This document shows positions 1 to 64,000 of a DNA stretch of 64,000 bases, in pieces (positions within the stretch are counted from its first letter, which is position 1; each line of letters opens with the position of its first letter). Source of the stretch: Gracilimonas sediminicola (lineage in GTDB: Bacteria > Bacteroidota > Rhodothermia > Balneolales > Balneolaceae); contig NZ_JANDBC010000001.1 in the NCBI RefSeq assembly GCF_024320785.1, positions 330,617 through 394,616 on the forward strand. Reading direction: 5' to 3'. The translations under genes were made by a program, and so were the position numbers. Under the pieces are notes generated by a model that did no database searches, was not told the origin of the DNA, and was given only the letters and a program-made list of their open reading frames with translations.

Positions 1-1
1 G

Positions 2-1996
2 CCTGTGGAGTTTTCGCTGACCGGAATTCAGCCGCTGAGATGGACACCGGCTCGATCTCTGGCCGTCAGCCGGCTGATGGGATGGGAATTGAATATGGGG
101 TGGTGGAGTGAAGTTACCTACGGATACCTCCGGGAAAAACTCCCCGCCAATCAGTTTGAACAACTTCAATTGCGTTTTCCTGATTCGGCTCCAACTTCCC
201 TGGATGATGAAGAGTCGATGGGTTACTCCTCTGCCCTGATGCCCATGCTTCATCAGGAAATTAAGAAAAGGGAGCTCCTCGAAATGGAAGGCACCCATGT
301 AGGAAGTAACGCCTGGGTAATTGACGGTTCCAAATCAGAGACCGGTTACCCGATGCTGGCAGGCGACCCTCATCTGGGGCTGGATATGCCGGGCAAGTGG
401 TATGAAGTGCACCTGAACCTGAACGGCAAGAATGTATCCGGGGCAACGTTGGCCGGAGTACCGGCGGTTATCATCGGGCAGAATGATCAGATAGCTTGGT
501 CATTTACCAGCATCATGAGTGATGACACCGACTTTTTCCTCGAGCAAACCGATCCGCTGGACCGTGGCCGATATGTTGCCGATTCCCTCAATGACACCAC
601 TGCTACGTATCGCTCATTTGATAAAATCAGAGAAATCATCAAAGTGAAAGATGGTGATGACCGGTCGTTTGAAATTAGATACACCAAGCACGGACCCGTT
701 ATTTCTGATATCTATCCTGTGCAGGAGCTCACCGAAGATAAGGTGATCTCCATGCAATGGACCGGCTACGAAATGAGCAACGAAATGCGGACGCTGTACC
801 AAATCAACTGGGCTGAGGATTTCCAGGATTTTAAAGACGCCCTCCCTTCATTTGGAGTACCGGGATTGAATCTGATGTATGGAGATGTGGAAGGAAATAT
901 TGCCATGTACTCGGTAGCTAAACTCCCCATTCGTAGCGGAGATCCCATCACATTACGGGAAGGTTGGGATCCGGCTCAGGACTGGCAGGGATTCATTCCC
1001 CACGATCAAATGCCCCGACTTATCAACCCCGAGGACGGCTGGATTGCCAATGCCAACAACAAAATCACTACCGACAGTTACCCTTATTATATTGCAACTT
1101 TTTGGGAGCCGCCTTCAAGAATTGAGCGAATCGAGCAGGTGCTAACAGCTGATTCAACCTTGGGATACAACCAGTTTCAAAGCTTGCAAAATGATTCCTA
1201 TTCGGCCTTTGCAGCAAAACTCACCCCCAAGATTCTGGAGATCATCAAAAACCAGGATGCCTATAACTTTGACCTCCCCGTCTCATACCTTGAGAATTGG
1301 AATTATAAGTACGATTTGAAATCCACAGCTGCCTCAATATTTGATGTGTTTTTCGTCAACTTCACGGAGAATACGCTGAAAGATGATTTTGGTGATGTGG
1401 TCTATTCCAATTTCATTCATCATGAGAATATCCCGGTTCGCACCATGTCATCACTCATCGATACCGAAAGTTCGTTCTTTGATGACCTGACCACCGAATC
1501 GGTTGAGACGAAAGAAGATATGGTTGTGAAGAGTATGCAGGATGCTATCCTGTTTTTGAGTGATTCTTTAGGAAGCGAACCCTTTGAATGGAGGTGGGAA
1601 CAGCTGCATACATTGATGCTGGAACCGCCGCTTTTATCACGCGCAGCTGAAGACCCCGAATCTCCAAATGCTTTGAAACTTATTGTTGATAATGTACTCA
1701 GTAAAGGACCCTACAAAGTTCCGAGTCATGGAATGAGCGTAAACAACGGTCAATACAGGTGGAATAATGCTTTTGAGATGATTCTCGGCCCATCCATTCG
1801 CCGCATTTCTGACCTATCCGATATGAGCAGAAGTAAAAGCATCCTCCCTACCGGTCAGTCGGGCAATCCTTTATCCGACCATTACGGCGACCAAACCGAC
1901 ATGTGGCTGGATGGTCAGTACCGGTGGTTGTATCAGGACTCTACCCTTTTTGAAGAAGCTGATATCCGAACCATGCGGTTGGTGCCTGTGGAGTAA
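2..1996 (+). CDS. Penicillin acylase family amidase, 5' end outside window
   Basis: This Ntn-hydrolase-fold amidase hydrolyses amide bonds (penicillin, acyl-homoserine-lactone or cyclic-lipopeptide type substrates) after self-cleavage into alpha and beta chains, usually in the periplasm. The visible part has the beta-chain N-terminal signature GSNAWVI about residue 100; its Ser is the expected nucleophile. AGDPHL follows at about 119 and matches the family's conserved segment after the nucleophile. A late NNGQYRW and a C-terminal GQSGNPLSDHYGDQ segment are also typical. The reading frame is open at base 2. A GTG at base 5 could start translation, but family members are roughly 750-850 residues with a signal peptide and alpha chain, so the start lies upstream of the window. 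Substrate cannot be deduced from sequence. Confidence 0.88.
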   Translation, partial: PVEFSLTGIQPLRWTPARSLAVSRLMGWELNMGWWSEVTYGYLREKLPANQFEQLQLRFPDSAPTSLDDEESMGYSSALMPMLHQEIKKRELLEMEGTHVGSNAWVIDGSKSETGYPMLAGDPHLGLDMPGKWYEVHLNLNGKNVSGATLAGVPAVIIGQNDQIAWSFTSIMSDDTDFFLEQTDPLDRGRYVADSLNDTTATYRSFDKIREIIKVKDGDDRSFEIRYTKHGPVISDIYPVQELTEDKVISMQWTGYEMSNEMRTLYQINWAEDFQDFKDALPSFGVPGLNLMYGDVEGNIAMYSVAKLPIRSGDPITLREGWDPAQDWQGFIPHDQMPRLINPEDGWIANANNKITTDSYPYYIATFWEPPSRIERIEQVLTADSTLGYNQFQSLQNDSYSAFAAKLTPKILEIIKNQDAYNFDLPVSYLENWNYKYDLKSTAASIFDVFFVNFTENTLKDDFGDVVYSNFIHHENIPVRTMSSLIDTESSFFDDLTTESVETKEDMVVKSMQDAILFLSDSLGSEPFEWRWEQLHTLMLEPPLLSRAAEDPESPNALKLIVDNVLSKGPYKVPSHGMSVNNGQYRWNNAFEMILGPSIRRISDLSDMSRSKSILPTGQSGNPLSDHYGDQTDMWLDGQYRWLYQDSTLFEEADIRTMRLVPVE

Positions 1997-2033
1997 ATCT
2001 GCGTAATTGTTTTATTCTAACATCTCTTATCAA

Positions 2034-2143
2034 CGATGCCGTAAACGACTCGCTTGCTTACCTGAATACATCTCGACCTTGGACAACTTCTAACACAAAG
2101 CAACCAGCTCTTCCAGTACCCAAGCGAAGGGGTTTAGCCCTTC
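2034..2143. repeat. 110-bp dispersed repeat, copy A1
   Basis: First of two tandem copies (period 130 bp) in the 415-bp gene-free stretch 1997-2411. It begins CGATGCCGTAAACGACTCGC and ends in a hairpin with stem GAAGGG/CCCTTC and loop GTTTAG. The last 65 or so bases are identical to copy A2. Diverged copies occur at 21347 and 21789. No coding potential is visible. Confidence 0.85.
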
Positions 2144-2163
2144 CATACTAAGCCAATCTACCG

Positions 2164-2273
2164 CGATGCCGTGAACAACTCGCTTGCTTACTTGAATCCA
2201 TCTCATCCTTGGACAACTTCTAACACAAAGCAACCAGCTCTTCCAGTACCCAAGCGAAGGGGTTTAGCCCTTC
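2164..2273. repeat. 110-bp dispersed repeat, copy A2
   Basis: Second tandem copy, with a few substitutions in its first half. The terminal hairpin extends to GCGAAGGG/CCCTTCGC here. The remaining 138 bases before the next gene (2274-2411) show no further feature apart from an AT-rich promoter-like stretch. Confidence 0.85.
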
Positions 2274-2411
2274 GCGAAGCGTGATGTACCGCATATGTTT
2301 TCACCCTCGCTGCATTCACCAATTTTAACAAATCCATCCGCAACAAGAATTTATGAAGCAGCGTATTTCTGCACCGCGTATATTCCGTTCTTAACCTAAT
2401 TTAATCCTGCT

Positions 2412-5249
2412 ATGAAACCACGCATACTTTACCTTTTATCAGCCCTCCTCATTTCCTCCTTTATAACAGCATCTTGTGTTCAGAAACAAACCGAATTCTC
2501 TGTTGAGTACGAGAAATTCACTCTGGATAACGGCTTGGAAGTCATTTTTCATAAAGACCATTCAGACCCGGTTGTGGCCGTGGCTTTGACTTTCCACGTA
2601 GGTTCTGCCCGTGAAATTGAAGGACGTACCGGTTTTGCTCACCTCTTTGAACATTTGCTGTTTCTGGAATCTGAGAACTTAGGTAAAGGCGGATTGGATA
2701 AAATGAGCAGCCGCATCGGCGGTTCAGGTGCAAACGGTTCCACCAGCCGCGATCGTACCAATTATTTCCAGACGGTGCCAAAAGATGCCCTGGAGAAAAT
2801 GATTTGGGCTGAAGCCGATAAGCTCGGCTACTTCATTAATACCGTGACTGAAGCTGTACTGGCGAAAGAGAAACAGGTGGTGAAAAATGAAAAGCGTCAG
2901 GGTGTGGACAATGCCCCTTATGGTCATGCTAACTATGTAGTGGGAAAGAATATGTATCCGGCCGAACATCCTTACAACTGGCAGGTCATCGGTTCGCTGG
3001 AAGATCTCCAAAATGCTACGCTTCAGGATGTGAAGGATTTCTATAACCGATGGTACGTTCCCAACAATGCGACTCTTGTGATCGCCGGAGATTTTGATTC
3101 AGAGCAAGCCAAAGCCTGGATCCACAGGTATTTTGATGAAATTCCACGGGGTGAAGACATTGAGCCTTTACCGGATATGCCGGCCGACCTGGATCAAACA
3201 AAGAAAAAATATTACGAAGACAATTTCGCCCGACTTCCGGAATTACGACTCGTTTGGCCCGGTGTGGATTTATATCATGAGGATGCCTATGCGTTGGATA
3301 TCCTGACGGAACTGCTTGCTGATGGCAAAAAAGCTCCGCTGTATAAGGTATTGGTTGAGGAGCAGGAACTGACCTCTAACGTATATATGAATAGCGGAAA
3401 CTCTGAGCTTGCCGGGGAAATTACCTTCATCACCCGTGCATATCCCAATACTGATTTGGATGATGTTGCAGGAGCGGTCAACGAAGCTTTTATGAGGTTT
3501 GAAGATGAGGGATTTATCCAGGCCGACCTGGACCGGATTAAAGCCGGCATAGAAACCGATTTTTATAACGGGCTTTCCAGCGTGTTAGGGAAAGCATTTC
3601 AGCTAGCCCAATACAATATCTTTGCGGGTGATCCCGGGTACATCAACAAGGATATTCAGAAAACCCTCGCGGTCACTAAAGAAGATGTGATGAGGGTTTA
3701 TCAGGAATATATAAAAGGCCAATATTTTGTAGCCACCAGCTTTGTGCCTCAAGGAGGAGCTGACCTGGCTTTGGATGGTTCAGAACCGGCTGAAGTTGTG
3801 GAAGAAGAAATCGTGCAGAATGGGGAAGGCGAAAGCTTTAGCCTGCCCGAAGAAACTGCCTATGAGAAAACGCCATCCATTTTTGACCGATCTGTAGAAC
3901 CACCCTATGGTGAAAGTCCGGATTTGAAAGTACCGGAAATCTGGGAAACGGAACTCGCCAATGGATTGGATGTATATGGGATCGAGAATTATGAGCTTCC
4001 TCTGGTTGAATTTGAGATTACGATCAAAGGTGGTTTGATGCTTGAAAATCCCGAAAAAACCGGCGTGGCCAATTTGCTTGCCGAACTACTGACAAAAGGC
4101 ACGGCCAATAAAACGCCGGAAGAACTGGAACAGGCCATCGATGAGCTGGGTGCCAGCATCAATATCTTCTCAGGCCGTCAGTCTATCACCATCAGGGGGA
4201 ATTCCCTGGCGCGTAACTATGATGAAACCATGGCTTTGGTAGAAGAAATGCTGCTGGAGCCCCGCTGGGATGAGCGTGAATTTGAACTGGCCAAGCAAAG
4301 TACAATGAGCCAGATTGCTCAGCAGAGTGCCAACCCGAACAGTATTGCAACAAATACCTTCAACAAGCTGCTTTACGGTGAAGACCACATTTTATCCTTC
4401 AACCCAATTGGAACCACTTCAAGTATCGAGGCTATTACACTGGATGACCTGAAAGCATATTATGAGAACTACATATCTCCTTCTGTGGCCGATATGCACG
4501 TAGTAGGAGCAATTGATCAGGGTGAAGTTGTTGCATCTCTTGACAACTTAAATGACCGCTGGGAAGCCAAAGAGGTAGAACTCCCGGAATTTGAAACCCC
4601 GGAGCCGCCTTCAGCATCCAACGTGTATTTTTATGATGTACCTGATGCCAAACAATCGGTACTGAGATTCGGTTACCTGGCTATGCCGGAAACCCATCCC
4701 GATTTCTATCCTGCTGAGGTGATGAACTACAAGCTGGGCGGTGGCGGATTTGCTTCACGCTTCACCCAGGAACTGCGGGAAGGAAAAGGCTATACCTATG
4801 GGATCGGGTCCGGCTTTTCCGGCTCAGACATCGCCGGACCTTTCGTGATTTCGAGCGGAGTCCGAACCAATGTCACTTATGAATCGGCCGCATTGGTCAA
4901 AGAAATCCTCGAAGATTATCCTGACACTTTCACCGAAGAAGACCTTAAAAACACCAAAAGCTTTTTACTGAAAAGTAATGCCCGCCGGTTTGAAACTTTA
5001 GGCGCAAAACTGAACCTGTTAGAAAATATCAGTGCCTATGGCTGGTCGCCTGATTACATCAAACAGCGGGAAGAAGTGGTGAAAAACATGACGCAAGAAC
5101 GCATTCAAGAGCTGGCCCGAACTTATGCCAATCCCGATAAAATGATCTGGCTGGTGGTAGGAGATGCCAAAACACAAATGGATCGCCTGGAACAATTAGG
5201 CTTTGGAACCCCCATACTGGTAAACGAATACTTTAAAGAAGGAAATTAG
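2412..5249 (+). CDS. M16 family zinc metallopeptidase, two-domain lipoprotein
   Basis: Pitrilysin/insulinase-type peptidase of 945 residues, likely anchored in the envelope and degrading peptides in the periplasm. A hydrophobic leader ends in the lipobox-like TASC, with the lipidated Cys at residue 22. The inverted zinc motif HLFEH lies at residues 77-81 and a downstream acidic helix around residues 145-160 (EKQVVKNEKRQG) supplies the distal Glu. The second M16 half (about 490-930) has no HxxEH, as expected for the inactive half of a fused, single-chain M16 protein. It contains the GGGGFASR and REGKGYTYG segments typical of that half. It stands alone and converges on the M23 gene. Confidence 0.93.
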   Translation: MKPRILYLLSALLISSFITASCVQKQTEFSVEYEKFTLDNGLEVIFHKDHSDPVVAVALTFHVGSAREIEGRTGFAHLFEHLLFLESENLGKGGLDKMSSRIGGSGANGSTSRDRTNYFQTVPKDALEKMIWAEADKLGYFINTVTEAVLAKEKQVVKNEKRQGVDNAPYGHANYVVGKNMYPAEHPYNWQVIGSLEDLQNATLQDVKDFYNRWYVPNNATLVIAGDFDSEQAKAWIHRYFDEIPRGEDIEPLPDMPADLDQTKKKYYEDNFARLPELRLVWPGVDLYHEDAYALDILTELLADGKKAPLYKVLVEEQELTSNVYMNSGNSELAGEITFITRAYPNTDLDDVAGAVNEAFMRFEDEGFIQADLDRIKAGIETDFYNGLSSVLGKAFQLAQYNIFAGDPGYINKDIQKTLAVTKEDVMRVYQEYIKGQYFVATSFVPQGGADLALDGSEPAEVVEEEIVQNGEGESFSLPEETAYEKTPSIFDRSVEPPYGESPDLKVPEIWETELANGLDVYGIENYELPLVEFEITIKGGLMLENPEKTGVANLLAELLTKGTANKTPEELEQAIDELGASINIFSGRQSITIRGNSLARNYDETMALVEEMLLEPRWDEREFELAKQSTMSQIAQQSANPNSIATNTFNKLLYGEDHILSFNPIGTTSSIEAITLDDLKAYYENYISPSVADMHVVGAIDQGEVVASLDNLNDRWEAKEVELPEFETPEPPSASNVYFYDVPDAKQSVLRFGYLAMPETHPDFYPAEVMNYKLGGGGFASRFTQELREGKGYTYGIGSGFSGSDIAGPFVISSGVRTNVTYESAALVKEILEDYPDTFTEEDLKNTKSFLLKSNARRFETLGAKLNLLENISAYGWSPDYIKQREEVVKNMTQERIQELARTYANPDKMIWLVVGDAKTQMDRLEQLGFGTPILVNEYFKEGN

Positions 5250-5347
5250 GAATGAGTATTGAGGAATGAGTATTGAGATGTTAGGACGGAGTCAACAAAC
5301 CCTCTCAATACTCAATTCTCTTAACTCACAACTATCCAACTCAATAC
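5250..5347. terminator. Word-repeat hairpin, likely bidirectional terminator
   Basis: Between two convergent genes. TGAGTATTGAGA at 5267-5278 pairs perfectly with TCTCAATACTCA at 5303-5314. The word GAGTATTGAG is also repeated just upstream (5254-5263), and CTCAATAC recurs at 5340-5347, so several alternative pairings exist. There is no strong T tract. Confidence 0.5.
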
Positions 5348-6147
5348 CCAATATAACTCTGTCCTTCTTTCAGCTCGATGATGCCATCTTTGGTGGTGAA
5401 TTTTACCGGTATGGAAATAAATCCTCCTCCTCTTTTGGCTTTCTTGACTGTAAAATGCAGATGCGGCCCGGTTGCATATCCGGTAGCACCGGAATACCCG
5501 ATTAGCTGACCGGTTCGAACCTCCTGCCCTAATCGCACTTCCACGCCTTGGTGCCTCAGGTGTGAGTAATCGGCAAAGGTTCCGTCATCATGCAAAATGG
5601 TAATAAAATTGGCGAACGGCATCATATCTTCCGAGCCCCCACCGCGGTTATTCTTTTCCTCCATCATCACCACTTTCCCGCTTCGTGCGGCATAGATTTC
5701 CGTTCCGGTTGGCATGTTAAAATCGAGGGCATGCCGGGAATCTCCGTAATGAGAAAAGGTTCCACCAAATCCCTGATCCACTTTGTAGGATTCTCCGATT
5801 GGGAAAGGTAATCGATAGGCAAATGAATCGTTATGGCGGGCAAATATATTCCCCATGTAATACCGGTACCTTGTATTTAAATTCCAGCCCTCTTTTAAAT
5901 CCTTATAAGTAAATCTTACCAAAAGCCGGTTACTGTTTGCGGGGAGAAAGTCAACGAGCGAAAGCTTTTTTTGGGGTTCCAGTTTGTCGATGTCCGCATC
6001 AAGCTCTATAGTTACGGGATATAAATTCGTATTTCTGGCGTGAAGCTCAATGTGCTCTTCCTTCTCAATACGAAAAACCTCAACCGATCCCTTGTCCTGA
6101 GATAACAATCCGGCAATCAGAAACAATATTACCCAAAATGACTTCAT
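5341..6147 (-). CDS. M23 family peptidase (LytM-type endopeptidase)
   Basis: 268-residue exported protein with a short hydrophobic leader (residues 1-16). The N-terminal half, about 20-110, is a beta-rich domain of unknown role. The C-terminal half is an M23 domain: SHYGDSRHALDF (133-143) supplies the first His and the Asp, YSHL (195-198) and GPHLHF (228-233) supply the remaining active-site histidines. These enzymes cut peptide cross-links in peptidoglycan. The full set of zinc ligands is present, so it is probably an active hydrolase rather than a degenerate EnvC/NlpD-like activator. Monocistronic; it ends inside the convergent hairpin. Confidence 0.9.
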   Translation of the reverse strand: MKSFWVILFLIAGLLSQDKGSVEVFRIEKEEHIELHARNTNLYPVTIELDADIDKLEPQKKLSLVDFLPANSNRLLVRFTYKDLKEGWNLNTRYRYYMGNIFARHNDSFAYRLPFPIGESYKVDQGFGGTFSHYGDSRHALDFNMPTGTEIYAARSGKVVMMEEKNNRGGGSEDMMPFANFITILHDDGTFADYSHLRHQGVEVRLGQEVRTGQLIGYSGATGYATGPHLHFTVKKAKRGGGFISIPVKFTTKDGIIELKEGQSYIGY

Positions 6148-6204
6148 ACTGATTTCTTATTCTTAGGTATTTTGCTGAACTTCGATGTCAACGAATTTAT
6201 TCTC

Positions 6205-6810
6205 ATGGATCTTTCTGTCATTCACTTACTGCTCATTTTAAGTGCTTCACTCGATGGGGAGTCTAACGAAAGCCGTATTTATTTAAAAATAAAAAACGGC
6301 GATCAACAAGCATTCCGAAAGTTTTTTGATGCCCATCACGATGAATTATACAGATATTTAACCTCCAAAGGCGTAGCAAAAGAAGCGACCGAAGACCTGA
6401 TCCAGAAAGCCTTTGTTTATATTTGGGAAAACCGGGCTTCCATCGAAGAGCATAAGTCGCTCCGGGCCTATCTTTTCCGGATTGCCTACACGCGGATGCT
6501 CAACCTTTTTCGGGATAATGAAAAATTCGATCAGAACAAGGAAATCCGGGAGTTGGATTACCCTGATTCCAGCTCTCAACCCGATCAGGATATTCATCAA
6601 AGAGAATTAAACAAAACCATCGAAGAGGCAATATCAGCAATGCCTGAAAAGCGACAAAACGTTTTCCGGCTCTGTTTCATGCAGGAATTCACCTATAAAG
6701 AAGCCGCTGAGTTCCTGGATGTATCGGTCAAAACCGTGGAAAATCATATGGGACTTGCCCTGAAAGATCTCCGTTCATCCCTGTCAAAAGCAGCCGAAGA
6801 TTACTTGTAA
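6205..6810 (+). CDS. ECF-type RNA polymerase sigma-70 factor
   Basis: Sigma factor with region 2 (about 30-100, ENRASIEEHKSLRAYLFRIA) and region 4 (about 135-190, AISAMPEKRQNVFRLCFMQE followed by TYKEAAEFLDVSVKTVENH, the helix-turn-helix). This matches the Bacteroidetes FecI-like group. The ATG at 6205 is preferred over a TTG at 6172, because the extra 11 residues do not resemble the family. Even from 6205 there is a hydrophobic N-terminal stretch (LLLILSASL) before region 2, which is odd. With the FecR gene at 8254 and the STN-containing receptor at 9216 it forms a probable cell-surface signalling set, although a lipoprotein gene separates it from fecR. Confidence 0.9.
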   Translation: MDLSVIHLLLILSASLDGESNESRIYLKIKNGDQQAFRKFFDAHHDELYRYLTSKGVAKEATEDLIQKAFVYIWENRASIEEHKSLRAYLFRIAYTRMLNLFRDNEKFDQNKEIRELDYPDSSSQPDQDIHQRELNKTIEEAISAMPEKRQNVFRLCFMQEFTYKEAAEFLDVSVKTVENHMGLALKDLRSSLSKAAEDYL

Positions 6811-6968
6811 ATCTTCTGTAAGACTCCTGTTATTCATAGATTTACGCTCTCAATAACTTGGTACTCCTTTTTTTATCATCAATTCAGCAGAAAATTATTT
6901 ACTATATGATTGGGGGAACTTTGAATTTGATGTGTAATAGTAGTGAACACATAATTAACTGAACCATT

Positions 6969-8174
6969 ATGAAATCACTATTCAAAAAAATACCTACTAC
7001 TGTACTCCCACTCTTAATGGTAGCAGCCATGTTTTCTGCCTGTACCCTGGATGATATCTCCAAAGACATCGACAACCAGGAACTGACTGCAGAAGAAATT
7101 GAAGCAGCTACCCAGATTATGGGAGAGGCCTTATCTGATGATAATGACGGCGTTTTCTCCAGCCTGAACGATGCACTAACCACCGTTTCATCTTCAGGCT
7201 TTGGAAATGACAGCCAGATGAAGGGGCATGACGACGACAGAAACTCCGGTCGGGGTAACGAAAGCAATTACCAGTACGAATACGATCGGGAAACCGGTAC
7301 GCATACCATCAGCTTTAACCGGGAAGTGAATAACCCGAATTTCAAGAAAAGCTTGTCGGCTGTATTAACTTATGTATTCACCGATGTTAACGGAGAGTAT
7401 ATTGCTGCACCCCGACAAAATCGTGAACGCATTGAGAATATCGATTTCACTTCCGACAAAAACGGTAGCACACAAAGTCGATTCCGAAATTCGGAATTCA
7501 GCCGTGCTGATACCTTCGCATTCACCGGCCTGAGCGATGCCAGCTCCATACTTACCATCGATGGGAAACACTACGGCAATGGTTCCATTGACGGTGTAAC
7601 CCGGGACGGTGACACTTTCGAACGCTCTTTTGTTAACGAAATCAATTTCCTTGATATACAAGTGAATAAGGACACTGTTGCCGCATACGGTTCATTAACT
7701 CAAGGAGTGACCGGAACCCTCAATTATGTGCTGACTATCTTCCGTAGCAGCAATGGACAAGGTTCTTCCAAAACGGTTACCGGAACCATCGAAATGGATG
7801 GTGACGGAACTGCTCTCCTTCGCTTTGCTAACGTAAACCGTTTGTTTAAAGTGAATCTGCGCACCGGGTTTGTCAGCGACGACGAGGTTGATATTGAATC
7901 AGCCGTTGCAGCCGTTGACACGTTGAATCAAACCGTAACGCTCCGAAATGATTTATTGGTCATAGTTTCTGACCGTACCGAAATTGAAGGTGAAGACGGA
8001 CTGGATTCACTCGAAGCCGTTGCAAGAGCTCTTGATGCCGGCGAAAGCGTTATTGCTGAAGTGGAAGGATACCGGAATCCTGATAACAGATCTGAATTCA
8101 TTGCTGAAGAAATCGAATTCGAATTTGCTGAAGATGATGATGAAGACGACGATGACAACGACGATGATGATTAA
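6969..8174 (+). CDS. Lipoprotein with DUF5666-like domain and acidic tail
   Basis: 401-residue predicted lipoprotein: leader followed by lipobox FSAC (Cys about residue 25). Residues 300-385 resemble DUF5666 repeats (TLRNDLLVIVSDRTEIEGED, then SLEAVARALDAGESVIAEVE, then a final FIAEEIEFE strand). The last 15 residues are almost only Asp/Glu/Asn. A polar DDDRNSGRG linker sits near residue 85. It lies between the sigma gene and fecR, about 160 bp from the sigma gene, and is followed by a strong terminator, so it may be the abundant output of the regulon rather than part of the fecR operon. Function unknown; the acidic tail could bind divalent cations (inference). Confidence 0.75.
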   Translation: MKSLFKKIPTTVLPLLMVAAMFSACTLDDISKDIDNQELTAEEIEAATQIMGEALSDDNDGVFSSLNDALTTVSSSGFGNDSQMKGHDDDRNSGRGNESNYQYEYDRETGTHTISFNREVNNPNFKKSLSAVLTYVFTDVNGEYIAAPRQNRERIENIDFTSDKNGSTQSRFRNSEFSRADTFAFTGLSDASSILTIDGKHYGNGSIDGVTRDGDTFERSFVNEINFLDIQVNKDTVAAYGSLTQGVTGTLNYVLTIFRSSNGQGSSKTVTGTIEMDGDGTALLRFANVNRLFKVNLRTGFVSDDEVDIESAVAAVDTLNQTVTLRNDLLVIVSDRTEIEGEDGLDSLEAVARALDAGESVIAEVEGYRNPDNRSEFIAEEIEFEFAEDDDEDDDDNDDDD

Positions 8175-8198
8175 CCTTAACTGATACTTCAAACATTA

Positions 8199-8236
8199 CC
8201 GTGCAGACCTTTGACCGGGTCTGCACGGATTCTTTT
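8199..8236 (+). terminator. Rho-independent terminator
   Basis: Perfect 11-bp stem CCGTGCAGACC/GGTCTGCACGG with an 8-base loop, followed by ATTCTTTT. It closes the DUF5666-like lipoprotein transcript 18 bp before the fecR start codon, so fecR needs readthrough or its own promoter. Confidence 0.85.
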
Positions 8237-8253
8237 AGATTCAACAACCCATA

Positions 8254-9216
8254 ATGGCAGACAATCAAAATATATCACCCGATGATCAGGACCTTCAACT
8301 GGCTCGAATTATTGGAGAGGCATTGCCTGATTTAGCGGTTTTGGAGAATACTTCAAACCCTTTGCTTTCCCAGTTGTTAGCCTACAAAAGTTCGGCGAGC
8401 CAACCGGCTGAACCGATAAGCTCTGAAGCCGTTTGGGATTCAATTCAATCCGAGATAAATGAATCCTCGGGTTCCGCCCGCATTTTACATTTCTCCCCGA
8501 CAATCCGGAGATATGCTGTCGCAGCAGCTGTGGTGATGGTTGCCTTAGTAGGAAGCTTCTTCTATCAACAACTTACGGCACCAGCCCTGGTTGGGGAAAG
8601 TTTTGCTACAGCAGAAACCTTGACCTTACCGGATGGTTCTGCCGTCACCCTTCGCCCCTACTCTGCCTTATTCGCCGTTGATGTTTCTGATGAGTCAGCC
8701 GAATACAAACTGACGGGAGAAGCGTATTTTGAGGTATCCCACGATCCTTCCCGAACATTTTCGGTTCGTACCGACCAGTCTGAAGTGCGTGTATTGGGAA
8801 CCCGGTTTATTCTTAGTGACTGGGGTAGCACTTCTACGGTATACCTGCAGGAAGGCCGAATTCAATACACAGCACTCAACAGCCGACAATCGGTACAACT
8901 GGAACCGGGACAATCTTCTTCCATCAGTGAAACCACGACCACTCCGCAAGTAACCACTACAGAAGAAACCCCCTTTACTGACTGGCTGAATAATGAACTC
9001 GTATTTCAAAACAAACCGGTTCAATCAGTATTTAATGAGCTAGAACAGCATTTCAATATCACCATTCAGGCGCAACCTGCCATTCTTCAGGAAAATCTGA
9101 GTGGCTCTATTCCTCTCGATGAACTTGATTCCGTACTCGGTGATCTTGAGCTGGTTCTGGGAGGCGCATTCTCAGAAACCGGGCAAAATTCATACGTTTT
9201 CAAACCTAATTCCTAA
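8254..9216 (+). CDS. FecR family anti-sigma factor
   Basis: 320-residue inner-membrane protein that would hold the ECF sigma factor and receive a signal from the outer-membrane receptor. A cytoplasmic N-terminal part (1-85) is followed by one transmembrane helix (about 86-104, YAVAAAVVMVALVGSFFY). The periplasmic FecR domain follows (about 112-210, with LPDGSAVTL, GEAYFEV and VLGTRF motifs typical of the family), then a C-terminal DUF4974/STN-like domain (about 245-315, PVQSVFNELEQHFNI). Its stop overlaps the start of the TonB receptor by one base (TAATG), indicating translational coupling. Confidence 0.93.
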   Translation: MADNQNISPDDQDLQLARIIGEALPDLAVLENTSNPLLSQLLAYKSSASQPAEPISSEAVWDSIQSEINESSGSARILHFSPTIRRYAVAAAVVMVALVGSFFYQQLTAPALVGESFATAETLTLPDGSAVTLRPYSALFAVDVSDESAEYKLTGEAYFEVSHDPSRTFSVRTDQSEVRVLGTRFILSDWGSTSTVYLQEGRIQYTALNSRQSVQLEPGQSSSISETTTTPQVTTTEETPFTDWLNNELVFQNKPVQSVFNELEQHFNITIQAQPAILQENLSGSIPLDELDSVLGDLELVLGGAFSETGQNSYVFKPNS

Positions 9217-11855
9217 TGGGAAAGCAATGGCTTGTTTTATTATTTGGCATGATCGTTTGTCTCGGCTTAACCCGGCAGGCATACGCTCAGTACGACTTTG
9301 ATCAAGCGTCGGTTCTCGAAATCATTCAGGAAATTGAAGACAACGAAGCATACCGGTTTCTATACCGGGAATCGCAACTCACCGGCATCAGCTTAAGCTT
9401 TTCGGCTACCTCAGCCACTATTATTGATTCACTGCGAACCCATTTATATGACGTTAATATTGCCATAGAAGCTGACACTTCCAGAAAGCAGATTATTCTC
9501 TACCAGCAGACCACATCTTCTTCCCAAAAGTTATCCGTTACAGGTCAGGTTGTGGATGCCAGAACCGGCGAACGACTTCCCTATGCTACTATATTCTATG
9601 AAATAAACGGGCGAAAGCAAGGAGTGGCAGCCAATGCATCCGGGGTTTTCAACATTAAAGATGCCTACTCAGGAAGATCGGTTACTTTACACTGCTCCTT
9701 CCTTGGTTATGAAAACGGTCGCGTAAAGCTTAGCATGGATGAGCAAACTGCTTTCAGGGATCTCACCTTTCGCCTGCAACCGGTTGCTCTGCAATCAAAT
9801 GATATCATCGTAACCGGATTTACCTATCCGGCCGGTTCCGACAGCATCTATCGTAATTTTGTAAATGCCGGGGTACTCAATCCTTTAGGTGAAAACAATA
9901 CCACTAAAGCCCTACAGGCACTGCCGGCCGTAACCAATGGAACAGCTTTGAATAACGGAATTAACGTGCGGGGCAGCTCCGCCGATGCCACTCATATTCT
10001 GCTGGATGGTATTACCATTTATAATCAAAGTCACCTGTTTGGGCTTTTGGACAGCTTCAATCCCAATGCCTTGCAAACCTCTGGTTTTTTCTATGATGTG
10101 ACCCCGGCCCAGTTTCAATCCTCTCCCGGCGGAACTATTAATATGCTTACAAAGACAGGCTCATTGAATGACTTTAGTGCTTCTGTCGGACTTAGTAACA
10201 CGGCCTTCAATGCAACACTGCAGGGACCTTTTTCTTCAGGTAAAAGTAGCTGGCTGCTTTCCGGTCGTACTTCCTATATGAATTCCCTGAACTGGTTCCG
10301 CAATGATAACCTGATTGCCTACGGGCTAAATATCGATCGCCCCAACAACCTTTCCGGCGATGATGTAACCGACATTGACTCGCGACTGGTTTTTCCGGGC
10401 AGTTATGATGCTTCGTTCTTCGACTTGCATGGCAAGATGTATGTTGAATTCGAAAACGGGAGCCGGCTAATTGCCGGAGCCTATTATGGTGCCGATGATG
10501 TCTCTCAGGATGCAGAGCGGCTGGTGAGAAGGTTCAACCCAAATACTCCATCCCAGCGCTTTAGTTTGGAAGAAGTACAGACGCTAAATAAATGGGGTAA
10601 TTTCAGTTCCAGCTTAGCCTATAAATCCCCGGTCTCTGAACGGATCTACAGCAGCTCTTTAGCGGCGGTTAGCATTTATAATTCTGAGTTCAGTAAAGAT
10701 GATTTTGTATATAATCGGATTCAGGAAAACGGTGCCAACATACAGGTTTTCACTTATCCGCTTCAAAACCAAAGCGTGTTCAACGAGATAAAGCTGGATC
10801 AAACATTTGATTTGGTACTGCCAAATACTCAATGGACCGTAGGGGCTTCCTACCAGCATTTCATGGGGGAATATTTCGAAGAATCATTCGACCGGCCGGG
10901 ATTTCTCACCACCTTTGAAGCGGGCTTAGCCGACCTTTACGCCCAGCTTGATTTTACCTCACTGGATGTAATAGATGTTCATTTCGGATCTCGACTGCAC
11001 TACTATAACAATGGAAATTATCTTTACTACTCGCCCCGGATAAAGTTCAAGTTCTTAAATGAACGAGCCATATCCCTTGGTCTTGGATACAGCCGAAATT
11101 ACCAGTTTACCCATCGGCTCTCGTTCTATAATATCAGCAGTCCCGATGTATGGATTATCAGTACGAAGGAACAGCCACCCACTACTTCCGATTATTTCAC
11201 AGCCGGTATGTATTTCCGGTTTCTTGATAACACCCTTTTCCAGATGGAGGGATATCATAAGTCTCTGGTAAACGCTCGGCTATTTGACATTAATGCCCAA
11301 ACCCTTACCAATAGTTTTAATGCGCCTCCCTGGTTTTACGGGAATGATGGAACTGCAAAAGGGTTAGAGTTTTTACTTAAAAACCGATTTCAGAAGCTAA
11401 CGCTTACTCATTCATATGCTCTTTCTGAATCCACCTTCCGGAATCCGGATATATTTGATGGAGAGGAGTTTTATACCGAATGGGACCGCACACACAGCTT
11501 CCATTCTGCCGTTGAGTACAGGATTATCCCAAACTTAAAGACGTTCCTGAGCCTCACTCTTGCTTCCGGAACCCCAAATCGCCTTCACTTTCTGCAGATT
11601 GAAGAACAGGAGCGACTGGGAAATTATCGAAGAGTGGATGCAGGATTTGAGTATAAAGCAGAATTAGAGGGAGTGGTGATGGAAATCGGGGCGTCTGTAT
11701 TTAACTTGTTTGATCATCAAAATGCCTGGTATCGAGAATTGGATCTGGTAATTGACACCTCCGTACCTCCTTCTCAACGCCGCCTCAGCTCTCAGGCCGT
11801 TAATGTGTATGATTTAGGAATTCAGCCCTCTTTTAATCTGATGGTTAGGTTTTAA
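9216..11855 (+). CDS. TonB-dependent receptor with N-terminal STN signalling domain
   Basis: 879-residue outer-membrane receptor. A signal peptide (1-25, ending AYA) is followed by an STN domain (about 26-100) that would contact FecR. A carboxypeptidase-regulatory-like beta-sandwich follows (about 108-195, VTGQVVDARTGERLPYATI). The plug is at about 200-330 (NNGINVRGSSADATHILLDG), then the 22-strand barrel, ending in an aromatic residue (MVRF). No SusD-like lipoprotein follows, so this is not a classic polysaccharide-utilisation pair. The substrate is unknown. It is the last gene of the fecR operon and ends at a long inverted repeat. Confidence 0.92.
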   Translation: MGKQWLVLLFGMIVCLGLTRQAYAQYDFDQASVLEIIQEIEDNEAYRFLYRESQLTGISLSFSATSATIIDSLRTHLYDVNIAIEADTSRKQIILYQQTTSSSQKLSVTGQVVDARTGERLPYATIFYEINGRKQGVAANASGVFNIKDAYSGRSVTLHCSFLGYENGRVKLSMDEQTAFRDLTFRLQPVALQSNDIIVTGFTYPAGSDSIYRNFVNAGVLNPLGENNTTKALQALPAVTNGTALNNGINVRGSSADATHILLDGITIYNQSHLFGLLDSFNPNALQTSGFFYDVTPAQFQSSPGGTINMLTKTGSLNDFSASVGLSNTAFNATLQGPFSSGKSSWLLSGRTSYMNSLNWFRNDNLIAYGLNIDRPNNLSGDDVTDIDSRLVFPGSYDASFFDLHGKMYVEFENGSRLIAGAYYGADDVSQDAERLVRRFNPNTPSQRFSLEEVQTLNKWGNFSSSLAYKSPVSERIYSSSLAAVSIYNSEFSKDDFVYNRIQENGANIQVFTYPLQNQSVFNEIKLDQTFDLVLPNTQWTVGASYQHFMGEYFEESFDRPGFLTTFEAGLADLYAQLDFTSLDVIDVHFGSRLHYYNNGNYLYYSPRIKFKFLNERAISLGLGYSRNYQFTHRLSFYNISSPDVWIISTKEQPPTTSDYFTAGMYFRFLDNTLFQMEGYHKSLVNARLFDINAQTLTNSFNAPPWFYGNDGTAKGLEFLLKNRFQKLTLTHSYALSESTFRNPDIFDGEEFYTEWDRTHSFHSAVEYRIIPNLKTFLSLTLASGTPNRLHFLQIEEQERLGNYRRVDAGFEYKAELEGVVMEIGASVFNLFDHQNAWYRELDLVIDTSVPPSQRRLSSQAVNVYDLGIQPSFNLMVRF

Positions 11856-12032
11856 AGGTGTTAGGTGTTAGGTTTTAGGTTTTAGTTAGACATTTAGAGC
11901 GATAGAGATCAACCTTTGCCCTGAAATGTTTACCAAGCATTGAATAGTAAAGATCCTTCTCACTTACCATCCCAACCCTATTTCAAACATCCATTCGCTC
12001 AATATGACGTCCCTAACTAACACCTAACACCT
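11856..12032. terminator. Word-repeat inverted repeat between convergent genes
   Basis: The 16-base arm AGGTGTTAGGTGTTAG at 11856-11871 (a duplicated 8-mer) pairs perfectly with its reverse complement at 12017-12032. The loop of 145 bases has no gene. Further partial copies of the word (GGTTTTAG) flank both arms. It sits exactly after the receptor stop codon and before the convergent RidA gene. The same word reappears at 48411. Confidence 0.5.
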
Positions 12033-12051
12033 TGCGACTAAAACCTTCCCC

Positions 12052-12432
12052 CTAAACAACCGCATCCACCTCAATTTCCACCATCAAGTCCGGATGGATA
12101 AGCCGGGAAACCTCTACCAGTGTAGCTGCAGGTTTGACTTCCCCGAAAAACTCCTGATGGGCTCTCCCGAATTCCTCCCATTGGTCTATATCCGTAATAA
12201 AAGTCCTCGTCCGAACTACATCCTCCAGTGAAGCGCCAGCTTTTTTCAGTGCCCTCTCAATATTCAGGATACATTGTTTGGTCTGGAGATAAATGTCATC
12301 TTTTCCCACAACGTCCCCGTTTTCATCAATGCCTGTTGTGCCCGATACAAAAATCTGATTCCCGGTCTTCACCGCTCTACTGTATCCTACTTTATCTTCC
12401 CACTCCGCCCCGGAGGATATATTCGTTCGCAT
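12052..12432 (-). CDS. RidA/YjgF-family protein lacking the catalytic Arg
   Basis: 126-residue protein of the Rid superfamily. Typical segments are SGTTGIDENGDVVG (about 30-43), ALKKAGASLEDVVRTRTFIT (about 61-80) and the C-terminal LVEVSRLIHPDLMVEIE. RidA deaminates reactive enamine/imine intermediates using an Arg in the PAR(S/T) motif. Here the equivalent stretch reads PAATLVEV, with Ala in place of that Arg. It therefore probably belongs to one of the Rid subfamilies without the Arg, and imine deaminase activity should not be assumed. Monocistronic. Confidence 0.88.
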   Translation of the reverse strand: MRTNISSGAEWEDKVGYSRAVKTGNQIFVSGTTGIDENGDVVGKDDIYLQTKQCILNIERALKKAGASLEDVVRTRTFITDIDQWEEFGRAHQEFFGEVKPAATLVEVSRLIHPDLMVEIEVDAVV

Positions 12433-12546
12433 TTTATCCTTTTTCTGAGTTCTGAATAATCTATTTAAAGTTCATCATTTTATGAATATGGGAGCGAGTT
12501 TTAAGCCCAAATATAATATCGTTTTCCAGGACCTTCCTGATTTGGC

Positions 12547-13005
12547 CTAGGTTACAAGAATCGGGTGATCTTCTTCTTTGAATAACTGCTTGAGATAAGC
12601 TATCGCTTTTTCTTTGTCCTGATATTTAGTGTCAATAAGATAGGCTTTGGGATTCTCCAAAACTTTGCCGGTAGCACTGAATTGCCAATACCGATCTGTA
12701 AAACAAAGTTCCTCCATATCTTTATAGTAAATAACTTTTGAATTAATCACTCCATAGCGGGTCATCTTTTCGCTATCAAATACTATATGGTGACGAAAGC
12801 TATAAAACATAGTATATAGCATACCTATACAAAAAAGAATCATAATTGCTCCAAAAAGAAGCGCCTGATTTTTACCCATATATTCCCACAACTCTGTCAT
12901 TCCATAGAAAAGATACCCGACAGCACCAATACAGATGACTCCTGCAATCAGCTGATAAATTTTCCACCCCTTCTTTACCTCAAGTACTACTTTTTCATTC
13001 TCCAT
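12547..13005 (-). CDS. Small membrane protein with two TM helices
   Basis: 152-residue protein not recognised with confidence. Two adjacent hydrophobic helices (about 17-36 and 47-67) are followed by a soluble C-terminal domain of about 85 residues with alternating beta strands (IVFDSEKMTRYGVINSKVIY). This layout resembles bacterial PH-like (YdbS/YcxB-type) membrane proteins, but the match is by layout only. Codon use and composition look like the neighbours. Confidence 0.6.
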   Translation of the reverse strand: MENEKVVLEVKKGWKIYQLIAGVICIGAVGYLFYGMTELWEYMGKNQALLFGAIMILFCIGMLYTMFYSFRHHIVFDSEKMTRYGVINSKVIYYKDMEELCFTDRYWQFSATGKVLENPKAYLIDTKYQDKEKAIAYLKQLFKEEDHPILVT

Positions 13006-13140
13006 TGTACCCTTAATTAATTGGTGTTTCTGTAAAATAAACCTCCTCAGGAAGATGTCAATACAGATAGGCTTTTTGCCAAGTTTATTAATTCTCGTTC
13101 GAACCGGAGAAAATGATAAGAAATACTTGTCGAGCCCTTC

Positions 13141-13350
13141 GCCAAACGACCCACCCCAACCCTCCCTATGGCGCTACGCTTATATGGAGGGGGCGCTTAA
13201 TTAAAGAGTATACCCTTGGCCCATATTCCTTTTAATTCACCAACTATCCCCAACGAGTCCTCTTTCCCTGCGGCCCCAGCTAAGGATTGGAATGTAGTGC
13301 AGGCTCGCCGGAGGGAGAGAGACAGAGAGAGGGTCCTCTATGAAAGAGCC
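13141..13350. repeat. 209-bp direct repeat, copy C1
   Basis: Upstream-coordinate copy of a repeat pair that frames the DUF559 gene. It starts GCCAAACGACCCACCCC, contains an imperfect inverted repeat (CCTCC...GGAGG), a TTAATTAA and a long purine tract (GAGGGAGAGAGACAGAGAGA). The copies share most positions. In one plus-strand frame most differences from C2 fall at third codon positions (see findings). Confidence 0.85.
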
Positions 13351-13357
13351 CATCATT

Positions 13358-13726
13358 TCACCTCACCACCTCCAAAATCTTCTTCAGCACCCGATCCATA
13401 TCCACCAGCTCCTCATTTTTTATCCGAAGCACTTTTAATCCCAATCCATTAAGTACTACATCCCGTTGATAATCATACTCCTTTTGGAAATCATGGACTT
13501 TGCCGTCCAGTTCTACAACCAGGTTTAGTTCCGCACAATAGAAATCGGCGATATAGAAATACCGGCGGTTATTATGTTGCTCGAGCACAAAAGGTTTCTG
13601 TCGAAGAAATTTATATCCACCCAGTTGGCGGTTTCTTACATACTTCCACAATATATTCTCGAAAGGCGTTGCCTTCTTTCGCAGCTCTCTGGCTATTTCG
13701 GTTATGGTTTTTTGGGTGAGATTCAT
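13358..13726 (-). CDS. DUF559 endonuclease-like protein (VSR/REase fold)
   Basis: 122-residue protein with the DUF559 pattern: an N-terminal RELRKKATPFENILWKYVRN (about 14-33), then GGYKFLRQKPF, then FYIADFYCAELNLVVELDGK, with VHDFQKEYDYQRD, and a final LGLKVLRIKNEEL. The Asp of ADFYC and the Glu and Asp of VELDG are the probable metal-binding residues of the PD-(D/E)xK-like nuclease fold. Its stop lies 7 bp from repeat C1 and its start 62 bp from repeat C2, so it is packaged between the direct repeats. No methylase or helicase partner is nearby. Natural substrate unknown. Confidence 0.88.
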   Translation of the reverse strand: MNLTQKTITEIARELRKKATPFENILWKYVRNRQLGGYKFLRQKPFVLEQHNNRRYFYIADFYCAELNLVVELDGKVHDFQKEYDYQRDVVLNGLGLKVLRIKNEELVDMDRVLKKILEVVR

Positions 13727-13788
13727 GATTGAATTAGAATCTTTTGCTCGAAAACCGCAAGTTTGTTGTCCAAACGTTATAGTCTCTC

Positions 13789-13997
13789 GCCAAACGACCC
13801 ACCCCGGCCCTCCCTATTGCGCTGCGCTTATAGGGAGGGGGCGCTTAATTAAAGAGTATTCCCATAACCTATATCTTTCTCACCACACCAACTCTCACCA
13901 ACGAGTCCTCTTTCCCTGCTGCCCCAGCTAAGGATTGGGATGTTGTACAGGCGCGACGGAGGGAGAGAGACAGAGAGAGGGTCCTGTATTAAAGGGC
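13789..13997. repeat. 209-bp direct repeat, copy C2
   Basis: Same orientation as C1, 648 bp away. The internal inverted repeat is perfect in this copy (CCTCCCTAT/ATAGGGAGG). It fills most of the 382-bp space between the DUF559 gene and the histidine kinase; the rest (13998-14108) holds a terminator. Confidence 0.85.
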
Positions 13998-14013
13998 AAC
14001 CAACTACCCCAAA

Positions 14014-14043
14014 CAAAAAAAGGGCAGACAAACTGTCCGCCCT
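14014..14043 (-). terminator. Rho-independent terminator of the PAS histidine kinase
   Basis: Read on the minus strand: AGGGCGGACA, a GTT loop, TGTCTGCCCT (one G/T mismatch), then a run of seven T. It lies about 65 bp after the kinase stop codon. Confidence 0.85.
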
Positions 14044-14108
14044 ACGGTTAAAATACTCTAAAACAAGTGTGAGGTTCAGCACGTGTTATACTTCTCTTGT
14101 TTATCTTC

Positions 14109-16484
14109 TCACTCCGGGCTTAGATCATTAGGGAAATAGAGTTTAAATCTTGTGCCTTTGCCTACTTCACTTTCAACTTCTACCCTGCCGCCGTGCAATT
14201 TGACGAGCTTCTCGGTTACTTTTAATCCCAAACCGGTTCCCTTTTCGTTCTTCGTTCCGTACTCGCTGGGGTGATCGAGTGGTGAAAATAAATCCCGCTT
14301 AACTTCATCGGTCATCCCAACTCCCTCATCCTGTACAGTCAGCACCCAATCATCCCGGGACTTTTCTAACCGGACGGTAATCTCCCCCTTCTCATTGGAA
14401 AATTTTATCGCATTTGAAATCAAGTTTCTAATCATGGTCGTTATCATGCTTTCATCTGCTCTAATTTGGGAATGCTCTCCAAAATCAAACTTCAGCTTCA
14501 GCTCTTTATTTGAAAGACTTGCCTGGTAGAAATCGGATAAGTGCCGACCTACCCTTTTAATGTCTATAGAAGTAATATCTAAATTCAGATCCCCCGTTTG
14601 CAGCCTGGACCATTTCAACAAATCGTCCAGAGTAGTACTCATTCCTTTGGATGATGTATAAATAAGGTTCAGGAATTTTTTGAATTTTTCAGCTTCAAAT
14701 GTTCCTTCCTCTAATGCTTTTACCGATAGATCAGAAAAACCAATAATGGTATTTAGTGGTGACTTCAGATCGTGGCCAATAATGGCGTTAATATCGTTTG
14801 TGGCCTTAAGCAGTTGTTCAAGCTTTTCATTCTTTTCCTTCAGCTGATCTTCCATTAGCTTGCGCATACTCAGATCCTGAAATACACCGTACAGCTTATA
14901 GGCCTCTCCTTTCTCATCCACTTGTGTTTTGCCAATGGCTCGCACCCATTTCCGGTTTCCTTTTGCAGTAACTAAGGTGAGCTCAAGGTCATATCCTTCA
15001 CCGGTTTGTATAGCATAATTAACTGCCTCTGTGATGGCCGGACGGTCTTCTTCTGCGTAAAAATTTATAGCTTCCTCTACGCTCAGTTTCGTCCTTAAGG
15101 GCAGTTCATGAATACGATAAACTTCATCAGTAAAAAACAATTCCTGTGTCCTGATATCAAGTTCCCATCCCCCTACCGAAGCCAGCTTATTTGTGTCCTT
15201 CAGAAGCTTCTCAAGCTTCTTTCGGTCGGTAATTTCCCTGGAAGATGTTTGCAGATTTGCCACTTCCCCTTCCTCATTCAGTATAGGTTCCGTAGCCGTT
15301 TCAAACCAAATATACTCTCCATCTTTCCGCTTAATCCGGTAATGAACATGATGTACTTGTTCCCCCTTTAAAGCTCTTTCATGAGATTCTTTCTGAATTT
15401 TTTGTAAATCATCGGGATGGAATAATTCATATGGGGTAGTACCTAACAGCTCATCTTCTGTGTACCCCAAAATCTTTTTCACGGAAGGAGATACATATTC
15501 ATAGGTACCATCCGGCTCGTGTAAGCAAACGAGATCAGCGGTGTTGTGAGAAATAAGCCGGAAACGGTCTCTGCTTTTCTTTAGCTCGTTTTGATAGGCC
15601 TGCTTTTCAAACTCTGAACTTAGCCATTGCCCCAGCAGCCTGACCATATCTTCATCAGCTTGTCCAAGCGGTTCCTTCCTTGGCTTAGAACTGGAAAAAT
15701 TTATGGTTCCGATGGCTTCTTCATCTACAATTAGGGGTACTCCTATATAACTTTCAAGGCTGAACTTAGTATAGCAAGGATGCGCATTATGAGGAGAAGT
15801 TTTCATCTCATTAATACATACTACATCATCCGCCTTCAGGGTGATGCTGCAGTAGGTTTCCCTGAGATCAAATTGCATCCCAACTTCGAGATCGGCCGTT
15901 TCCGGATAATACTGGTGGATGGTATAGGTGCCACCTTCGACGCGGCTCACGATACCAATTTCAAACCCAAGTAAGTCGGTAGTGAGTTTGAGAGCATTCT
16001 TCATTTTGGCTTCAAAATCCTTTTCCTCATTGGCCACAATTGCTGCAACAAGACGTAACCTTTTAGTGAGCAGGGATATTTCCTCACTCCTTCTCTTTTC
16101 CCGGGTCAAATCTTTTATGGCGGCAAGGTAGCCAATCGTCTCTCCATCATCGTCTTTAACCACACTGCCAACAGATTCAGCCGGGAATATTTCTCCATTC
16201 TTTCGACGGTACAGGACTTCATATACCTCTGCTTTCACATCCGAATCCGGATTAAACCTCGCTTCTCCTGCATCGCTGAAATCCTGTTCTGAAGAATAAA
16301 GAAGAGATGTTTCTTTTCCCTTTACTTCACCACGCTTATACCCGAACAACTTCACGAAAGCCGAATTAACCGAAATAATTCTTCGATTAATATCTGTCAC
16401 CACCATCGCATCAGGAATGGAATTGAAAGCAGAGAAAAAGTGATGCCTTCGAAGTCCGGTTTTATTATTTGATTCTTTTTCCAA
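14109..16484 (-). CDS. Multi-PAS/GAF sensor histidine kinase, soluble
   Basis: 791 residues and no membrane segment, so probably a cytoplasmic sensor. Order: PAS (about 12-128), GAF (about 140-300), PAS with PAC motif (about 302-420), PAS (about 430-545), HisKA with phosphoacceptor His571 in GHDLKSPLNTI, and HATPase (about 665-790) with N box NLISNAIKFSNEKGE, G1 box DEGVGM and G2 box GTGLGL. The GAF part contains CYTKFSLESYIGVPL. Autophosphorylation at His571 would be followed by transfer to an unknown response regulator. It is divergent from the REC-PAS kinase gene 248 bp away, a likely functional partner (inference). Confidence 0.93.
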   Translation of the reverse strand: MEKESNNKTGLRRHHFFSAFNSIPDAMVVTDINRRIISVNSAFVKLFGYKRGEVKGKETSLLYSSEQDFSDAGEARFNPDSDVKAEVYEVLYRRKNGEIFPAESVGSVVKDDDGETIGYLAAIKDLTREKRRSEEISLLTKRLRLVAAIVANEEKDFEAKMKNALKLTTDLLGFEIGIVSRVEGGTYTIHQYYPETADLEVGMQFDLRETYCSITLKADDVVCINEMKTSPHNAHPCYTKFSLESYIGVPLIVDEEAIGTINFSSSKPRKEPLGQADEDMVRLLGQWLSSEFEKQAYQNELKKSRDRFRLISHNTADLVCLHEPDGTYEYVSPSVKKILGYTEDELLGTTPYELFHPDDLQKIQKESHERALKGEQVHHVHYRIKRKDGEYIWFETATEPILNEEGEVANLQTSSREITDRKKLEKLLKDTNKLASVGGWELDIRTQELFFTDEVYRIHELPLRTKLSVEEAINFYAEEDRPAITEAVNYAIQTGEGYDLELTLVTAKGNRKWVRAIGKTQVDEKGEAYKLYGVFQDLSMRKLMEDQLKEKNEKLEQLLKATNDINAIIGHDLKSPLNTIIGFSDLSVKALEEGTFEAEKFKKFLNLIYTSSKGMSTTLDDLLKWSRLQTGDLNLDITSIDIKRVGRHLSDFYQASLSNKELKLKFDFGEHSQIRADESMITTMIRNLISNAIKFSNEKGEITVRLEKSRDDWVLTVQDEGVGMTDEVKRDLFSPLDHPSEYGTKNEKGTGLGLKVTEKLVKLHGGRVEVESEVGKGTRFKLYFPNDLSPE

Positions 16485-16732
16485 AAATTTCTGCGGTTTA
16501 GTTCTCTTTAGTTTTTGGCTGCCCCTTCGGTAAAATATTTATAGATATAAATCAGAATACTGAGTGACCGGAAAAAGGTATTACCGATGATATTACGAAT
16601 CCATTAAAAATAACTAAACATAATCTAAGATAAAGTAATTACTTATAACCAGTTTTTAATTATCTTATTTCAGCTTTAGGTCAATCTACAATTGATTTGT
16701 TCTAAGATTTCGAATGAACAATAAATAGTCTT

Positions 16733-18172
16733 ATGACAAAAAAGAAAGGTTTTTTCAGGGTATTGCTGGTTGAAGACAACGAATCGCATGCTGAACTGAT
16801 AGAAGAAAAAATAAGCACGCTCCAGGAAGACATTGTCGTTACCAAAACGGACAACAGAGACGATCTGATTGCTATTGTCAGGAATGATGAAACAGATTTA
16901 GTGTTATGTGATTATTATCTCCCCGGTTATTCCGGACTTGAAGTGTTAAGTGTGGTGCGGGAAATTAATCAGGAGCTGCCGTTCATTTTAATAACCGGAT
17001 ATCTGCCTGAGAAATTAGCTGTTGAAGCTATGAGGGATGGTGCTTCGGATTACATCATGAAGGATAATGCAGATCGGTTACTTCCGGCTATTGTAAGAGA
17101 GCTAAGAAATTATTCCCGACTTAAAGAAAGCCAAAGGGTCCTCGCAAAAAATCAGAAAACCATAGACAGAGCTTATCAGCTGGCTGCAATCGGGCACTGG
17201 GAATATGATGTAAAACAAGACAAGAGGTTCTGGTCAGATACGGTAAAATCGATCCACCGGGTGGACGACAGTTTTGATCCGAATGCTGAGACTACCTTCC
17301 CTTTTATAAGGGATGACCATGACAGAGACCTTTTGCTGAATGCATTAAATGAATCCATTGAAAACGGCACACCCTATGAAACCGAACTTGAAGTTCAAAC
17401 TCCGGACGGGGAACATCGATGGGTACGAATCATGTGGGAAAGTGAAATGGAAAACGGCGAGTGTATTCGCATTTTGGGGAGCGTTCAGGACATTCATGGT
17501 GAGAAGTTAAGAAAAGAGAAACTGCAAGAAGCCCTCAAAGAAAAGAACACGCTTCTTAATGAAATTCACCACCGGGTAAAGAATAATCTCGCCGTAATTT
17601 CCGGAATGTTGCATTTGCAAGCCTTTGGAGAAAATGATGAGCGGCTTCAGAGTAAATTATTTGACAGTGTGAGTCGCATCAACTCAATGGCAGCTGTGCA
17701 TGAGATCCTATACAAGTCTGAAACTTTTTCGAGATTAGACTTCAGTGAAAGTATTAACAAGCTTGTATCAAGCATTACCTCTGTATTTCAATCTGATACC
17801 GAACTCAATGTTCACCTGAATATTGACAAGAACCTGGAACTGAATATCAATCAGGCTATCCCGCTTTCTTTAACCATCAACGAAGTTATTACCAATACCA
17901 TTAAGCACGCCTACGGGAAAGACGAATCTGGTGATTTGTATATTTCGCTCACTAATGAGGGTGACAAAATACAGCTGGTGATTGAAGATTATGGCAAAGG
18001 CATTCCTGATGGCTTTGAACCGGACGATAATACGCTTGGTTTCAATCTTATTGGAGCACTCACCGAACAATTGGAAGGTATCTTCTCTTACAAAGGAACC
18101 GGAAAAGGTACCAAATTTGAATTATGCTTTTCTAAATCTGAAAAGAAAGGCAGTAGCAACGCTCTTATTTAA
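16733..18172 (+). CDS. Hybrid REC-PAS-HisKA_2 histidine kinase
   Basis: 479 residues: receiver domain first (about 8-125; acidic pair Glu14/Asp15, phosphoacceptor Asp60 in VLCDYYLPGYSG, Lys110 in DYIMKD). A PAS domain follows (about 140-258), then a HisKA_2-type dimerisation domain with EIHHRVKNNLAVISGMLHLQ (His near 279-280), then an HATPase domain ending GTGKGTKFEL. N-terminal receiver plus HisKA_2 output is seen in kinases that are switched by an upstream kinase. The divergent neighbour lacks a receiver and could be the donor (inference). No DNA-binding domain is present. Confidence 0.92.
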   Translation: MTKKKGFFRVLLVEDNESHAELIEEKISTLQEDIVVTKTDNRDDLIAIVRNDETDLVLCDYYLPGYSGLEVLSVVREINQELPFILITGYLPEKLAVEAMRDGASDYIMKDNADRLLPAIVRELRNYSRLKESQRVLAKNQKTIDRAYQLAAIGHWEYDVKQDKRFWSDTVKSIHRVDDSFDPNAETTFPFIRDDHDRDLLLNALNESIENGTPYETELEVQTPDGEHRWVRIMWESEMENGECIRILGSVQDIHGEKLRKEKLQEALKEKNTLLNEIHHRVKNNLAVISGMLHLQAFGENDERLQSKLFDSVSRINSMAAVHEILYKSETFSRLDFSESINKLVSSITSVFQSDTELNVHLNIDKNLELNINQAIPLSLTINEVITNTIKHAYGKDESGDLYISLTNEGDKIQLVIEDYGKGIPDGFEPDDNTLGFNLIGALTEQLEGIFSYKGTGKGTKFELCFSKSEKKGSSNALI

Positions 18173-18192
18173 TTACAACACCCGTTGTAAAA

Positions 18193-18260
18193 CCCCGGTC
18201 ATCGCGAGGAGTATTATAAGTGAAGCAGGATTCCTCTTTCTTTCGACGAAGCGATCTCCT
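18193..18260. repeat. Copy of the GTCATTGCGAGGAG palindromic dispersed element
   Basis: Contains GGTCATCGCGAGGAG on the left and CGACGAAGCGATCTCC on the right, the two conserved halves of an element also present at 19863-21311. It lies in the gene-free stretch 18173-18423 between the hybrid kinase and the tmRNA terminator; nothing else is visible there. Confidence 0.6.
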
Positions 18261-18423
18261 TGATTTATTTGGGATATCTATTTCAGCAAGCATGAGAAGA
18301 AGCCCTCTCACCCGTGGACTATTTCAACACATAAGTATCGTTTGGCAAAGCCTCTGGAAAAGCTATTGAAACTGCTTACACTGCTATCTATATATTTTCA
18401 AAAACCGTCTATATGATGAAAAC

Positions 18424-18460
18424 AAAAAAGCCATCACACTCTTTCGAATATGATGGCTTT
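18424..18460 (-). terminator. Rho-independent terminator of tmRNA
   Basis: On the minus strand AAAGCCATCA pairs with TGATGGCTTT (10 bp, perfect), followed by further T residues. It lies 12 bases after the tmRNA 3' end. Confidence 0.88.
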
Positions 18461-18471
18461 GAAGTATAAAG

Positions 18472-18836
18472 TGGAGGTGCGGGGAGTCGAACCCCGGTCC
18501 GGGAAGGTAGACCTGTTAGCATCTACATGTGTAGGTACTGATTGGTATTTCGGGTGAAGCCGAGCCCAGTACCTAAGCGACTTCAACCTATTCTGCTAAA
18601 GTTTCACGCAAACGCGGCAGAAGGCACGCTTACGATATCCTGTCTTGTATGACGTCCGGGCTGGCAATGACAGGCACTTAACCAGCGGGACGGCTTAGCA
18701 GTTTATGCTGCTAAACGGTATGAGTAATTATTGTCAATTACTTTTGATCCATAATGATTGTTATTACGAGAATCATTGGACACTCTCGACACGCAACCAA
18801 CGGTGATACTCAACCCGTCGAATCCAGAACACCCCC
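18472..18836 (-). ncRNA. ssrA: Transfer-messenger RNA (tmRNA)
   Basis: Rescues stalled ribosomes by acting as tRNA-Ala and as mRNA for a degradation tag. The 5' end GGGGGTG pairs with CACCTCC at the 3' end (7 bp, one G-U). The 5' conserved TTCTGGATTCGACGGG and the T arm CGGGGTTCGACTCCCCG are intact. CCA is not fully encoded. The tag reading frame ends in CGT TTA GCA GCA TAA (18703-18717), giving a tag such as IDNNYSYRLAA. The resume codon is not certain: ATT at 18736-18738, preceded by AGTA, or the GTA before it. Length about 365 nt, normal for one-piece tmRNA. Confidence 0.95.
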
Positions 18837-18897
18837 AATACGTCAATGAACTGCTTATAAGATACGAAATCTATAGCTTCTTATTGTAGTGGAAACT

Positions 18898-18959
18898 CGT
18901 TAATCGTTATTGGTTATTCGTTATATTGAAAATACACGAATAACGATTAACCAATAACG
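18898..18959. repeat. Imperfect inverted repeat abutting the DUF72 start codon
   Basis: Two 24-base arms (18898-18921 and 18936-18959) match at 20 of 24 positions when one is reverse-complemented; the mismatches arise because two short words (AATCGTT and ATTGGTT) appear in swapped order. The loop is 14 bases. It lies between the divergent tmRNA and DUF72 genes and ends 5 bases before the ATG, so it would fold in the leader of the DUF72 mRNA. Confidence 0.6.
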
Positions 18960-18964
18960 AACTT

Positions 18965-19852
18965 ATGAAATTTGGCAAGGTAGATAATCCCGGCGAAATC
19001 GACTTTTCCCTCCCACCGGATCACCCCGACACGCTTCGGGTATTAAATCAAAAAGGTGGCGGTGATTTTGATGCTTATGTGGGGTGTGCCAAATGGAATA
19101 AGAAAGACCTGAAAGGGTTTTATCCGCGGGGAACCAAAGATGAACTGGAGTACTATTCCCGGCAGTTTAATTCTATTGAGCTGAATGCCACGTTTTACGG
19201 GAATAAAGGGCCGGAACAGTCAGAAACATGGGCTGAAAAAACCCCGGACAACTTCAAATTCTTTCCCAAAGTGGTAAATACCATCAGTCACTTTAAACGA
19301 TTAAAGAATATTGAGGCTCCACTGGAGGAATATCTCCATGGTATGCGGGGTTTTGGGGATCAGCTGGAAATGATTTTCCTGCAGCTTCGGGACGATTTCA
19401 AACCGAAAGATTTTGACCGTATTCAACGACTGGTGGAAATCTGGCCGGATGAAATTCCGCTTGCCATCGAATTGCGACACACGGATTGGTACAATGATGC
19501 TGCAGTAGCAAGTCAGGTGTACCAGCTCTTTGAAGAAAACGGGGTAGCCAATATCATCACAGACACCGCCGGGCGCCGGGACTTACTGCATATGCGCCTT
19601 ACGTCCCCCGCAGCTTTTATCCGGTATGTAGGCGCCAATCACACCAGCGACTATGACCGTCTGGATGATTGGGTGGAACGTCTCAAATTCTGGAAAGAGC
19701 AAGGACTCGAAAAACTATACTTCTTTGTGCATCAGAACCTGGAGAAAGAATCGCCTATGCTGTCCAAGCATTTCATCAAAGCCATAAACAAAGAGCTGGG
19801 AACCAACCTGGATATCCCCGGCGAAGCCGAACAAGGTGATTTGGGGTTGTAG
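18965..19852 (+). CDS. DUF72 (YecE-like) family protein
   Basis: 295-residue cytoplasmic protein of the DUF72 family, predicted TIM-barrel fold with no established biochemical role. Conserved family segments are visible: YVGCAKWNKKDLKGFYP (about 39-55), FNSIELNATFYG (about 70-81), KFFPKVVNTISH (about 97-108), ELRHTDWY (about 168-175) and LYFFVHQN (about 258-265). Length is normal (240-300). No operon partner; its leader carries the inverted repeat described separately. The name is a family assignment, not a function. Confidence 0.9.
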   Translation: MKFGKVDNPGEIDFSLPPDHPDTLRVLNQKGGGDFDAYVGCAKWNKKDLKGFYPRGTKDELEYYSRQFNSIELNATFYGNKGPEQSETWAEKTPDNFKFFPKVVNTISHFKRLKNIEAPLEEYLHGMRGFGDQLEMIFLQLRDDFKPKDFDRIQRLVEIWPDEIPLAIELRHTDWYNDAAVASQVYQLFEENGVANIITDTAGRRDLLHMRLTSPAAFIRYVGANHTSDYDRLDDWVERLKFWKEQGLEKLYFFVHQNLEKESPMLSKHFIKAINKELGTNLDIPGEAEQGDLGL

Positions 19853-19862
19853 AAAAAACCCA

Positions 19863-19876
19863 CCCCGTCATTGCGA
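19863..19876. repeat. Left arm of interrupted palindromic element
   Basis: ACCCCGTCATTGCGA is the outer left arm of the element whose remainder begins at 21168 after the IS110 insertion. Joining 19876 to 21168 recreates GTCATTGCGAGGAGCC, the reverse complement (one mismatch) of GGCTCCTCGCGATGAC at 21293-21308. Confidence 0.8.
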
Positions 19877-19899
19877 ATACTATGACTAAATCAAGTGTA

Positions 19900-20931
19900 T
19901 TAGGCTGATTTTTTGTATTTCTTGATCATCTTTTGAATGTGCTTTGGATCATACTCTGCTTGATTATTCCACATGGCACAGTACAGACGAATCAGTTTAT
20001 TGATGATGTTGTTGATGGCGACCAGTTCGTGTTTACCCTCGGCGAGTTTCTGCTCGTAGTAGTCGTGGTAGTGGGGGTTGTGGTTGGCGACACTGCGGGC
20101 TGCTTGGTGCATCAATCGCCGCATCTCGGAGTTTCCGTACCCGGTGGATCGGTTCGGGCTTTTGACGGAGCTTCCAGAGCTTCGGCTATGAGGAGCAAAG
20201 CCGAATCGGGAAGAGATTTTTCGGGCATTCAATTGGTCTTGCTCAGCAAACAAGCTTAGCCAAAACCGTCCCGTTACCGGACCGATTCCGGGAGCTGTCC
20301 TCATGGTTTGGTAGCGCTTGGACAGCGCTGGGTCCTGACGAATCAACTCGTTCATCGTCTGCTCGAGTTGGTCGATATGCTGGGTGAGAAGTTGAATCTG
20401 TTGGTTCCACATCTCGGTTAGCTGGCTCATATCCGCATCATGAAAATCGGCTTCGGTGAGCTTACTTTTGAGGGCTGCCCGCTGATCCACCATCTTGCGT
20501 CGTTCGGCCTGAAGCCGTTTTATTTGCCCGACAGCCGGTATTGGGGCCTCCGTCAGGTGCAGCCGGTCACTGAAGCGATCACCATATTCGGCCAGTTGGC
20601 TGGCATCCCATTGATCGGTCTTGCGGTGATGTTCGAAGCTAACTTTGTCAAGAGCGGTGGTTTTAACAACCGCATGGGACCAGCCTTCGGTAGTGGTCCA
20701 CCGCAGCAGGTGCTCTCCGTAGCGGCCGGTGTGTTCACTCACCAGCATGGTTTGTGAAGGGTCAGCTTCCTGGTCTGTCAGCCACTCCCCGATGTGGGCA
20801 AAGCTTGCGGAAGTATTTTTTACTTCTTTGTGGAGCATCTATCCGGTTTTTCGGTCCAGCAAGCACAGGTCTAAGAGTAATTTTGAAATATCAATACCTA
20901 CTATAAAGCGCCATTTAATTGTAATTTCCAT
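19900..20931 (-). pseudogene. IS110-family transposase, split by an in-frame amber codon
   Basis: The DEDD-type transposase should start at ATG 20931 (MEITIKWRFIVGIDISK, whose Asp is the first catalytic acid). After residue 30 the frame meets TAG (20839-20841), directly followed by ATG. The remaining 312 codons are open. They contain the DEDD C-terminal part and the second domain with TAPGIGPVTGRFWLSL, and SSGSSVKSPNRSTGYGNS, which includes the expected catalytic Ser. The second part alone would lack the first catalytic Asp. So this is an inactivated copy, unless the amber is read through or is a sequencing error. Confidence 0.85.
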
Positions 20932-20966
20932 AGCAATTCCTCTATTTTATGGTCGGTTGATAAGCT

Positions 20967-21147
20967 GCCGAGTAGTTACCGTCCCGCCTCTTTTAAAAAG
21001 GTGCACTTTCCATACTATATGGGCTTAGATAACTACCTGCCATGACAGGCTTTGATTCGCAAAATGGGTTTTACCCAGAGGAGACAAGAGATTGCCTGTC
21101 ATGGTTCGGTAGCTTTTTATTTTGTTAGTAGCTAACCAACAAAATAT
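20967..21147 (-). ncRNA. Putative IS110 bridge RNA in the element's 5' non-coding end
   Basis: Reading the minus strand: a 5' stem-loop ATTTTGTT/AACAAAAT (21145-21119), then a hairpin with stem CATGACAGGC/GCCTGTCATG (21103-21041), then a hairpin with stem GTAGTTA/TAACTAC (21036-20972). The first loop has CTCCTC, the same as the left target plus core, and TTGCGA, complementary to the right target. The second loop has ATAGTAT, the same as the element's 3' end, and TAAAAGA, complementary to core plus its 5' end. This is the order and polarity known for IS621-type bridge RNAs. RNA ends are estimates. Confidence 0.75.
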
Positions 21148-21167
21148 TTCATCGGAAGTCTAAAAGA

Positions 21168-21311
21168 GGAGCCTGCACAGCCGAACGCCGGGCTGGGATG
21201 CATAACGACGCGGCAATCTCCCTGAACTGGCATCCCAAGTGGATTATGGAGATCGCGTCGTCGATATACGGAAAGCTCGTATCAACAACACCGGCTCCTC
21301 GCGATGACGGG
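21168..21311. repeat. Main part of the palindromic element targeted by IS110
   Basis: Contains the outer right arm GGCTCCTCGCGATGACGGG (21293-21311), inner arms GACGCGGCAATCTCC (21208-21222) and GGAGATCGCGTCGTC (21248-21262), and a central GGGATGC/GCATCCC pair (21195/21230). It thus forms a nested, cruciform-like structure. The left outer arm lies beyond the IS at 19863-19876. Confidence 0.75.
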
Positions 21312-21346
21312 TTTAAACACTCCTCCGGTACTAAAACAAACTCACG

Positions 21347-21455
21347 CGATGCCGTAAACGACTCGCTTACTTACCGGAATACACCTAACCATAACCACCC
21401 TTTTTCCACAGGCAACCAGCCCTTCCGGTACACAAGCGAAGGGGTTCAGCCCTTC
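21347..21455. repeat. 110-bp dispersed repeat, copy B1
   Basis: Diverged relative of copies A1/A2: same start CGATGCCGTAAACGACTCGC and same end with the GAAGGG/CCCTTC hairpin (loop GTTCAG); the middle differs. Direct repeat of B2 with a 442-bp period. Confidence 0.82.
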
Positions 21456-21534
21456 ACACCTAAACCAACCAAACGATTATCACCAACGTTAAGAACGACA
21501 ATAGGAAATTAAAGAGAATTATGACCGGCCTTAG

Positions 21535-21732
21535 AAAAAAGAGCGTAAAGAAAGAGACGAAATGAAGCGTTAAAAAATAAATCACTCCGCTGAGGACCAA
21601 AGAAGCCACCTCCAAGAGAAATGGAGCTTTGATTTATTTTAGCGTAATGCAGTCACTTTTAGCTCTTTTTTCGCCCGCCTTGATCTTTTGGTTCGTTTTG
21701 GATCAAGCCAAAATGAACATGAAACCGGCGGG
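21535..21732. repeat. Composite palindromic element between repeats B1 and B2
   Basis: Two adjacent inverted structures in a gene-free stretch (21456-21788). First: AAAAAAGAGC (21535) pairs with GCTCTTTTTT (21662), enclosing AATAAATCA/TGATTTATT (21576/21630). Second: CCCGCC/GGCGGG (21674/21727) encloses CTTGATC/GATCAAG (21679/21701). No gene is supported here. Confidence 0.6.
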
Positions 21733-21788
21733 TTATTAAATAAGGGAAATAATAAATTGAACAACCCTTCACGCCTACACTAACGAAG

Positions 21789-21897
21789 CGATGCCGTAAA
21801 CGACTCGCTTACATACCGGAATACATCCAACCACACCCACCCTCTTTCCACAGGCAACCACCCCTTCCGGTACACAAGCGAAGGGGTTCAGCCCTTC
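21789..21897. repeat. 110-bp dispersed repeat, copy B2
   Basis: Second direct copy of the B form; the terminal hairpin is longest here (AGCGAAGGG/CCCTTCGCT, 9 bp). The 144 bases between it and the next start codon (22042) contain the likely promoter of the TonB receptor gene but no clear motif. Confidence 0.82.
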
Positions 21898-22041
21898 GCT
21901 ACCCCTACCAACCAATCAAACAGCCCTTTATTGAAAAGAACCCGGAGTAATACTTTCTTAACATTTGGGAATGAATTAAGCGCTAACTTTCTTTGCAATA
22001 GTTCGTGTAAGTAGCTCAAAATTTCAGACGACTCAAACTTC

Positions 22042-24309
22042 ATGTACCGCACACTCTTACTGGCATTATTATTTATCATCGGGGGATTCGCATCTGTTAA
22101 AGCACAGCAACCTGCTTCTTTAAATGGATACATCACTGATTCTGAAACCGGGGAAACGCTCATCAGTGCAAATATTGGCTTTCAGGAAATCAACAAAGGT
22201 ACAGCCTCCAATACATTAGGGTATTATTCGCTGCCGAATATTCAGCCCGGCACCTATACCCTTTTTTGTAGTTACATAGGGTACAAACCATATCGACAAC
22301 AAATTACACTTGAGCCCGGAGAGAACCTGAGACTGGATGTTGAGCTGGTTCCCGAAAGTGTGGAGCTGGATGAAATTGTGGTACGCTCCAGCCGCGAGGA
22401 AGAAGAACAGAAGAACATCGGAACCGTGCAGGTTGATGCCAAGCTGATCCAGGAGCTTCCGTCTGTTTTCGAAGCCGACGTTTTTCGCTCCATCCAGCTG
22501 CTGCCCGGCGTTAAAGCTGCCTCTGATTTTTCGAGCGGTTTATATATCCGTGGGGGAAGTCCTGATCAAACCCTGATCCTGTTAGACCGAACTACTGTAT
22601 ACAACCCCAGTCACTTTTTTGGCTTCTTCTCCACCTTCAATCCCGATGCCATAAAAGACGTGCGATTATACAAAGGCGGATACCCGGCTGAATATGGCGG
22701 TCGATTGGGTTCAGTCCTGACTATCTACAACAAAGACGGAAACCGGAATGAAATGGACGGTACTGCAACCGTTGGATTACTGGCTTCCCGGGCGTCGATT
22801 GAAGGGCCATACAGCAAAGGGTCCTGGATGTTTTCAGCTCGGCGTTCTACCCTTGAGCCCCTGCTGGCCGGACTTCGTCAAACTACGGATAACGTGCCCA
22901 GTCAATTTTACTTCTATGATTTTAACGGAAAAGTGAATTTTGATGCCACCAAAAACGATAAGCTGTCCCTCGCCTTTTATGCCGGGCAGGATCAGGTAAC
23001 TTTCCCCTTCGCCGATGACGCGGAATTTGACCTGAATTATGGAAATCAGACATTGAGCGGAAACTGGACGCACATCTTTTCAGAAAAACTGTTCTCTAAC
23101 TTTGTACTTACCGGCTCCCGGTACTTCAATTTCCCGGGGTTTGATTTTGCAGGAACCAAATTCACGCGTTCTAATAACATCTATGATTTTTCCCTGAAGG
23201 CCGACCTTGAATATTTGCCCGGTAACAATCACACCATCGAAACTGGGATCTGGTCCGGAATTTTCACCTTCAAACTGCAGGATACCTTTGATGGGCAGGA
23301 CACCTTTGGGAGCCGTATCCAGAATCAATATGCATCATTTTATATACAGGATGAATGGCGACCCAATGACCAATGGATTTTCACCCCGGGGGTACGCATG
23401 AACTATTTTTCGGATGGAGATTATGTGCGTATTGAACCCCGTTTCTCCATGGAATACAGGCCGGGAAGCCGGGTACGCCTTCAGGCTGCCTATGGCCGGT
23501 ACAATCAGTTCCTCACCCTGGTAACCAACGAAGCCTTTTCCGGCTTTGATGTGTGGCTGACTTCCGCCGAAGGTGTCTCCCCTGCTTACGGAGATCAGTT
23601 CGTACTCGGAGCTAAAACCATCCCTTTTGAAGACTACGGTCTTGATATCGAAGTCTATTACCGAACCATGGAAGACTTATTTGAGCTGGATCCCTTTCTT
23701 CCCGATGTAGCCGGACTTTTATATGAGGATTTATTCCGTGTGGGTGACGGAAGTGCCTACGGAGTTGAAGTGTTCTTTGAAAAGAGAGCCGGAGATTTCA
23801 CCGGGTTTATCGGTTATACACTGGGCTACACCTGGAGACGATATCCGGGTTACAATTCTGAGATTACCGAACAGGGGCAAACCGCTCGTTTCTACCCCCC
23901 AAAATACGACCGCCGCCACGATATCAACCTGGTTGGGAATTATGAGTTCAATGAACGCTGGAAAGTCACCGCTTCTTTTAACTTTGCCACCGGCCAATCT
24001 TACACCAAGGTTTTAGGCAGATACGTCCAGCTCGATTTACCGTGGACTTTTGACGATCGTAACACCTTCACCGTTGGGCGGGTGAATGCCTCACGGCTTC
24101 CAAGCTATCACCGAATGGATGTATCGTTCTCACGAAAAGGTAAGTTCTTTGACCTGGGCGATTCAGAGCTACAGCTGCAACTCATCAACGTGTATTCCCG
24201 CCGTAACGTTTGGTTCTACAGCTTCGACTTTGATGAGAATCCGGTGGAGCGTAACCCTGTTTACCTGCTGCCCATTCTGCCCTCAATTTCTTACACCGTC
24301 AACTTTTAG
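22042..24309 (+). CDS. TonB-dependent receptor with carboxypeptidase-like domain
   Basis: 755-residue outer-membrane receptor: signal peptide (1-21), carboxypeptidase-regulatory-like domain (about 26-105, LNGYITDSETGETLISANIG), plug (about 120-235, with SSGLYIRGGSPDQTLILLDR), then the beta barrel ending TVNF. No STN domain, so no FecR signalling is expected. The gene is followed after four bases by a DUF4249 lipoprotein gene, a pairing frequent in Bacteroidetes, where DUF4249 proteins may act as surface partners. Substrate unknown. Confidence 0.92.
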   Translation: MYRTLLLALLFIIGGFASVKAQQPASLNGYITDSETGETLISANIGFQEINKGTASNTLGYYSLPNIQPGTYTLFCSYIGYKPYRQQITLEPGENLRLDVELVPESVELDEIVVRSSREEEEQKNIGTVQVDAKLIQELPSVFEADVFRSIQLLPGVKAASDFSSGLYIRGGSPDQTLILLDRTTVYNPSHFFGFFSTFNPDAIKDVRLYKGGYPAEYGGRLGSVLTIYNKDGNRNEMDGTATVGLLASRASIEGPYSKGSWMFSARRSTLEPLLAGLRQTTDNVPSQFYFYDFNGKVNFDATKNDKLSLAFYAGQDQVTFPFADDAEFDLNYGNQTLSGNWTHIFSEKLFSNFVLTGSRYFNFPGFDFAGTKFTRSNNIYDFSLKADLEYLPGNNHTIETGIWSGIFTFKLQDTFDGQDTFGSRIQNQYASFYIQDEWRPNDQWIFTPGVRMNYFSDGDYVRIEPRFSMEYRPGSRVRLQAAYGRYNQFLTLVTNEAFSGFDVWLTSAEGVSPAYGDQFVLGAKTIPFEDYGLDIEVYYRTMEDLFELDPFLPDVAGLLYEDLFRVGDGSAYGVEVFFEKRAGDFTGFIGYTLGYTWRRYPGYNSEITEQGQTARFYPPKYDRRHDINLVGNYEFNERWKVTASFNFATGQSYTKVLGRYVQLDLPWTFDDRNTFTVGRVNASRLPSYHRMDVSFSRKGKFFDLGDSELQLQLINVYSRRNVWFYSFDFDENPVERNPVYLLPILPSISYTVNF

Positions 24310-24313
24310 TAAC

Positions 24314-25222
24314 ATGAAGAAACTAACGCTATTAATATTCTTTGCTTCGGCTCTTATCATTTCGTGCAATGTCTATCCGCAAGATGATTATGAGGAATTT
24401 TACGTGGTGGAATCATACCTGGTAGCCAATCGTCAACTACCCCAGGTTCGGCTTTCTACCACCGTCCCGGCTGATGAAGTATATGATTTTGAGGAAGCCG
24501 CTGTTAACAATGCTATTATAGAAGTTCGTCTGTTGACAAGCGGACCTGAGAGTGCCGTTGAGCAGTCTTTTACCTACTCCAATTCAGAACCCGGTATCTA
24601 TCAATCCGACCAAAATCATGCGGTCATTCCTGAACGAACGTATCAGTTGCACATTTCTTTCCCCGGTTCCAACGATGTTATTACTGCTCAAACCATCATT
24701 CCGGGAAGCTTTGAGATTTTAGGTGGTGTTGCGGAGTCTGTGGTCTATCAATCCACCCAACAGCTTGAAATTACGCTGAGTGAAAGCTCATATCCCGGCC
24801 GGCAGAATATTTTTGTATTTAATGCCATCAGCTTCGAACCTGATGCCGAGGATCTCACACCCTTTTATTCGGACGTGTTTCAGGACAGTGATGACCCTGA
24901 AGAAGACATAACCCTGCTTTCCAATAACAGTTCTGGGATTATCAACGAGGGTAATTTTGAGGTCAACCCGGATGGCTCGGTTACGGTCAAGTATCCCTGG
25001 ATCGGCATCGCTTTTTATGGGCTGAATGATATTGTCGCCAACACCTTAGACGATAACGTTTATGACTTTGTGCGATCTCAACAAGTACAGCTGGGCGGTT
25101 CCACTCTTTCTCCCGGTGAAATCCAAAACGTCATCTATCATGTAGATGGTGGTATTGGTGTGTTCGGCTCCCTTGCTTCAGATACGGTAACCACGAATGT
25201 GGAACGGAATCCCAATCTTTAG
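24314..25222 (+). CDS. DUF4249 family lipoprotein
   Basis: 302-residue surface-type lipoprotein: hydrophobic leader and lipobox IISC (Cys18). The DUF4249 domain starts around residue 28 (YVVESYLVANRQLPQVRLST) and runs to the end, beta-rich. The ATG at 24314 is chosen because it is followed by a proper leader and lies four bases after the receptor stop; a longer in-frame opening overlaps the receptor gene and is not credible. Very likely cotranscribed with, and a partner of, the preceding receptor. Confidence 0.88.
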   Translation: MKKLTLLIFFASALIISCNVYPQDDYEEFYVVESYLVANRQLPQVRLSTTVPADEVYDFEEAAVNNAIIEVRLLTSGPESAVEQSFTYSNSEPGIYQSDQNHAVIPERTYQLHISFPGSNDVITAQTIIPGSFEILGGVAESVVYQSTQQLEITLSESSYPGRQNIFVFNAISFEPDAEDLTPFYSDVFQDSDDPEEDITLLSNNSSGIINEGNFEVNPDGSVTVKYPWIGIAFYGLNDIVANTLDDNVYDFVRSQQVQLGGSTLSPGEIQNVIYHVDGGIGVFGSLASDTVTTNVERNPNL

Positions 25223-26803
25223 TTAGAATGAATATCTCAGTGAGACAACCCAGGTGTTTACCGAGGTTAAATTGCTTCTGAAGTTATTTAATATACTTAA
25301 GCCGGACTCATGGCTCAGCATGAAACCCAGAAACAGGCTTTGGTTGTAATCAAAAGCATCTGTTGTAATTGTACTTATCTGAGGAACAACAAAGATTAAT
25401 TCCGGATTTTCAAAATCAGTAAGATCCGGCATTGTTGTTTCTTTAGTCTTTAACCTGCTATACCTCGCGTTCAGGTTTGCCCCTCCCCATACATTGAAAT
25501 ACTTGGTTACGGCATATGAAGTATAAATCGGTATTTGCGCTCCCGCTTCCTGGGTAAAATGATCCTTTCCGACTCCTCTGAAATTTTCAATATCGAAGCT
25601 TTCATAATCCGAAAACCCATAATATGGATTGATTCCTGTAAAAAAATTCAGATCATCACTGTCAAGCTTGATCATATACCCCACAGATATCGTCCCTCCC
25701 CAGAGCTTGTCATCAACCTCTACCGCAGGGTAATCGTCAAGATCTTCATCTGTAAGCGTAACTTGCCCGTTTGTAGTTTCCAAAAGCTCGGAACGAAATC
25801 TTTGTTGTTGGCTGGATGTTCCCTCGCTATACAAAGCCCGGATACTTGCAAACAAATAGTCATTATCCGTCACCCAGCTTACCGGCTTATTGATATACCC
25901 GGAATACCTGAATTGGAGCGGGTCAACGTTATCGACAAAAATCCGCTCAATTTCCCTCTCAAAAATAGCATCCCGAAACTCTGAATCTCTGTAGTCGTCT
26001 ACATCGGTGATGGCGTTTTGTGCGGTAAACTCATCGGTCTCGCGGGTATAACTGTTTTTTTGAATGAAAATCTTATGTCTGCTATCTATGCCATTGTTAT
26101 ATGAATGGAGACTCAGACCAACAGTAATTCTTTCAGTTGTAGTTATATTAAAAGACCGTGTATCTGTTTCGTTGTTACTCTGAAAGCTAAACTGAAGGGT
26201 ATCAGCTACAGTTAATGTTCTATCTTCAACCTGAACACGTTCAGAAATCACATCTGACTTCATGTTCACTTTTGAATACCCCAAAAAGCCCCCGATTGAA
26301 AAGTTCTTACCTCCCGGTGTTGTGATTATCTTCGAAAAGCTTAGATCAGCCTGACTTTCGGTTCGGTTATTTGTAAAATCTCTGGAATTATAAGAAGTTC
26401 GGGTATATTCAGAAACCCGATCTCCTTCCTCATTGCTACTTGTATCCAGAAACGAATCCTCTAAGTCACCTGTAGCATTAGTCTGGGTGAAATTTCCACC
26501 AAATGAAAAAAGCCACTTACTTTTAGTCAGAAAAGATAACCTGAAATTATCCGGCCGCTCAGATGGAGAAATGACCGTGCTCACAAATGCATTATCCAAT
26601 TCACCAGCCCGGGCTGGATTGAAGAGTACTTTTTGTATATCATCATCAACCAGAAACAAGTAGTTCTCAGATATGCTTTGTTGATAAGGAGTGAAATCTC
26701 CTAATTGCTGATATGGCAAATGTTGCACTTCATTAACCGGTTGTGCCATTAATGGATTAAAGAAAGTCGCAACAAATAAAAAGGCAGCAATAAACTTATT
26801 CAT
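25223..26803 (-). CDS. Predicted outer-membrane beta-barrel protein, unknown role
   Basis: 526 residues with a signal peptide (1-20, ending LMAQ) and many alternating amphipathic strands: SWVTDNDYLFASIRALYSEG, TISVGYMIKL, and a final VVSLRYSF that ends in an aromatic residue as barrels do. No known family is recognised. It ends directly against the DUF4249 gene with no spacer, in convergent orientation, and starts 66 bp from the divergent DUF4159 gene. It could be a porin-like or structural barrel. Confidence 0.7.
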   Translation of the reverse strand: MNKFIAAFLFVATFFNPLMAQPVNEVQHLPYQQLGDFTPYQQSISENYLFLVDDDIQKVLFNPARAGELDNAFVSTVISPSERPDNFRLSFLTKSKWLFSFGGNFTQTNATGDLEDSFLDTSSNEEGDRVSEYTRTSYNSRDFTNNRTESQADLSFSKIITTPGGKNFSIGGFLGYSKVNMKSDVISERVQVEDRTLTVADTLQFSFQSNNETDTRSFNITTTERITVGLSLHSYNNGIDSRHKIFIQKNSYTRETDEFTAQNAITDVDDYRDSEFRDAIFEREIERIFVDNVDPLQFRYSGYINKPVSWVTDNDYLFASIRALYSEGTSSQQQRFRSELLETTNGQVTLTDEDLDDYPAVEVDDKLWGGTISVGYMIKLDSDDLNFFTGINPYYGFSDYESFDIENFRGVGKDHFTQEAGAQIPIYTSYAVTKYFNVWGGANLNARYSRLKTKETTMPDLTDFENPELIFVVPQISTITTDAFDYNQSLFLGFMLSHESGLSILNNFRSNLTSVNTWVVSLRYSF

Positions 26804-26869
26804 ACTTTGTTTTTTGATTATTGCTAAGTCTATGAAATATCTGTAACTAATTCCTAAGAAATTGGACGT

Positions 26870-27544
26870 ATGAGATTATCCTCTTTATTGATTTTATTTC
26901 TGATGGTCACATTGGCCTTCCCAAAATCTGCACCGGCCCAAAGTTCCGGAGAGTTCGAAATTGCCCGTGCTAAATATCGCGGAGGCGGAGACTGGTATAA
27001 TGATCCTTCTGCTTTGGAGAATCTTATTTCCTTTACCAAGAGTAATGTCCCAATCCAAATAGCAGATTCCTACACGGATATATCTCTCGGAAGCGCCGAC
27101 CTCCATTCCTACCCTTTTGTTTTTCTCACCGGCCACGGAAACATTGCCCTAACTTCAACGGAAGCTCGAAACGTACGCGAATACCTGCAGAATGGCGGTT
27201 TTTTGTACATAGATGATGACTACGGACTGGATGAGTACATCCGCCCGGCCATGAAAGAGGTTTTTCCCGATGAAGAGTTTATCGAGATTCCCTTCAATCA
27301 TCCCATCTACGATCAGATTTATACTTTTGAGAATGGGCTGCCCAAAATCCACGAGCATGATGGCAAACCTCCGCAGGGATTTGGGATTTTTTATGAAGGA
27401 CGGCTGGTGGTGTTTTTCAGTTATGAGTCTAACCTCGGGGATGGCTGGGCAGATTCCGATGTACACAACACCCCACAATCACTTCGACAAAAAGCTTTGC
27501 AAATGGGCACAAATATTTTAGTATATGCCCTCACGTCTAACTAA
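26870..27544 (+). CDS. DUF4159 domain protein, exported
   Basis: 224-residue exported protein with a signal peptide (about 1-23, ending PAQS). The DUF4159 domain covers almost all of the rest: FEIARAKYRGGGDWYNDPSA (about 29-48), YPFVFLTGHGNIALTSTEA (about 80-98), a glycine-rich GGFLYIDDDYG (about 108-118) and the final MGTNILVYAL. The fold is related to class I glutamine-amidotransferase-like domains, but no catalytic triad is evident. It is often linked to MoxR/VWA clusters in Bacteroidetes; none is present here. Function unknown. Confidence 0.88.
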   Translation: MRLSSLLILFLMVTLAFPKSAPAQSSGEFEIARAKYRGGGDWYNDPSALENLISFTKSNVPIQIADSYTDISLGSADLHSYPFVFLTGHGNIALTSTEARNVREYLQNGGFLYIDDDYGLDEYIRPAMKEVFPDEEFIEIPFNHPIYDQIYTFENGLPKIHEHDGKPPQGFGIFYEGRLVVFFSYESNLGDGWADSDVHNTPQSLRQKALQMGTNILVYALTSN

Positions 27545-27556
27545 CATACTTCTATC

Positions 27557-27967
27557 ATGAAAACGCTTGTTCCATATTTATTTTTTCGGGGAAACTGCGA
27601 AGAAGCCATGAACTACTACAAAGAGTGCCTGGATGGTGAGATCACCGCTTTGCAACGGTTTGGAGATACTGAAATGCCGGTGGATGACGATCACAAACAA
27701 AAAATCATGCACGGCGAACTTAAAGCGGATGGTATCCAGATGATGTTTTCGGACGGCGCACCTCATAAGGATATAACAGAAGGTGATAACGTGCAGCTGA
27801 ACATAAATATAGATTCTGAAGAAGAGCAGGATAGGCTGTTTGAACTGCTTTCAGAAGGTGGCGAAGTGACCATGCCGTTGGAAACAACCTTTTGGGGCGC
27901 CCGCTACGGCATGCTCAAAGACAAATTCGGAATCCGCTGGATGCTAAATTGTGAGTTGGGTGAGTGA
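27557..27967 (+). CDS. VOC superfamily protein (PhnB-like)
   Basis: 136 residues of the vicinal-oxygen-chelate fold, PhnB/3-demethylubiquinone-methyltransferase-like type. The start VPYLFFRGNCEEAMNYYKEC and the end WGARYGMLKDKFGIRWMLNC are characteristic, with IMHGELKADGIQMMFSDG between. Members of this group are small cytoplasmic proteins of unclear substrate. It follows the DUF4159 gene by 12 bases and is probably cotranscribed with it. Confidence 0.9.
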   Translation: MKTLVPYLFFRGNCEEAMNYYKECLDGEITALQRFGDTEMPVDDDHKQKIMHGELKADGIQMMFSDGAPHKDITEGDNVQLNINIDSEEEQDRLFELLSEGGEVTMPLETTFWGARYGMLKDKFGIRWMLNCELGE

Positions 27968-27976
27968 ATAGTGAAA

Positions 27977-28058
27977 AGTGATAAAGTGATGTGGTGAGGA
28001 GGCTGATTCAGTTAATCGAGGTAAAGTCAAAAAATAATGGCCAACCCACCTTATCACT
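27977..28058. terminator. Word-repeat hairpin between convergent genes
   Basis: AGTGATAAAGTG (27977-27988) pairs with CACCTTATCACT (28047-28058) with one mismatch; the left side repeats the word AGTGA several times. It would end both the VOC and the aldolase transcripts. No long T tract. Confidence 0.4.
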
Positions 28059-28063
28059 CCCCT

Positions 28064-29083
28064 TCAATTGAATAATTTCTTCAGAACTGTTTTTACCTGT
28101 TTCACATCTTCATCTCCTATTTCGAAGTAGAAAGTGGCGCGAATGGTTTTGGGGCCGAAAGGGATCATGACAATGCCTTCTTCCTGAAGTCTTTCAACGG
28201 CAGAAACAGCATCTTCTTCCAGTACATCAAAAATGAGGATGTTGGTTTGCAGGTTATCCATATCGATGGCCAGTTTGCTACACCCGGCAATAGTCTCAGC
28301 CACATCACGGGCTCTCCGATGATCATCTTTCAGAAGCGGCCAGTGGTTATCCACCCCGTATTCAGCGGCAGCTGCAAGCAGCCCTACCTGTCGCATTCCT
28401 CCACCCCACATTTTGCGGTAGCGCCGGGCTTTGGCAATGTTCATTTTTGAGGAAAGCAGCATAGACCCAACCGGAGCACCCAATCCTTTAGAAAAGCAAA
28501 CTGAAATGGTATCGGCAATGGTTCCAAAATATTCCGGTTTAATATCGGTGGCCGTCATCGCATTCCAGATGCGGGCTCCGTCCAGGTGCACAGCCAGCTC
28601 ATGTTCATCGGCAAACTCTTTAATCTCGCTCAGCTCCTCCTTCGAATAGCATACGCCGCCACCCTTATTCGTTGTATTTTCGATACATACAACTTTCGTT
28701 CGGGGCTCCCAATCAAAATTTCCGCGTACTTTATTTTCTAAAACCGCTCTGTCTAGCTTCCCTTGTTTACCCTGCAATGTGGTTACCTGAACTCCCGAAA
28801 GTGCCGGAGCTGCCGAGGTTTCATAATTGAAAATATGACCTTTTTCATCAATCAGTATTTCATCTCCGGGTTCGGTTAACACTTTAATGCCCAGTTGATT
28901 ACTCATGGTTCCGCTTGGCACAAACAGTCCGGCTTCCATTCCAAAAAGAGCAGCTATTTTCTGCTGAAATTTATTCACTGTCGGGTCAGATTCGAACACA
29001 TCATCCCCAACCTCAGCCTCCGTCATGGCCTTTAACATTTCGGGAGTCGGACGTGTTACTGTGTCGCTGCGTAAATCAATCAT
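28064..29083 (-). CDS. Low-specificity L-threonine aldolase (GntG family, PLP)
   Basis: Fold-type I PLP enzyme cleaving L-threonine or allo-threonine to glycine and acetaldehyde. Starting at ATG 29083 gives 339 residues beginning MIDLRSDTVTRPTPEM, the classical family N-terminus; a TTG nine codons upstream is less likely. GDDVFESDPTV, FVPSGTMSNQ, HLDGARIWNA and the PLP lysine in CFSKGLGAPVGS (Lys199) are all present. Monocistronic, divergent from the lycopene cyclase gene. Confidence 0.93.
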   Translation of the reverse strand: MIDLRSDTVTRPTPEMLKAMTEAEVGDDVFESDPTVNKFQQKIAALFGMEAGLFVPSGTMSNQLGIKVLTEPGDEILIDEKGHIFNYETSAAPALSGVQVTTLQGKQGKLDRAVLENKVRGNFDWEPRTKVVCIENTTNKGGGVCYSKEELSEIKEFADEHELAVHLDGARIWNAMTATDIKPEYFGTIADTISVCFSKGLGAPVGSMLLSSKMNIAKARRYRKMWGGGMRQVGLLAAAAEYGVDNHWPLLKDDHRRARDVAETIAGCSKLAIDMDNLQTNILIFDVLEEDAVSAVERLQEEGIVMIPFGPKTIRATFYFEIGDEDVKQVKTVLKKLFN

Positions 29084-29226
29084 ACTTTCATTTTGCTTTT
29101 TCAATTTCAAGGAATATAATCAATACCTGATGCGAACATAAGTAACGCTCACTCAGCTCATGAAAAAAAGTATAAAAGTTCAGCTCGGTCTTTCGGGTTA
29201 CTCAGTACCGCCGGAGGTTATCTGTA

Positions 29227-30381
29227 TTGAAGATTGAAGCCAAATACGATGTCATTATTGCCGGCGGTGGTTTATCCGGACTCAGCCTTGCCTGGTACCT
29301 GGCAAAAGGAAATTACAAAGGAGAAGTGCTGGTAACGGACTCAACCTTTGCTCCCACCAACGATAAAACCTGGTGCTTTTGGTCCAATAAAGAGCCGCCA
29401 TTCCGGGATGTCATTTACAAAAAATGGAAGAAAACCTGGGTTTCGGTTTTAGACTACAGCACCTTTCGTTATCTCAACGAGTACAGTTATTACTGCATCC
29501 GAAGTGGGGATTTCAGGGAATACGTGCTCAGGGAACTGAAAAAGCACAAGAACTTTGATCTACTGGAAGACAATATCCTAGATTTTTCCTCCAATCAAAG
29601 TAAGGCGGTGATGCTTACCAAAGGTGGCGACAGTTACATTGCCAACTATATATTTCAGAGCATCATGAAACCCAAAGACCTTGACCGGTCGCAAATTAAA
29701 TACCCGCTTATTCAGCATTTCTTGGGATGGGAAATCAAAACCTATGAGCCCGCCTTTGACCCGGAAACCTTCACCATAATGGATTTCGATAATGAGTTTG
29801 AGCCCGGCGTTGGTTTTATGTACGTACTACCCTACACACAGAGCAAGGCCCTGCTGGAGTTCACGGTTTTTTCGGAAGACGTGCTGAAAAAGAAAAAGTA
29901 CAAGAAAAAGATTAAGCATTATCTCCTGCATGAGCTCGGTCTCGACAAAGATCATTATGAAATCAGGCGCAAAGAATATGGGGAAATTCCAATGGAAGAC
30001 CGTCCTCATGTACCGTACTATGACAAAAACATTATCAATTTAGGGTCGGTGGGAGGTCAAACAAAACCCAGTACAGGCTACACCTTTACCCGAATTCAGG
30101 ACTACACTCAAAAGCTGGCTCAAAATCTCATTCAGGGATTTGAACCCCTTCCTCCGCAACAGTCTAAGCTAAAGTATCGATATTACGACCTGTTGCTGCT
30201 CCATATTCTTTCCAACTCCACTAACGACAGCCTCAGGGTATTCAGGTCACTATTCAAGAAAAATAACTTTGATGATATTTTCCGTTTTCTCGGTGAAGAC
30301 ACCAACCTTCGTCAGGATTTAAAAATAATGTCTTCTGTGCCTTATATCCCCTTTTTTAAGGCTATTTGGAAGAATTTATGA
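29227..30381 (+). CDS. Lycopene cyclase family protein
   Basis: 384-residue FAD/NAD-fold protein of the bacterial lycopene cyclase family, which forms the beta-ionone rings of carotenoids without net redox change. An N-terminal dinucleotide motif IIAGGGLSGLSLAWYLA (about 10-26) is followed by DKTWCFWSN (about 48-56), QHFLGWEI (about 159-166) and the conserved GSVGGQTKPSTGYTFTRIQD (about 274-293). The start is TTG with GGAGG 11 bases upstream. No other crt gene lies in the window, so the cyclase is separate from any carotenoid cluster. Confidence 0.9.
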   Translation: MKIEAKYDVIIAGGGLSGLSLAWYLAKGNYKGEVLVTDSTFAPTNDKTWCFWSNKEPPFRDVIYKKWKKTWVSVLDYSTFRYLNEYSYYCIRSGDFREYVLRELKKHKNFDLLEDNILDFSSNQSKAVMLTKGGDSYIANYIFQSIMKPKDLDRSQIKYPLIQHFLGWEIKTYEPAFDPETFTIMDFDNEFEPGVGFMYVLPYTQSKALLEFTVFSEDVLKKKKYKKKIKHYLLHELGLDKDHYEIRRKEYGEIPMEDRPHVPYYDKNIINLGSVGGQTKPSTGYTFTRIQDYTQKLAQNLIQGFEPLPPQQSKLKYRYYDLLLLHILSNSTNDSLRVFRSLFKKNNFDDIFRFLGEDTNLRQDLKIMSSVPYIPFFKAIWKNL

Positions 30382-30446
30382 AACGATAGCTCCCTCACAT
30401 CCATTTTAATGAGTGAATTGAATTCAAAGAAAATTCAGATATTATT

Positions 30447-30998
30447 ATGGAAAAAGAAAAGCTTCAAGATTATACAACCGACCTTTACGCATTATTAAAA
30501 CACACGCAGAAAGCAGTTAAAACTCAGAAAAGCTCCAGTAAAGTAGATCACACCAAAGCCGTGGATTTACTACATGATATAGATGTGGCATTAACGGAAC
30601 AACTAAATGAATTCGATGGAATGGAAGATTTGCTGAACGATGGCACAGCTTCAACCATCAAAGAGAAATTAGCAACCGTTTCAGGTTCACTGGCCGGGTT
30701 GATGGATACACAACGGGAAGATCCGGTATCCAAAATGCTGCGTGATGATTACACCGCACTCAGTATGATTGCCTCCGGCTACACGATGCTTCACACAGCT
30801 GCATTAGGAGCCGGCGAAGATCATTTAGCAGAGTTCACAAAATCCAGCCTGACAACAATAGCTGCTCTTATCACAGAAACAAGCCGTGTTATGCCCCATG
30901 TGGTTGCAAGTGAATTAGATGTTGAGCAGATAGCTGAAGCCGCCGAAACCAATACTCAGGAATGCTGGAACCCTGAAACCATGATGGCCGAAGCATAA
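30447..30998 (+). CDS. Hypothetical alpha-helical protein
   Basis: 183 residues, not recognised. It is predicted almost wholly helical: a Lys-rich amphipathic first helix, then long helices (about 40-62, 66-85, 95-125, 128-155) giving a possible four-helix bundle, with a C-terminal tail bearing the single Cys (ECWNPETM). No signal peptide or membrane segment, so it is probably cytoplasmic. Layout vaguely recalls ferritin-like stress proteins, but no metal-ligand pattern is clear. Own terminator follows. Confidence 0.7.
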   Translation: MEKEKLQDYTTDLYALLKHTQKAVKTQKSSSKVDHTKAVDLLHDIDVALTEQLNEFDGMEDLLNDGTASTIKEKLATVSGSLAGLMDTQREDPVSKMLRDDYTALSMIASGYTMLHTAALGAGEDHLAEFTKSSLTTIAALITETSRVMPHVVASELDVEQIAEAAETNTQECWNPETMMAEA

Positions 30999-31025
30999 TT
31001 TAGAATGACTTTACTCATGCTACAG

Positions 31026-31050
31026 AGCCCGGTTGCCGCCGGGCTTTTTT
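31026..31050 (+). terminator. Rho-independent terminator
   Basis: AGCCCGG/CCGGGCT stem with a 6-base loop and six T. It ends the helical-protein transcript and overlaps the last codon of the convergent rsmE. Confidence 0.88.
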
Positions 31051-31747
31051 ATTCTGTAAACAGAAATTGTGAGAGCATCGTAAGTGCAGCCGTCTCGGCC
31101 CTGAGCCTGTTTTTCCCCAGCGAAATCATTTGAGCATGCTTCTTTTTTGCCAATTCAACTTCTCTGTCTGAGAAGCCCCCTTCTGGGCCCACAAGCAATA
31201 AATTCTTGTCGTAACTTAAGCTCTCAGCTTGGCGATTATCTGCTTCCACATGGGCCATCACTGGATGGTAGGTGAGATAGTGATCGAAAACATCGTCCAG
31301 GGAATTCAGGTAATGCACCTCTGGCAGCCATCTTCTTTTGCTTTGTTTGAAGGCGCTTAATACAATGGATTGCAGTCGTTCTTCATTTATTCTGGATCGC
31401 TCGGAATGATCTGCATTAAAGATGCATATTTCCCACGCTCCGAGCTCCACCGCCTTCTCTACCGCAAACTCCAGCCGGTCTCTTTTCTTTATGGCTCCAA
31501 AAACCAGTACTTTTTTGATCGTTGGCTCCGGTTCCGAATTGGTTTCCAGGATATTCGCCAATACTGATTTCTTGGAGATGGATGAGACCTGAGCTTTATA
31601 CAAATTGCCCTTTCCATCAGAAGCATACAATTCATCACCTACGTTAAACCGCAGCACTTTGGAAGCGTGCGCAGCTTCCTGATCAACCAATTCCAATCGG
31701 TTAGCAGATATGTGTTCAGGGTGTGCGAAAAATACGTTGTCCATCAT
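31049..31747 (-). CDS. rsmE: 16S rRNA (uracil1498-N3)-methyltransferase
   Basis: 232-residue SPOUT-class enzyme methylating U1498 of 16S rRNA with S-adenosylmethionine. An N-terminal PUA-like domain (about 1-70, with HASKVLRFNVGDEL) precedes the trefoil-knot domain: KVLVFGAIKKRDRLEFAVEK (about 84-103), VELGAWEICIFNADHSERS, LLLVGPEGGFSDREVELA (about 181-198) and LGKNRLRAETAALTMLSQF at the end, which carries the SAM-binding knot. Probably first of its own transcript; upstream is the BFD-like gene. Confidence 0.95.
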   Translation of the reverse strand: MMDNVFFAHPEHISANRLELVDQEAAHASKVLRFNVGDELYASDGKGNLYKAQVSSISKKSVLANILETNSEPEPTIKKVLVFGAIKKRDRLEFAVEKAVELGAWEICIFNADHSERSRINEERLQSIVLSAFKQSKRRWLPEVHYLNSLDDVFDHYLTYHPVMAHVEADNRQAESLSYDKNLLLVGPEGGFSDREVELAKKKHAQMISLGKNRLRAETAALTMLSQFLFTE

Positions 31748-31802
31748 TCAGTTCACTAAACTTATTGTAAATCGGGAAACACCGGTTCATCGAGTAAGGA
31801 AG

Positions 31803-32030
31803 TTAATCGGCCCTGGAAGCCTTCTTGTAATATGCGCCGGGCTCAAATTCCGTATCCCCGGTTTCAAACATCAACTCGATATACGGAATGCAAAGTCCAC
31901 ACCCACAGCTGCAAAAATCTTCAGCCTGAAGTTCTTTTACGGATGTAATACCGTGCTCTTCAGCATGGTCTTTCACTTCTTTGAAGCTCCGGCTGTGGCA
32001 TATACATCGGTTGACTAAATATCGGCTCAT
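31803..32030 (-). CDS. BFD-like [2Fe-2S] protein
   Basis: 75 residues with the cysteine pattern of a bacterioferritin-associated-ferredoxin-like domain: RCICHSRSF near the N-terminus and CSCGCGLCIPYIELM at about 39-53, separated by the helical FKEVKDHAEEHGITSVKEL. Such domains carry a [2Fe-2S] cluster. The C-terminal pair is unusually Cys-rich. The start overlaps the stop of the dCTP deaminase gene by four bases (ATGA), so the two are translationally coupled. Partner and redox role unknown; bacterioferritin is not encoded nearby. Confidence 0.82.
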   Translation of the reverse strand: MSRYLVNRCICHSRSFKEVKDHAEEHGITSVKELQAEDFCSCGCGLCIPYIELMFETGDTEFEPGAYYKKASRAD

Positions 32031-33247
32031 GGTTGCTTGAAATGCTTACCTAACTTGAGATCCTGTCCCTGGTAATTACTGTCAATTTCCTCGCCATATA
32101 CAAAATCCGGTTTCTCGGCATTAGGCTCAAACTGCATGCTGAACATGGTCTGACCATCCTCAATCATAAACGGGACATCATGTGAGCGAACTTCAAGCAC
32201 TGCCCTTGCTCCCTGGTCTTCCACCGATCCGCCAAAACCACTGTCAAAGAATCCTGCATAATGTGTTCGCAGCTCTCCCGAGCCAGTATCATAAGCCATC
32301 ATCTCGCAAGCAAGGTGAGCCGGAACCCGAATTCGTTCTTTGGATGCAAAAATATAAAAGGCCTCCGGTTCAAGGATAAGCTGATCGTTCTGCTGGGCAT
32401 AAATCGGCTCCCAAAATTCCTCCACTTCATAATGCCCGATATTCTCCAGGTCGATATAATTATTGTGCTTCTTCGCCTTATATCCGATTATATCGCCCTT
32501 CTTCCCCTTCAGGTCAACACTCATAAACAAGCCTTGCTTAACCTTGATCTTCTCCATGGAAACAGGCACTCTTTGTTCATCAAACAGCAGTGGATCTGCT
32601 GCATGCACCCGTAGTAAATCCTGATCGGGAAGTACTTCAAATCCATGCCGAACGCGCAACTGATTCAACCTTTGTCCGGTTTTCACTTTTATAGAGAATG
32701 ATTTTGGGACCACCTCCAGGTACATTTTTCCACGATAGCCGGGGGTAACTTCTTCAAAACGATGCGAATAATCGGTGATGACCCGCGTGAATACATCCAG
32801 CCGGCCGGTGGAGCTTTTAGGATTTGCCTTGGCCGAAAGATTTTCGACCGTACCCAGCTTGACTTCACTCTCTTCTTTATTTCCGTTGAACAGTCCCTTT
32901 TGAATCGTGTTGTTTGATTCGGGCATGTTCAGTTCTTCCAATAAAGGAATGATGTACACGCAATTTTGCTCCAGCACCGCTCCGTCTGTAATCGGTACTT
33001 CATACATTTTCAGTTTTTCCACCTTCTCTTCCACCGAATCATTCTCGGGAAGAAAGCTGCAGCGAACTCGATACGCAATCTCACCAAGACGAAGATCGAT
33101 GGAGTTGGGTTGAAACTGATTATCCTGAATGGGATAGTTTGGATCAGATGTTATAATCCCAAGTGCGTGAAGTAACTTGAGTTTTTGAACCGGTAAAATT
33201 CCTTTTGTACGAAGCTGAACTTCTTTCAGAGTCTCAGGCATATTCAA
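32027..33247 (-). CDS. Double-domain dCTP deaminase (DCD, dUTPase-fold)
   Basis: 406 residues of the 2'-deoxycytidine 5'-triphosphate deaminase family in its long, duplicated form. The first half contains QPNSIDLRLGEIAYRVRCSF (about 45-64), SSTGRLDVFTRVITDY (about 145-160) and GYRGKMYLEVVPKSF (about 169-183). The second half contains HLACEMMAYDTGSGELRTHY (about 319-338) and the mirrored GFGGSVEDQGARAVLEVRSH. It would convert dCTP to dUTP for dTMP synthesis. It is much longer than the 190-residue E. coli Dcd, as is normal for this subfamily. Cotranscribed with the BFD-like gene. Confidence 0.88.
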   Translation of the reverse strand: MNMPETLKEVQLRTKGILPVQKLKLLHALGIITSDPNYPIQDNQFQPNSIDLRLGEIAYRVRCSFLPENDSVEEKVEKLKMYEVPITDGAVLEQNCVYIIPLLEELNMPESNNTIQKGLFNGNKEESEVKLGTVENLSAKANPKSSTGRLDVFTRVITDYSHRFEEVTPGYRGKMYLEVVPKSFSIKVKTGQRLNQLRVRHGFEVLPDQDLLRVHAADPLLFDEQRVPVSMEKIKVKQGLFMSVDLKGKKGDIIGYKAKKHNNYIDLENIGHYEVEEFWEPIYAQQNDQLILEPEAFYIFASKERIRVPAHLACEMMAYDTGSGELRTHYAGFFDSGFGGSVEDQGARAVLEVRSHDVPFMIEDGQTMFSMQFEPNAEKPDFVYGEEIDSNYQGQDLKLGKHFKQP

Positions 33248-33329
33248 ATAGCGTGCTTATTTTCGACTGAAGATAACGACCACGTTCCAATATTCAATAT
33301 TGAATCACAAGTTTTCAGGCTAAACACAC

Positions 33330-34151
33330 TCACTTGAGCCAATCACCATAAAGATCCGGACGGCGGTCTCTTAGAAAAAGCTTTTTTGCATGTGATCTTT
33401 GCACTTCGGCAAGATCCAATTCTGCGTACAAAACCTCTTCGGTTCCTTCCCCGGCCCTGGCTATTATCTCACCCGCGGGATTGCATACGAATGATTCCCC
33501 GGCAAAAGTAAGTTTTGGCTCTTCCCCCACGCGGTTGCACAAAGCCACGAAATATCCATTCTGGAAAGCAGCCGTTCTGACTTCGGCTTCATATAAACCT
33601 TCCGGCCATTCACCCACCGAACCCGCCTGGGGTATGAAAACCACATCAGCACCGGACAAAGCCAGCGCCCGCATATATTCAGGGTAATGCCTGTCGTAAC
33701 AAATGGCGATGCCGATTTTACCGAATGGGGTTTCATAAACAGGAGCTCCGTTATCCCCCGGTGTATAATATTGCTGCTCATGAAAACAGGCATACTCTGT
33801 GATATGCACCATGCGTGTGGTTCCCAAAATGGAGCCGTCGGTACTAATAACTGGTGAGCTGTCGTAGAGAGCATCTCCATCTTTCTCATACAGATTTAAG
33901 ATGATGACCGCGCCGAATTCTTTTGCTAGTTCTGAAAAGGCATCCGTGGTCTTCCCGGGGATGGATTCTGCAAATTCCGATGGTTTTTCAGGATTTTGAA
34001 ATTGTGGATAGAAAGGCTCAAACGCCAGCTCTGCAAAGCAAATGACATTGGCACCGGCCTCGGCTGCTTTCCTGGCCGAATCCAGTCCCTTTTTTAGATT
34101 CGCTTCTTTGTTCTCAGAACAGGATTGCTGTATTAGTGCAATATTCATCAT
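33330..34151 (-). CDS. Carbon-nitrogen hydrolase (nitrilase superfamily)
   Basis: 273-residue cytoplasmic amidohydrolase-like enzyme, nearest in style to N-carbamoylputrescine amidase and omega-amidases. The catalytic Glu41 (CFAELAFEPFY) and nucleophile Cys151 (IGIAICYDRHYPEYM) are present. The expected catalytic Lys is not: the region aligned with YRKMHI reads TRMVHI (112-117), and no Lys occurs between residues 91 and 144. The rest, including YYTPGD and AAFQNGYFVALCNRVG, is well conserved. Substrate unknown. The two-base spacing to the T9SS cargo gene downstream suggests readthrough. Confidence 0.87.
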   Translation of the reverse strand: MMNIALIQQSCSENKEANLKKGLDSARKAAEAGANVICFAELAFEPFYPQFQNPEKPSEFAESIPGKTTDAFSELAKEFGAVIILNLYEKDGDALYDSSPVISTDGSILGTTRMVHITEYACFHEQQYYTPGDNGAPVYETPFGKIGIAICYDRHYPEYMRALALSGADVVFIPQAGSVGEWPEGLYEAEVRTAAFQNGYFVALCNRVGEEPKLTFAGESFVCNPAGEIIARAGEGTEEVLYAELDLAEVQRSHAKKLFLRDRRPDLYGDWLK

Positions 34152-34153
34152 GC

Positions 34154-36091
34154 CTATTTTAATAGTGTCATTTTACGGGTGATAACTTCATCTCCCACCC
34201 GCAGGCGATAATAATAAATTCCACCGGCCAATCCATCCGCATTCCAAGAAATAATATAAGTGCCGGCTGGTTTTGGGCTATCCTCTAATCTATGGACTTT
34301 CTGTCCCATCACATTAAATACCGTGAGTGAAACCCCGGCACCTTCCTTTAGTGTATATTGAATGTGAGTTACCGGGTTGAAAGGATTCGGATAATTCTGA
34401 TCTAAACTAAATTGGTCAACCTTGTCTTTCTTTTCAATACTTACGGAATTCGTGGTCTTCAATAAAATACCAAAGCGGGGTGATGATTCTTCAACAGCCT
34501 GCTGAATTACCGGAGATTTAAGTACACTTGTATAACTTTTCTTCCCGTCGGCCTTTACCTCAAAGGAATAAGATTGTTCCTCTTCCATTAGCACCGAAGC
34601 TCCGGTTTCATAATCAATCAGGGTGAAATCCCAATCCTCCGGTATGTTGTGAAAATTATGCCATCGTAAGGTATAGGTTCCGCTTATTCCGCCATCAAAA
34701 ACTGCAAGTTCATACTTTTGATGTTCAGAGGGATTCATTGCCCTTGCGTCCTGCACCAGCAAATCGTACCGGTAGTCGTTGCGGGTTCTGATAAAACTTA
34801 GGTACGGGCTTCCATCAAAGGGAATCATTTTGCTCCCGTCAAACCCGTCCGGTTGGTCGGATGATTGCGGACTGAAAAACAACTTATTGGAAATATCTTT
34901 CTGTCCGTTTGGAGCCTCCAGGTGCAGCTCAATTTGCCTGAACGTAGTATTTCCTCGCTTCGAAAAATAAGAGGCATCTGCCGCATCGGAAGTTTTAGCT
35001 GAAGTCGGGATGGTAATCTGGGTTGTGGAACTGTCATTTCTTTCGGCAAAAAAGCCGGCCCAGCTGCTTACAACCGTTTCGGTTCCAAAGTTAACCGTGT
35101 TCAAGCCATTGGAATCATAAAAGTAGAGCGGACTTTTTAATCCACCATTAACACCCCCGCTGCCATTTCCCTCGATGTCATCAAGGTTTATGTTGCTCAA
35201 AAAAGGATTTCCGATAAGGGTGAATGAACTACTGACGCCCACAATTACATCCGAGTCAGGTTCGGTGCCGGAAGCGTCAAGCATAAGGGGAAGCTCCGTA
35301 CTTCCATTCATTGTATTATCAAAAAAGTAGGCAATAAATCCCAGCCCATCTCCCCATGAGGCAAAAATATTCTCTGGAACAAGATACCCGTTCCCCGACG
35401 CGCCGTTGGAAGCAGGATTGATGTAAATATTAGGATCGGCGGCTTCATTCTCCCCGCCGGCAATTCCCTGAATAGCCGTGTCATCCATGATTTCTGTTAC
35501 CGCCGCATCCTTCACCGGAAAAGACAATACTCTCCACCCGGCCTCGCCGGAAATTTCAACCCTGGAGGCAATGGGCTCAATGCTGATCTTAAAATTCCGG
35601 CTGCTTGTAAATGAATAGCTTGAGTCCTCGGACATAGTTATGGTTGTATCTTCATCCACATCAATAAAATCCAGCTTCCATAGACTCGAAATATTCTTGA
35701 AGTCCGCCCAGATGATCGTGAACTCACCGGAAAAACCGGCATCTTCCACTTCCAGATCATAGACCTGTACCGTATCGGGGTATAAATTCCGGGCATCCTG
35801 AACCAGGCGCTCGCTGCCATTGCCAAAGTCTTGCAGAAAAAACAAATAGGAATCAGTTGTTGAAATCGGAGCCAGCTTTGCACCATCGTATCCATCTTTT
35901 CCTTCGGATCCGTTGGCATGAAAGTAGAGCTTGTTGCTAACATCAGCGACTCCGTTGGACGCCACCAGTTTCAGTGAGATTTCCCGGTAGGTGATACTTT
36001 CACTTTGAGCAACCGCTGCCGGACTAAAAAATGCCCCAATCAAGAAGAAAAGCAGATTGATACTATGTATAAGATGACCGATCAACGGCAA
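34154..36091 (-). CDS. T9SS-exported protein with duplicated surface module
   Basis: About 645 residues from a TTG at 36091, which gives a good signal peptide (LLFFLIGAFFSPAAVAQS); a much longer in-frame opening reaches into the small upstream gene and crosses its terminator, so it is not used. A roughly 140-residue module (SNKLYFHANGSEGKDGYDGA...) occurs twice, on either side of a module with EAGWRVLSFPV and WGDGLGFIAYFFDN. The C-terminus has the type IX sorting domain (LDQNYPNPFNPVTHIQYTL...GGIYYYRL). It would be secreted to the cell surface. Paralogue of the larger gene at 36444. Confidence 0.85.
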   Translation of the reverse strand: MPLIGHLIHSINLLFFLIGAFFSPAAVAQSESITYREISLKLVASNGVADVSNKLYFHANGSEGKDGYDGAKLAPISTTDSYLFFLQDFGNGSERLVQDARNLYPDTVQVYDLEVEDAGFSGEFTIIWADFKNISSLWKLDFIDVDEDTTITMSEDSSYSFTSSRNFKISIEPIASRVEISGEAGWRVLSFPVKDAAVTEIMDDTAIQGIAGGENEAADPNIYINPASNGASGNGYLVPENIFASWGDGLGFIAYFFDNTMNGSTELPLMLDASGTEPDSDVIVGVSSSFTLIGNPFLSNINLDDIEGNGSGGVNGGLKSPLYFYDSNGLNTVNFGTETVVSSWAGFFAERNDSSTTQITIPTSAKTSDAADASYFSKRGNTTFRQIELHLEAPNGQKDISNKLFFSPQSSDQPDGFDGSKMIPFDGSPYLSFIRTRNDYRYDLLVQDARAMNPSEHQKYELAVFDGGISGTYTLRWHNFHNIPEDWDFTLIDYETGASVLMEEEQSYSFEVKADGKKSYTSVLKSPVIQQAVEESSPRFGILLKTTNSVSIEKKDKVDQFSLDQNYPNPFNPVTHIQYTLKEGAGVSLTVFNVMGQKVHRLEDSPKPAGTYIISWNADGLAGGIYYYRLRVGDEVITRKMTLLK

Positions 36092-36107
36092 AGAATTTGG
36101 TTTATAT

Positions 36108-36133
36108 AAAAAAGGTGCCCGATGTTGAGCACC
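36108..36133 (-). terminator. Rho-independent terminator after the PID-CTERM-like gene
   Basis: On the minus strand AGGTGC/GCACCT stem with a 10-base loop, followed by six T. It lies just upstream of the TTG start chosen for the 34154 gene. Confidence 0.75.
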
Positions 36134-36161
36134 TGATGACTTGATTAAATGTAACCGGTTT

Positions 36162-36365
36162 TTATAAACCTGATTCCTCTTGCCTCTTTTTGCGATCGCG
36201 TAATTTTTTGAGGGCATAGCCTCCGCCTGCAGCAGCCAACAATCCAAGTCCTCCGTCAATTGGTGCCTGACTTGGGTTGGCAGGTAAACCAGGCTGAGCA
36301 ACCACAATTATTGATAAGGCAAGTAAAAAAACTATTGCAATAAAGATATAAATGAGGGTTTTCAT
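36162..36365 (-). CDS. Small exported protein with PID-CTERM-like tail
   Basis: 67 residues from ATG 36365: hydrophobic leader MKTLIYIFIAIVFLLALSI, a short Pro/Gly linker, then QAPIDGGLGLLAAAGGGYAL and a basic end KKLRDRKKRQEE. The P-I-D motif, following hydrophobic Gly-rich helix and Arg/Lys tail resemble the PID-CTERM sorting signals named in Bacteroidetes, analogous to PEP-CTERM. Here almost nothing lies between leader and tail. It sits between two T9SS cargo genes. Role unknown. Confidence 0.75.
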   Translation of the reverse strand: MKTLIYIFIAIVFLLALSIIVVAQPGLPANPSQAPIDGGLGLLAAAGGGYALKKLRDRKKRQEESGL

Positions 36366-36443
36366 AATCTGAAATTTTGAATTTGAGACGATGAATGCTG
36401 AATCACATGAAGCAATCAACATCCGTAATTCATCATCAACAAT

Positions 36444-39344
36444 TTATTTAATTAGAGTCATTTGATGGATCATCACCTGGTTTCCGGCCTGCAGGCGATA
36501 ATGATATATCCCACTTGCCATGTCGGCGGCATTCCAACTTACCCGGTATGTACCCACCGGTTTTGTTTCATTAACAAGAGTAGCAACTTGCTGGCCCATT
36601 ACATTATACACCGTTAAAGTAACAGTCGCTGACTTTGATACGCTATATTCAATTGTTGTATTTGGGTTGAACGGGTTCGGATAATTTTGTTTTAAAGCAA
36701 AAGTTTGAGGCTCATCCGCTTTTTCCGTACTTGTAGTTGTACTGGTTTTCAGCGTAATAGAGAATCGTGAGTTTACTTCTTCCGCAGAAGCTTCCATTGC
36801 TGCAAGATTCAGAACACTGACTGTCCGGACTTTCTGTACCGCTTCTACATTGAATTCGTAGGAGCTTCCCGGAATCATATTCATAGTATTTCCGGTTTCA
36901 AAGTCGGTTAGCGTAAATGACCAATCATCGGGAATGTTAGTCATCTCTGGCCAGCTTAGAGTATAAGTACCCCTAACGCCCTCATCACCCAATGCAAGCT
37001 CATATTTCTGTTCTGTTTCAGGATTAAGCGGGCGGGCATCCTGAACAAATAGTTCACTACCCTTACCAAAATCGTTTATGAATGAGATAAATGGCGATCC
37101 GTTCAAAGGGATAAGTTTTCCTCCATCAAAACCATCACGACCTTCTATAGACTGGTTAGAGAAATATAGTTTTAATGAACGATCGACCTGATTGTCCGGA
37201 GCTTCTAATAACAATTCTATTTCTCTGAATTCCTTTGTCTTTTCTTTAGAGAAGTAGGAAGCTGTAGCCACATCTGAAGTTTTACCCGCCCCCGGGAAAG
37301 TTAATTGAGTCGTAGAACCACTATTTCGCTGAATAAAAAACCCGGACCATGTACTGATCACCTCTCCATTTGAGGAGCCGAAGTTTTCTGTTATCCAGCT
37401 TCCGCTTTCATCAGTAGCTATTCCATCATCCCAAAAACTTGCAGGACTTACCAATCCATCATTGACCCCTTCGCCTGAATCATTTCCAGTGAGTTGATCA
37501 AGTTCAAAATTACTGGTAAAAGGGTTTCCAACTAATGTCCATGTATCAGAAATTGTTACATCCACATCTCCTGAAGGTTCAGTTCCGAATGCATCCAAGA
37601 TGATTGGAAGTTCTGAACTTCCATTTGAGCTATTATCGTAGAAGAAGATAATGAATCCCAAACCATCGCCCCAAGGAGTTGTAACATTTGTTGGAGTAGT
37701 ATATCCATTCTGGCCAGTGCCGTCGGATGCGGTATTGATAAATAAGTTTGGATCTGCCCCGGCATTATCGCCACCTGAAATACCCTGAACGGCCGTATTG
37801 TCAGATATATCAGCTACGGTTCCATCTTCAATTGGCAAGGAAAGTAGTCGCCACCCCGCATTGCCCGTTATTTCCACAGAAGGCTGAAAATAGGTACCAT
37901 CAATTCGGGTTCCGGGAGAAAAGGAAGAAGCATCATCTGTATCGGCGGTTTCGTGATCTTCAAAATCTCCGGTCAAATCCGGGCTACGGGTTTCGGACTG
38001 ATCAGTAGCTCCTGAATAGGTGTAATTGATTATTTCGATACCAGAATCATTCTTCAGGATAACATCATCGCCACCATTATTCAGACTAAGGCCACCGGCA
38101 GTTTGCGTAAGTGCTCCACCAAAGTCACCTGTTGGGGTGCCACCCCCAAATATCACAACAGCTTGAAGTGGTTTTAAAACGGTAGGGTTTGTAAAAGTGT
38201 GAGTAGTTCCGTTAGCGTCTTCTACAGTCCAGTCGCTAATATCTAACTCGGTAGTTCCAGTATTTACAAATTCTAAAAATTCATCTTCTCCTGTATCAGT
38301 TGTTCCATCACCATTTGCATCACCATCCGGATCAGCCAAAATTTCATTTATTACAATGTCCGGAGTTTCTAAAGTGGTTGCATCATCTTCAGGAACCGTA
38401 CCATCTGTTTTGTAGTCTATATCCGAACCTGAATTTGTATAAGGATAAATCTTAAAGTAGTAGGTGGTCGTTTCATCCAAACCGGTGAAAGAAGCAGATT
38501 CTTCTCCAAAAGCTACATTAAGTGCTCCGGAACCATCAGAGATATCCAAATCGTCAGAAACTGATGATGCGTCACTCGGACTTGAAATCGCTCCAAAACT
38601 TACATTACTAACTTTTATCAGATAAGCATCCGGTAAGGGAGATCCTGTTGCATCTGTCCAGGATAGATCCGCAGAATTGATAGAACCTGAAACTGAAAAA
38701 GAAGTGGCATGATTTGCAGGCTCGGATTTTAAAGTATTTTCGACAACTGTAATATCATCAAATGAAAACCCATCCCCAGCACCGTTAGCATCCATTCCTA
38801 TTCTCAATCGGAACTCTGATGTAGAAGAAACATCAATATTTAATTCATTCAAAGTTTCCGGTAAACTTCCCATACTATTTTGATCATATTCTTTAATCAA
38901 AGTATAAGTTGGACTACCTGAACTTGGATTATTCGAATAATAAATATTTAAGCTTTCACCAGAACTATTTGCCCCGTTACCACGCTTATCTAAATCAATA
39001 CTAAGGTCAACACCATCGACGGATGAAACGTCGATTACAGGAGAGTACCAATACGCATAATCAATCCCATCACCGGCATCACCATTTCCATCAACATCAT
39101 CTCCAATAAAGGCTTCTGAGTCAACTTCGAAACTATTTGTTGTACCATCAGTTTCCAAGGTAGCTCCAACATCAATTACCCAATCAACACCAGTAGTATC
39201 AAATGTAGTCCCTATTGAGGTTCCCGTTGCACCCTTCCCGTTTTGTCCTGTAAAGTCTTCAGAATAGAGTGTCTGCCCCAGCACCCCCGATGAAAAAATA
39301 AGGAGCAGTGAAAGTGTGAAAAGCAGTGTCGTAGTCTTTTTCAT
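36444..39344 (-). CDS. T9SS-exported protein with lamin-tail domain
   Basis: 966 residues: signal peptide (1-23), an N-terminal beta-sandwich of MAM/jelly-roll type (about 25-205, FSFDDITVVEN), a fibronectin-III-like segment (about 215-320), a lamin-tail domain (about 330-450, INEILADPDGDANGDG then LEFVNTGTTELDISDWTVED), then a region shared with the 34154 protein (GNAGWRLLSLPIEDG; WGDGLGFIIFFYDN; LFVQDARPLNPETEQ). The C-terminal type IX sorting domain follows (LKQNYPNPFNPNTTIEYSV...GIYHYRLQAGN). A secreted or cell-surface adhesin-like protein is the most likely role; no enzyme motif is seen. Confidence 0.9.
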   Translation of the reverse strand: MKKTTTLLFTLSLLLIFSSGVLGQTLYSEDFTGQNGKGATGTSIGTTFDTTGVDWVIDVGATLETDGTTNSFEVDSEAFIGDDVDGNGDAGDGIDYAYWYSPVIDVSSVDGVDLSIDLDKRGNGANSSGESLNIYYSNNPSSGSPTYTLIKEYDQNSMGSLPETLNELNIDVSSTSEFRLRIGMDANGAGDGFSFDDITVVENTLKSEPANHATSFSVSGSINSADLSWTDATGSPLPDAYLIKVSNVSFGAISSPSDASSVSDDLDISDGSGALNVAFGEESASFTGLDETTTYYFKIYPYTNSGSDIDYKTDGTVPEDDATTLETPDIVINEILADPDGDANGDGTTDTGEDEFLEFVNTGTTELDISDWTVEDANGTTHTFTNPTVLKPLQAVVIFGGGTPTGDFGGALTQTAGGLSLNNGGDDVILKNDSGIEIINYTYSGATDQSETRSPDLTGDFEDHETADTDDASSFSPGTRIDGTYFQPSVEITGNAGWRLLSLPIEDGTVADISDNTAVQGISGGDNAGADPNLFINTASDGTGQNGYTTPTNVTTPWGDGLGFIIFFYDNSSNGSSELPIILDAFGTEPSGDVDVTISDTWTLVGNPFTSNFELDQLTGNDSGEGVNDGLVSPASFWDDGIATDESGSWITENFGSSNGEVISTWSGFFIQRNSGSTTQLTFPGAGKTSDVATASYFSKEKTKEFREIELLLEAPDNQVDRSLKLYFSNQSIEGRDGFDGGKLIPLNGSPFISFINDFGKGSELFVQDARPLNPETEQKYELALGDEGVRGTYTLSWPEMTNIPDDWSFTLTDFETGNTMNMIPGSSYEFNVEAVQKVRTVSVLNLAAMEASAEEVNSRFSITLKTSTTTSTEKADEPQTFALKQNYPNPFNPNTTIEYSVSKSATVTLTVYNVMGQQVATLVNETKPVGTYRVSWNAADMASGIYHYRLQAGNQVMIHQMTLIK

Positions 39345-39577
39345 AGAAATGGCATAGTTCTGAATAGTTAATGCATCACCCCTCTAAAACAGTTTAAAGA
39401 GCAATTAAAATGACAATCGGCAAATACAATTTCTGTTAAGAAACTGTTGCTATTTCTTTACCCTTTTCTAAAAAAACACTATTCAGCGTTATTATCCCTC
39501 TCCCGAACAAATATTATAGAGTTCTAATAAAACTCTGCGTACTCCCTTTGTCCTTCCTTCCTTTCCAAAAATAGAAA

Positions 39578-39602
39578 AAGCCGGATTTTGGATATCCGGC
39601 TT
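39578..39602 (-). terminator. Second terminator downstream of the COX24-like gene
   Basis: AAGCCGGAT/ATCCGGCTT, 9 bp with a 7-base loop and a T run on the minus strand. It follows the stronger terminator at 39624. The 230 bases to 39344 hold the T9SS gene's leader and promoter, with no clear motif. Confidence 0.75.
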
Positions 39603-39623
39603 CAGTCAAAATAGTAGGCAAAC

Positions 39624-39661
39624 AAAAAAGCCCCCGCACATTTATTTGGTGCGGGGGCTTT
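39624..39661 (-). terminator. Strong Rho-independent terminator
   Basis: AAAGCCCCCGCAC/GTGCGGGGGCTTT, 13-bp perfect stem with a 9-base loop and a T run on the minus strand, eight bases after the small ribosomal-protein gene. Confidence 0.92.
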
Positions 39662-39669
39662 ATAAAATC

Positions 39670-39762
39670 TTACTTTTTCTTCTTGTGTCTGTTTTTTCTC
39701 AGACGCTTTTTACGCTTATGCTTGGCTATTTTGGCGCGCTTTCTTTTTTTACCGCTTGGCAT
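39670..39762 (-). CDS. AURKAIP1/COX24-type tiny ribosomal protein
   Basis: 30 codons; MPSGKKRKRAKIAKHKRKKR followed by LRKNRHKKKK. The pattern KRKRxKxAKHKRKKRxRKNRHKKK is the AURKAIP1/COX24 domain found in Bacteroidetes proteins and related to mitochondrial mS38 and mycobacterial bS22. Nearly every residue is Lys, Arg or His, so it is expected to lie in rRNA grooves of the ribosome. It is too short for most gene finders. It lies 84 bases from the HU gene on the same strand and has two terminators. Confidence 0.9.
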   Translation of the reverse strand: MPSGKKRKRAKIAKHKRKKRLRKNRHKKKK

Positions 39763-39846
39763 AAATACTCACCTACATATTGTTTTATAAAAATTACTAT
39801 TGTTCGAACAGTTCAGAAAATAAGAAGTTTTAACAGGTTTTCTAAA

Positions 39847-40140
39847 TCAATTTTCAACCATGTGTGCTTCGTTGACTGCTTCTTTAAAATCTTTCGACAT
39901 TTTCAGCATCGGGGCATATTGTTCCGGCACAATAACTTCTTCATTCGTTTTTGGATTTCGGGCTACTCTCTGAGCTCGCTTAACAACTTTAAAACTGCCA
40001 AATCCTCTCAGCTCAATATTCTCGCCTCTCTTCATAGCGTCAATAACAGTTTCCATAAAACCGTTTACAACCGCCTCTGTTTCTACTTTCGTTAACCCAA
40101 CAGATGAAGAAATTACATCTACGATATCTGCTTTAGTCAT
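39847..40140 (-). CDS. HU/IHF family DNA-binding protein
   Basis: 97 residues with the histone-like fold: MTKADIVDVISSSVGLTKVE (helices 1-2), GENIELRGFGSFKVVKRAQR (beta hairpin base, about 39-58) and ARNPKTNEEVIVPEQYAP (arm and final helix). The RNPKT motif and the Pro of the arm that intercalates DNA are present. Nucleoid-associated protein that bends DNA. It is just upstream of the COX24-like gene on the same strand; 312 bp separate it from the divergent symporter gene. Confidence 0.95.
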   Translation of the reverse strand: MTKADIVDVISSSVGLTKVETEAVVNGFMETVIDAMKRGENIELRGFGSFKVVKRAQRVARNPKTNEEVIVPEQYAPMLKMSKDFKEAVNEAHMVEN

Positions 40141-40452
40141 AATCTAAAAGGTTATTTAATAATTTGTCTATGGTTTCTTAAAAAATACAATAATGAAAAC
40201 AAAGCTTCTGAAAAATCGTTCACAAGTTTGAATAAAATACGCAGTTAACTTTTACTGACAGCAACATTTTCACCATCTGATGAAAGTAAACACGGCTTTT
40301 CCCTGTTCCGTTTACTTCATCAATCATCCTGTTTACAGAAGCGCCCGCTTCCCTTGCACAGCTTTCACAAATGTTAACCCTTTAATATTCCCAAATGTTT
40401 TTTACTTTCAGCCTGCCCTCTTAACATATTCTTAACCTATAAAATTTTATTC
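40141..40452. promoter_or_regulatory. Divergent intergenic region with a hairpin, HU / AgcS
   Basis: 312 gene-free bases. An imperfect inverted repeat lies at 40280-40319: TGAAAGTAAACACGG on the left and CCGTTTACTTCA on the right, about 12 bases apart. The remainder is AT-rich and should hold both promoters; I could not fix their boxes. Confidence 0.4.
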
Positions 40453-42096
40453 ATGGAAGTATTTGAACAAGTTGTAAACTGGCTGAACAACCTGGTTTGG
40501 TCAACCCCGGAAAAATTTCCTCTCATGGTTGTGGTGCTGTTGGGATTTGGAATCTTCATCACCCTTCGCCTTGGCTTTGTGCAAATAAGACGCTTTGCCC
40601 ATGGTATCAAATCTGTAATGGGAATTTATGATAACCCCGATGATACCGGCGACGTCAATCACTTCCAGGCGCTTACCACCGCTCTTTCAGCAACCGTAGG
40701 TATTGGTAATATTGCCGGTGTTGCTATTGCCATCCATTATGGTGGGCCCGGTGCTCTTTTTTGGATGTGGGTTACCGCTTTCTTTGGTATGGCCATTAAA
40801 TACACGGAATGTACACTTGCTGTTAAATACCGAATTCAAAATGCCGATGGCTCCGTATCCGGTGGTCCTATGTATTATATAGAAAAAGGACTCGGCTCCA
40901 ACTGGAAATGGCTGGCCGTCTTTTTCGCCGCTATGGCAGTAATTTGCTCCTTCCTTACCGGTAATGCCGTTCAGGCCAACACCGTTGCTGACACCATGTA
41001 CAGCACCTTCCAGATCCCAAGCTGGGCTTCCGGTTTATTTACCGCAACTTTTGTAGGTATCGTGATTGTAGGTGGTATCAAGCGTATTGGGCAGGTTACC
41101 TCTCGATTGATGCCCATCATGGCTCTTATCTATGTATTAGGTGCACTTATCATTCTTGCCATTAATGCCGATGACGTGATTCCTGCCTTCGGAACCATCT
41201 TTACTTCTGCCTTTACTCCCGAAGCCGGACTGTTTGGTGTAGGTTCAGGGTTATTCCTTACCACTTTGGTTTGGGGAATAAAACGAGGGTTATTTTCCAA
41301 TGAGGCGGGTCAGGGTTCGGCCCCGATTGCTCACGGTGCTGCTAAAACGGAAGAACCTGTTCGTGAAGGTGTGGTAGCACTGCTTGAACCGTTTATTGAT
41401 ACCATCGTAGTTTGTACTATGACCGGACTTGTAATCGTAAGTACCGGAGTTTGGGAAGAACGCCACGACATGGTTTATGAGCCCGGAAACAGTAATAATG
41501 CTGTTGAAATCACCGATGGAAGTAACACCCTGTTGATTGAAGATGGTGAGCCTGTTAACGGTACCGTTGAACGTAATGACTTTCCCACCGGCAAGTTTTT
41601 TATCGATGAAGATCAGACTACTGCCTTCTCAGGTACCCTTGTAATGGTTGACGGCGTTGGTGTTTTCACAAACGAAGCCGGTGAAGAAATAGATAATATC
41701 TATACCAGCATTATTGAAAACGGGGCCCCGCTAACTTCCCTTGGTTTTAAGAAAGGTCTTGCACCTATTTTCCCTTACGGAGATTATATCGTAACCATAT
41801 GCGTGCTCCTTTTCGGAGTCTCTACAGCCATCAGCTGGAGTTACTATGGAGATAGATCCATACAGTATCTGGCTGGCGACAAATCCATCATTTACTACAA
41901 AGTCGTGTATCTGGGGATGCACTTCCTCGGGGCCATATTCCCGCTGGCTACGGTTTGGGCAATCGGTGATATTGCGCTTGGTTTGATGACCTTCCCGAAC
42001 ATCATCGCCCTGTTTGCCCTTTCAGGTTCTGTTGCGGTAGCCAGTAAGAAGTACTTCAACAAAATGGACGAGCTCGAAGCTAAAGGTGAAATTTAA
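40453..42096 (+). CDS. Alanine/glycine:cation symporter (AGCS) family transporter
   Basis: 547-residue inner-membrane Na+-driven amino-acid importer. Family signatures are clear: VVLLGFGIFITLRLGFVQIR (about 23-42), ALSATVGIGNIAGVAIAIHY (about 76-95), GGPGALFWMWVTAFFGMAIK, GGPMYYIEKGLG, VWGIKRGLFSNEAGQGSAPI (about 273-292). An insert of about 90 polar residues (about 336-425, rich in Asp/Glu/Gly) interrupts the sequence between two late helices and would face outside. The stop is two bases from the upp start, so the two genes form one transcript. Confidence 0.94.
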   Translation: MEVFEQVVNWLNNLVWSTPEKFPLMVVVLLGFGIFITLRLGFVQIRRFAHGIKSVMGIYDNPDDTGDVNHFQALTTALSATVGIGNIAGVAIAIHYGGPGALFWMWVTAFFGMAIKYTECTLAVKYRIQNADGSVSGGPMYYIEKGLGSNWKWLAVFFAAMAVICSFLTGNAVQANTVADTMYSTFQIPSWASGLFTATFVGIVIVGGIKRIGQVTSRLMPIMALIYVLGALIILAINADDVIPAFGTIFTSAFTPEAGLFGVGSGLFLTTLVWGIKRGLFSNEAGQGSAPIAHGAAKTEEPVREGVVALLEPFIDTIVVCTMTGLVIVSTGVWEERHDMVYEPGNSNNAVEITDGSNTLLIEDGEPVNGTVERNDFPTGKFFIDEDQTTAFSGTLVMVDGVGVFTNEAGEEIDNIYTSIIENGAPLTSLGFKKGLAPIFPYGDYIVTICVLLFGVSTAISWSYYGDRSIQYLAGDKSIIYYKVVYLGMHFLGAIFPLATVWAIGDIALGLMTFPNIIALFALSGSVAVASKKYFNKMDELEAKGEI

Positions 42097-42098
42097 AC

Positions 42099-42725
42099 AT
42101 GGAACAGGTTACTGAAATAGATCACCCGGTTGTAAAGCGGTATCTGAGTATCCTCCGGGATAAAAATACAGAGACCGCTCCCTTCCGGCGTGCTATGGGA
42201 ACGATCGGTACCATCCTTGCAGCTGAGGCACTTACCGACCTTCCCCTTCAGGAATACGAAGTAGAAACCCCCATCCAAACTGCGACCGGCTATAAGCCGG
42301 CCGCCGAGGTTTTTGTGATTCCCATCCTCCGGGCCGGATTAAGTTTAGTGGATGGCATCATAAGTTTTATGCCCGATGCTAAAGTAGGGCACATTGGGGT
42401 GTACAGAGACGAGGAAACCCATCAGCCGGTTAACTATTACCATAATTTTCCCGGTGGATTAAAGGGAGCATATACACTCGTTGTCGACCCGATGCTTGCC
42501 ACAGGTGGAAGTGGTTCCCATGCCATCAAATTCCTGAAAGAGAATGGAGCAGATAACATTCGGTTTGTTTCACTGATTTCAGCCCCGGAAGGCATCAAAC
42601 GACTTCGGGAAGACCATCCGGATGTTCCTATTATTACGGCCGCTATCGATGAAAGGCTGAATGAGAATGCCTTTATTGTTCCCGGGCTTGGAGATGCCGG
42701 TGACCGCTACTTTGGCACCCTGTAG
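42099..42725 (+). CDS. upp: Uracil phosphoribosyltransferase
   Basis: 208-residue enzyme of pyrimidine salvage: uracil + PRPP to UMP + PPi, cytoplasmic. VIPILRAGLSLVDGIISFMP (about 72-91) and the PRPP loop VDPMLATGGSGSHAIKFL (about 128-145) are typical; the C-terminus AAIDERLNENAFIVPGLGDAGDRYFGT is the uracil-binding end. Normal length. Two bases after the symporter gene; the 56-bp gap before lptC may allow continuation of the transcript. Confidence 0.96.
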   Translation: MEQVTEIDHPVVKRYLSILRDKNTETAPFRRAMGTIGTILAAEALTDLPLQEYEVETPIQTATGYKPAAEVFVIPILRAGLSLVDGIISFMPDAKVGHIGVYRDEETHQPVNYYHNFPGGLKGAYTLVVDPMLATGGSGSHAIKFLKENGADNIRFVSLISAPEGIKRLREDHPDVPIITAAIDERLNENAFIVPGLGDAGDRYFGTL

Positions 42726-42781
42726 TTCTATACAATCATCAGCAGGCAGACAATAGCTACAGCTTAAACCGTTATCAGCAC

Positions 42782-43336
42782 ATGAAGATTACACACTTGT
42801 TCATACTGCCCGTTATGCTGATGCTATCCGGTTCAGGGTGTGGCGAACTTACCGAGTTTGAGAATAAGCAGGTTCAGGAAGCACTGAGCGATTCCTTATT
42901 CACTACCACTGAAAGCTGGGGAATTAATATGGAGATCATGGAAGACGGGAAGCTTAAGTTGAAGCTGTCAGGAACCTATGCCTCTTCCATCAAGAATGAG
43001 AATCAAAACATCACCAAAATTTCGGGCCCGGTTTACATCGAAATATTTGATGAGGAAGGGAAACCGGACACTTATGTTTACACCGACAGTGCCGTTCATC
43101 TTCCTGATAAATCCGCTTTTGAGATGTTTGGAAGCGTTCGTGTAAATGCCCCCGAAGGCAAAAAGCTTCGCTCTGAATATCTGAAATGGGAACGGCAGAA
43201 AGACCGGGTAAGTACTCCGGAATTCGTCATCTTCATTTCCCCGCCCGACAGTATCGCAGCCGAGGGATTCTTTGGCGATTCAGATCTGACCAACTATACC
43301 CTTAATGAAGGCGGCGGACGTGCAGTCATTGATTAG
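42782..43336 (+). CDS. lptC: LptC-like LPS export protein
   Basis: 184-residue protein of the LptC family, which links the LptBFG transporter in the inner membrane to LptA and passes LPS across the periplasm. A leader with a lipobox-like SGSGC (Cys about residue 20) suggests that this version is lipid-anchored rather than held by a transmembrane helix, as is common in Bacteroidetes. The beta-jellyroll features (GPVYIEIFDEEG, FEMFGSVRVNAPEGKKLRSE) match. It precedes the OstA-like gene, supporting an LPS-transport pair. Confidence 0.87.
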   Translation: MKITHLFILPVMLMLSGSGCGELTEFENKQVQEALSDSLFTTTESWGINMEIMEDGKLKLKLSGTYASSIKNENQNITKISGPVYIEIFDEEGKPDTYVYTDSAVHLPDKSAFEMFGSVRVNAPEGKKLRSEYLKWERQKDRVSTPEFVIFISPPDSIAAEGFFGDSDLTNYTLNEGGGRAVID

Positions 43337-43372
43337 GTATATTCTAACGCATCGTAATTGTATATTCGGTTC

Positions 43373-44785
43373 ATGAATAAATTTCTTTCCTCCTTTACCA
43401 AAGCCGGATCTGCTCTTGTTCTTACGCTGCTTCTTCTGCAGCCGTTGTCTGTATTTGGTCAAAGTGTTATTAACATCGAATCCTTCAGTCGGGCCGTTGG
43501 TGCCACTTTGGATGGCGAGCAAATTCAGAAATTATATAACGCCCGGCTCACCACCGGAAATATCGAGATGGTTTGCGATAGTGCATGGCGGTTCATAAAC
43601 AGAAATGAAATCCGTGCTTTCGGAAACATCCAAATTGAAACACCGGATGAGACTATCTGGAGCGATACCCTTTACTACTACACGAATCGTGACCTGAGTT
43701 TACTACGCGGTCGGGTGATTATCATGCAAGACAGCACCACTCTTTTTGGGAAGAGGGTGGACTATAATTTTTTCACCAAGGTCGCCTATTTTGATAATGG
43801 AATTCGGCTGGAAGATCAGGATGGTACGCTGATTGCTGAACGTGGCACCTATTTCCAAAACCAAGACAGTGCTATTTTTAAAGGAAATGTTCAGTTATCA
43901 GACTCCGCTCAGTATGCGGAAGGGGATAGCTTATTCATCAATCGATCCACTCAATACCTGCAGCTGTACGATAATATTTTTGTAGCTGACAGTACTAACA
44001 ACGGTACACTAACCGGAGATTATCTGGAAGCCGATTCTACCGGCAGGCGCTTTGTGGATGGCAATGGCTATATGCGAAAAATCAGTTCTGACACCACCGA
44101 TACCACCCACATTTTTGGTGATCAGCTGTTACTGTTGGAACGGGATTCAACCAACCTGATTCGTGGATACGAGAACGTCAGAGTTTGGTCCCGAAAATTC
44201 TCATCCGTTTCTGACACTCTTTTGTATGATTCCTCAACGGAAGTTTTTGAGCTGATATCCAATCCCATTGCCTGGCATGATAATATTCAGCTTACCGGCC
44301 CCTATATCTCAGTCCAAATGGACAGCAATGAAGTACAACAGCTGAAATCATATCATAAAACCATCGCTGTTCAGGAAGACAGTGCCACCGGGCGCCTGCA
44401 CCAAATAAAAGGGGACACATTGATTGCTGGCTTTACGGAAGGAAATATTTCACGTATTAAAATTTATCCAAACAGCCAGGTTTTATATCATACCAAGAAT
44501 GAAGCTGACGAACCGGATGGCGCTGTAGAATATTCATCCCCGCAAACGGTGATGTACTTCAGCAACGGAGACCTGCAACGCGTAGTAGCCGGCAAGAATG
44601 ATGGCTATTTCTTTGAAGAATTCTCCGGACTGTCTGACCGAAAGTTAGACGGCTTTGCCTGGAATCCGGAGCGCCGCCCAGAACGCCCCAAAATGGAGGC
44701 CGTCCCGCGTTTCCCACCCGTTCCCAAAGAACGCCCTTTTGAACTGCCCAATAGATACCTGGAATACATCAACAAGGGAAACTAA
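43373..44785 (+). CDS. OstA/LptA-like organic-solvent-tolerance domain protein
   Basis: 470-residue exported protein (ATG 43373; an in-frame GTA/ATG further upstream is less likely) with a signal peptide (about 1-30, ending VFGQ). Repeated beta-jellyroll OstA units follow: IEMVCDSAWRFINRNEIRAF, DTLYYYTNRDLSLLRGRV, and GTYFQNQDSAIFKGNV. It is too long for LptA and lacks the LptD barrel, so it belongs to the larger Bacteroidetes LptA-like group that probably bridges the periplasm. Cotranscribed with lptC. Confidence 0.87.
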   Translation: MNKFLSSFTKAGSALVLTLLLLQPLSVFGQSVINIESFSRAVGATLDGEQIQKLYNARLTTGNIEMVCDSAWRFINRNEIRAFGNIQIETPDETIWSDTLYYYTNRDLSLLRGRVIIMQDSTTLFGKRVDYNFFTKVAYFDNGIRLEDQDGTLIAERGTYFQNQDSAIFKGNVQLSDSAQYAEGDSLFINRSTQYLQLYDNIFVADSTNNGTLTGDYLEADSTGRRFVDGNGYMRKISSDTTDTTHIFGDQLLLLERDSTNLIRGYENVRVWSRKFSSVSDTLLYDSSTEVFELISNPIAWHDNIQLTGPYISVQMDSNEVQQLKSYHKTIAVQEDSATGRLHQIKGDTLIAGFTEGNISRIKIYPNSQVLYHTKNEADEPDGAVEYSSPQTVMYFSNGDLQRVVAGKNDGYFFEEFSGLSDRKLDGFAWNPERRPERPKMEAVPRFPPVPKERPFELPNRYLEYINKGN

Positions 44786-44874
44786 AAGTCAGAACATTGC
44801 TTTTACATTTCTGAATCGTGAAGGCATTTCCTGCCGCTCTGAATTACAATCATGGTAATCCTGAAATCAAGCTA

Positions 44875-45019
44875 ATCAAGGTTGAGAAACTATTTTTGAA
44901 CCTTGATTTATAGGATTTATAGGATTCTTGGATTTACTTGATTAAATCCAAGCTTCACATTTCGGAAAAGGCAGAATAAGTAAACAAGGAACACTTCAAT
45001 ATCGAATGTTCAGTGTTCC
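44875..45019. terminator. Three hairpins between convergent OstA and EF-G genes
   Basis: ATCAAGGTT/AACCTTGAT (44875-44907, 9 bp), CTTGGATTTA/TAAATCCAAG (44927-44952, 10 bp, 6-base loop) and GGAACACT/AGTGTTCC (44988-45019, 8 bp). All perfect, all in a 270-bp gene-free stretch, so the region probably stops both transcripts. Confidence 0.55.
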
Positions 45020-45055
45020 TTGCCTGCCTGCCGGCAAAGACAGGTTCAATGTTCT

Positions 45056-47182
45056 TCAGGCTTCCTGAAGCTCCAGATTCTGCTCAACCACTCGTTTTTG
45101 AACATCATGAGGAACCTGGGCATAGTGAGAGAACTCACGCGTATAGGTTGCACTTCCCTGGGTCATGGATTTCAGTCGGGTTGAATAGTGATCCAGCTCT
45201 TCCAGCGGCACATGGGCTTTTATCTTCTGAATCGAACCCTCTCCATCCATTCCCTGAATCTGCCCGCGCCGGGTGCTCAGGTCGCTCATCACGTCCCCCA
45301 TAAAGTCGGAAGGAACGGTAACTTCAATTTCATAAACCGGCTCCATCAGCTGAGGATTTGCCTGCATAAAACCATCCCGGAATGCCATTCGGGCTGCCGT
45401 TTTGAAGGCCGCTTCGTTGGAATCTACCGAGTGCATCGATCCGTCAAAAACGGAAACCCGGATATCACGAGCTCGACAACCACTCATAGGACCGTTCTCC
45501 ATTTTCTCCATCACTCCTTTGAGAATAGCCGGCATAAACCGGTTATCAATCACCCCACCCACAATGCAGTTCTGAAACACCAGCTTGCCGCCCCAATCCA
45601 GTTCGTGCTCCTGAACATCCCGAACCTTGAGGTCACTCGGTGGAGGCATTCCTTCTGTGTATGGCTCAATCAAAAGATGAACCTCCGCAAATTGCCCGGC
45701 TCCACCTGATTGTTTTTTGTGTTTGTATTGAGACTTCACTCCTTTGGTAATGGTTTCTCGATATGGAATTTTTGGAGTGATGAATTCCACATCCAGCTTA
45801 AACCGGTTCTTTAGCTGATCTTCAATCACGGCCAGATGTTCCTCACCCTGACCATGAATTATAACCTGCCGCAGTTCCTGACTGTGCTCAATAACCACCG
45901 AAGGATCTTCCCGGTGAATCTGATGGAGCGCATGTCCCAGCTTATCCTCCTCTCCCTCCTTCTTCAGCTTCACGGCTGTACGTATTGTTGTTGGAGGAAA
46001 CTGGATACCTTGTAGTTTAACTTCATGCCCTTTTTCGTGGAGGGTGTCGTTGACTTCTCCATCCTTCAGCTTCACCACAGCTCCGATATCTCCGGTTTGA
46101 ATTTCACTTATCTCGATACGCTTATGCCCTTCAGTCAGGAATAAGCTTCCAAGGCGTACTGAGGAATCATTGGAGCTGTTGATCAAATCCATTCCCGGCC
46201 TGATGGAACCGCCGTAAGTTTTGAAATAGATCAAATCTCCGACATGTGACTCGGAATGCGTCTTGAATAAAAACATCACGGGCTTGCCTTCCGGGTCCAG
46301 TTCAAAAACTTCTCCATCTTCAGTTTTTGGAGGATTTCCTTCCAGTGGATTAGGAGCCACATCATCGAGGAATCCCATTACCCGGCCGGTTCCCATATTC
46401 TTGGCCGCACAGTTTACAAACAGTGGAAAAATCTGACCGTTTACCAGTGAGATATGTAATCCCTTTTGCATTTGTTCTTCGTCCAGCTCCCCTTGCTCAA
46501 AATAGATGTCCATCAGGGTTTCGTCATTTTCGGCAATGGTTTCAACCAGTTCCTGATGCAGCTGCTGGGCACGGGCCTGTTGCGATTCAGGGATCGGCAG
46601 TTTATCCGGCTTGCCCCCTTTCTCGGGGAATTCGTACATCGTCATGCGAAGAACATCGATGATTGCGTGGAAATCAGGTCCTTCACTGAATGGATACTGC
46701 ACCACGGTTACCTGGCGTCCAAAATGTTCTTTGGCTTCGTCAACAGTCTTCCAGAAATCAGACTGATCCGTATCCGGTTTATTGACAACAAACATGGAAG
46801 GCACGCTGTACTTTTGAACGTATTTCCAGAGTGAATCGGTAGCTGTTTCAACCCCCTGTTCCGAGTTTAGCACAAAAATAGCGGTATCTGCGATACGAAC
46901 GGCTCCCGCCACCTCCCCGATATAATCCGATGTTCCAGGTGTGTCGATAAGATTAATTTTATGGCCCCGCCAGTCCAGGTTCATGAAAGACGAGAAAATT
47001 GATTTCTGCTTTTCCTTTTCCAGGCTGTGGTAATCAGAAACGGTATTCTTTTCTTCTATCGATCCTCGTCGGTTAATGGCTCCGGCTTCGAAAAGCATCG
47101 TTTCGGCTAACGTTGTTTTTCCGGAGCCTGAATGCCCCAACAGAACAACATTACGGATACGGGTAGGATTATAAACTTTCAT
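45056..47182 (-). CDS. Elongation factor G paralogue (EF-G2-like)
   Basis: 708 residues with all EF-G domains: G domain (P loop GHSGSGKTT at 16-24, DTPG at 80-83, NKPD), domain II (KTHSESHVGDLIYFKTYGGS), III-V (GGAGQFAEVHLLIEP; YEIEVTVPSDFMGDVMSDLS; STRRGQIQGMDGEG). Switch I is not canonical: EKEKQKSIF instead of the RGITI motif. The His after DTPG, which activates water in canonical EF-G, is Thr84 (DTPGTSDYIGE). It therefore belongs with the secondary EF-G proteins, not the housekeeping fusA, and may act slowly or without normal GTP hydrolysis. Alone on its transcript. Confidence 0.92.
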   Translation of the reverse strand: MKVYNPTRIRNVVLLGHSGSGKTTLAETMLFEAGAINRRGSIEEKNTVSDYHSLEKEKQKSIFSSFMNLDWRGHKINLIDTPGTSDYIGEVAGAVRIADTAIFVLNSEQGVETATDSLWKYVQKYSVPSMFVVNKPDTDQSDFWKTVDEAKEHFGRQVTVVQYPFSEGPDFHAIIDVLRMTMYEFPEKGGKPDKLPIPESQQARAQQLHQELVETIAENDETLMDIYFEQGELDEEQMQKGLHISLVNGQIFPLFVNCAAKNMGTGRVMGFLDDVAPNPLEGNPPKTEDGEVFELDPEGKPVMFLFKTHSESHVGDLIYFKTYGGSIRPGMDLINSSNDSSVRLGSLFLTEGHKRIEISEIQTGDIGAVVKLKDGEVNDTLHEKGHEVKLQGIQFPPTTIRTAVKLKKEGEEDKLGHALHQIHREDPSVVIEHSQELRQVIIHGQGEEHLAVIEDQLKNRFKLDVEFITPKIPYRETITKGVKSQYKHKKQSGGAGQFAEVHLLIEPYTEGMPPPSDLKVRDVQEHELDWGGKLVFQNCIVGGVIDNRFMPAILKGVMEKMENGPMSGCRARDIRVSVFDGSMHSVDSNEAAFKTAARMAFRDGFMQANPQLMEPVYEIEVTVPSDFMGDVMSDLSTRRGQIQGMDGEGSIQKIKAHVPLEELDHYSTRLKSMTQGSATYTREFSHYAQVPHDVQKRVVEQNLELQEA

Positions 47183-47248
47183 GGTAACTCCTTTTTCTCA
47201 TTTTTCAACTGCTACTAAATATCTAAAACACGAAATAATTAATTACTT

Positions 47249-47276
47249 TTAGTGCCTTGGTGCTTTAGTGGCAAAA
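47249..47276. repeat. Fragment of a widespread CTTTGTG/AGTGGC-type repeat
   Basis: Reads TTAGTGCCTTGGTGCTTTAG and TGGCAAAA, the word style of a palindromic element seen in many bacterial genomes (recalled, not searched). It lies in the divergent gap between the EF-G2 and asparaginase genes. No partner arm was found nearby. Confidence 0.3.
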
Positions 47277-47416
47277 TTTCTGCTATGTTTATTGATAGCA
47301 GCTTAACTTGTCAAAAAGCGCGACCAGCTTTTGCGCCAAAAATTCAATGAACAGTACCCATTCTTTTTGAATAGAATGTGAAGATCAAAAATAAACGGAG
47401 TCACGAATAAATCAAC

Positions 47417-48406
47417 ATGAAAAAGATTTTATTAATACAGACCGGGGGAACCATTGCCATGAACGCTAAAGGAGCTGGTGTTGAGCTGGATCCGGAGCGG
47501 TGGTCGAAGGTGTTGTATGAAGAGATTCCGGAGTTAAACGAAATTGCTGAGATTGTCACTTTCCCCCTTTTCTTCGAGGATAGTTCGGATTTGAATGCCT
47601 GGCACTGGGTGAAACTGGCCGGTTGTATTGAAGAAAAATATGATGAGTTCGACGGGTTTGTGATTCTGCACGGAACCGATACTATGGCTTATTCTGCATC
47701 GGCTCTTAGCTTTGGGCTGAAGAACCTGGGCAAGCCCGTCATCTTTACCGGATCGCAGCTGCCCATGAGTACCATTCGCAGTGATGCCCGCCGGAACCTG
47801 GTAAACGCCATCGAATTGGCTACGATGGATTTTAAGGAAGTCGGCATCTGTTTCAACGATGCACTTTATCGTGGGAATCGAGCCACCAAACTCAGTATTG
47901 GCGATTTTGATGCTTTCGGCTCTCCCAACTTCTCCCCTCTTGCTGATATAGGAATTCAGATTGAATCCCTCGTTCAGGAGCAATTCGGAAACGGGAATTT
48001 TGAGAACGTAGCCAAATATTCCGATGAGGTTTTTGTGCTTACGGCTCACCCCAACCTGAATCCCAAGCTTTTGATGGATTTGAAGCTGGACAACGTGTGT
48101 GCAGTAATTCTTCGGGCATTCGGAAGCGGGAATTTCTGCGTGAAAGGTGAAAAGAGCCTGCTTCCTTTTCTGGATAAATGCAGGGATCAAGATGTGATTA
48201 TAGCCATCGTCTCCCAAGCCGATTATGATTCGGTCGATCTCACCCAATACTCCGCAGGGCGAGCAGCTTTAGAACACGGTGCCATTAGTGGGAATGATCT
48301 TACCTTGGAAGCCGCTGTAACCAAACTCATGTTTTTATTAGCACATTACGATTCCAAAACCGATATTGAACAACGTTTCCAGCAATCGCTGGCCGGGGAA
48401 CTGTAA
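47417..48406 (+). CDS. Type I L-asparaginase (cytoplasmic)
   Basis: 329-residue enzyme hydrolysing L-asparagine to aspartate and ammonia. The N-terminal TGGTIA motif (Thr12) and HGTDTMAYSASALSF (Thr87-Asp88) give the two catalytic threonine regions; GSQLPMSTIRSDARRNLVNA and AVILRAFGSGNF are also family hallmarks. There is no signal peptide, so it is the cytoplasmic AnsA type. The downstream word-repeat hairpin separates it from the exonuclease gene, on the same strand. Confidence 0.94.
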   Translation: MKKILLIQTGGTIAMNAKGAGVELDPERWSKVLYEEIPELNEIAEIVTFPLFFEDSSDLNAWHWVKLAGCIEEKYDEFDGFVILHGTDTMAYSASALSFGLKNLGKPVIFTGSQLPMSTIRSDARRNLVNAIELATMDFKEVGICFNDALYRGNRATKLSIGDFDAFGSPNFSPLADIGIQIESLVQEQFGNGNFENVAKYSDEVFVLTAHPNLNPKLLMDLKLDNVCAVILRAFGSGNFCVKGEKSLLPFLDKCRDQDVIIAIVSQADYDSVDLTQYSAGRAALEHGAISGNDLTLEAAVTKLMFLLAHYDSKTDIEQRFQQSLAGEL

Positions 48407-48410
48407 TAGG

Positions 48411-48468
48411 TTTTAGGTGTTAGTCTCAAGGTTTTAGGAAGGCTTCATCCAAAACCTAACACCTAAAA
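48411..48468. terminator. Word-repeat hairpin between asparaginase and exonuclease genes
   Basis: TTTTAGGTGTTAG (48411-48423) pairs perfectly with CTAACACCTAAAA (48456-48468), 13 bp. A second partial copy follows (ACCTAACACC to 48484), ending six bases before the next ATG. The same word builds the inverted repeat at 11856-12032. Confidence 0.5.
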
Positions 48469-48489
48469 CTTGCACCTAACACCTTCACC

Positions 48490-49206
48490 ATGTTTTTTAT
48501 TTTTGATGTAGAGACCGTTCCGGATTTTGATTTCATACGCCGGGTACTTAATGACCAGGATTCTGATCAGGAGCTGTTACTGGAAAAGGCGAGTGAGGAA
48601 TTAGCCAGAAATAAATCAGGTTTCCTTCCTCCTATGTATCACCGAATGGTTTCTTGGGTTGGACTTTGGATTGAGAATACCGGCGGACCTAAACAAAAAG
48701 TGGCCTGGAGTGGCGAGGATGAAAAGGAAGGTCTCAAACAGATTTTTGATGCAATAGGTACCTATAAAGACTTTGGCCTAATTCACCATAACGGAAAAGG
48801 TTTTGATATTCCTGTGCTAACCTACCGTGCGATGAAGCACGGACTACAAATGCCGGTTCGTATGCACGATTATGATATTCGCTACCGCTACAGCCGGCAC
48901 AATGTAGACCTGGTAGATGAATTCAGTAATTACGGAGCTAGTTCCTGGCCCAAACTCAAACATTTGGGTCAGCTTATTGGCATTCCCTTCAAACAAACCG
49001 GGGAGGGAAATGAAGTGCTGGCGATGTTCCAACGGGGTGAACTTGACCTGATTGAGCATTACTGCTACGAAGATGTAATGGCCACCTATATCGTGTGGCT
49101 GTACCACCAATACACAGCAGGACATATTCCCGAAGACCAGTTCAATAACCTGAAAGACCGGGCAATGAGTAAGTTGGAAGAGATTCAGTCCGGCCCGCCT
49201 ACGTAG
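48490..49206 (+). CDS. Predicted 3'-5' exonuclease (DNA PolB exo2 / RNase H-like)
   Basis: 238 residues of the family described as predicted 3'-5' exonuclease related to the exonuclease domain of DNA polymerase B. Exo I: FIFDVETVPD (Asp5, Glu7). Exo II: GLIHHNGKGFDIPVL (about 97-111). Exo III: IEHYCYEDVMATYIVWLYHQ (about 193-212). These hold the acidic metal ligands of the DEDD group. Acts on single-stranded or recessed 3' ends; precise role unknown. No polymerase domain is fused. Confidence 0.87.
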   Translation: MFFIFDVETVPDFDFIRRVLNDQDSDQELLLEKASEELARNKSGFLPPMYHRMVSWVGLWIENTGGPKQKVAWSGEDEKEGLKQIFDAIGTYKDFGLIHHNGKGFDIPVLTYRAMKHGLQMPVRMHDYDIRYRYSRHNVDLVDEFSNYGASSWPKLKHLGQLIGIPFKQTGEGNEVLAMFQRGELDLIEHYCYEDVMATYIVWLYHQYTAGHIPEDQFNNLKDRAMSKLEEIQSGPPT

Positions 49207-49209
49207 ATT

Positions 49210-49234
49210 CGCTACGACGCAGAGCGTCATAGCG
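49210..49234 (+). repeat. REP palindrome 1
   Basis: CGCTACGACGC-AGA-GCGTCATAGCG, nearly perfect palindrome (one bulge). Pairs in head-to-head orientation with the copy at 49302, 3' of the RAYT gene. Confidence 0.85.
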
Positions 49235-49301
49235 AGGTGGTTTTTCATCATGAGGATGAAGCTTATGCTGATTAAGAATCAGCTATTTTTACTTCACCAC
49301 T

Positions 49302-49326
49302 CGTTCTGACGCTCTGCGTCGGAACG
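49302..49326 (-). repeat. REP palindrome 2
   Basis: CGTTCTGACGC-TCT-GCGTCGGAACG. The core GACGC-TCT-GCGTC is the reverse complement of the core in copy 1. Lies 4 bp from the end of the RAYT gene. Confidence 0.85.
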
Positions 49327-49329
49327 AAC

Positions 49330-49875
49330 TTACCCCCGATATACATCAATATCTACATATCCCGTTGAATCACAATTATAATCCCCATAAGAAGAATACC
49401 TCCAATCCGATTCTCTCCGAACCAATCCTGCTTTGACCGGATTGTAGTGAATGTAATTCAACTTTTGCTCCATAACTTCATCTGAAAATATTTGTTTTGG
49501 GTGAAAACCCTCCGCCCAAAGTTGATATTCCCTGTCTGTTCTATTGTTAACTCTTGCTTCCTTTAATCTATTTAACCAATACTTATTTCCATCTTCAATC
49601 ATAGAATCAATAATCTGACGTGCCGTAAATGATTTAAATCCTGCAATACACTTAGAAAGATTATTTCCTTTCGAAATGAAATGTATATGATTCGACATAA
49701 TCACATAAGCGTAAAGCTTGATTCTCCTCTCTCTGCTCAGAAAATTTAACCCATCTAACAAAATATCCCGAAATCGTTTTTCACTTAATAAGTTGTACCC
49801 ATTGACGATCGATGATGTAATGAAATACGGGTATCTCTCATCTAATATTTTATATCGGCTTCTACCCATTTTCAA
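49330..49875 (-). CDS. REP-associated tyrosine transposase (RAYT, Y1/HUH)
   Basis: 181-residue IS200/IS605-related single-strand nuclease that binds and processes REP palindromes. Motifs: PYFITSSI (about 16-23), HUH pair in MSNHIHFI (His63, His65), and LNYIHYNPVKAGLV (about 139-152) with the presumed catalytic Tyr (Tyr141 or Tyr144). Four REP palindromes lie just outside the gene, two on each side in inverted pairs, which identifies their likely substrate. Such genes are usually vertically kept single copies without ends of their own. Confidence 0.92.
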   Translation of the reverse strand: MKMGRSRYKILDERYPYFITSSIVNGYNLLSEKRFRDILLDGLNFLSRERRIKLYAYVIMSNHIHFISKGNNLSKCIAGFKSFTARQIIDSMIEDGNKYWLNRLKEARVNNRTDREYQLWAEGFHPKQIFSDEVMEQKLNYIHYNPVKAGLVRRESDWRYSSYGDYNCDSTGYVDIDVYRG

Positions 49876-49940
49876 TCTTTTTTATTGGTAAGAGCGATTG
49901 GAAGTCAATTCCTTACAGAATAATTTTCCTTGCCTTATTA

Positions 49941-49964
49941 GCCACGACGCAGAGCGTCTTAGCC
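49941..49964 (+). repeat. REP palindrome 3
   Basis: GCCACGACGC-AGA-GCGTCTTAGCC, same core as copy 1; on the 5' side of the RAYT gene. Confidence 0.82.
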
Positions 49965-50029
49965 AGAGAGTAGTTTAAATTCGGTAGTAGCTCGTTGGGC
50001 ACTTATTCGACATAGCTGGTTTTTTCCCT

Positions 50030-50054
50030 CGTTCTGACGCTCTGCGTCGGAACG
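50030..50054 (-). repeat. REP palindrome 4
   Basis: Identical over all 25 bases to copy 2 (49302), so the pairs 1/2 and 3/4 are the same arrangement repeated on both sides of the RAYT gene. Confidence 0.85.
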
Positions 50055-50070
50055 AACCCTTCTTACCATA

Positions 50071-51555
50071 TTATACCACCCGGTCCGGGTCGCTGTAATC
50101 AGGGGTATCTCCCCGATAGCCAAAAATAGTTTTAATCAGCTTCACCGACCACTTGCTTTGGTTCTTGATATACCACTGATCGGCAGCGCGACGTGCCCCC
50201 AATCCCCAGCTGGGGTATGGGTGAATGGTATCCGCAATGCCCCGCATAGATACCCCGTTTTTAATCGCCACGGCATATTCAGAGATAAATTCTCCGGCAT
50301 GAGCTCCCACTGCTGTAGCTCCAAGGATTTTACCCGATAATTTCTTAGCGAAGACTTTAACCAGGCCGGTAGTCTCTCCTTCAGCCACCGCCCGATCGAT
50401 TTTGGAATAAGGAAATCGATAAACCTCATATTTTTCGCCTTCCTCTTTTAGCTGCTTCTCCGTTTTGCCAACATGAGCCAATTCCGGATCTGTAAAGGTG
50501 ACCCACGACACCATATCTTTTTCAATCTTCATGGGTACTACTTTTAGCAGAGCTTTTGTAGCTGCGATCTTGGCCATATGCTCGCTCATATGGGTGAACT
50601 GATATCGTCCCGTCACATCGCCGGCGGCATAAATATTAGATTGACTGCTTCGGCAGGATTCATCTACTACAATGTTCCCTTTATCTGTTTTTACTCCGGC
50701 TGCTTCCAAGTTCAGTGAAGAGGTATTGGCTCTTCGTCCCGTTGCCATTAAAAGAGCATCCCCTTCAATCACTTTCTCTTCGCCCTTAATTTCAACCTGT
50801 ACTTTAATTCTATTTCCGTCCTGCATCACCTTTTTTACTGAAGCGTTCAATTGGTAATTCACGCCCTGTTTCTTCAACTCATCGTGTAGTATGTCAACCA
50901 ACTCCGGATCGTCATTCGCTAAAATTCGGTCGGCCATATCAATAATGGTAACTTCTGATCCCAGGTTTACAAAAGCCTGAGACATTTCCGTACCAATAGG
51001 TCCGCCACCGATAATCAGTAACTCTTCAGGTAAATCTTCTATCTCAAAAAGGCTTTCATTTGTCAGGTAGTCCACCTCTTCGATTCCATCTATCGGTGGC
51101 ACAAATGCTTTGGCTCCGGTAGCAATAATGAAATATTTGGATGATACTGCTCTTGTTCTGCCATCCTTATATTCAATTTCAATGGTATGATCATCTTTAA
51201 AAGAAGCCAGCCCGTGAACCACTTCAATGCCCATGTCTTCAAAAATCTCCGGCCGGTCCGCATCGTGATACACTTCTTTGCGGACGTGGTCCACGTGTTG
51301 CATCACCTTTTTGAAATCGATATTCGGCTCGGCATCAATCAGCCCGTACTTTCCGGCATCTTTAATTTGGCAAGCCACTTTTCCGGCTTTGAGCAGGGTT
51401 TTGGAAGGAATACAGCCCGTCCATGTGCAATCGCCACCTAACCGGTCGGCTTCAACCATCATGGTTTTTGCTCCAAAATTAGCCGCTATCCCCGAAGCTG
51501 TTAAGCCGGCAGCTCCCCCGCCAATTACAATCATATCAAAATCATATCCAGCCAT
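50071..51555 (-). CDS. FAD-dependent pyridine-nucleotide disulfide oxidoreductase
   Basis: 494-residue class I flavin disulfide reductase, closest in pattern to mercuric-reductase-like proteins. FAD motif IVIGGGAAGL (about 9-18), redox-active pair in GGDCTWTGCIPSK (about 40-52), NAD(P) motif IIGGGPIGTEMS (about 190-201), FAD phosphate site IYAAGDVTG, and the C-terminal His in TIHPYPSWG. It lacks both the N-terminal heavy-metal domain and the C-terminal Cys pair of MerA, and there are no mer genes nearby, so a general thiol or quinone reductase role is as likely. Monocistronic. Confidence 0.9.
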   Translation of the reverse strand: MAGYDFDMIVIGGGAAGLTASGIAANFGAKTMMVEADRLGGDCTWTGCIPSKTLLKAGKVACQIKDAGKYGLIDAEPNIDFKKVMQHVDHVRKEVYHDADRPEIFEDMGIEVVHGLASFKDDHTIEIEYKDGRTRAVSSKYFIIATGAKAFVPPIDGIEEVDYLTNESLFEIEDLPEELLIIGGGPIGTEMSQAFVNLGSEVTIIDMADRILANDDPELVDILHDELKKQGVNYQLNASVKKVMQDGNRIKVQVEIKGEEKVIEGDALLMATGRRANTSSLNLEAAGVKTDKGNIVVDESCRSSQSNIYAAGDVTGRYQFTHMSEHMAKIAATKALLKVVPMKIEKDMVSWVTFTDPELAHVGKTEKQLKEEGEKYEVYRFPYSKIDRAVAEGETTGLVKVFAKKLSGKILGATAVGAHAGEFISEYAVAIKNGVSMRGIADTIHPYPSWGLGARRAADQWYIKNQSKWSVKLIKTIFGYRGDTPDYSDPDRVV

Positions 51556-51698
51556 AAATCAATGTCTCCTTTTTAGATAGAGATGACCTAACCATCTGTA
51601 TGCTTACTTCATTTCATACAATATATCTTTACTCATCATATAAAATGCAAGCACTTCGGAGATCAATAATTTACAGCCGGATTGATTAACTGATTTTG

Positions 51699-54389
51699 TT
51701 ATGCACGCACTGTAGGCATGGGTTTATCGGAGTTTTCGTCTTCTTCCTTGTTTTTTCTGAGTACTGCCTGAGCAGAGGCAAGGTGTGCCACAGGTACCCG
51801 GAATGGGGAACAGGACACATAATCCAAACCGGTGTTGTATGCAAAATGAACGCTGGATGGATCTCCACCGTGTTCACCGCAAATTCCCACTTTTAGTGTT
51901 GAGTTCACCATTCTGCCCAAACGCGTTCCGGCCTGAACAAACTGCCCCACTCCTTCTTCATCCAACACCTGGAAAGGGTCCTGCTTCAGAATGCCCCTTT
52001 CAATATAATCCGGTAAGAATTTTGCGGCATCATCACGGCTGAAACCATAGGTTAGCTGTGTCAGGTCATTGGTTCCAAAGGAGAAGAAATCTGCTTTTTC
52101 AGCTATTTGATCCGCCAAAATAGCCGCTCTTGGTATCTCGATCATGGTTCCTACTTTGTAATCCAGTTCTACACCGGCATCAGCCAGTATCTCTTGGGCA
52201 ACTCTGTCAACAACCTCCCGCTGGTTCACAAATTCCTCTACGCTTCCTACCAGAGGAATCATTATTTCGGGGAACACTTCCTTGCCTTGTTCAACCAATT
52301 CTATAGCCGCTTCAATAATAGCGCGGGTCTGCATTTCGGTTATTTCAGGGTAGGTGATTCCCAACCGGCAACCACGGTGTCCTAACATGGGGTTGAACTC
52401 TTTCAACTGGTTTACTTTCTGCAGGAGCTTGTCTGGTGTCACTCCCAGCTCGCCGGCCACTTTTCCGATTTCCTCTTTTTCCTGTGGAAGAAATTCATGA
52501 AGTGGCGGATCGAGCAGCCGAATAGTAACAGGTAGTCCTTCCATAGCCTCAAAAATTTCAGCAAAATCCTGCTTCTGGAATGGAAGTAAGTTGCTTAAAG
52601 CTGCAACACGCTCTTCTTTAGACTCCGCTATAATCATTTTACGCATAAAATTGACGCGACCGGGCTTAAAGAACATATGTTCGGTGCGGGCAAGACCAAT
52701 ACCTTTTGCTCCGTAAGAGCGGGCAACCTGTGCATCCTCCGGAGTTTCAGCATTGGTTCGGACTTTCATCAGCTCAATATCAGTTACCCAATCCATAAAG
52801 GTTTGGTATTCCTCACTGAACTCAGGTTTAGACAACTCTTTTTTACCCAGTATCACTTTCCCGGTATTACCATTCAGTGAAATCCAATCGCCTTCTTTTA
52901 CCGTTACCTCTCCATTGGTAAACGATCGTGTTTTGTAATTGATCACAATATCACTGCAACCGGCCACGCAAGGTTTACCCCATCCGCGGGCCACAACAGC
53001 GGCGTGACTGGTCATCCCTCCTCGGGATGTTAGAATACCTTCAGCAGAAGACATTCCACCCACATCTTCCGGGCTGGTTTCAATCCTGACCAGGATAACG
53101 GGCTCGTTGTCCTTACCTGCTTCTTCGGCTTTTTTAGAATCGAACACAACTTTCCCTACCGCTGCTCCTGGAGAAGCCGGTAACCCGCTTCCCAGTATGG
53201 TATTTTCTGCCTGCTCCCCATCTTTAAACTGAGGATGCAAAAGCTGTTCGATGTGTTCCGGGTCAACCAGGTCCCGAATAGCTTCATCTTTGGAAAGGAT
53301 CTTTTCTTCAACTAAATCGACCGCAATTTTGACTGCAGCAGCTCCTGTTCGTTTTCCGTTTCTGGTTTGGAGAATAAACAGGTTGCCATCCTGAATAGTA
53401 AACTCAATGTCCTGCATATTTTTATAATGCGATTCAAGACTTCCGGTATAGCTAACCAGTTCCTTATAGATCTCAGGATTTCTTTCTTCTAACTCTGCAA
53501 TAGGGTTTGGCGTACGGATCCCTGCTACAACATCTTCACCCTGGGCATTCAGCAGGAACTCACCATATAGCTTTGATTCGCCGGTAGCCGGGTTTCGGGT
53601 AAAGCAAACGCCCGTTCCGCTTTTCTCTCCCATATTTCCAAACACCATAGCCTGCACGTTTACCGCCGTGCCTATTAAACCATGAATATTACTGATTTGA
53701 CGGTACTTTATAGCTCGTGCGCTATTCCACGAATTGAACACGGCATTTATGGCAAACCGGAGTTGCTCCATGGGATCATCCGGAAACATGTGCCCGGTTA
53801 TTTTTCGATAAATCGCTTTATACCGATCCGTTAACTCCCGTAGGTGAGATGCGGTCAATTCAAGGTCTTCTTTAACGCCCACTTCTTTCTTCAGCTTCTC
53901 AATAGCTTCTTCAAAATGATCGTGGGTTACCCCCATCACCACATCCCCAAACATATCAATAAACCGGCGGTAACTGTCGTAAGCAAATCGCTCGTTGCCC
54001 GTTTTTCTGATAATCGCTTCTACAACTTCATCATTAATTCCAAGATTAAGAATAGTATCCATCATTCCCGGCATGGAAACGGCGGCACCCGATCGTACCG
54101 AAATCAACAAAGGGTCCTCTTCATTACCCAGCTTTAAGCCCATCTCGGTTTCAATATGTTTAACCCCTTCCCTAACCTGATCAATCAGGTTTTCGGGCCA
54201 TTCCATTCGGTTGTCAATTGTTTTCTTACATGCCTCTGTAGAAATGGTAAATCCGGGAGGAACCGGAATTCCGATGGTGCTCATTTCAGCAAGATTTGCT
54301 CCTTTACCCCCCAACAGATGTTTCATTTCTCTATTTCCATCTGTGCTGAATTTACCGAAGCGATAAACAAATTTTTCAAAATTAGCCAT
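51699..54389 (-). CDS. ppdK: Pyruvate, phosphate dikinase
   Basis: 896-residue enzyme interconverting pyruvate + ATP + Pi and PEP + AMP + PPi; gives gluconeogenic or glycolytic flux control. N-terminal ATP-grasp region (KHLLGGKGANLAEMSTIG, about 21-38; FGNMGEKSGTGVCFTRNPAT, about 241-260), phosphohistidine domain GGMTSHAAVVARGWGKPC with the swinging His, and PEP-binding barrel (GIGLARTEHMFF; FGTNDLTQLTYGFSRDDA; GICGEHGGDP with the catalytic Cys). Full length. No regulatory kinase gene is nearby. Confidence 0.97.
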   Translation of the reverse strand: MANFEKFVYRFGKFSTDGNREMKHLLGGKGANLAEMSTIGIPVPPGFTISTEACKKTIDNRMEWPENLIDQVREGVKHIETEMGLKLGNEEDPLLISVRSGAAVSMPGMMDTILNLGINDEVVEAIIRKTGNERFAYDSYRRFIDMFGDVVMGVTHDHFEEAIEKLKKEVGVKEDLELTASHLRELTDRYKAIYRKITGHMFPDDPMEQLRFAINAVFNSWNSARAIKYRQISNIHGLIGTAVNVQAMVFGNMGEKSGTGVCFTRNPATGESKLYGEFLLNAQGEDVVAGIRTPNPIAELEERNPEIYKELVSYTGSLESHYKNMQDIEFTIQDGNLFILQTRNGKRTGAAAVKIAVDLVEEKILSKDEAIRDLVDPEHIEQLLHPQFKDGEQAENTILGSGLPASPGAAVGKVVFDSKKAEEAGKDNEPVILVRIETSPEDVGGMSSAEGILTSRGGMTSHAAVVARGWGKPCVAGCSDIVINYKTRSFTNGEVTVKEGDWISLNGNTGKVILGKKELSKPEFSEEYQTFMDWVTDIELMKVRTNAETPEDAQVARSYGAKGIGLARTEHMFFKPGRVNFMRKMIIAESKEERVAALSNLLPFQKQDFAEIFEAMEGLPVTIRLLDPPLHEFLPQEKEEIGKVAGELGVTPDKLLQKVNQLKEFNPMLGHRGCRLGITYPEITEMQTRAIIEAAIELVEQGKEVFPEIMIPLVGSVEEFVNQREVVDRVAQEILADAGVELDYKVGTMIEIPRAAILADQIAEKADFFSFGTNDLTQLTYGFSRDDAAKFLPDYIERGILKQDPFQVLDEEGVGQFVQAGTRLGRMVNSTLKVGICGEHGGDPSSVHFAYNTGLDYVSCSPFRVPVAHLASAQAVLRKNKEEDENSDKPMPTVRA

Positions 54390-54549
54390 AGCAATACCTC
54401 TCTGTACTTTGTGATTATAAACAAGGCCTTTTGCCCGGCTGATGTACCGACTTCATTCAACCCAGCCTCTAAGACCGAACAGTTGTAGTATTCAAAAGTA
54501 ATGTGAAGGGTTTATGTATATGGCTCAGAAAAGCGATGAAGAGGCTCTT

Positions 54550-54912
54550 TCAGCCCGGAAGTTCGTTGGAATCTATTTCGGGAGCCACATCTTCGATCTT
54601 ATTTTTAACTTTTTGATAGGTTGACCAGGCCCCATAGCCAATCATCATTACCACCACCCCATACACCCACCAGGGTACATTTTCGCCGGCAATGATTAAA
54701 TACAGATAAGCGGATATGAAAAAGAACGTAGAACTCAGTGCCGGTAAAACAATCGACTTTTGCTGCCGGTAATTCTTTACTAACCAGCCGATACTCAGCG
54801 TAAAAAAAGGAATCGCTCCTACATAAATACTCCCAAAAATTATGGGGTTCACCCCGTAATCTTCCCCCAGAGTAAAAAACCATTCCTTTGCAATTTCAAA
54901 AAATTCAGCCAT
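54550..54912 (-). CDS. Hypothetical membrane protein, three TM helices
   Basis: 120 residues with three hydrophobic segments (about 23-45, 53-75, 80-97) and an acidic cytoplasmic tail (KVKNKIEDVAPEIDSNELPG). Not recognised. A basic loop (KNYRQQKS) lies between helices 1 and 2. It stands alone between the PPDK gene and the divergent metal-type operon. Confidence 0.7.
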   Translation of the reverse strand: MAEFFEIAKEWFFTLGEDYGVNPIIFGSIYVGAIPFFTLSIGWLVKNYRQQKSIVLPALSSTFFFISAYLYLIIAGENVPWWVYGVVVMMIGYGAWSTYQKVKNKIEDVAPEIDSNELPG

Positions 54913-55001
54913 AGATCAGCAAGTTTTAAATTGTGTAATAGTTGCGAACGAATATAGACTAATTAGCCTTGTTTTGATGATATTAAGCATTAAATTCTTA
55001 C

Positions 55002-55012
55002 CGTATAATACG
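55002..55012. promoter_or_regulatory. Small palindrome before the His-rich operon
   Basis: CGTAT-A-ATACG, an 11-base perfect palindrome ten bases before the TTG start of the next gene. It could be an operator (for example for a Fur/Zur-like metal regulator), but it is too short to name. Confidence 0.3.
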
Positions 55013-55022
55013 AGATAATGCA

Positions 55023-55331
55023 TTGAACAGATTTAGAAATTACATATCTGTTGCTTTTTTGCTGCTTGCAGTAGCAGGATTGCTTTCTTCTATGGCTCAC
55101 TACCATAGTGATGGCTTGGAATGTCTGCATCATGCCAACGAACAGCATTATACCGAATCTGATCCCGTTTGCCCGGTTTGTACGATAAGTTCTTACACTT
55201 CGGATACAAATCCGGCACCTTTCATTCACATTTTGGAATATCAGGAAGTGCTGATTTCGGTAATGGATTTCCACTTTTCCGATGAACCATTCACTCCTCT
55301 TCTGGGTCGTTCCCCACCCGCATTGATTTAA
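55023..55331 (+). CDS. Small His/Cys-rich exported protein
   Basis: 102 residues from TTG 55023: a hydrophobic leader (about 6-25), then many His (MAHYHSDGLECLHHANEQHY) and a CPVC motif. This resembles small DUF2946-like accessory proteins found with metal-uptake genes, but the family is not certain. It leads an operon with the His-rich lipoprotein and TonB receptor, which suggests metal handling in the envelope. The start codon is weak; a shorter form starting inside the leader is possible. Confidence 0.6.
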   Translation: MNRFRNYISVAFLLLAVAGLLSSMAHYHSDGLECLHHANEQHYTESDPVCPVCTISSYTSDTNPAPFIHILEYQEVLISVMDFHFSDEPFTPLLGRSPPALI

Positions 55332-55401
55332 GTAAGCCACTAAATCCGGCCGCATTTTGGCCCGTTATATTATTTACCAACTTATTTAAATCATTTTACC
55401 C

Positions 55402-55878
55402 ATGAAAAAAGTATCCTTTTTATCAGCGGCTAAAGCTGTATTAACACTATTTATTTTCGCAGGAATTTTAACCGCATGCTCAAACTCTACCTCTTCAGAT
55501 GACCATGAACACGGGGATGCTGAAGGGTTCCGTTTAAAAATGAATGGACAAACCATCGTAGAACAACTTCCGGAACAGGATCTTACCGGTGAATTTGAGT
55601 TAGAACCCGGTCAGGAGACTGACTTAATCACCATTTACTTCATAGATCATGATGGAGAAGAGTTCCAGCCTGAGGAAGATTCATATTCCCTTGGCCATGA
55701 GTTTGAAGAGTCTGGTATTGCAGAATTTGAACAACATGCTGAAGACGGAAAATGGAGTTTTCATCTTCATGCCGAAGCTGAAGGGATTACGGATCTGAGA
55801 CTTATGCTCATGCATAATGGTCATGATGATCTCACCTCCCAAGGTATTCACGTTCATGTTGAAGCATCTGGACAGTGA
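55402..55878 (+). CDS. His-rich lipoprotein, probable metal-binding partner
   Basis: 158 residues: leader and lipobox LTAC (Cys about 26) followed by DDHEHGD. At least ten further His are placed in acidic contexts (DHDG, GHEFEE, WSFHLHAEAEG, MHNGHDD, GIHVHVEA). It would be held at the outer membrane and may pass metal (zinc or copper) to the receptor encoded next. Its stop overlaps the receptor's GTG start by four bases, so synthesis is coupled. No known family recognised. Confidence 0.72.
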   Translation: MKKVSFLSAAKAVLTLFIFAGILTACSNSTSSDDHEHGDAEGFRLKMNGQTIVEQLPEQDLTGEFELEPGQETDLITIYFIDHDGEEFQPEEDSYSLGHEFEESGIAEFEQHAEDGKWSFHLHAEAEGITDLRLMLMHNGHDDLTSQGIHVHVEASGQ

Positions 55879-58112
55879 AAATACGTAGCTTAATACTGTT
55901 ACTCGCGGGAGCTTTCTTTTTAGGAAGTGCTCCCGTTGAGGACAGTTATTTATTGTCCGGACTCATCACAGATGCTGATACCGGCGAGCCCATATCCTTT
56001 GCCTACGTTCATATTGAAGAACTAAACCGAACAGCCGTAGCTAATGCTGACGGCAGATATGAAATTAAAAACGTACCCGCAGGGAACTTTACTCTCTCTA
56101 TCCATAGGATAGGGTACCGAACGCAAACTCAGGAAATCAGCATTAAAGAAGCTGATGAAGTAGTTAACATCCAACTGCGGCCTACCGTCTTAGGCTCTCA
56201 ATCCGTAGATGTGGTTGGAGAGCAGGAAGATCTTGAAGGATCAAATCTTGAACACGCCTCAAAAAAAGTTTTTGGATCCGACCTTCGCAGAAATCTCGGA
56301 AACACCCTTTCTGAGACTTTATCCAATTTAGCAGGTTTTGATGAACGTAAAATGGGTTCAGCTCCCGGTCGGCCGGTAATACGGGGACTTGGAGATGAAC
56401 GCGTTTTGATACTACAAGATGGTATTCGGTCCGGTGATGTATCGGCCCAATCTTCCGACCATGCCGTGACTATCGATCCTATTTCAGCACAGGAAGTTGA
56501 AATTGCGCGGGGACCTCAGGCATTGGCTTATGGAGCAAATGCAATCGGGGGAGTAATTAATGTCGTGCGAAATCAAATTGAAACCACGGTTCCCTCAAAA
56601 ACAACCGGCAGCGTAACGCTGAACGGAGAATCTGTAAGTACCGGAATTTCCGGGGCTATCGATGCTACTGTTCCGTATAAAGATTTTGCCCTCAGCTTAA
56701 ATCTCAATGGCCGCACCGCCAGTGATGTTGGAACCCCATTGGGTCAAATTGAAAATACCTATTACCGTTCAACCAATGACGCCGTCGGGTTGAGCTGGGT
56801 GCAGGACTGGGGATATTTAGGAGGAGCATTCAGCACGTACCTCAACAATTACGGGATTCCGCCTGATCCCAACGGTCATCCCAATGGAGTGGATATTGAG
56901 ATGGAGAAATTTCAGTATGATTTCAAATCGGAAATTCTCGTTCGTAATGATTTCATCCAGGTAATTGAAGGCGATTTTTCCATCAAAAATTATACCCATC
57001 GTGAAATCGAATCTAACGGATCACTGGGCACTCAGTTTGGCCTGGTTACGACCAATGCCGAAGTAAAAGCAACGCATAATTCGCTTGGTTTCCTTGATAA
57101 AGGCACGTTTGGAGTATGGGGTGAACTTGAAGACTATGCAGTGATAGGAGCAAGTACACCGGATGCCAACAGCTATAAAATCGGTGCTTATATCATTGAA
57201 GAGAAAGACATCAATAAATTACACCTTGAAGCCGGTCTTCGCTTCGATTGGGTACTGAATAAGCCCTTGGAAAATGATCCAAATTCAAGCATTGGTAATA
57301 TCAGGGAACGATCTTTCCCGGCATTATCGAGTTCTTTCGCTGCTATTTATTCATTAGGAAAAGGTTTTTCTGCCGGTACAAGTTTGCTTCATTCATTCAG
57401 AGCACCTTCACTTGAAGAACTGTATTCTGAAGGGCCTCACCTTGCTTCCTATTCTTATGAAATTGGCAATCCTGATCTTGAACCGGAACGAGGCTTGGCT
57501 AAGGAATTATTTCTCAGGTACCAGTCAGACAAAGCCAGTGCTGAGGCTGCCTTATTCCACAATTCCTTCAATAACTATTTGTATGCCAGAGATACCGGCC
57601 AAAGAAATAACAGCCGGCCTGATTTAAACAATTATCAGTTTGTGGGAACCGAGGCTGTATTGTACGGGGCTGAGTTTTCAGGCGAATACCAGTTTCTCCT
57701 GAATTTTGTAATCGATGCATCCATCAGCTACACCCTTGGAGAGCGAAATGTTTCTGAACAGGAACAAGCCACATCAGGTTATAACGGTGACACCCGACCC
57801 CTTCCTCAAATTCCTCCTTTCAAAGTGAAATCATCTCTTAAGTATGCCAAAGGTGGATTTGAAATAGGAAGCAGAGTTAGGTTTTCAGCGGAGCAAACGC
57901 GTACCGGTGAATTCGAAACCCCAACCGACCGTTACCTGTTGGTAGATGCTTTCTCTCAATACCGGTTAGAAGGTGGAAAGCTTCTGCATACCTTTTCGGT
58001 GAATGTGAACAACCTGCTAAACACTGAATATTATGATCACCTTTCCCGTATCAAAGACCTGAGACCACAGCCCGGCATTAATGTAAGCCTGCTCTATCGC
58101 CTCTATTTCTAA
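55875..58112 (+). CDS. TonB-dependent receptor, probably metal-related
   Basis: 745-residue receptor: signal peptide (about 1-20), carboxypeptidase-regulatory-like domain (about 28-110, LSGLITDADTGEPISFAYVH), plug (about 125-235, GSAPGRPVIRGLGDERVLIL; PQALAYGANAIGGVINVVRN) and a barrel ending LYRLYF. The start is GTG. The plug style is close to ZnuD/FecA-like metal and chelate receptors, and the His-rich partner supports zinc or another metal; this is inference. No STN domain, so no sigma signalling. Confidence 0.9.
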   Translation: MKIRSLILLLAGAFFLGSAPVEDSYLLSGLITDADTGEPISFAYVHIEELNRTAVANADGRYEIKNVPAGNFTLSIHRIGYRTQTQEISIKEADEVVNIQLRPTVLGSQSVDVVGEQEDLEGSNLEHASKKVFGSDLRRNLGNTLSETLSNLAGFDERKMGSAPGRPVIRGLGDERVLILQDGIRSGDVSAQSSDHAVTIDPISAQEVEIARGPQALAYGANAIGGVINVVRNQIETTVPSKTTGSVTLNGESVSTGISGAIDATVPYKDFALSLNLNGRTASDVGTPLGQIENTYYRSTNDAVGLSWVQDWGYLGGAFSTYLNNYGIPPDPNGHPNGVDIEMEKFQYDFKSEILVRNDFIQVIEGDFSIKNYTHREIESNGSLGTQFGLVTTNAEVKATHNSLGFLDKGTFGVWGELEDYAVIGASTPDANSYKIGAYIIEEKDINKLHLEAGLRFDWVLNKPLENDPNSSIGNIRERSFPALSSSFAAIYSLGKGFSAGTSLLHSFRAPSLEELYSEGPHLASYSYEIGNPDLEPERGLAKELFLRYQSDKASAEAALFHNSFNNYLYARDTGQRNNSRPDLNNYQFVGTEAVLYGAEFSGEYQFLLNFVIDASISYTLGERNVSEQEQATSGYNGDTRPLPQIPPFKVKSSLKYAKGGFEIGSRVRFSAEQTRTGEFETPTDRYLLVDAFSQYRLEGGKLLHTFSVNVNNLLNTEYYDHLSRIKDLRPQPGINVSLLYRLYF

Positions 58113-58130
58113 CAAGCCCTGAAAATAAAA

Positions 58131-58155
58131 GCCCTGGAAGGTTCAGTTCCAGGGC
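58131..58155 (+). terminator. Rho-independent-like terminator of the His-rich operon
   Basis: GCCCTGGAA/TTCCAGGGC, 9-bp perfect stem, 7-base loop, starting 18 bases after the receptor stop. The T tract is weak (CCTTAGCTTT). Confidence 0.7.
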
Positions 58156-58170
58156 CTTAGCTTTAGGTTT

Positions 58171-58234
58171 CAGCTTTAAGGAGTAAAAATCGACTAACTG
58201 TTAGGGTATAAACATTAATCTCACCTTTAAGCTG
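58171..58234. repeat. Perfect 11-bp inverted repeat, ogt leader region
   Basis: CAGCTTTAAGG (58171-58181) and CCTTTAAGCTG (58224-58234) are exact reverse complements, 42 bases apart. They lie in the 308-bp gene-free stretch 58113-58420; the rest is AT-rich, with an A/T tract at 58268-58285. Confidence 0.55.
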
Positions 58235-58420
58235 ATTACAAGAGTAACCGCAACGGGATTTGTTACACTTTTTTTTAAAAAAATTTTCTCCCCCTTCAAA
58301 TCACTGCTTTTCAGTATTTTACGAGTGAATTTTTTCAGGCTGAATAAATTTATTTTAAGATTTTGATAAATCTCTGTGAGTCTATATTCTCCAGCGAATA
58401 ATCATTCATAAAAATAGCCC

Positions 58421-58879
58421 GTGACTTACGTTAGCTTTTTGGAGACTCCCATCGGTTTTCTCCGCATCCTGTCGAATGGTGATGGTATCACTGAAATCAA
58501 ATTCATGGATTTTGACGGGCCTGAAGATCCTGATGTTCACACCGAATCTGCCAAAACTCAACTCCGGGAATATTTTGAAGGTCTTCGGGCCTCTTTTCAG
58601 TTAGAGCTGCTTCCACAGGGGACCGGGTTTGAGCAAAAAGTCTGGAAACAGCTGCTGGAAATTCCACAGGGGTCAACCACTTCCTATGGGGCTATTGCAA
58701 AAAAAATTGGGGATGAAAAAGCATCCCAGGCAGTAGGTAAAGCAAACGGTAAAAACCCGATAGCCATTGTCATTCCCTGTCACCGTGTAGTAGGGGCTGA
58801 TAATAAACTCACGGGTTATGCTGGCGGTGCAGAGCGAAAGGAGTGGCTCCTTAAGCATGAAGGTGCCCTTCTGCTATAA
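58421..58879 (+). CDS. ogt: Methylated-DNA--protein-cysteine methyltransferase
   Basis: 152-residue suicide repair protein that takes methyl groups from O6-methylguanine (and O4-methylthymine). The active site PCHRVVG has Cys120, and the helix-turn-helix arginine segment GSTTSYGAIAKKIG and KANGKNPIAIV are intact. It is the short Ogt type: no Ada-like AdaA domain. The start is GTG at 58421. Alone on its transcript. Confidence 0.95.
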   Translation: MTYVSFLETPIGFLRILSNGDGITEIKFMDFDGPEDPDVHTESAKTQLREYFEGLRASFQLELLPQGTGFEQKVWKQLLEIPQGSTTSYGAIAKKIGDEKASQAVGKANGKNPIAIVIPCHRVVGADNKLTGYAGGAERKEWLLKHEGALLL

Positions 58880-58950
58880 CTATTTTTTACGGTGAAATAT
58901 CCCGCTAACCATTACATTCCGTCCAATTCTTTCAATCATCCTTTCACACT

Positions 58951-60537
<1,587 letters not shown>

Positions 60538-60539
60538 AG

Positions 60540-60592
60540 AAAACCACGGAGTTCACCGAGCAGCATTGAGCTTTTCTGTGCACTCCGTGGTT
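60540..60592. terminator. Bidirectional terminator between convergent genes
   Basis: AAACCACGGAGT (60540-60551) pairs perfectly with ACTCCGTGGTTT (60581-60592), 12 bp. The flanking AAA/TTT give short T runs in both directions. The ACCACGGAGTTCAC word resembles a widespread intergenic repeat. Confidence 0.75.
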
Positions 60593-60597
60593 TAGCA

Positions 60598-63207
60598 TTA
60601 CATACCCGGCAGCAACATTACCGCATTTTGCACCATACGGCTGGGCCCAACCCAGAACATGCGGTACTGGGTGTTATCCAACAGGAACACCACTTTCCCG
60701 CTTCCCATGTTTTCTACCGCCGCAAAAGCTTTTCCGGCTGCTTTTTCTTTATTCTCTTCGGAGGCATAACCCGAAGCCAATACTTCATCCGCTTCTTTCA
60801 CATAGTATCCTACCGTTTGGTATGAGGTTGAAGGCACAAGTCCATCATCACCAAATTTCAATGAGTAAAGCCGCTCCGGCATTCCAAAAGCCAGCGGGTT
60901 TGTATTATCAACCATCGCTTTGAAAGCAGATCCCGGAATGCGCTCAAGGCCAAATACATCCTCTCTGTTTGCATACTTGGTGTACGCTTTCGGGTCAACC
61001 TTAGTGGTATCTTCATTCTCTTCTTCAAAGAGTTCCACATCGGTAAAACCTGATTTATCTTTGGTCAGCCATGAGGCACTCCCTTCCGTACCTATCAGTA
61101 CCCCTCCGCGACGTACCCAATCTTTCACAGCTTCCATTTCATTTTCGCCCCAAACGCTGCTCAATCCACCCCAGGCTCCAGGCATCAGAATTACATCGTA
61201 TTCATCCAGATCGCTGCTTGAAAAACTTCCCGAGCGAATCCGGCTTATGCCCAACTCGGTCCACTGATCAAATAAAAACCAAAGCTGACCTGCAGTGTAG
61301 GAACTGAAGGGAGAATCTACCATCAAAGCTACGTTGGGTTTCTCTACGGGCTGGCTGTCGCCGGATGCCAAATCCATTCCTTTACTCATCCGTCCGGTGT
61401 TAAATCCTTTCACCACAACATTGGCTTCTTCTGCAATTTTCTGCATGTCGGAGGCCATGCGGTCTCTTTTCTCATAATTTCTTCCCACCAACACAATAAG
61501 CGAGCCTTCTGAATAAGACTTATTCCCATCATTAAAACTGCGGCGTGCGCTGCGGACGTTATAGTCCATATCCCACAGCTTGGCGAGTGCTTTGGGTGCA
61601 TGCCGTTGTTCCCAGTCAATCACATAGGCATACTGCGCACCGGAATTCTCCAGTCCGGATTCATACTCTAACTCTTCGGTAACCATTTCCGTGGAGGCCC
61701 CGACACCCCGTGTTGTCCACGCAGCGTCCAGGTTATAGGCAAGTGGCACCGACCATGTAGCCATGTCGTACATAACCGAATCTTCAATTTCCATCTGCTT
61801 TCTGAACAGGGTGTTGATGAATAAATGCTTAGGTTGATCGGTCTTGATAACGAAATCGCCGGCGGTAAATCTTCTGTTGGAGGAACTTCCATCCCAATAG
61901 CTGTATGAATCCCGTTGCGTGAAGTCCTCGGTAGCCTGCTCAACTTTCACCCCGTGCTTCAGCATCAGGTTTACCACCTGGTAGGTGTAGTCGTTTTCGT
62001 TATTTGGCAGAATGTAGGCTTTTGTATTTCCTTTTTGAGCCGACTGTGAAACCGATTCCTGAAAATAACCCAACAATCCCTGTTTATTCTCAACAGCCGT
62101 CTTTACGATGGAAACTCCATTGGTGTAATGATCAAAAACCCGTTGCCGGAGAGTCAGCACATAGCCATCATCGGTTTCAACTGCACGTCCGCCCCGACTG
62201 TGGCCTCCCTGTTCAGCCAGCATCCCGATTCCTCCCATAATACTTGGGTAAGAGGAGCCATATCCCGGATAAAAGAAGTCAAAAGCTTCACGGGTCGCAT
62301 AATTAACACTGGCCTCATCCAGTTCTTCTATTAAACCGCGGCCGAAAGTATCTGCCCATTTATCGTATTCAGACGGTAGCTCCAGGTTTCTGGGAGTGGT
62401 ACCCGGCATGGCAAAATAGTTGTTATTAAATCCCTGCTCGTGAAAATCCATATGCACCTGGGGCATCCATTGCTGGTAAGCGGCAATTCTTCCCTTCGAT
62501 TCAGGGTGAACCAGCCATACCCAATCACGGTTCAGGTCAAACCAATAGTGGTTTGTTCGACCTCCGGGCCAAATTTCATCATGCTCCAGATCATCTGCAT
62601 TCGTATTAAGTACATTTGCCCGGGAAGATTTGTACCAGTACACATACCGGTCGCGCCCGTCCGGATTAATCATCGGGTCAATAATAACTACCGAATTTTG
62701 CAGCCAATTTTCCGTTCCCTGATCGGCTCCGGCCACCAGTCGGTATGCGGTTTGCATTGCTGCCTCACTGCTTGATGGCTCATTCCCGTGCACATTGTAG
62801 CTGAGCCACACAACCACCGGTTTATCATCAATTCCGGTGGATTCAGGGTTATTCGCCAGCTCAAGATTGGCCTGCCGGATTGACTCGATGTTGCCCTGAT
62901 TTTCCTCCGAGCTGATGACAGCATAATACAATCCCCGCCCTTCATATGTAGTGCCGTACTTGTGGAATGTCAATCTGCCGGATTCTTCAGCCAGCTGTTT
63001 AAAGTAATCCATCACCCGGTGGTGAAAAGTATATTCCTCACCCAGTTCATATCCCAGGAATTCTGCAGGAGAGGTGATCTCTGAATCATAACTAAGGTTG
63101 GGGTGAAACTGGAACCGTTCGTAGGCAAATTCATCCTGGGCTAATGCCTGGTTTGACGCCAATAAAAAGAAGCCTGATACGAAGAGAAGTTTTAGCAGTG
63201 ATTTCAT
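60598..63207 (-). CDS. M14 family zinc carboxypeptidase, exported
   Basis: 869 residues with a signal peptide (about 1-23, ALAQ). The M14 domain covers about 50-400: zinc ligands His140 and Glu143 (YNVHGNEPSS), substrate-binding segments MINPDGRDRY (about 178-187) and DLNRDW, and MDFHEQGFNN, which provides the third ligand. The C-terminal half (about 410-869) includes a glutamine-amidotransferase-like domain (LMVDSPFSSYTAGQLWFLFD; VILMPGAWGG). Peptides or peptidoglycan fragments are likely substrates. It converges on the amidohydrolase gene at a shared terminator. Confidence 0.92.
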   Translation of the reverse strand: MKSLLKLLFVSGFFLLASNQALAQDEFAYERFQFHPNLSYDSEITSPAEFLGYELGEEYTFHHRVMDYFKQLAEESGRLTFHKYGTTYEGRGLYYAVISSEENQGNIESIRQANLELANNPESTGIDDKPVVVWLSYNVHGNEPSSSEAAMQTAYRLVAGADQGTENWLQNSVVIIDPMINPDGRDRYVYWYKSSRANVLNTNADDLEHDEIWPGGRTNHYWFDLNRDWVWLVHPESKGRIAAYQQWMPQVHMDFHEQGFNNNYFAMPGTTPRNLELPSEYDKWADTFGRGLIEELDEASVNYATREAFDFFYPGYGSSYPSIMGGIGMLAEQGGHSRGGRAVETDDGYVLTLRQRVFDHYTNGVSIVKTAVENKQGLLGYFQESVSQSAQKGNTKAYILPNNENDYTYQVVNLMLKHGVKVEQATEDFTQRDSYSYWDGSSSNRRFTAGDFVIKTDQPKHLFINTLFRKQMEIEDSVMYDMATWSVPLAYNLDAAWTTRGVGASTEMVTEELEYESGLENSGAQYAYVIDWEQRHAPKALAKLWDMDYNVRSARRSFNDGNKSYSEGSLIVLVGRNYEKRDRMASDMQKIAEEANVVVKGFNTGRMSKGMDLASGDSQPVEKPNVALMVDSPFSSYTAGQLWFLFDQWTELGISRIRSGSFSSSDLDEYDVILMPGAWGGLSSVWGENEMEAVKDWVRRGGVLIGTEGSASWLTKDKSGFTDVELFEEENEDTTKVDPKAYTKYANREDVFGLERIPGSAFKAMVDNTNPLAFGMPERLYSLKFGDDGLVPSTSYQTVGYYVKEADEVLASGYASEENKEKAAGKAFAAVENMGSGKVVFLLDNTQYRMFWVGPSRMVQNAVMLLPGM

Positions 63208-63319
63208 AGTGTGGTTTTTTAGCGTTCAGCGGTCAGATAACTGATGGCTTTGTATTTAAAGTTGGCCTTATAATAAGAGTATTCCGTTAAGAATAAAGTC
63301 TTTTGCTTTTTGAGGATTT

Positions 63320-63335
63320 ATCTCAATTTTGAGAT
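63320..63335. promoter_or_regulatory. Palindrome directly before the last start codon
   Basis: ATCTCAA-TT-TTGAGAT, perfect 7-bp arms, ending one base before the ATG at 63336. It would form a small hairpin over the ribosome-binding region, or be an operator site. Confidence 0.35.
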
Positions 63336-64000
63336 ATGAAAAAAGCGCTAAAAGTTTTTTTAATATTTGTTATATCTGTAGTAATTCTTGCAGGAGTCGC
63401 CGCCTTCATTGCCTCCACCTTTTTGACCACTCCCCTTAAGAAAGCCCTTACTGAAGAATTCAGTCGCCAAACCGATCAGGATTTCATCCTCGATTTTTCC
63501 GCCTTCGATATCAGCCTTTTGCGGCGTTCTATTACGGTTGATTCTATAGTAGTTCGCCCCGATAGTGCTTCTCCTCACATCAGAAAAATTTCAGCATCAT
63601 CGGTATCCATCGCAGGAATTCATTGGTTTAGCCTAATTAATAAACCCTTTCCAAATTTTGAACGGATTATTATTCAGCAGCCTGATGTAGAACTCTATTC
63701 CCGCGACTTTTCTTCTTCAGCATTTGCCAACTCCGGGAATAACCCCACCGATGATATAACAAAAAAACTAGCCACTTTTGATTTGATAATTAATAAAGGG
63801 AAAGGCCGAATCATCAGGCCCAACAAGCAGGAAATTTTTCGGGTTGATGACATTTCCGTTGAAGCCAGAGACGTAAACATAAACGAGCTTCTGGATGGTT
63901 CTCAGCTTATTTTTATGGATAATTTGATCATCAACGGCTCGGGTTTGCGACTGTCGATGGAGAAGAAACTGTACGAAATAACAGCCGGTGATTTCAGCTT
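63336..64000 (+). CDS. AsmA/DUF748-like membrane-anchored protein, 3' end outside window
   Basis: Open reading frame from ATG 63336 to the window end (about 221 codons, no stop). A single N-terminal transmembrane helix (about 7-29, VFLIFVISVVILAGVAAFIA) is followed by LKKALTEEFSRQTDQDFILD and an alternating hydrophobic pattern (FSAFDISLLRRSITVDSIVV; ISAFDLIIN-type strands; FRVDDISVEA). This is the layout of AsmA-like or DUF748 proteins, long repeating beta-groove proteins that carry lipids between membranes. Named from the N-terminus only. Confidence 0.6.
   Translation, partial: MKKALKVFLIFVISVVILAGVAAFIASTFLTTPLKKALTEEFSRQTDQDFILDFSAFDISLLRRSITVDSIVVRPDSASPHIRKISASSVSIAGIHWFSLINKPFPNFERIIIQQPDVELYSRDFSSSAFANSGNNPTDDITKKLATFDLIINKGKGRIIRPNKQEIFRVDDISVEARDVNINELLDGSQLIFMDNLIINGSGLRLSMEKKLYEITAGDFS

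Follow-up and report, generated by a model that had tools for sequence, protein, structure and literature searches.

The window analyzed here, a 64,000-nucleotide stretch of a Gracilimonas sediminicola contig (NZ_JANDBC010000001.1), contains a single IS110-type element, a minus-strand copy at 19875-21165. The element, its transposase gene and the two halves of its target are laid out as follows:

19875..21165, minus: IS110-group insertion sequence, 1,291 bp including one core TC (19875-19876), with ends set by relatives elsewhere and by the reconstructed empty repeat
19900..20931, minus: transposase gene of 343 codons, with a TAG at 20839-20841 and an open part at 19900-20838 (312 aa)
21166..21171, minus: left target half CTCC plus core TC, as in 12 empty genomic copies of CTCCTCGCAATGAC
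19874-19867, minus: right target half GCAATGAC, as in the same 12 empty copies

The transposase matches the Pfam families DEDD_Tnp_IS110 and Transposase_20, both above cut-off, and its sequence relatives in the PDB are IS621 and ISCro4. The left flank CTCCTC occupies 21171-21166 with the core TC at 21167-21166, and the element begins with TTTTAGAC at 21165. Its right end reads ATAGTAT (19883-19877), followed by the core TC (19876-19875) and then GCAATGAC. The left end extends 234 bp ahead of the transposase start, while the right end measures 25 bp with the core included. A tmRNA gene lies about 1 kb from the element at 18469-18836 on the minus strand (Rfam, 163.6 bits).

The long left end encodes a structured RNA with four guide words, arranged as follows:

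20963..21144, minus: bridge RNA, a paired structure of about 182 nt, identified by its fold (z -5.9), covariation and covariance-model matches in distant relatives
21120..21144, minus: 5' stem-loop TTTTGTTGGTTAGCTACTAACAAAA, from fold and covariation
21106..21114, minus: 5' strand of the closing helix around both arms, pairing with 20963-20971 (covariation helix 3)
21041..21103, minus: target arm, with stem 21103-21094 paired to 21050-21041 and apical hairpin 21077-21065 (covariation helices 4 and 5)
21078..21083, minus: left target guide CTCCTC, equal to left flank plus core
21057..21062, minus: right target guide TTGCGA, which is the reverse complement of TCGCAA (core followed by right flank)
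20972..21036, minus: donor arm, with stem 21036-21030 paired to 20978-20972 (covariation helices 6 to 8)
21012..21018, minus: left donor guide ATAGTAT, equal to the element 3' end and identical in all close relatives
20989..20995, minus: right donor guide TAAAAGA, which is the reverse complement of TCTTTTA (core followed by the element 5' end) and identical in all close relatives

The four guides stand in the order published for IS621. A first-pass annotation, made from the sequence alone, had already read these words as the guides of a bridge RNA with core TC; rechecked on the minus strand, its positions are correct to the letter, and the core holds for the window element. It had also judged a chance match of all four words to be improbable, which the counts bear out: when the RNA was shuffled 200,000 times by dinucleotides, no shuffle contained all four words and 16 contained three, and the product of the single-word frequencies is 2.8e-7 before the right order is demanded. 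The shuffle figure alone is optimistic because the words were picked after the sequence was seen. The assignment of RNAs to flanks across elements, described below, is independent of that choice and likewise speaks against chance.

The bridge-RNA strand folds at -65.4 kcal/mol, compared with -42.6 +/- 3.9 in 200 shuffles (z -5.9), and this fold shows the 5' hairpin and the pair of larger arms that had been described from the letters. MAFFT placed the 3' strand of the target stem wrongly in two rows, and base pairs were therefore counted on a covariance-model alignment. In that alignment of six RNAs, 93.4% of cells pair and 12 of 46 base pairs show compensatory changes on both sides, a number reached by none of 500 shuffles, although fitting this alignment to the structure biases its pair counts towards it. 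Sliding the partners by one to three columns lowers pairing to 29-49%. The covariance model, for which the close group was the training set, detects the RNA in distant elements outside that set as well (E values of 8e-12 to 3e-4). Rfam returned no family at gathering score in the bridge-RNA region, and a mir-192 match was dismissed as far below cut-off. Elsewhere in the window, the bridge-RNA model matches weakly at 54952-55008 on the minus strand (18.3 bits, E 0.008), an AT-rich segment (GC 0.25) where the match is probably due to chance.

To collect relatives, 92 genomes of the family were searched at the DNA level and 129 genomes of the order at the protein level. One genome of the same genus (G021) holds eight copies with 80% DNA identity to the window element and one common RNA. 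Copies in G063, G067 and G068 share about 70% DNA identity with it, the G446 copy shares 50% protein identity, and the elements of G022 and G028, a second element of G021 and those of G010, G014, G016 and G020 share 39-45% protein identity. Plasmid records contained no DNA similar to the window element, and searching DNA across the phylum with the G067 element found full-length copies only in genomes that had already yielded one.

The first-pass annotation would have been contradicted by relatives whose target loops stay the same or mismatch their flanks at other sites, or by a lack of conserved pairing; the pairing is conserved, with compensatory changes, and the loops change and match their own flanks. 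The left guide and left flank of G063 both read TTGGTC, and its right guide is the reverse complement of its right flank TCGAGAT. The corresponding left and right words are CCCCT and TCAAGGG in G067, TACCCCT and TCGAAT in G068, CTGCGCTC and TCAGGC in G446, and ACGTGAGTTC and TCGAGATA in G022. Right guides of the distant elements fit their own right flanks over six to eight bases. Donor guides in turn track the element ends, with ATAGTAT and TAAAAGA in the close group, and with ATAGCAT and right donor guides fitting the altered left ends TATTAG or TGTTAG in the distant group.

We scored this co-change by the longest word common to the whole RNA and a flank pair, a measure chosen because it avoids picking registers by eye, over all 40,320 assignments of eight guide types. 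The true pairing, with a score of 112 against a mean of 83.5 (sd 5.3), is unequalled by any other assignment; a register-fixed variant agrees. The permutation tests exclude decayed or incomplete copies (L009/L050, with the target loop deleted, L017, L021, L024 and L094) and one copy whose left end reads N (L048), as well as the later-found G044 elements. In G044 the right ends were seen before the loop: three of four read TCGAAGTGACG, and the loop AACTTCGA is the complement of TCGAAGT, while the left flanks fit the left guide in part only. Further misfits are one G021 copy with flank GCGCCTC against guide CTCCTC, the decayed copy L021, whose flanks fit its guides poorly, and the second G021 element (L067-L071), whose right guide fits fully and whose left guide fits its left flank poorly without a gap. 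The left guide of that element reads ACCGAGTGTGTC and its left flanks CCCGANNNNTC, with CCGA and the core common to both but displaced by a single base, as though a bulge broke the left pairing.

When joined, the flanks of the window element rebuild a repeat with two arms, about 150 bp in length and also present at other sites in the genome. The target word CTCCTCGCAATGAC has 12 exact empty copies there and none in reverse reading, and 38 target arms are found at one mismatch, ten of them in a tandem array (G000:C2:672357-673239). That array contains five copies of the target repeat with a period of about 182 bp, and the element is present in none of its five exact target arms. The second arm of the repeat that hosts the element is placed as follows:

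21295..21308, minus: partner arm of the interspersed repeat, CTCCTCGCGATGAC in opposite orientation

Partner arms mostly read CTCCTCGCGATGAC, which mismatches the right target guide, and the window element occupies the guide-matching arm. The eight G021 copies all do likewise, reading TCGCAATGAC at their right ends. The target is one arm of an interspersed repeat, so that many landing sites exist. Insertion into a dispersed extragenic palindrome is also known from IS elements in REP sequences (PMC1525189), although the repeat unit of the present host has two arms and a length of about 150 bp.

Both transposase domains, the long left end with its RNA, the short right end, the order of target loop then donor loop, the four core-containing guides and the target guides that follow the flanks across elements place the element in the IS110 group. 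The IS1111 group, which carries its RNA in a long right end and has subterminal inverted repeats of 7-17 bp, was rejected, as the right end here is 25 bp and the RNA lies upstream. The closest counterpart is IS621 (PMC11208160, PMC11208158), which likewise has an RNA with a 5' stem-loop and target and donor loops in a long left end, left guides like the top strand and complementary right guides with the core in all of them, a DEDD/Ser transposase and a dispersed palindromic repeat as target. The window element differs from it in having core TC instead of CT, another target repeat, an interrupted transposase and a host in the Balneolaceae. IS621 also builds a promoter at its circle junction (PMC11208160), and a putative equivalent is present here:

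19889..19894, minus: putative -35 of the right end, TTGATT, separated from TAGACT by 17 nt in the closed circle
21157..21162, minus: putative -10 TAGACT in the left end, at a spacing of 17 to the -35 across the circle junction

All ten element types carry a TTGA-type -35 and a TAGA-type -10 at a spacing of 17, with TTGACA in the branch that inserts into attC-like sites. By analogy with IS621, this junction promoter would be active in the present phylum as well.

We therefore read the locus as an IS110-group element in which the bridge RNA is intact and the transposase gene downstream of it mutated, and which when active would have worked as IS621 does; we put the probability of this reading at roughly 94%. 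The analysis itself establishes the matching sequences, a fold that is conserved, guides and flanks that change together, empty copies of the repeat and the in-frame stop; from the published system we infer transcription of the RNA, its binding by the transposase and its role in catalysis. While active, the element would have been excised as a circle, and its joined right and left ends would have formed the promoter driving the bridge RNA. The transposase would then have held the junction ATAGTAT-TC-TTTTA with the donor loop and the target CTCC-TC-GCAA with the target loop, with strand exchange at the core TC.

The first-pass annotation was silent on the in-frame stop, on the dispersed palindromic repeat as target and on the prior publication of natural retargeting. 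The TAG parts the GID motif, the equivalent of IS621 D11 and first Asp of the DEDD site, from the rest of the transposase. Aligned relatives have no stop at this position, and the same-genus G028 element, which is truncated further on, has Gln there. Mutation of D11 abolished recombination by IS621 (PMC11208158). Because the stop removes the first catalytic Asp and no other IS110 was found in this genome, where the window copy is single, the element is probably immobile, though its bridge RNA is intact. The TAG may also be a sequencing error or be read through. A bridge RNA that is only a relic, in an element that arrived dead through recombination between repeat copies or by way of another element's transposase, would suit the in-frame TAG and the solitary copy in a genome where no other IS110 was found, yet we regard it as very improbable, given that flanks, guides and core fit exactly, as direct insertion would leave them. 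The same-genus G021 moreover has eight copies with intact frames in the same target arm, and the stop therefore more simply arose after insertion.

Even less credible is an origin of the guide words by chance or common descent in a structured leader with another role, such as control of transposase translation: the words are short, at six or seven bases, the leader immediately precedes the transposase, and the ISPpu9 transposase is reported to be controlled by its leader and small RNAs (PMC8450116), but the shuffle and assignment tests oppose chance, the right guides of the distant elements fit six to eight bases of their own right flanks, and the G044 right flank, seen before its loop, fits as well.

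The bridge-RNA mechanism and its natural retargeting are already published (PMC11208160, PMC11187229). Since neither the mechanism nor natural reprogramming nor the use of repeats as targets is new, the locus is a well-supported further example of a known system, and the window copy itself, probably a dead IS in a genomic repeat, is ordinary biology. Its value is that a reading of raw sequence independently confirms the bridge-RNA logic outside the E. coli host of IS621. Among the ISEc11/ISXne4 and ISEc21 seekRNAs, close relatives similarly keep their scaffold and change their target words to fit new flanks (PMC11187229). ISEc11/ISXne4 are of the IS1111 type with the RNA downstream (PMC11187229), whereas the window lineage has its RNA upstream and at least eight targets within one lineage. 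Such a series of guides, reprogrammed in nature while the scaffold is kept, is useful for the rules of programmable recombinases, as are the core TC system and the branch with unequal cores.

That branch is a sister IS110 group (L052, L053, L054 and L055 in G014, G010, G020 and G016, respectively) that inserts into attC-like integron sites. Seven empty sites (L106-L112) in three genomes read CCCGCGCA-TT-AAGGGG, and in the four filled sites the left junction reads CCCGCGCA-TT and the right junction TC-AAG. The target core TT therefore differs from the donor core TC, with each junction retaining one of them. At the core positions the left guide reads TA and the right one GA, so that pairing with TT would need one mismatch and one G-U pair; in IS621, guide pairing to both core strands is strongly preferred (PMC11208160). 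We consider it likely that one IS110 lineage of this bacterial family has been retargeted in nature to at least eight different sites on a kept scaffold and donor logic, and, given TT/TC in the attC branch, that identical cores are unnecessary for natural insertion. IS1111-type elements that target attC have been described before (Post and Hall 2009, cited in PMC11187229). Compared with those elements, the sister group occupies attC-like sites as well, but has its RNA upstream, as in the IS110 type, and unequal target and donor cores. The literature searched contained no report of attC targeting by IS110-type elements, which is not proof of absence. In one array, the empty sites lie in repeats with CCTAAC...GTTAGG ends separated by cassette-sized stretches, an arrangement that looks like integron attC.

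The same-genus copy L009/L050 (G028:C10) has lost its whole target loop, apparently through a deletion between the CATGRCAGG words that flank the target stem; it retains an intact donor loop, and its transposase is truncated too.
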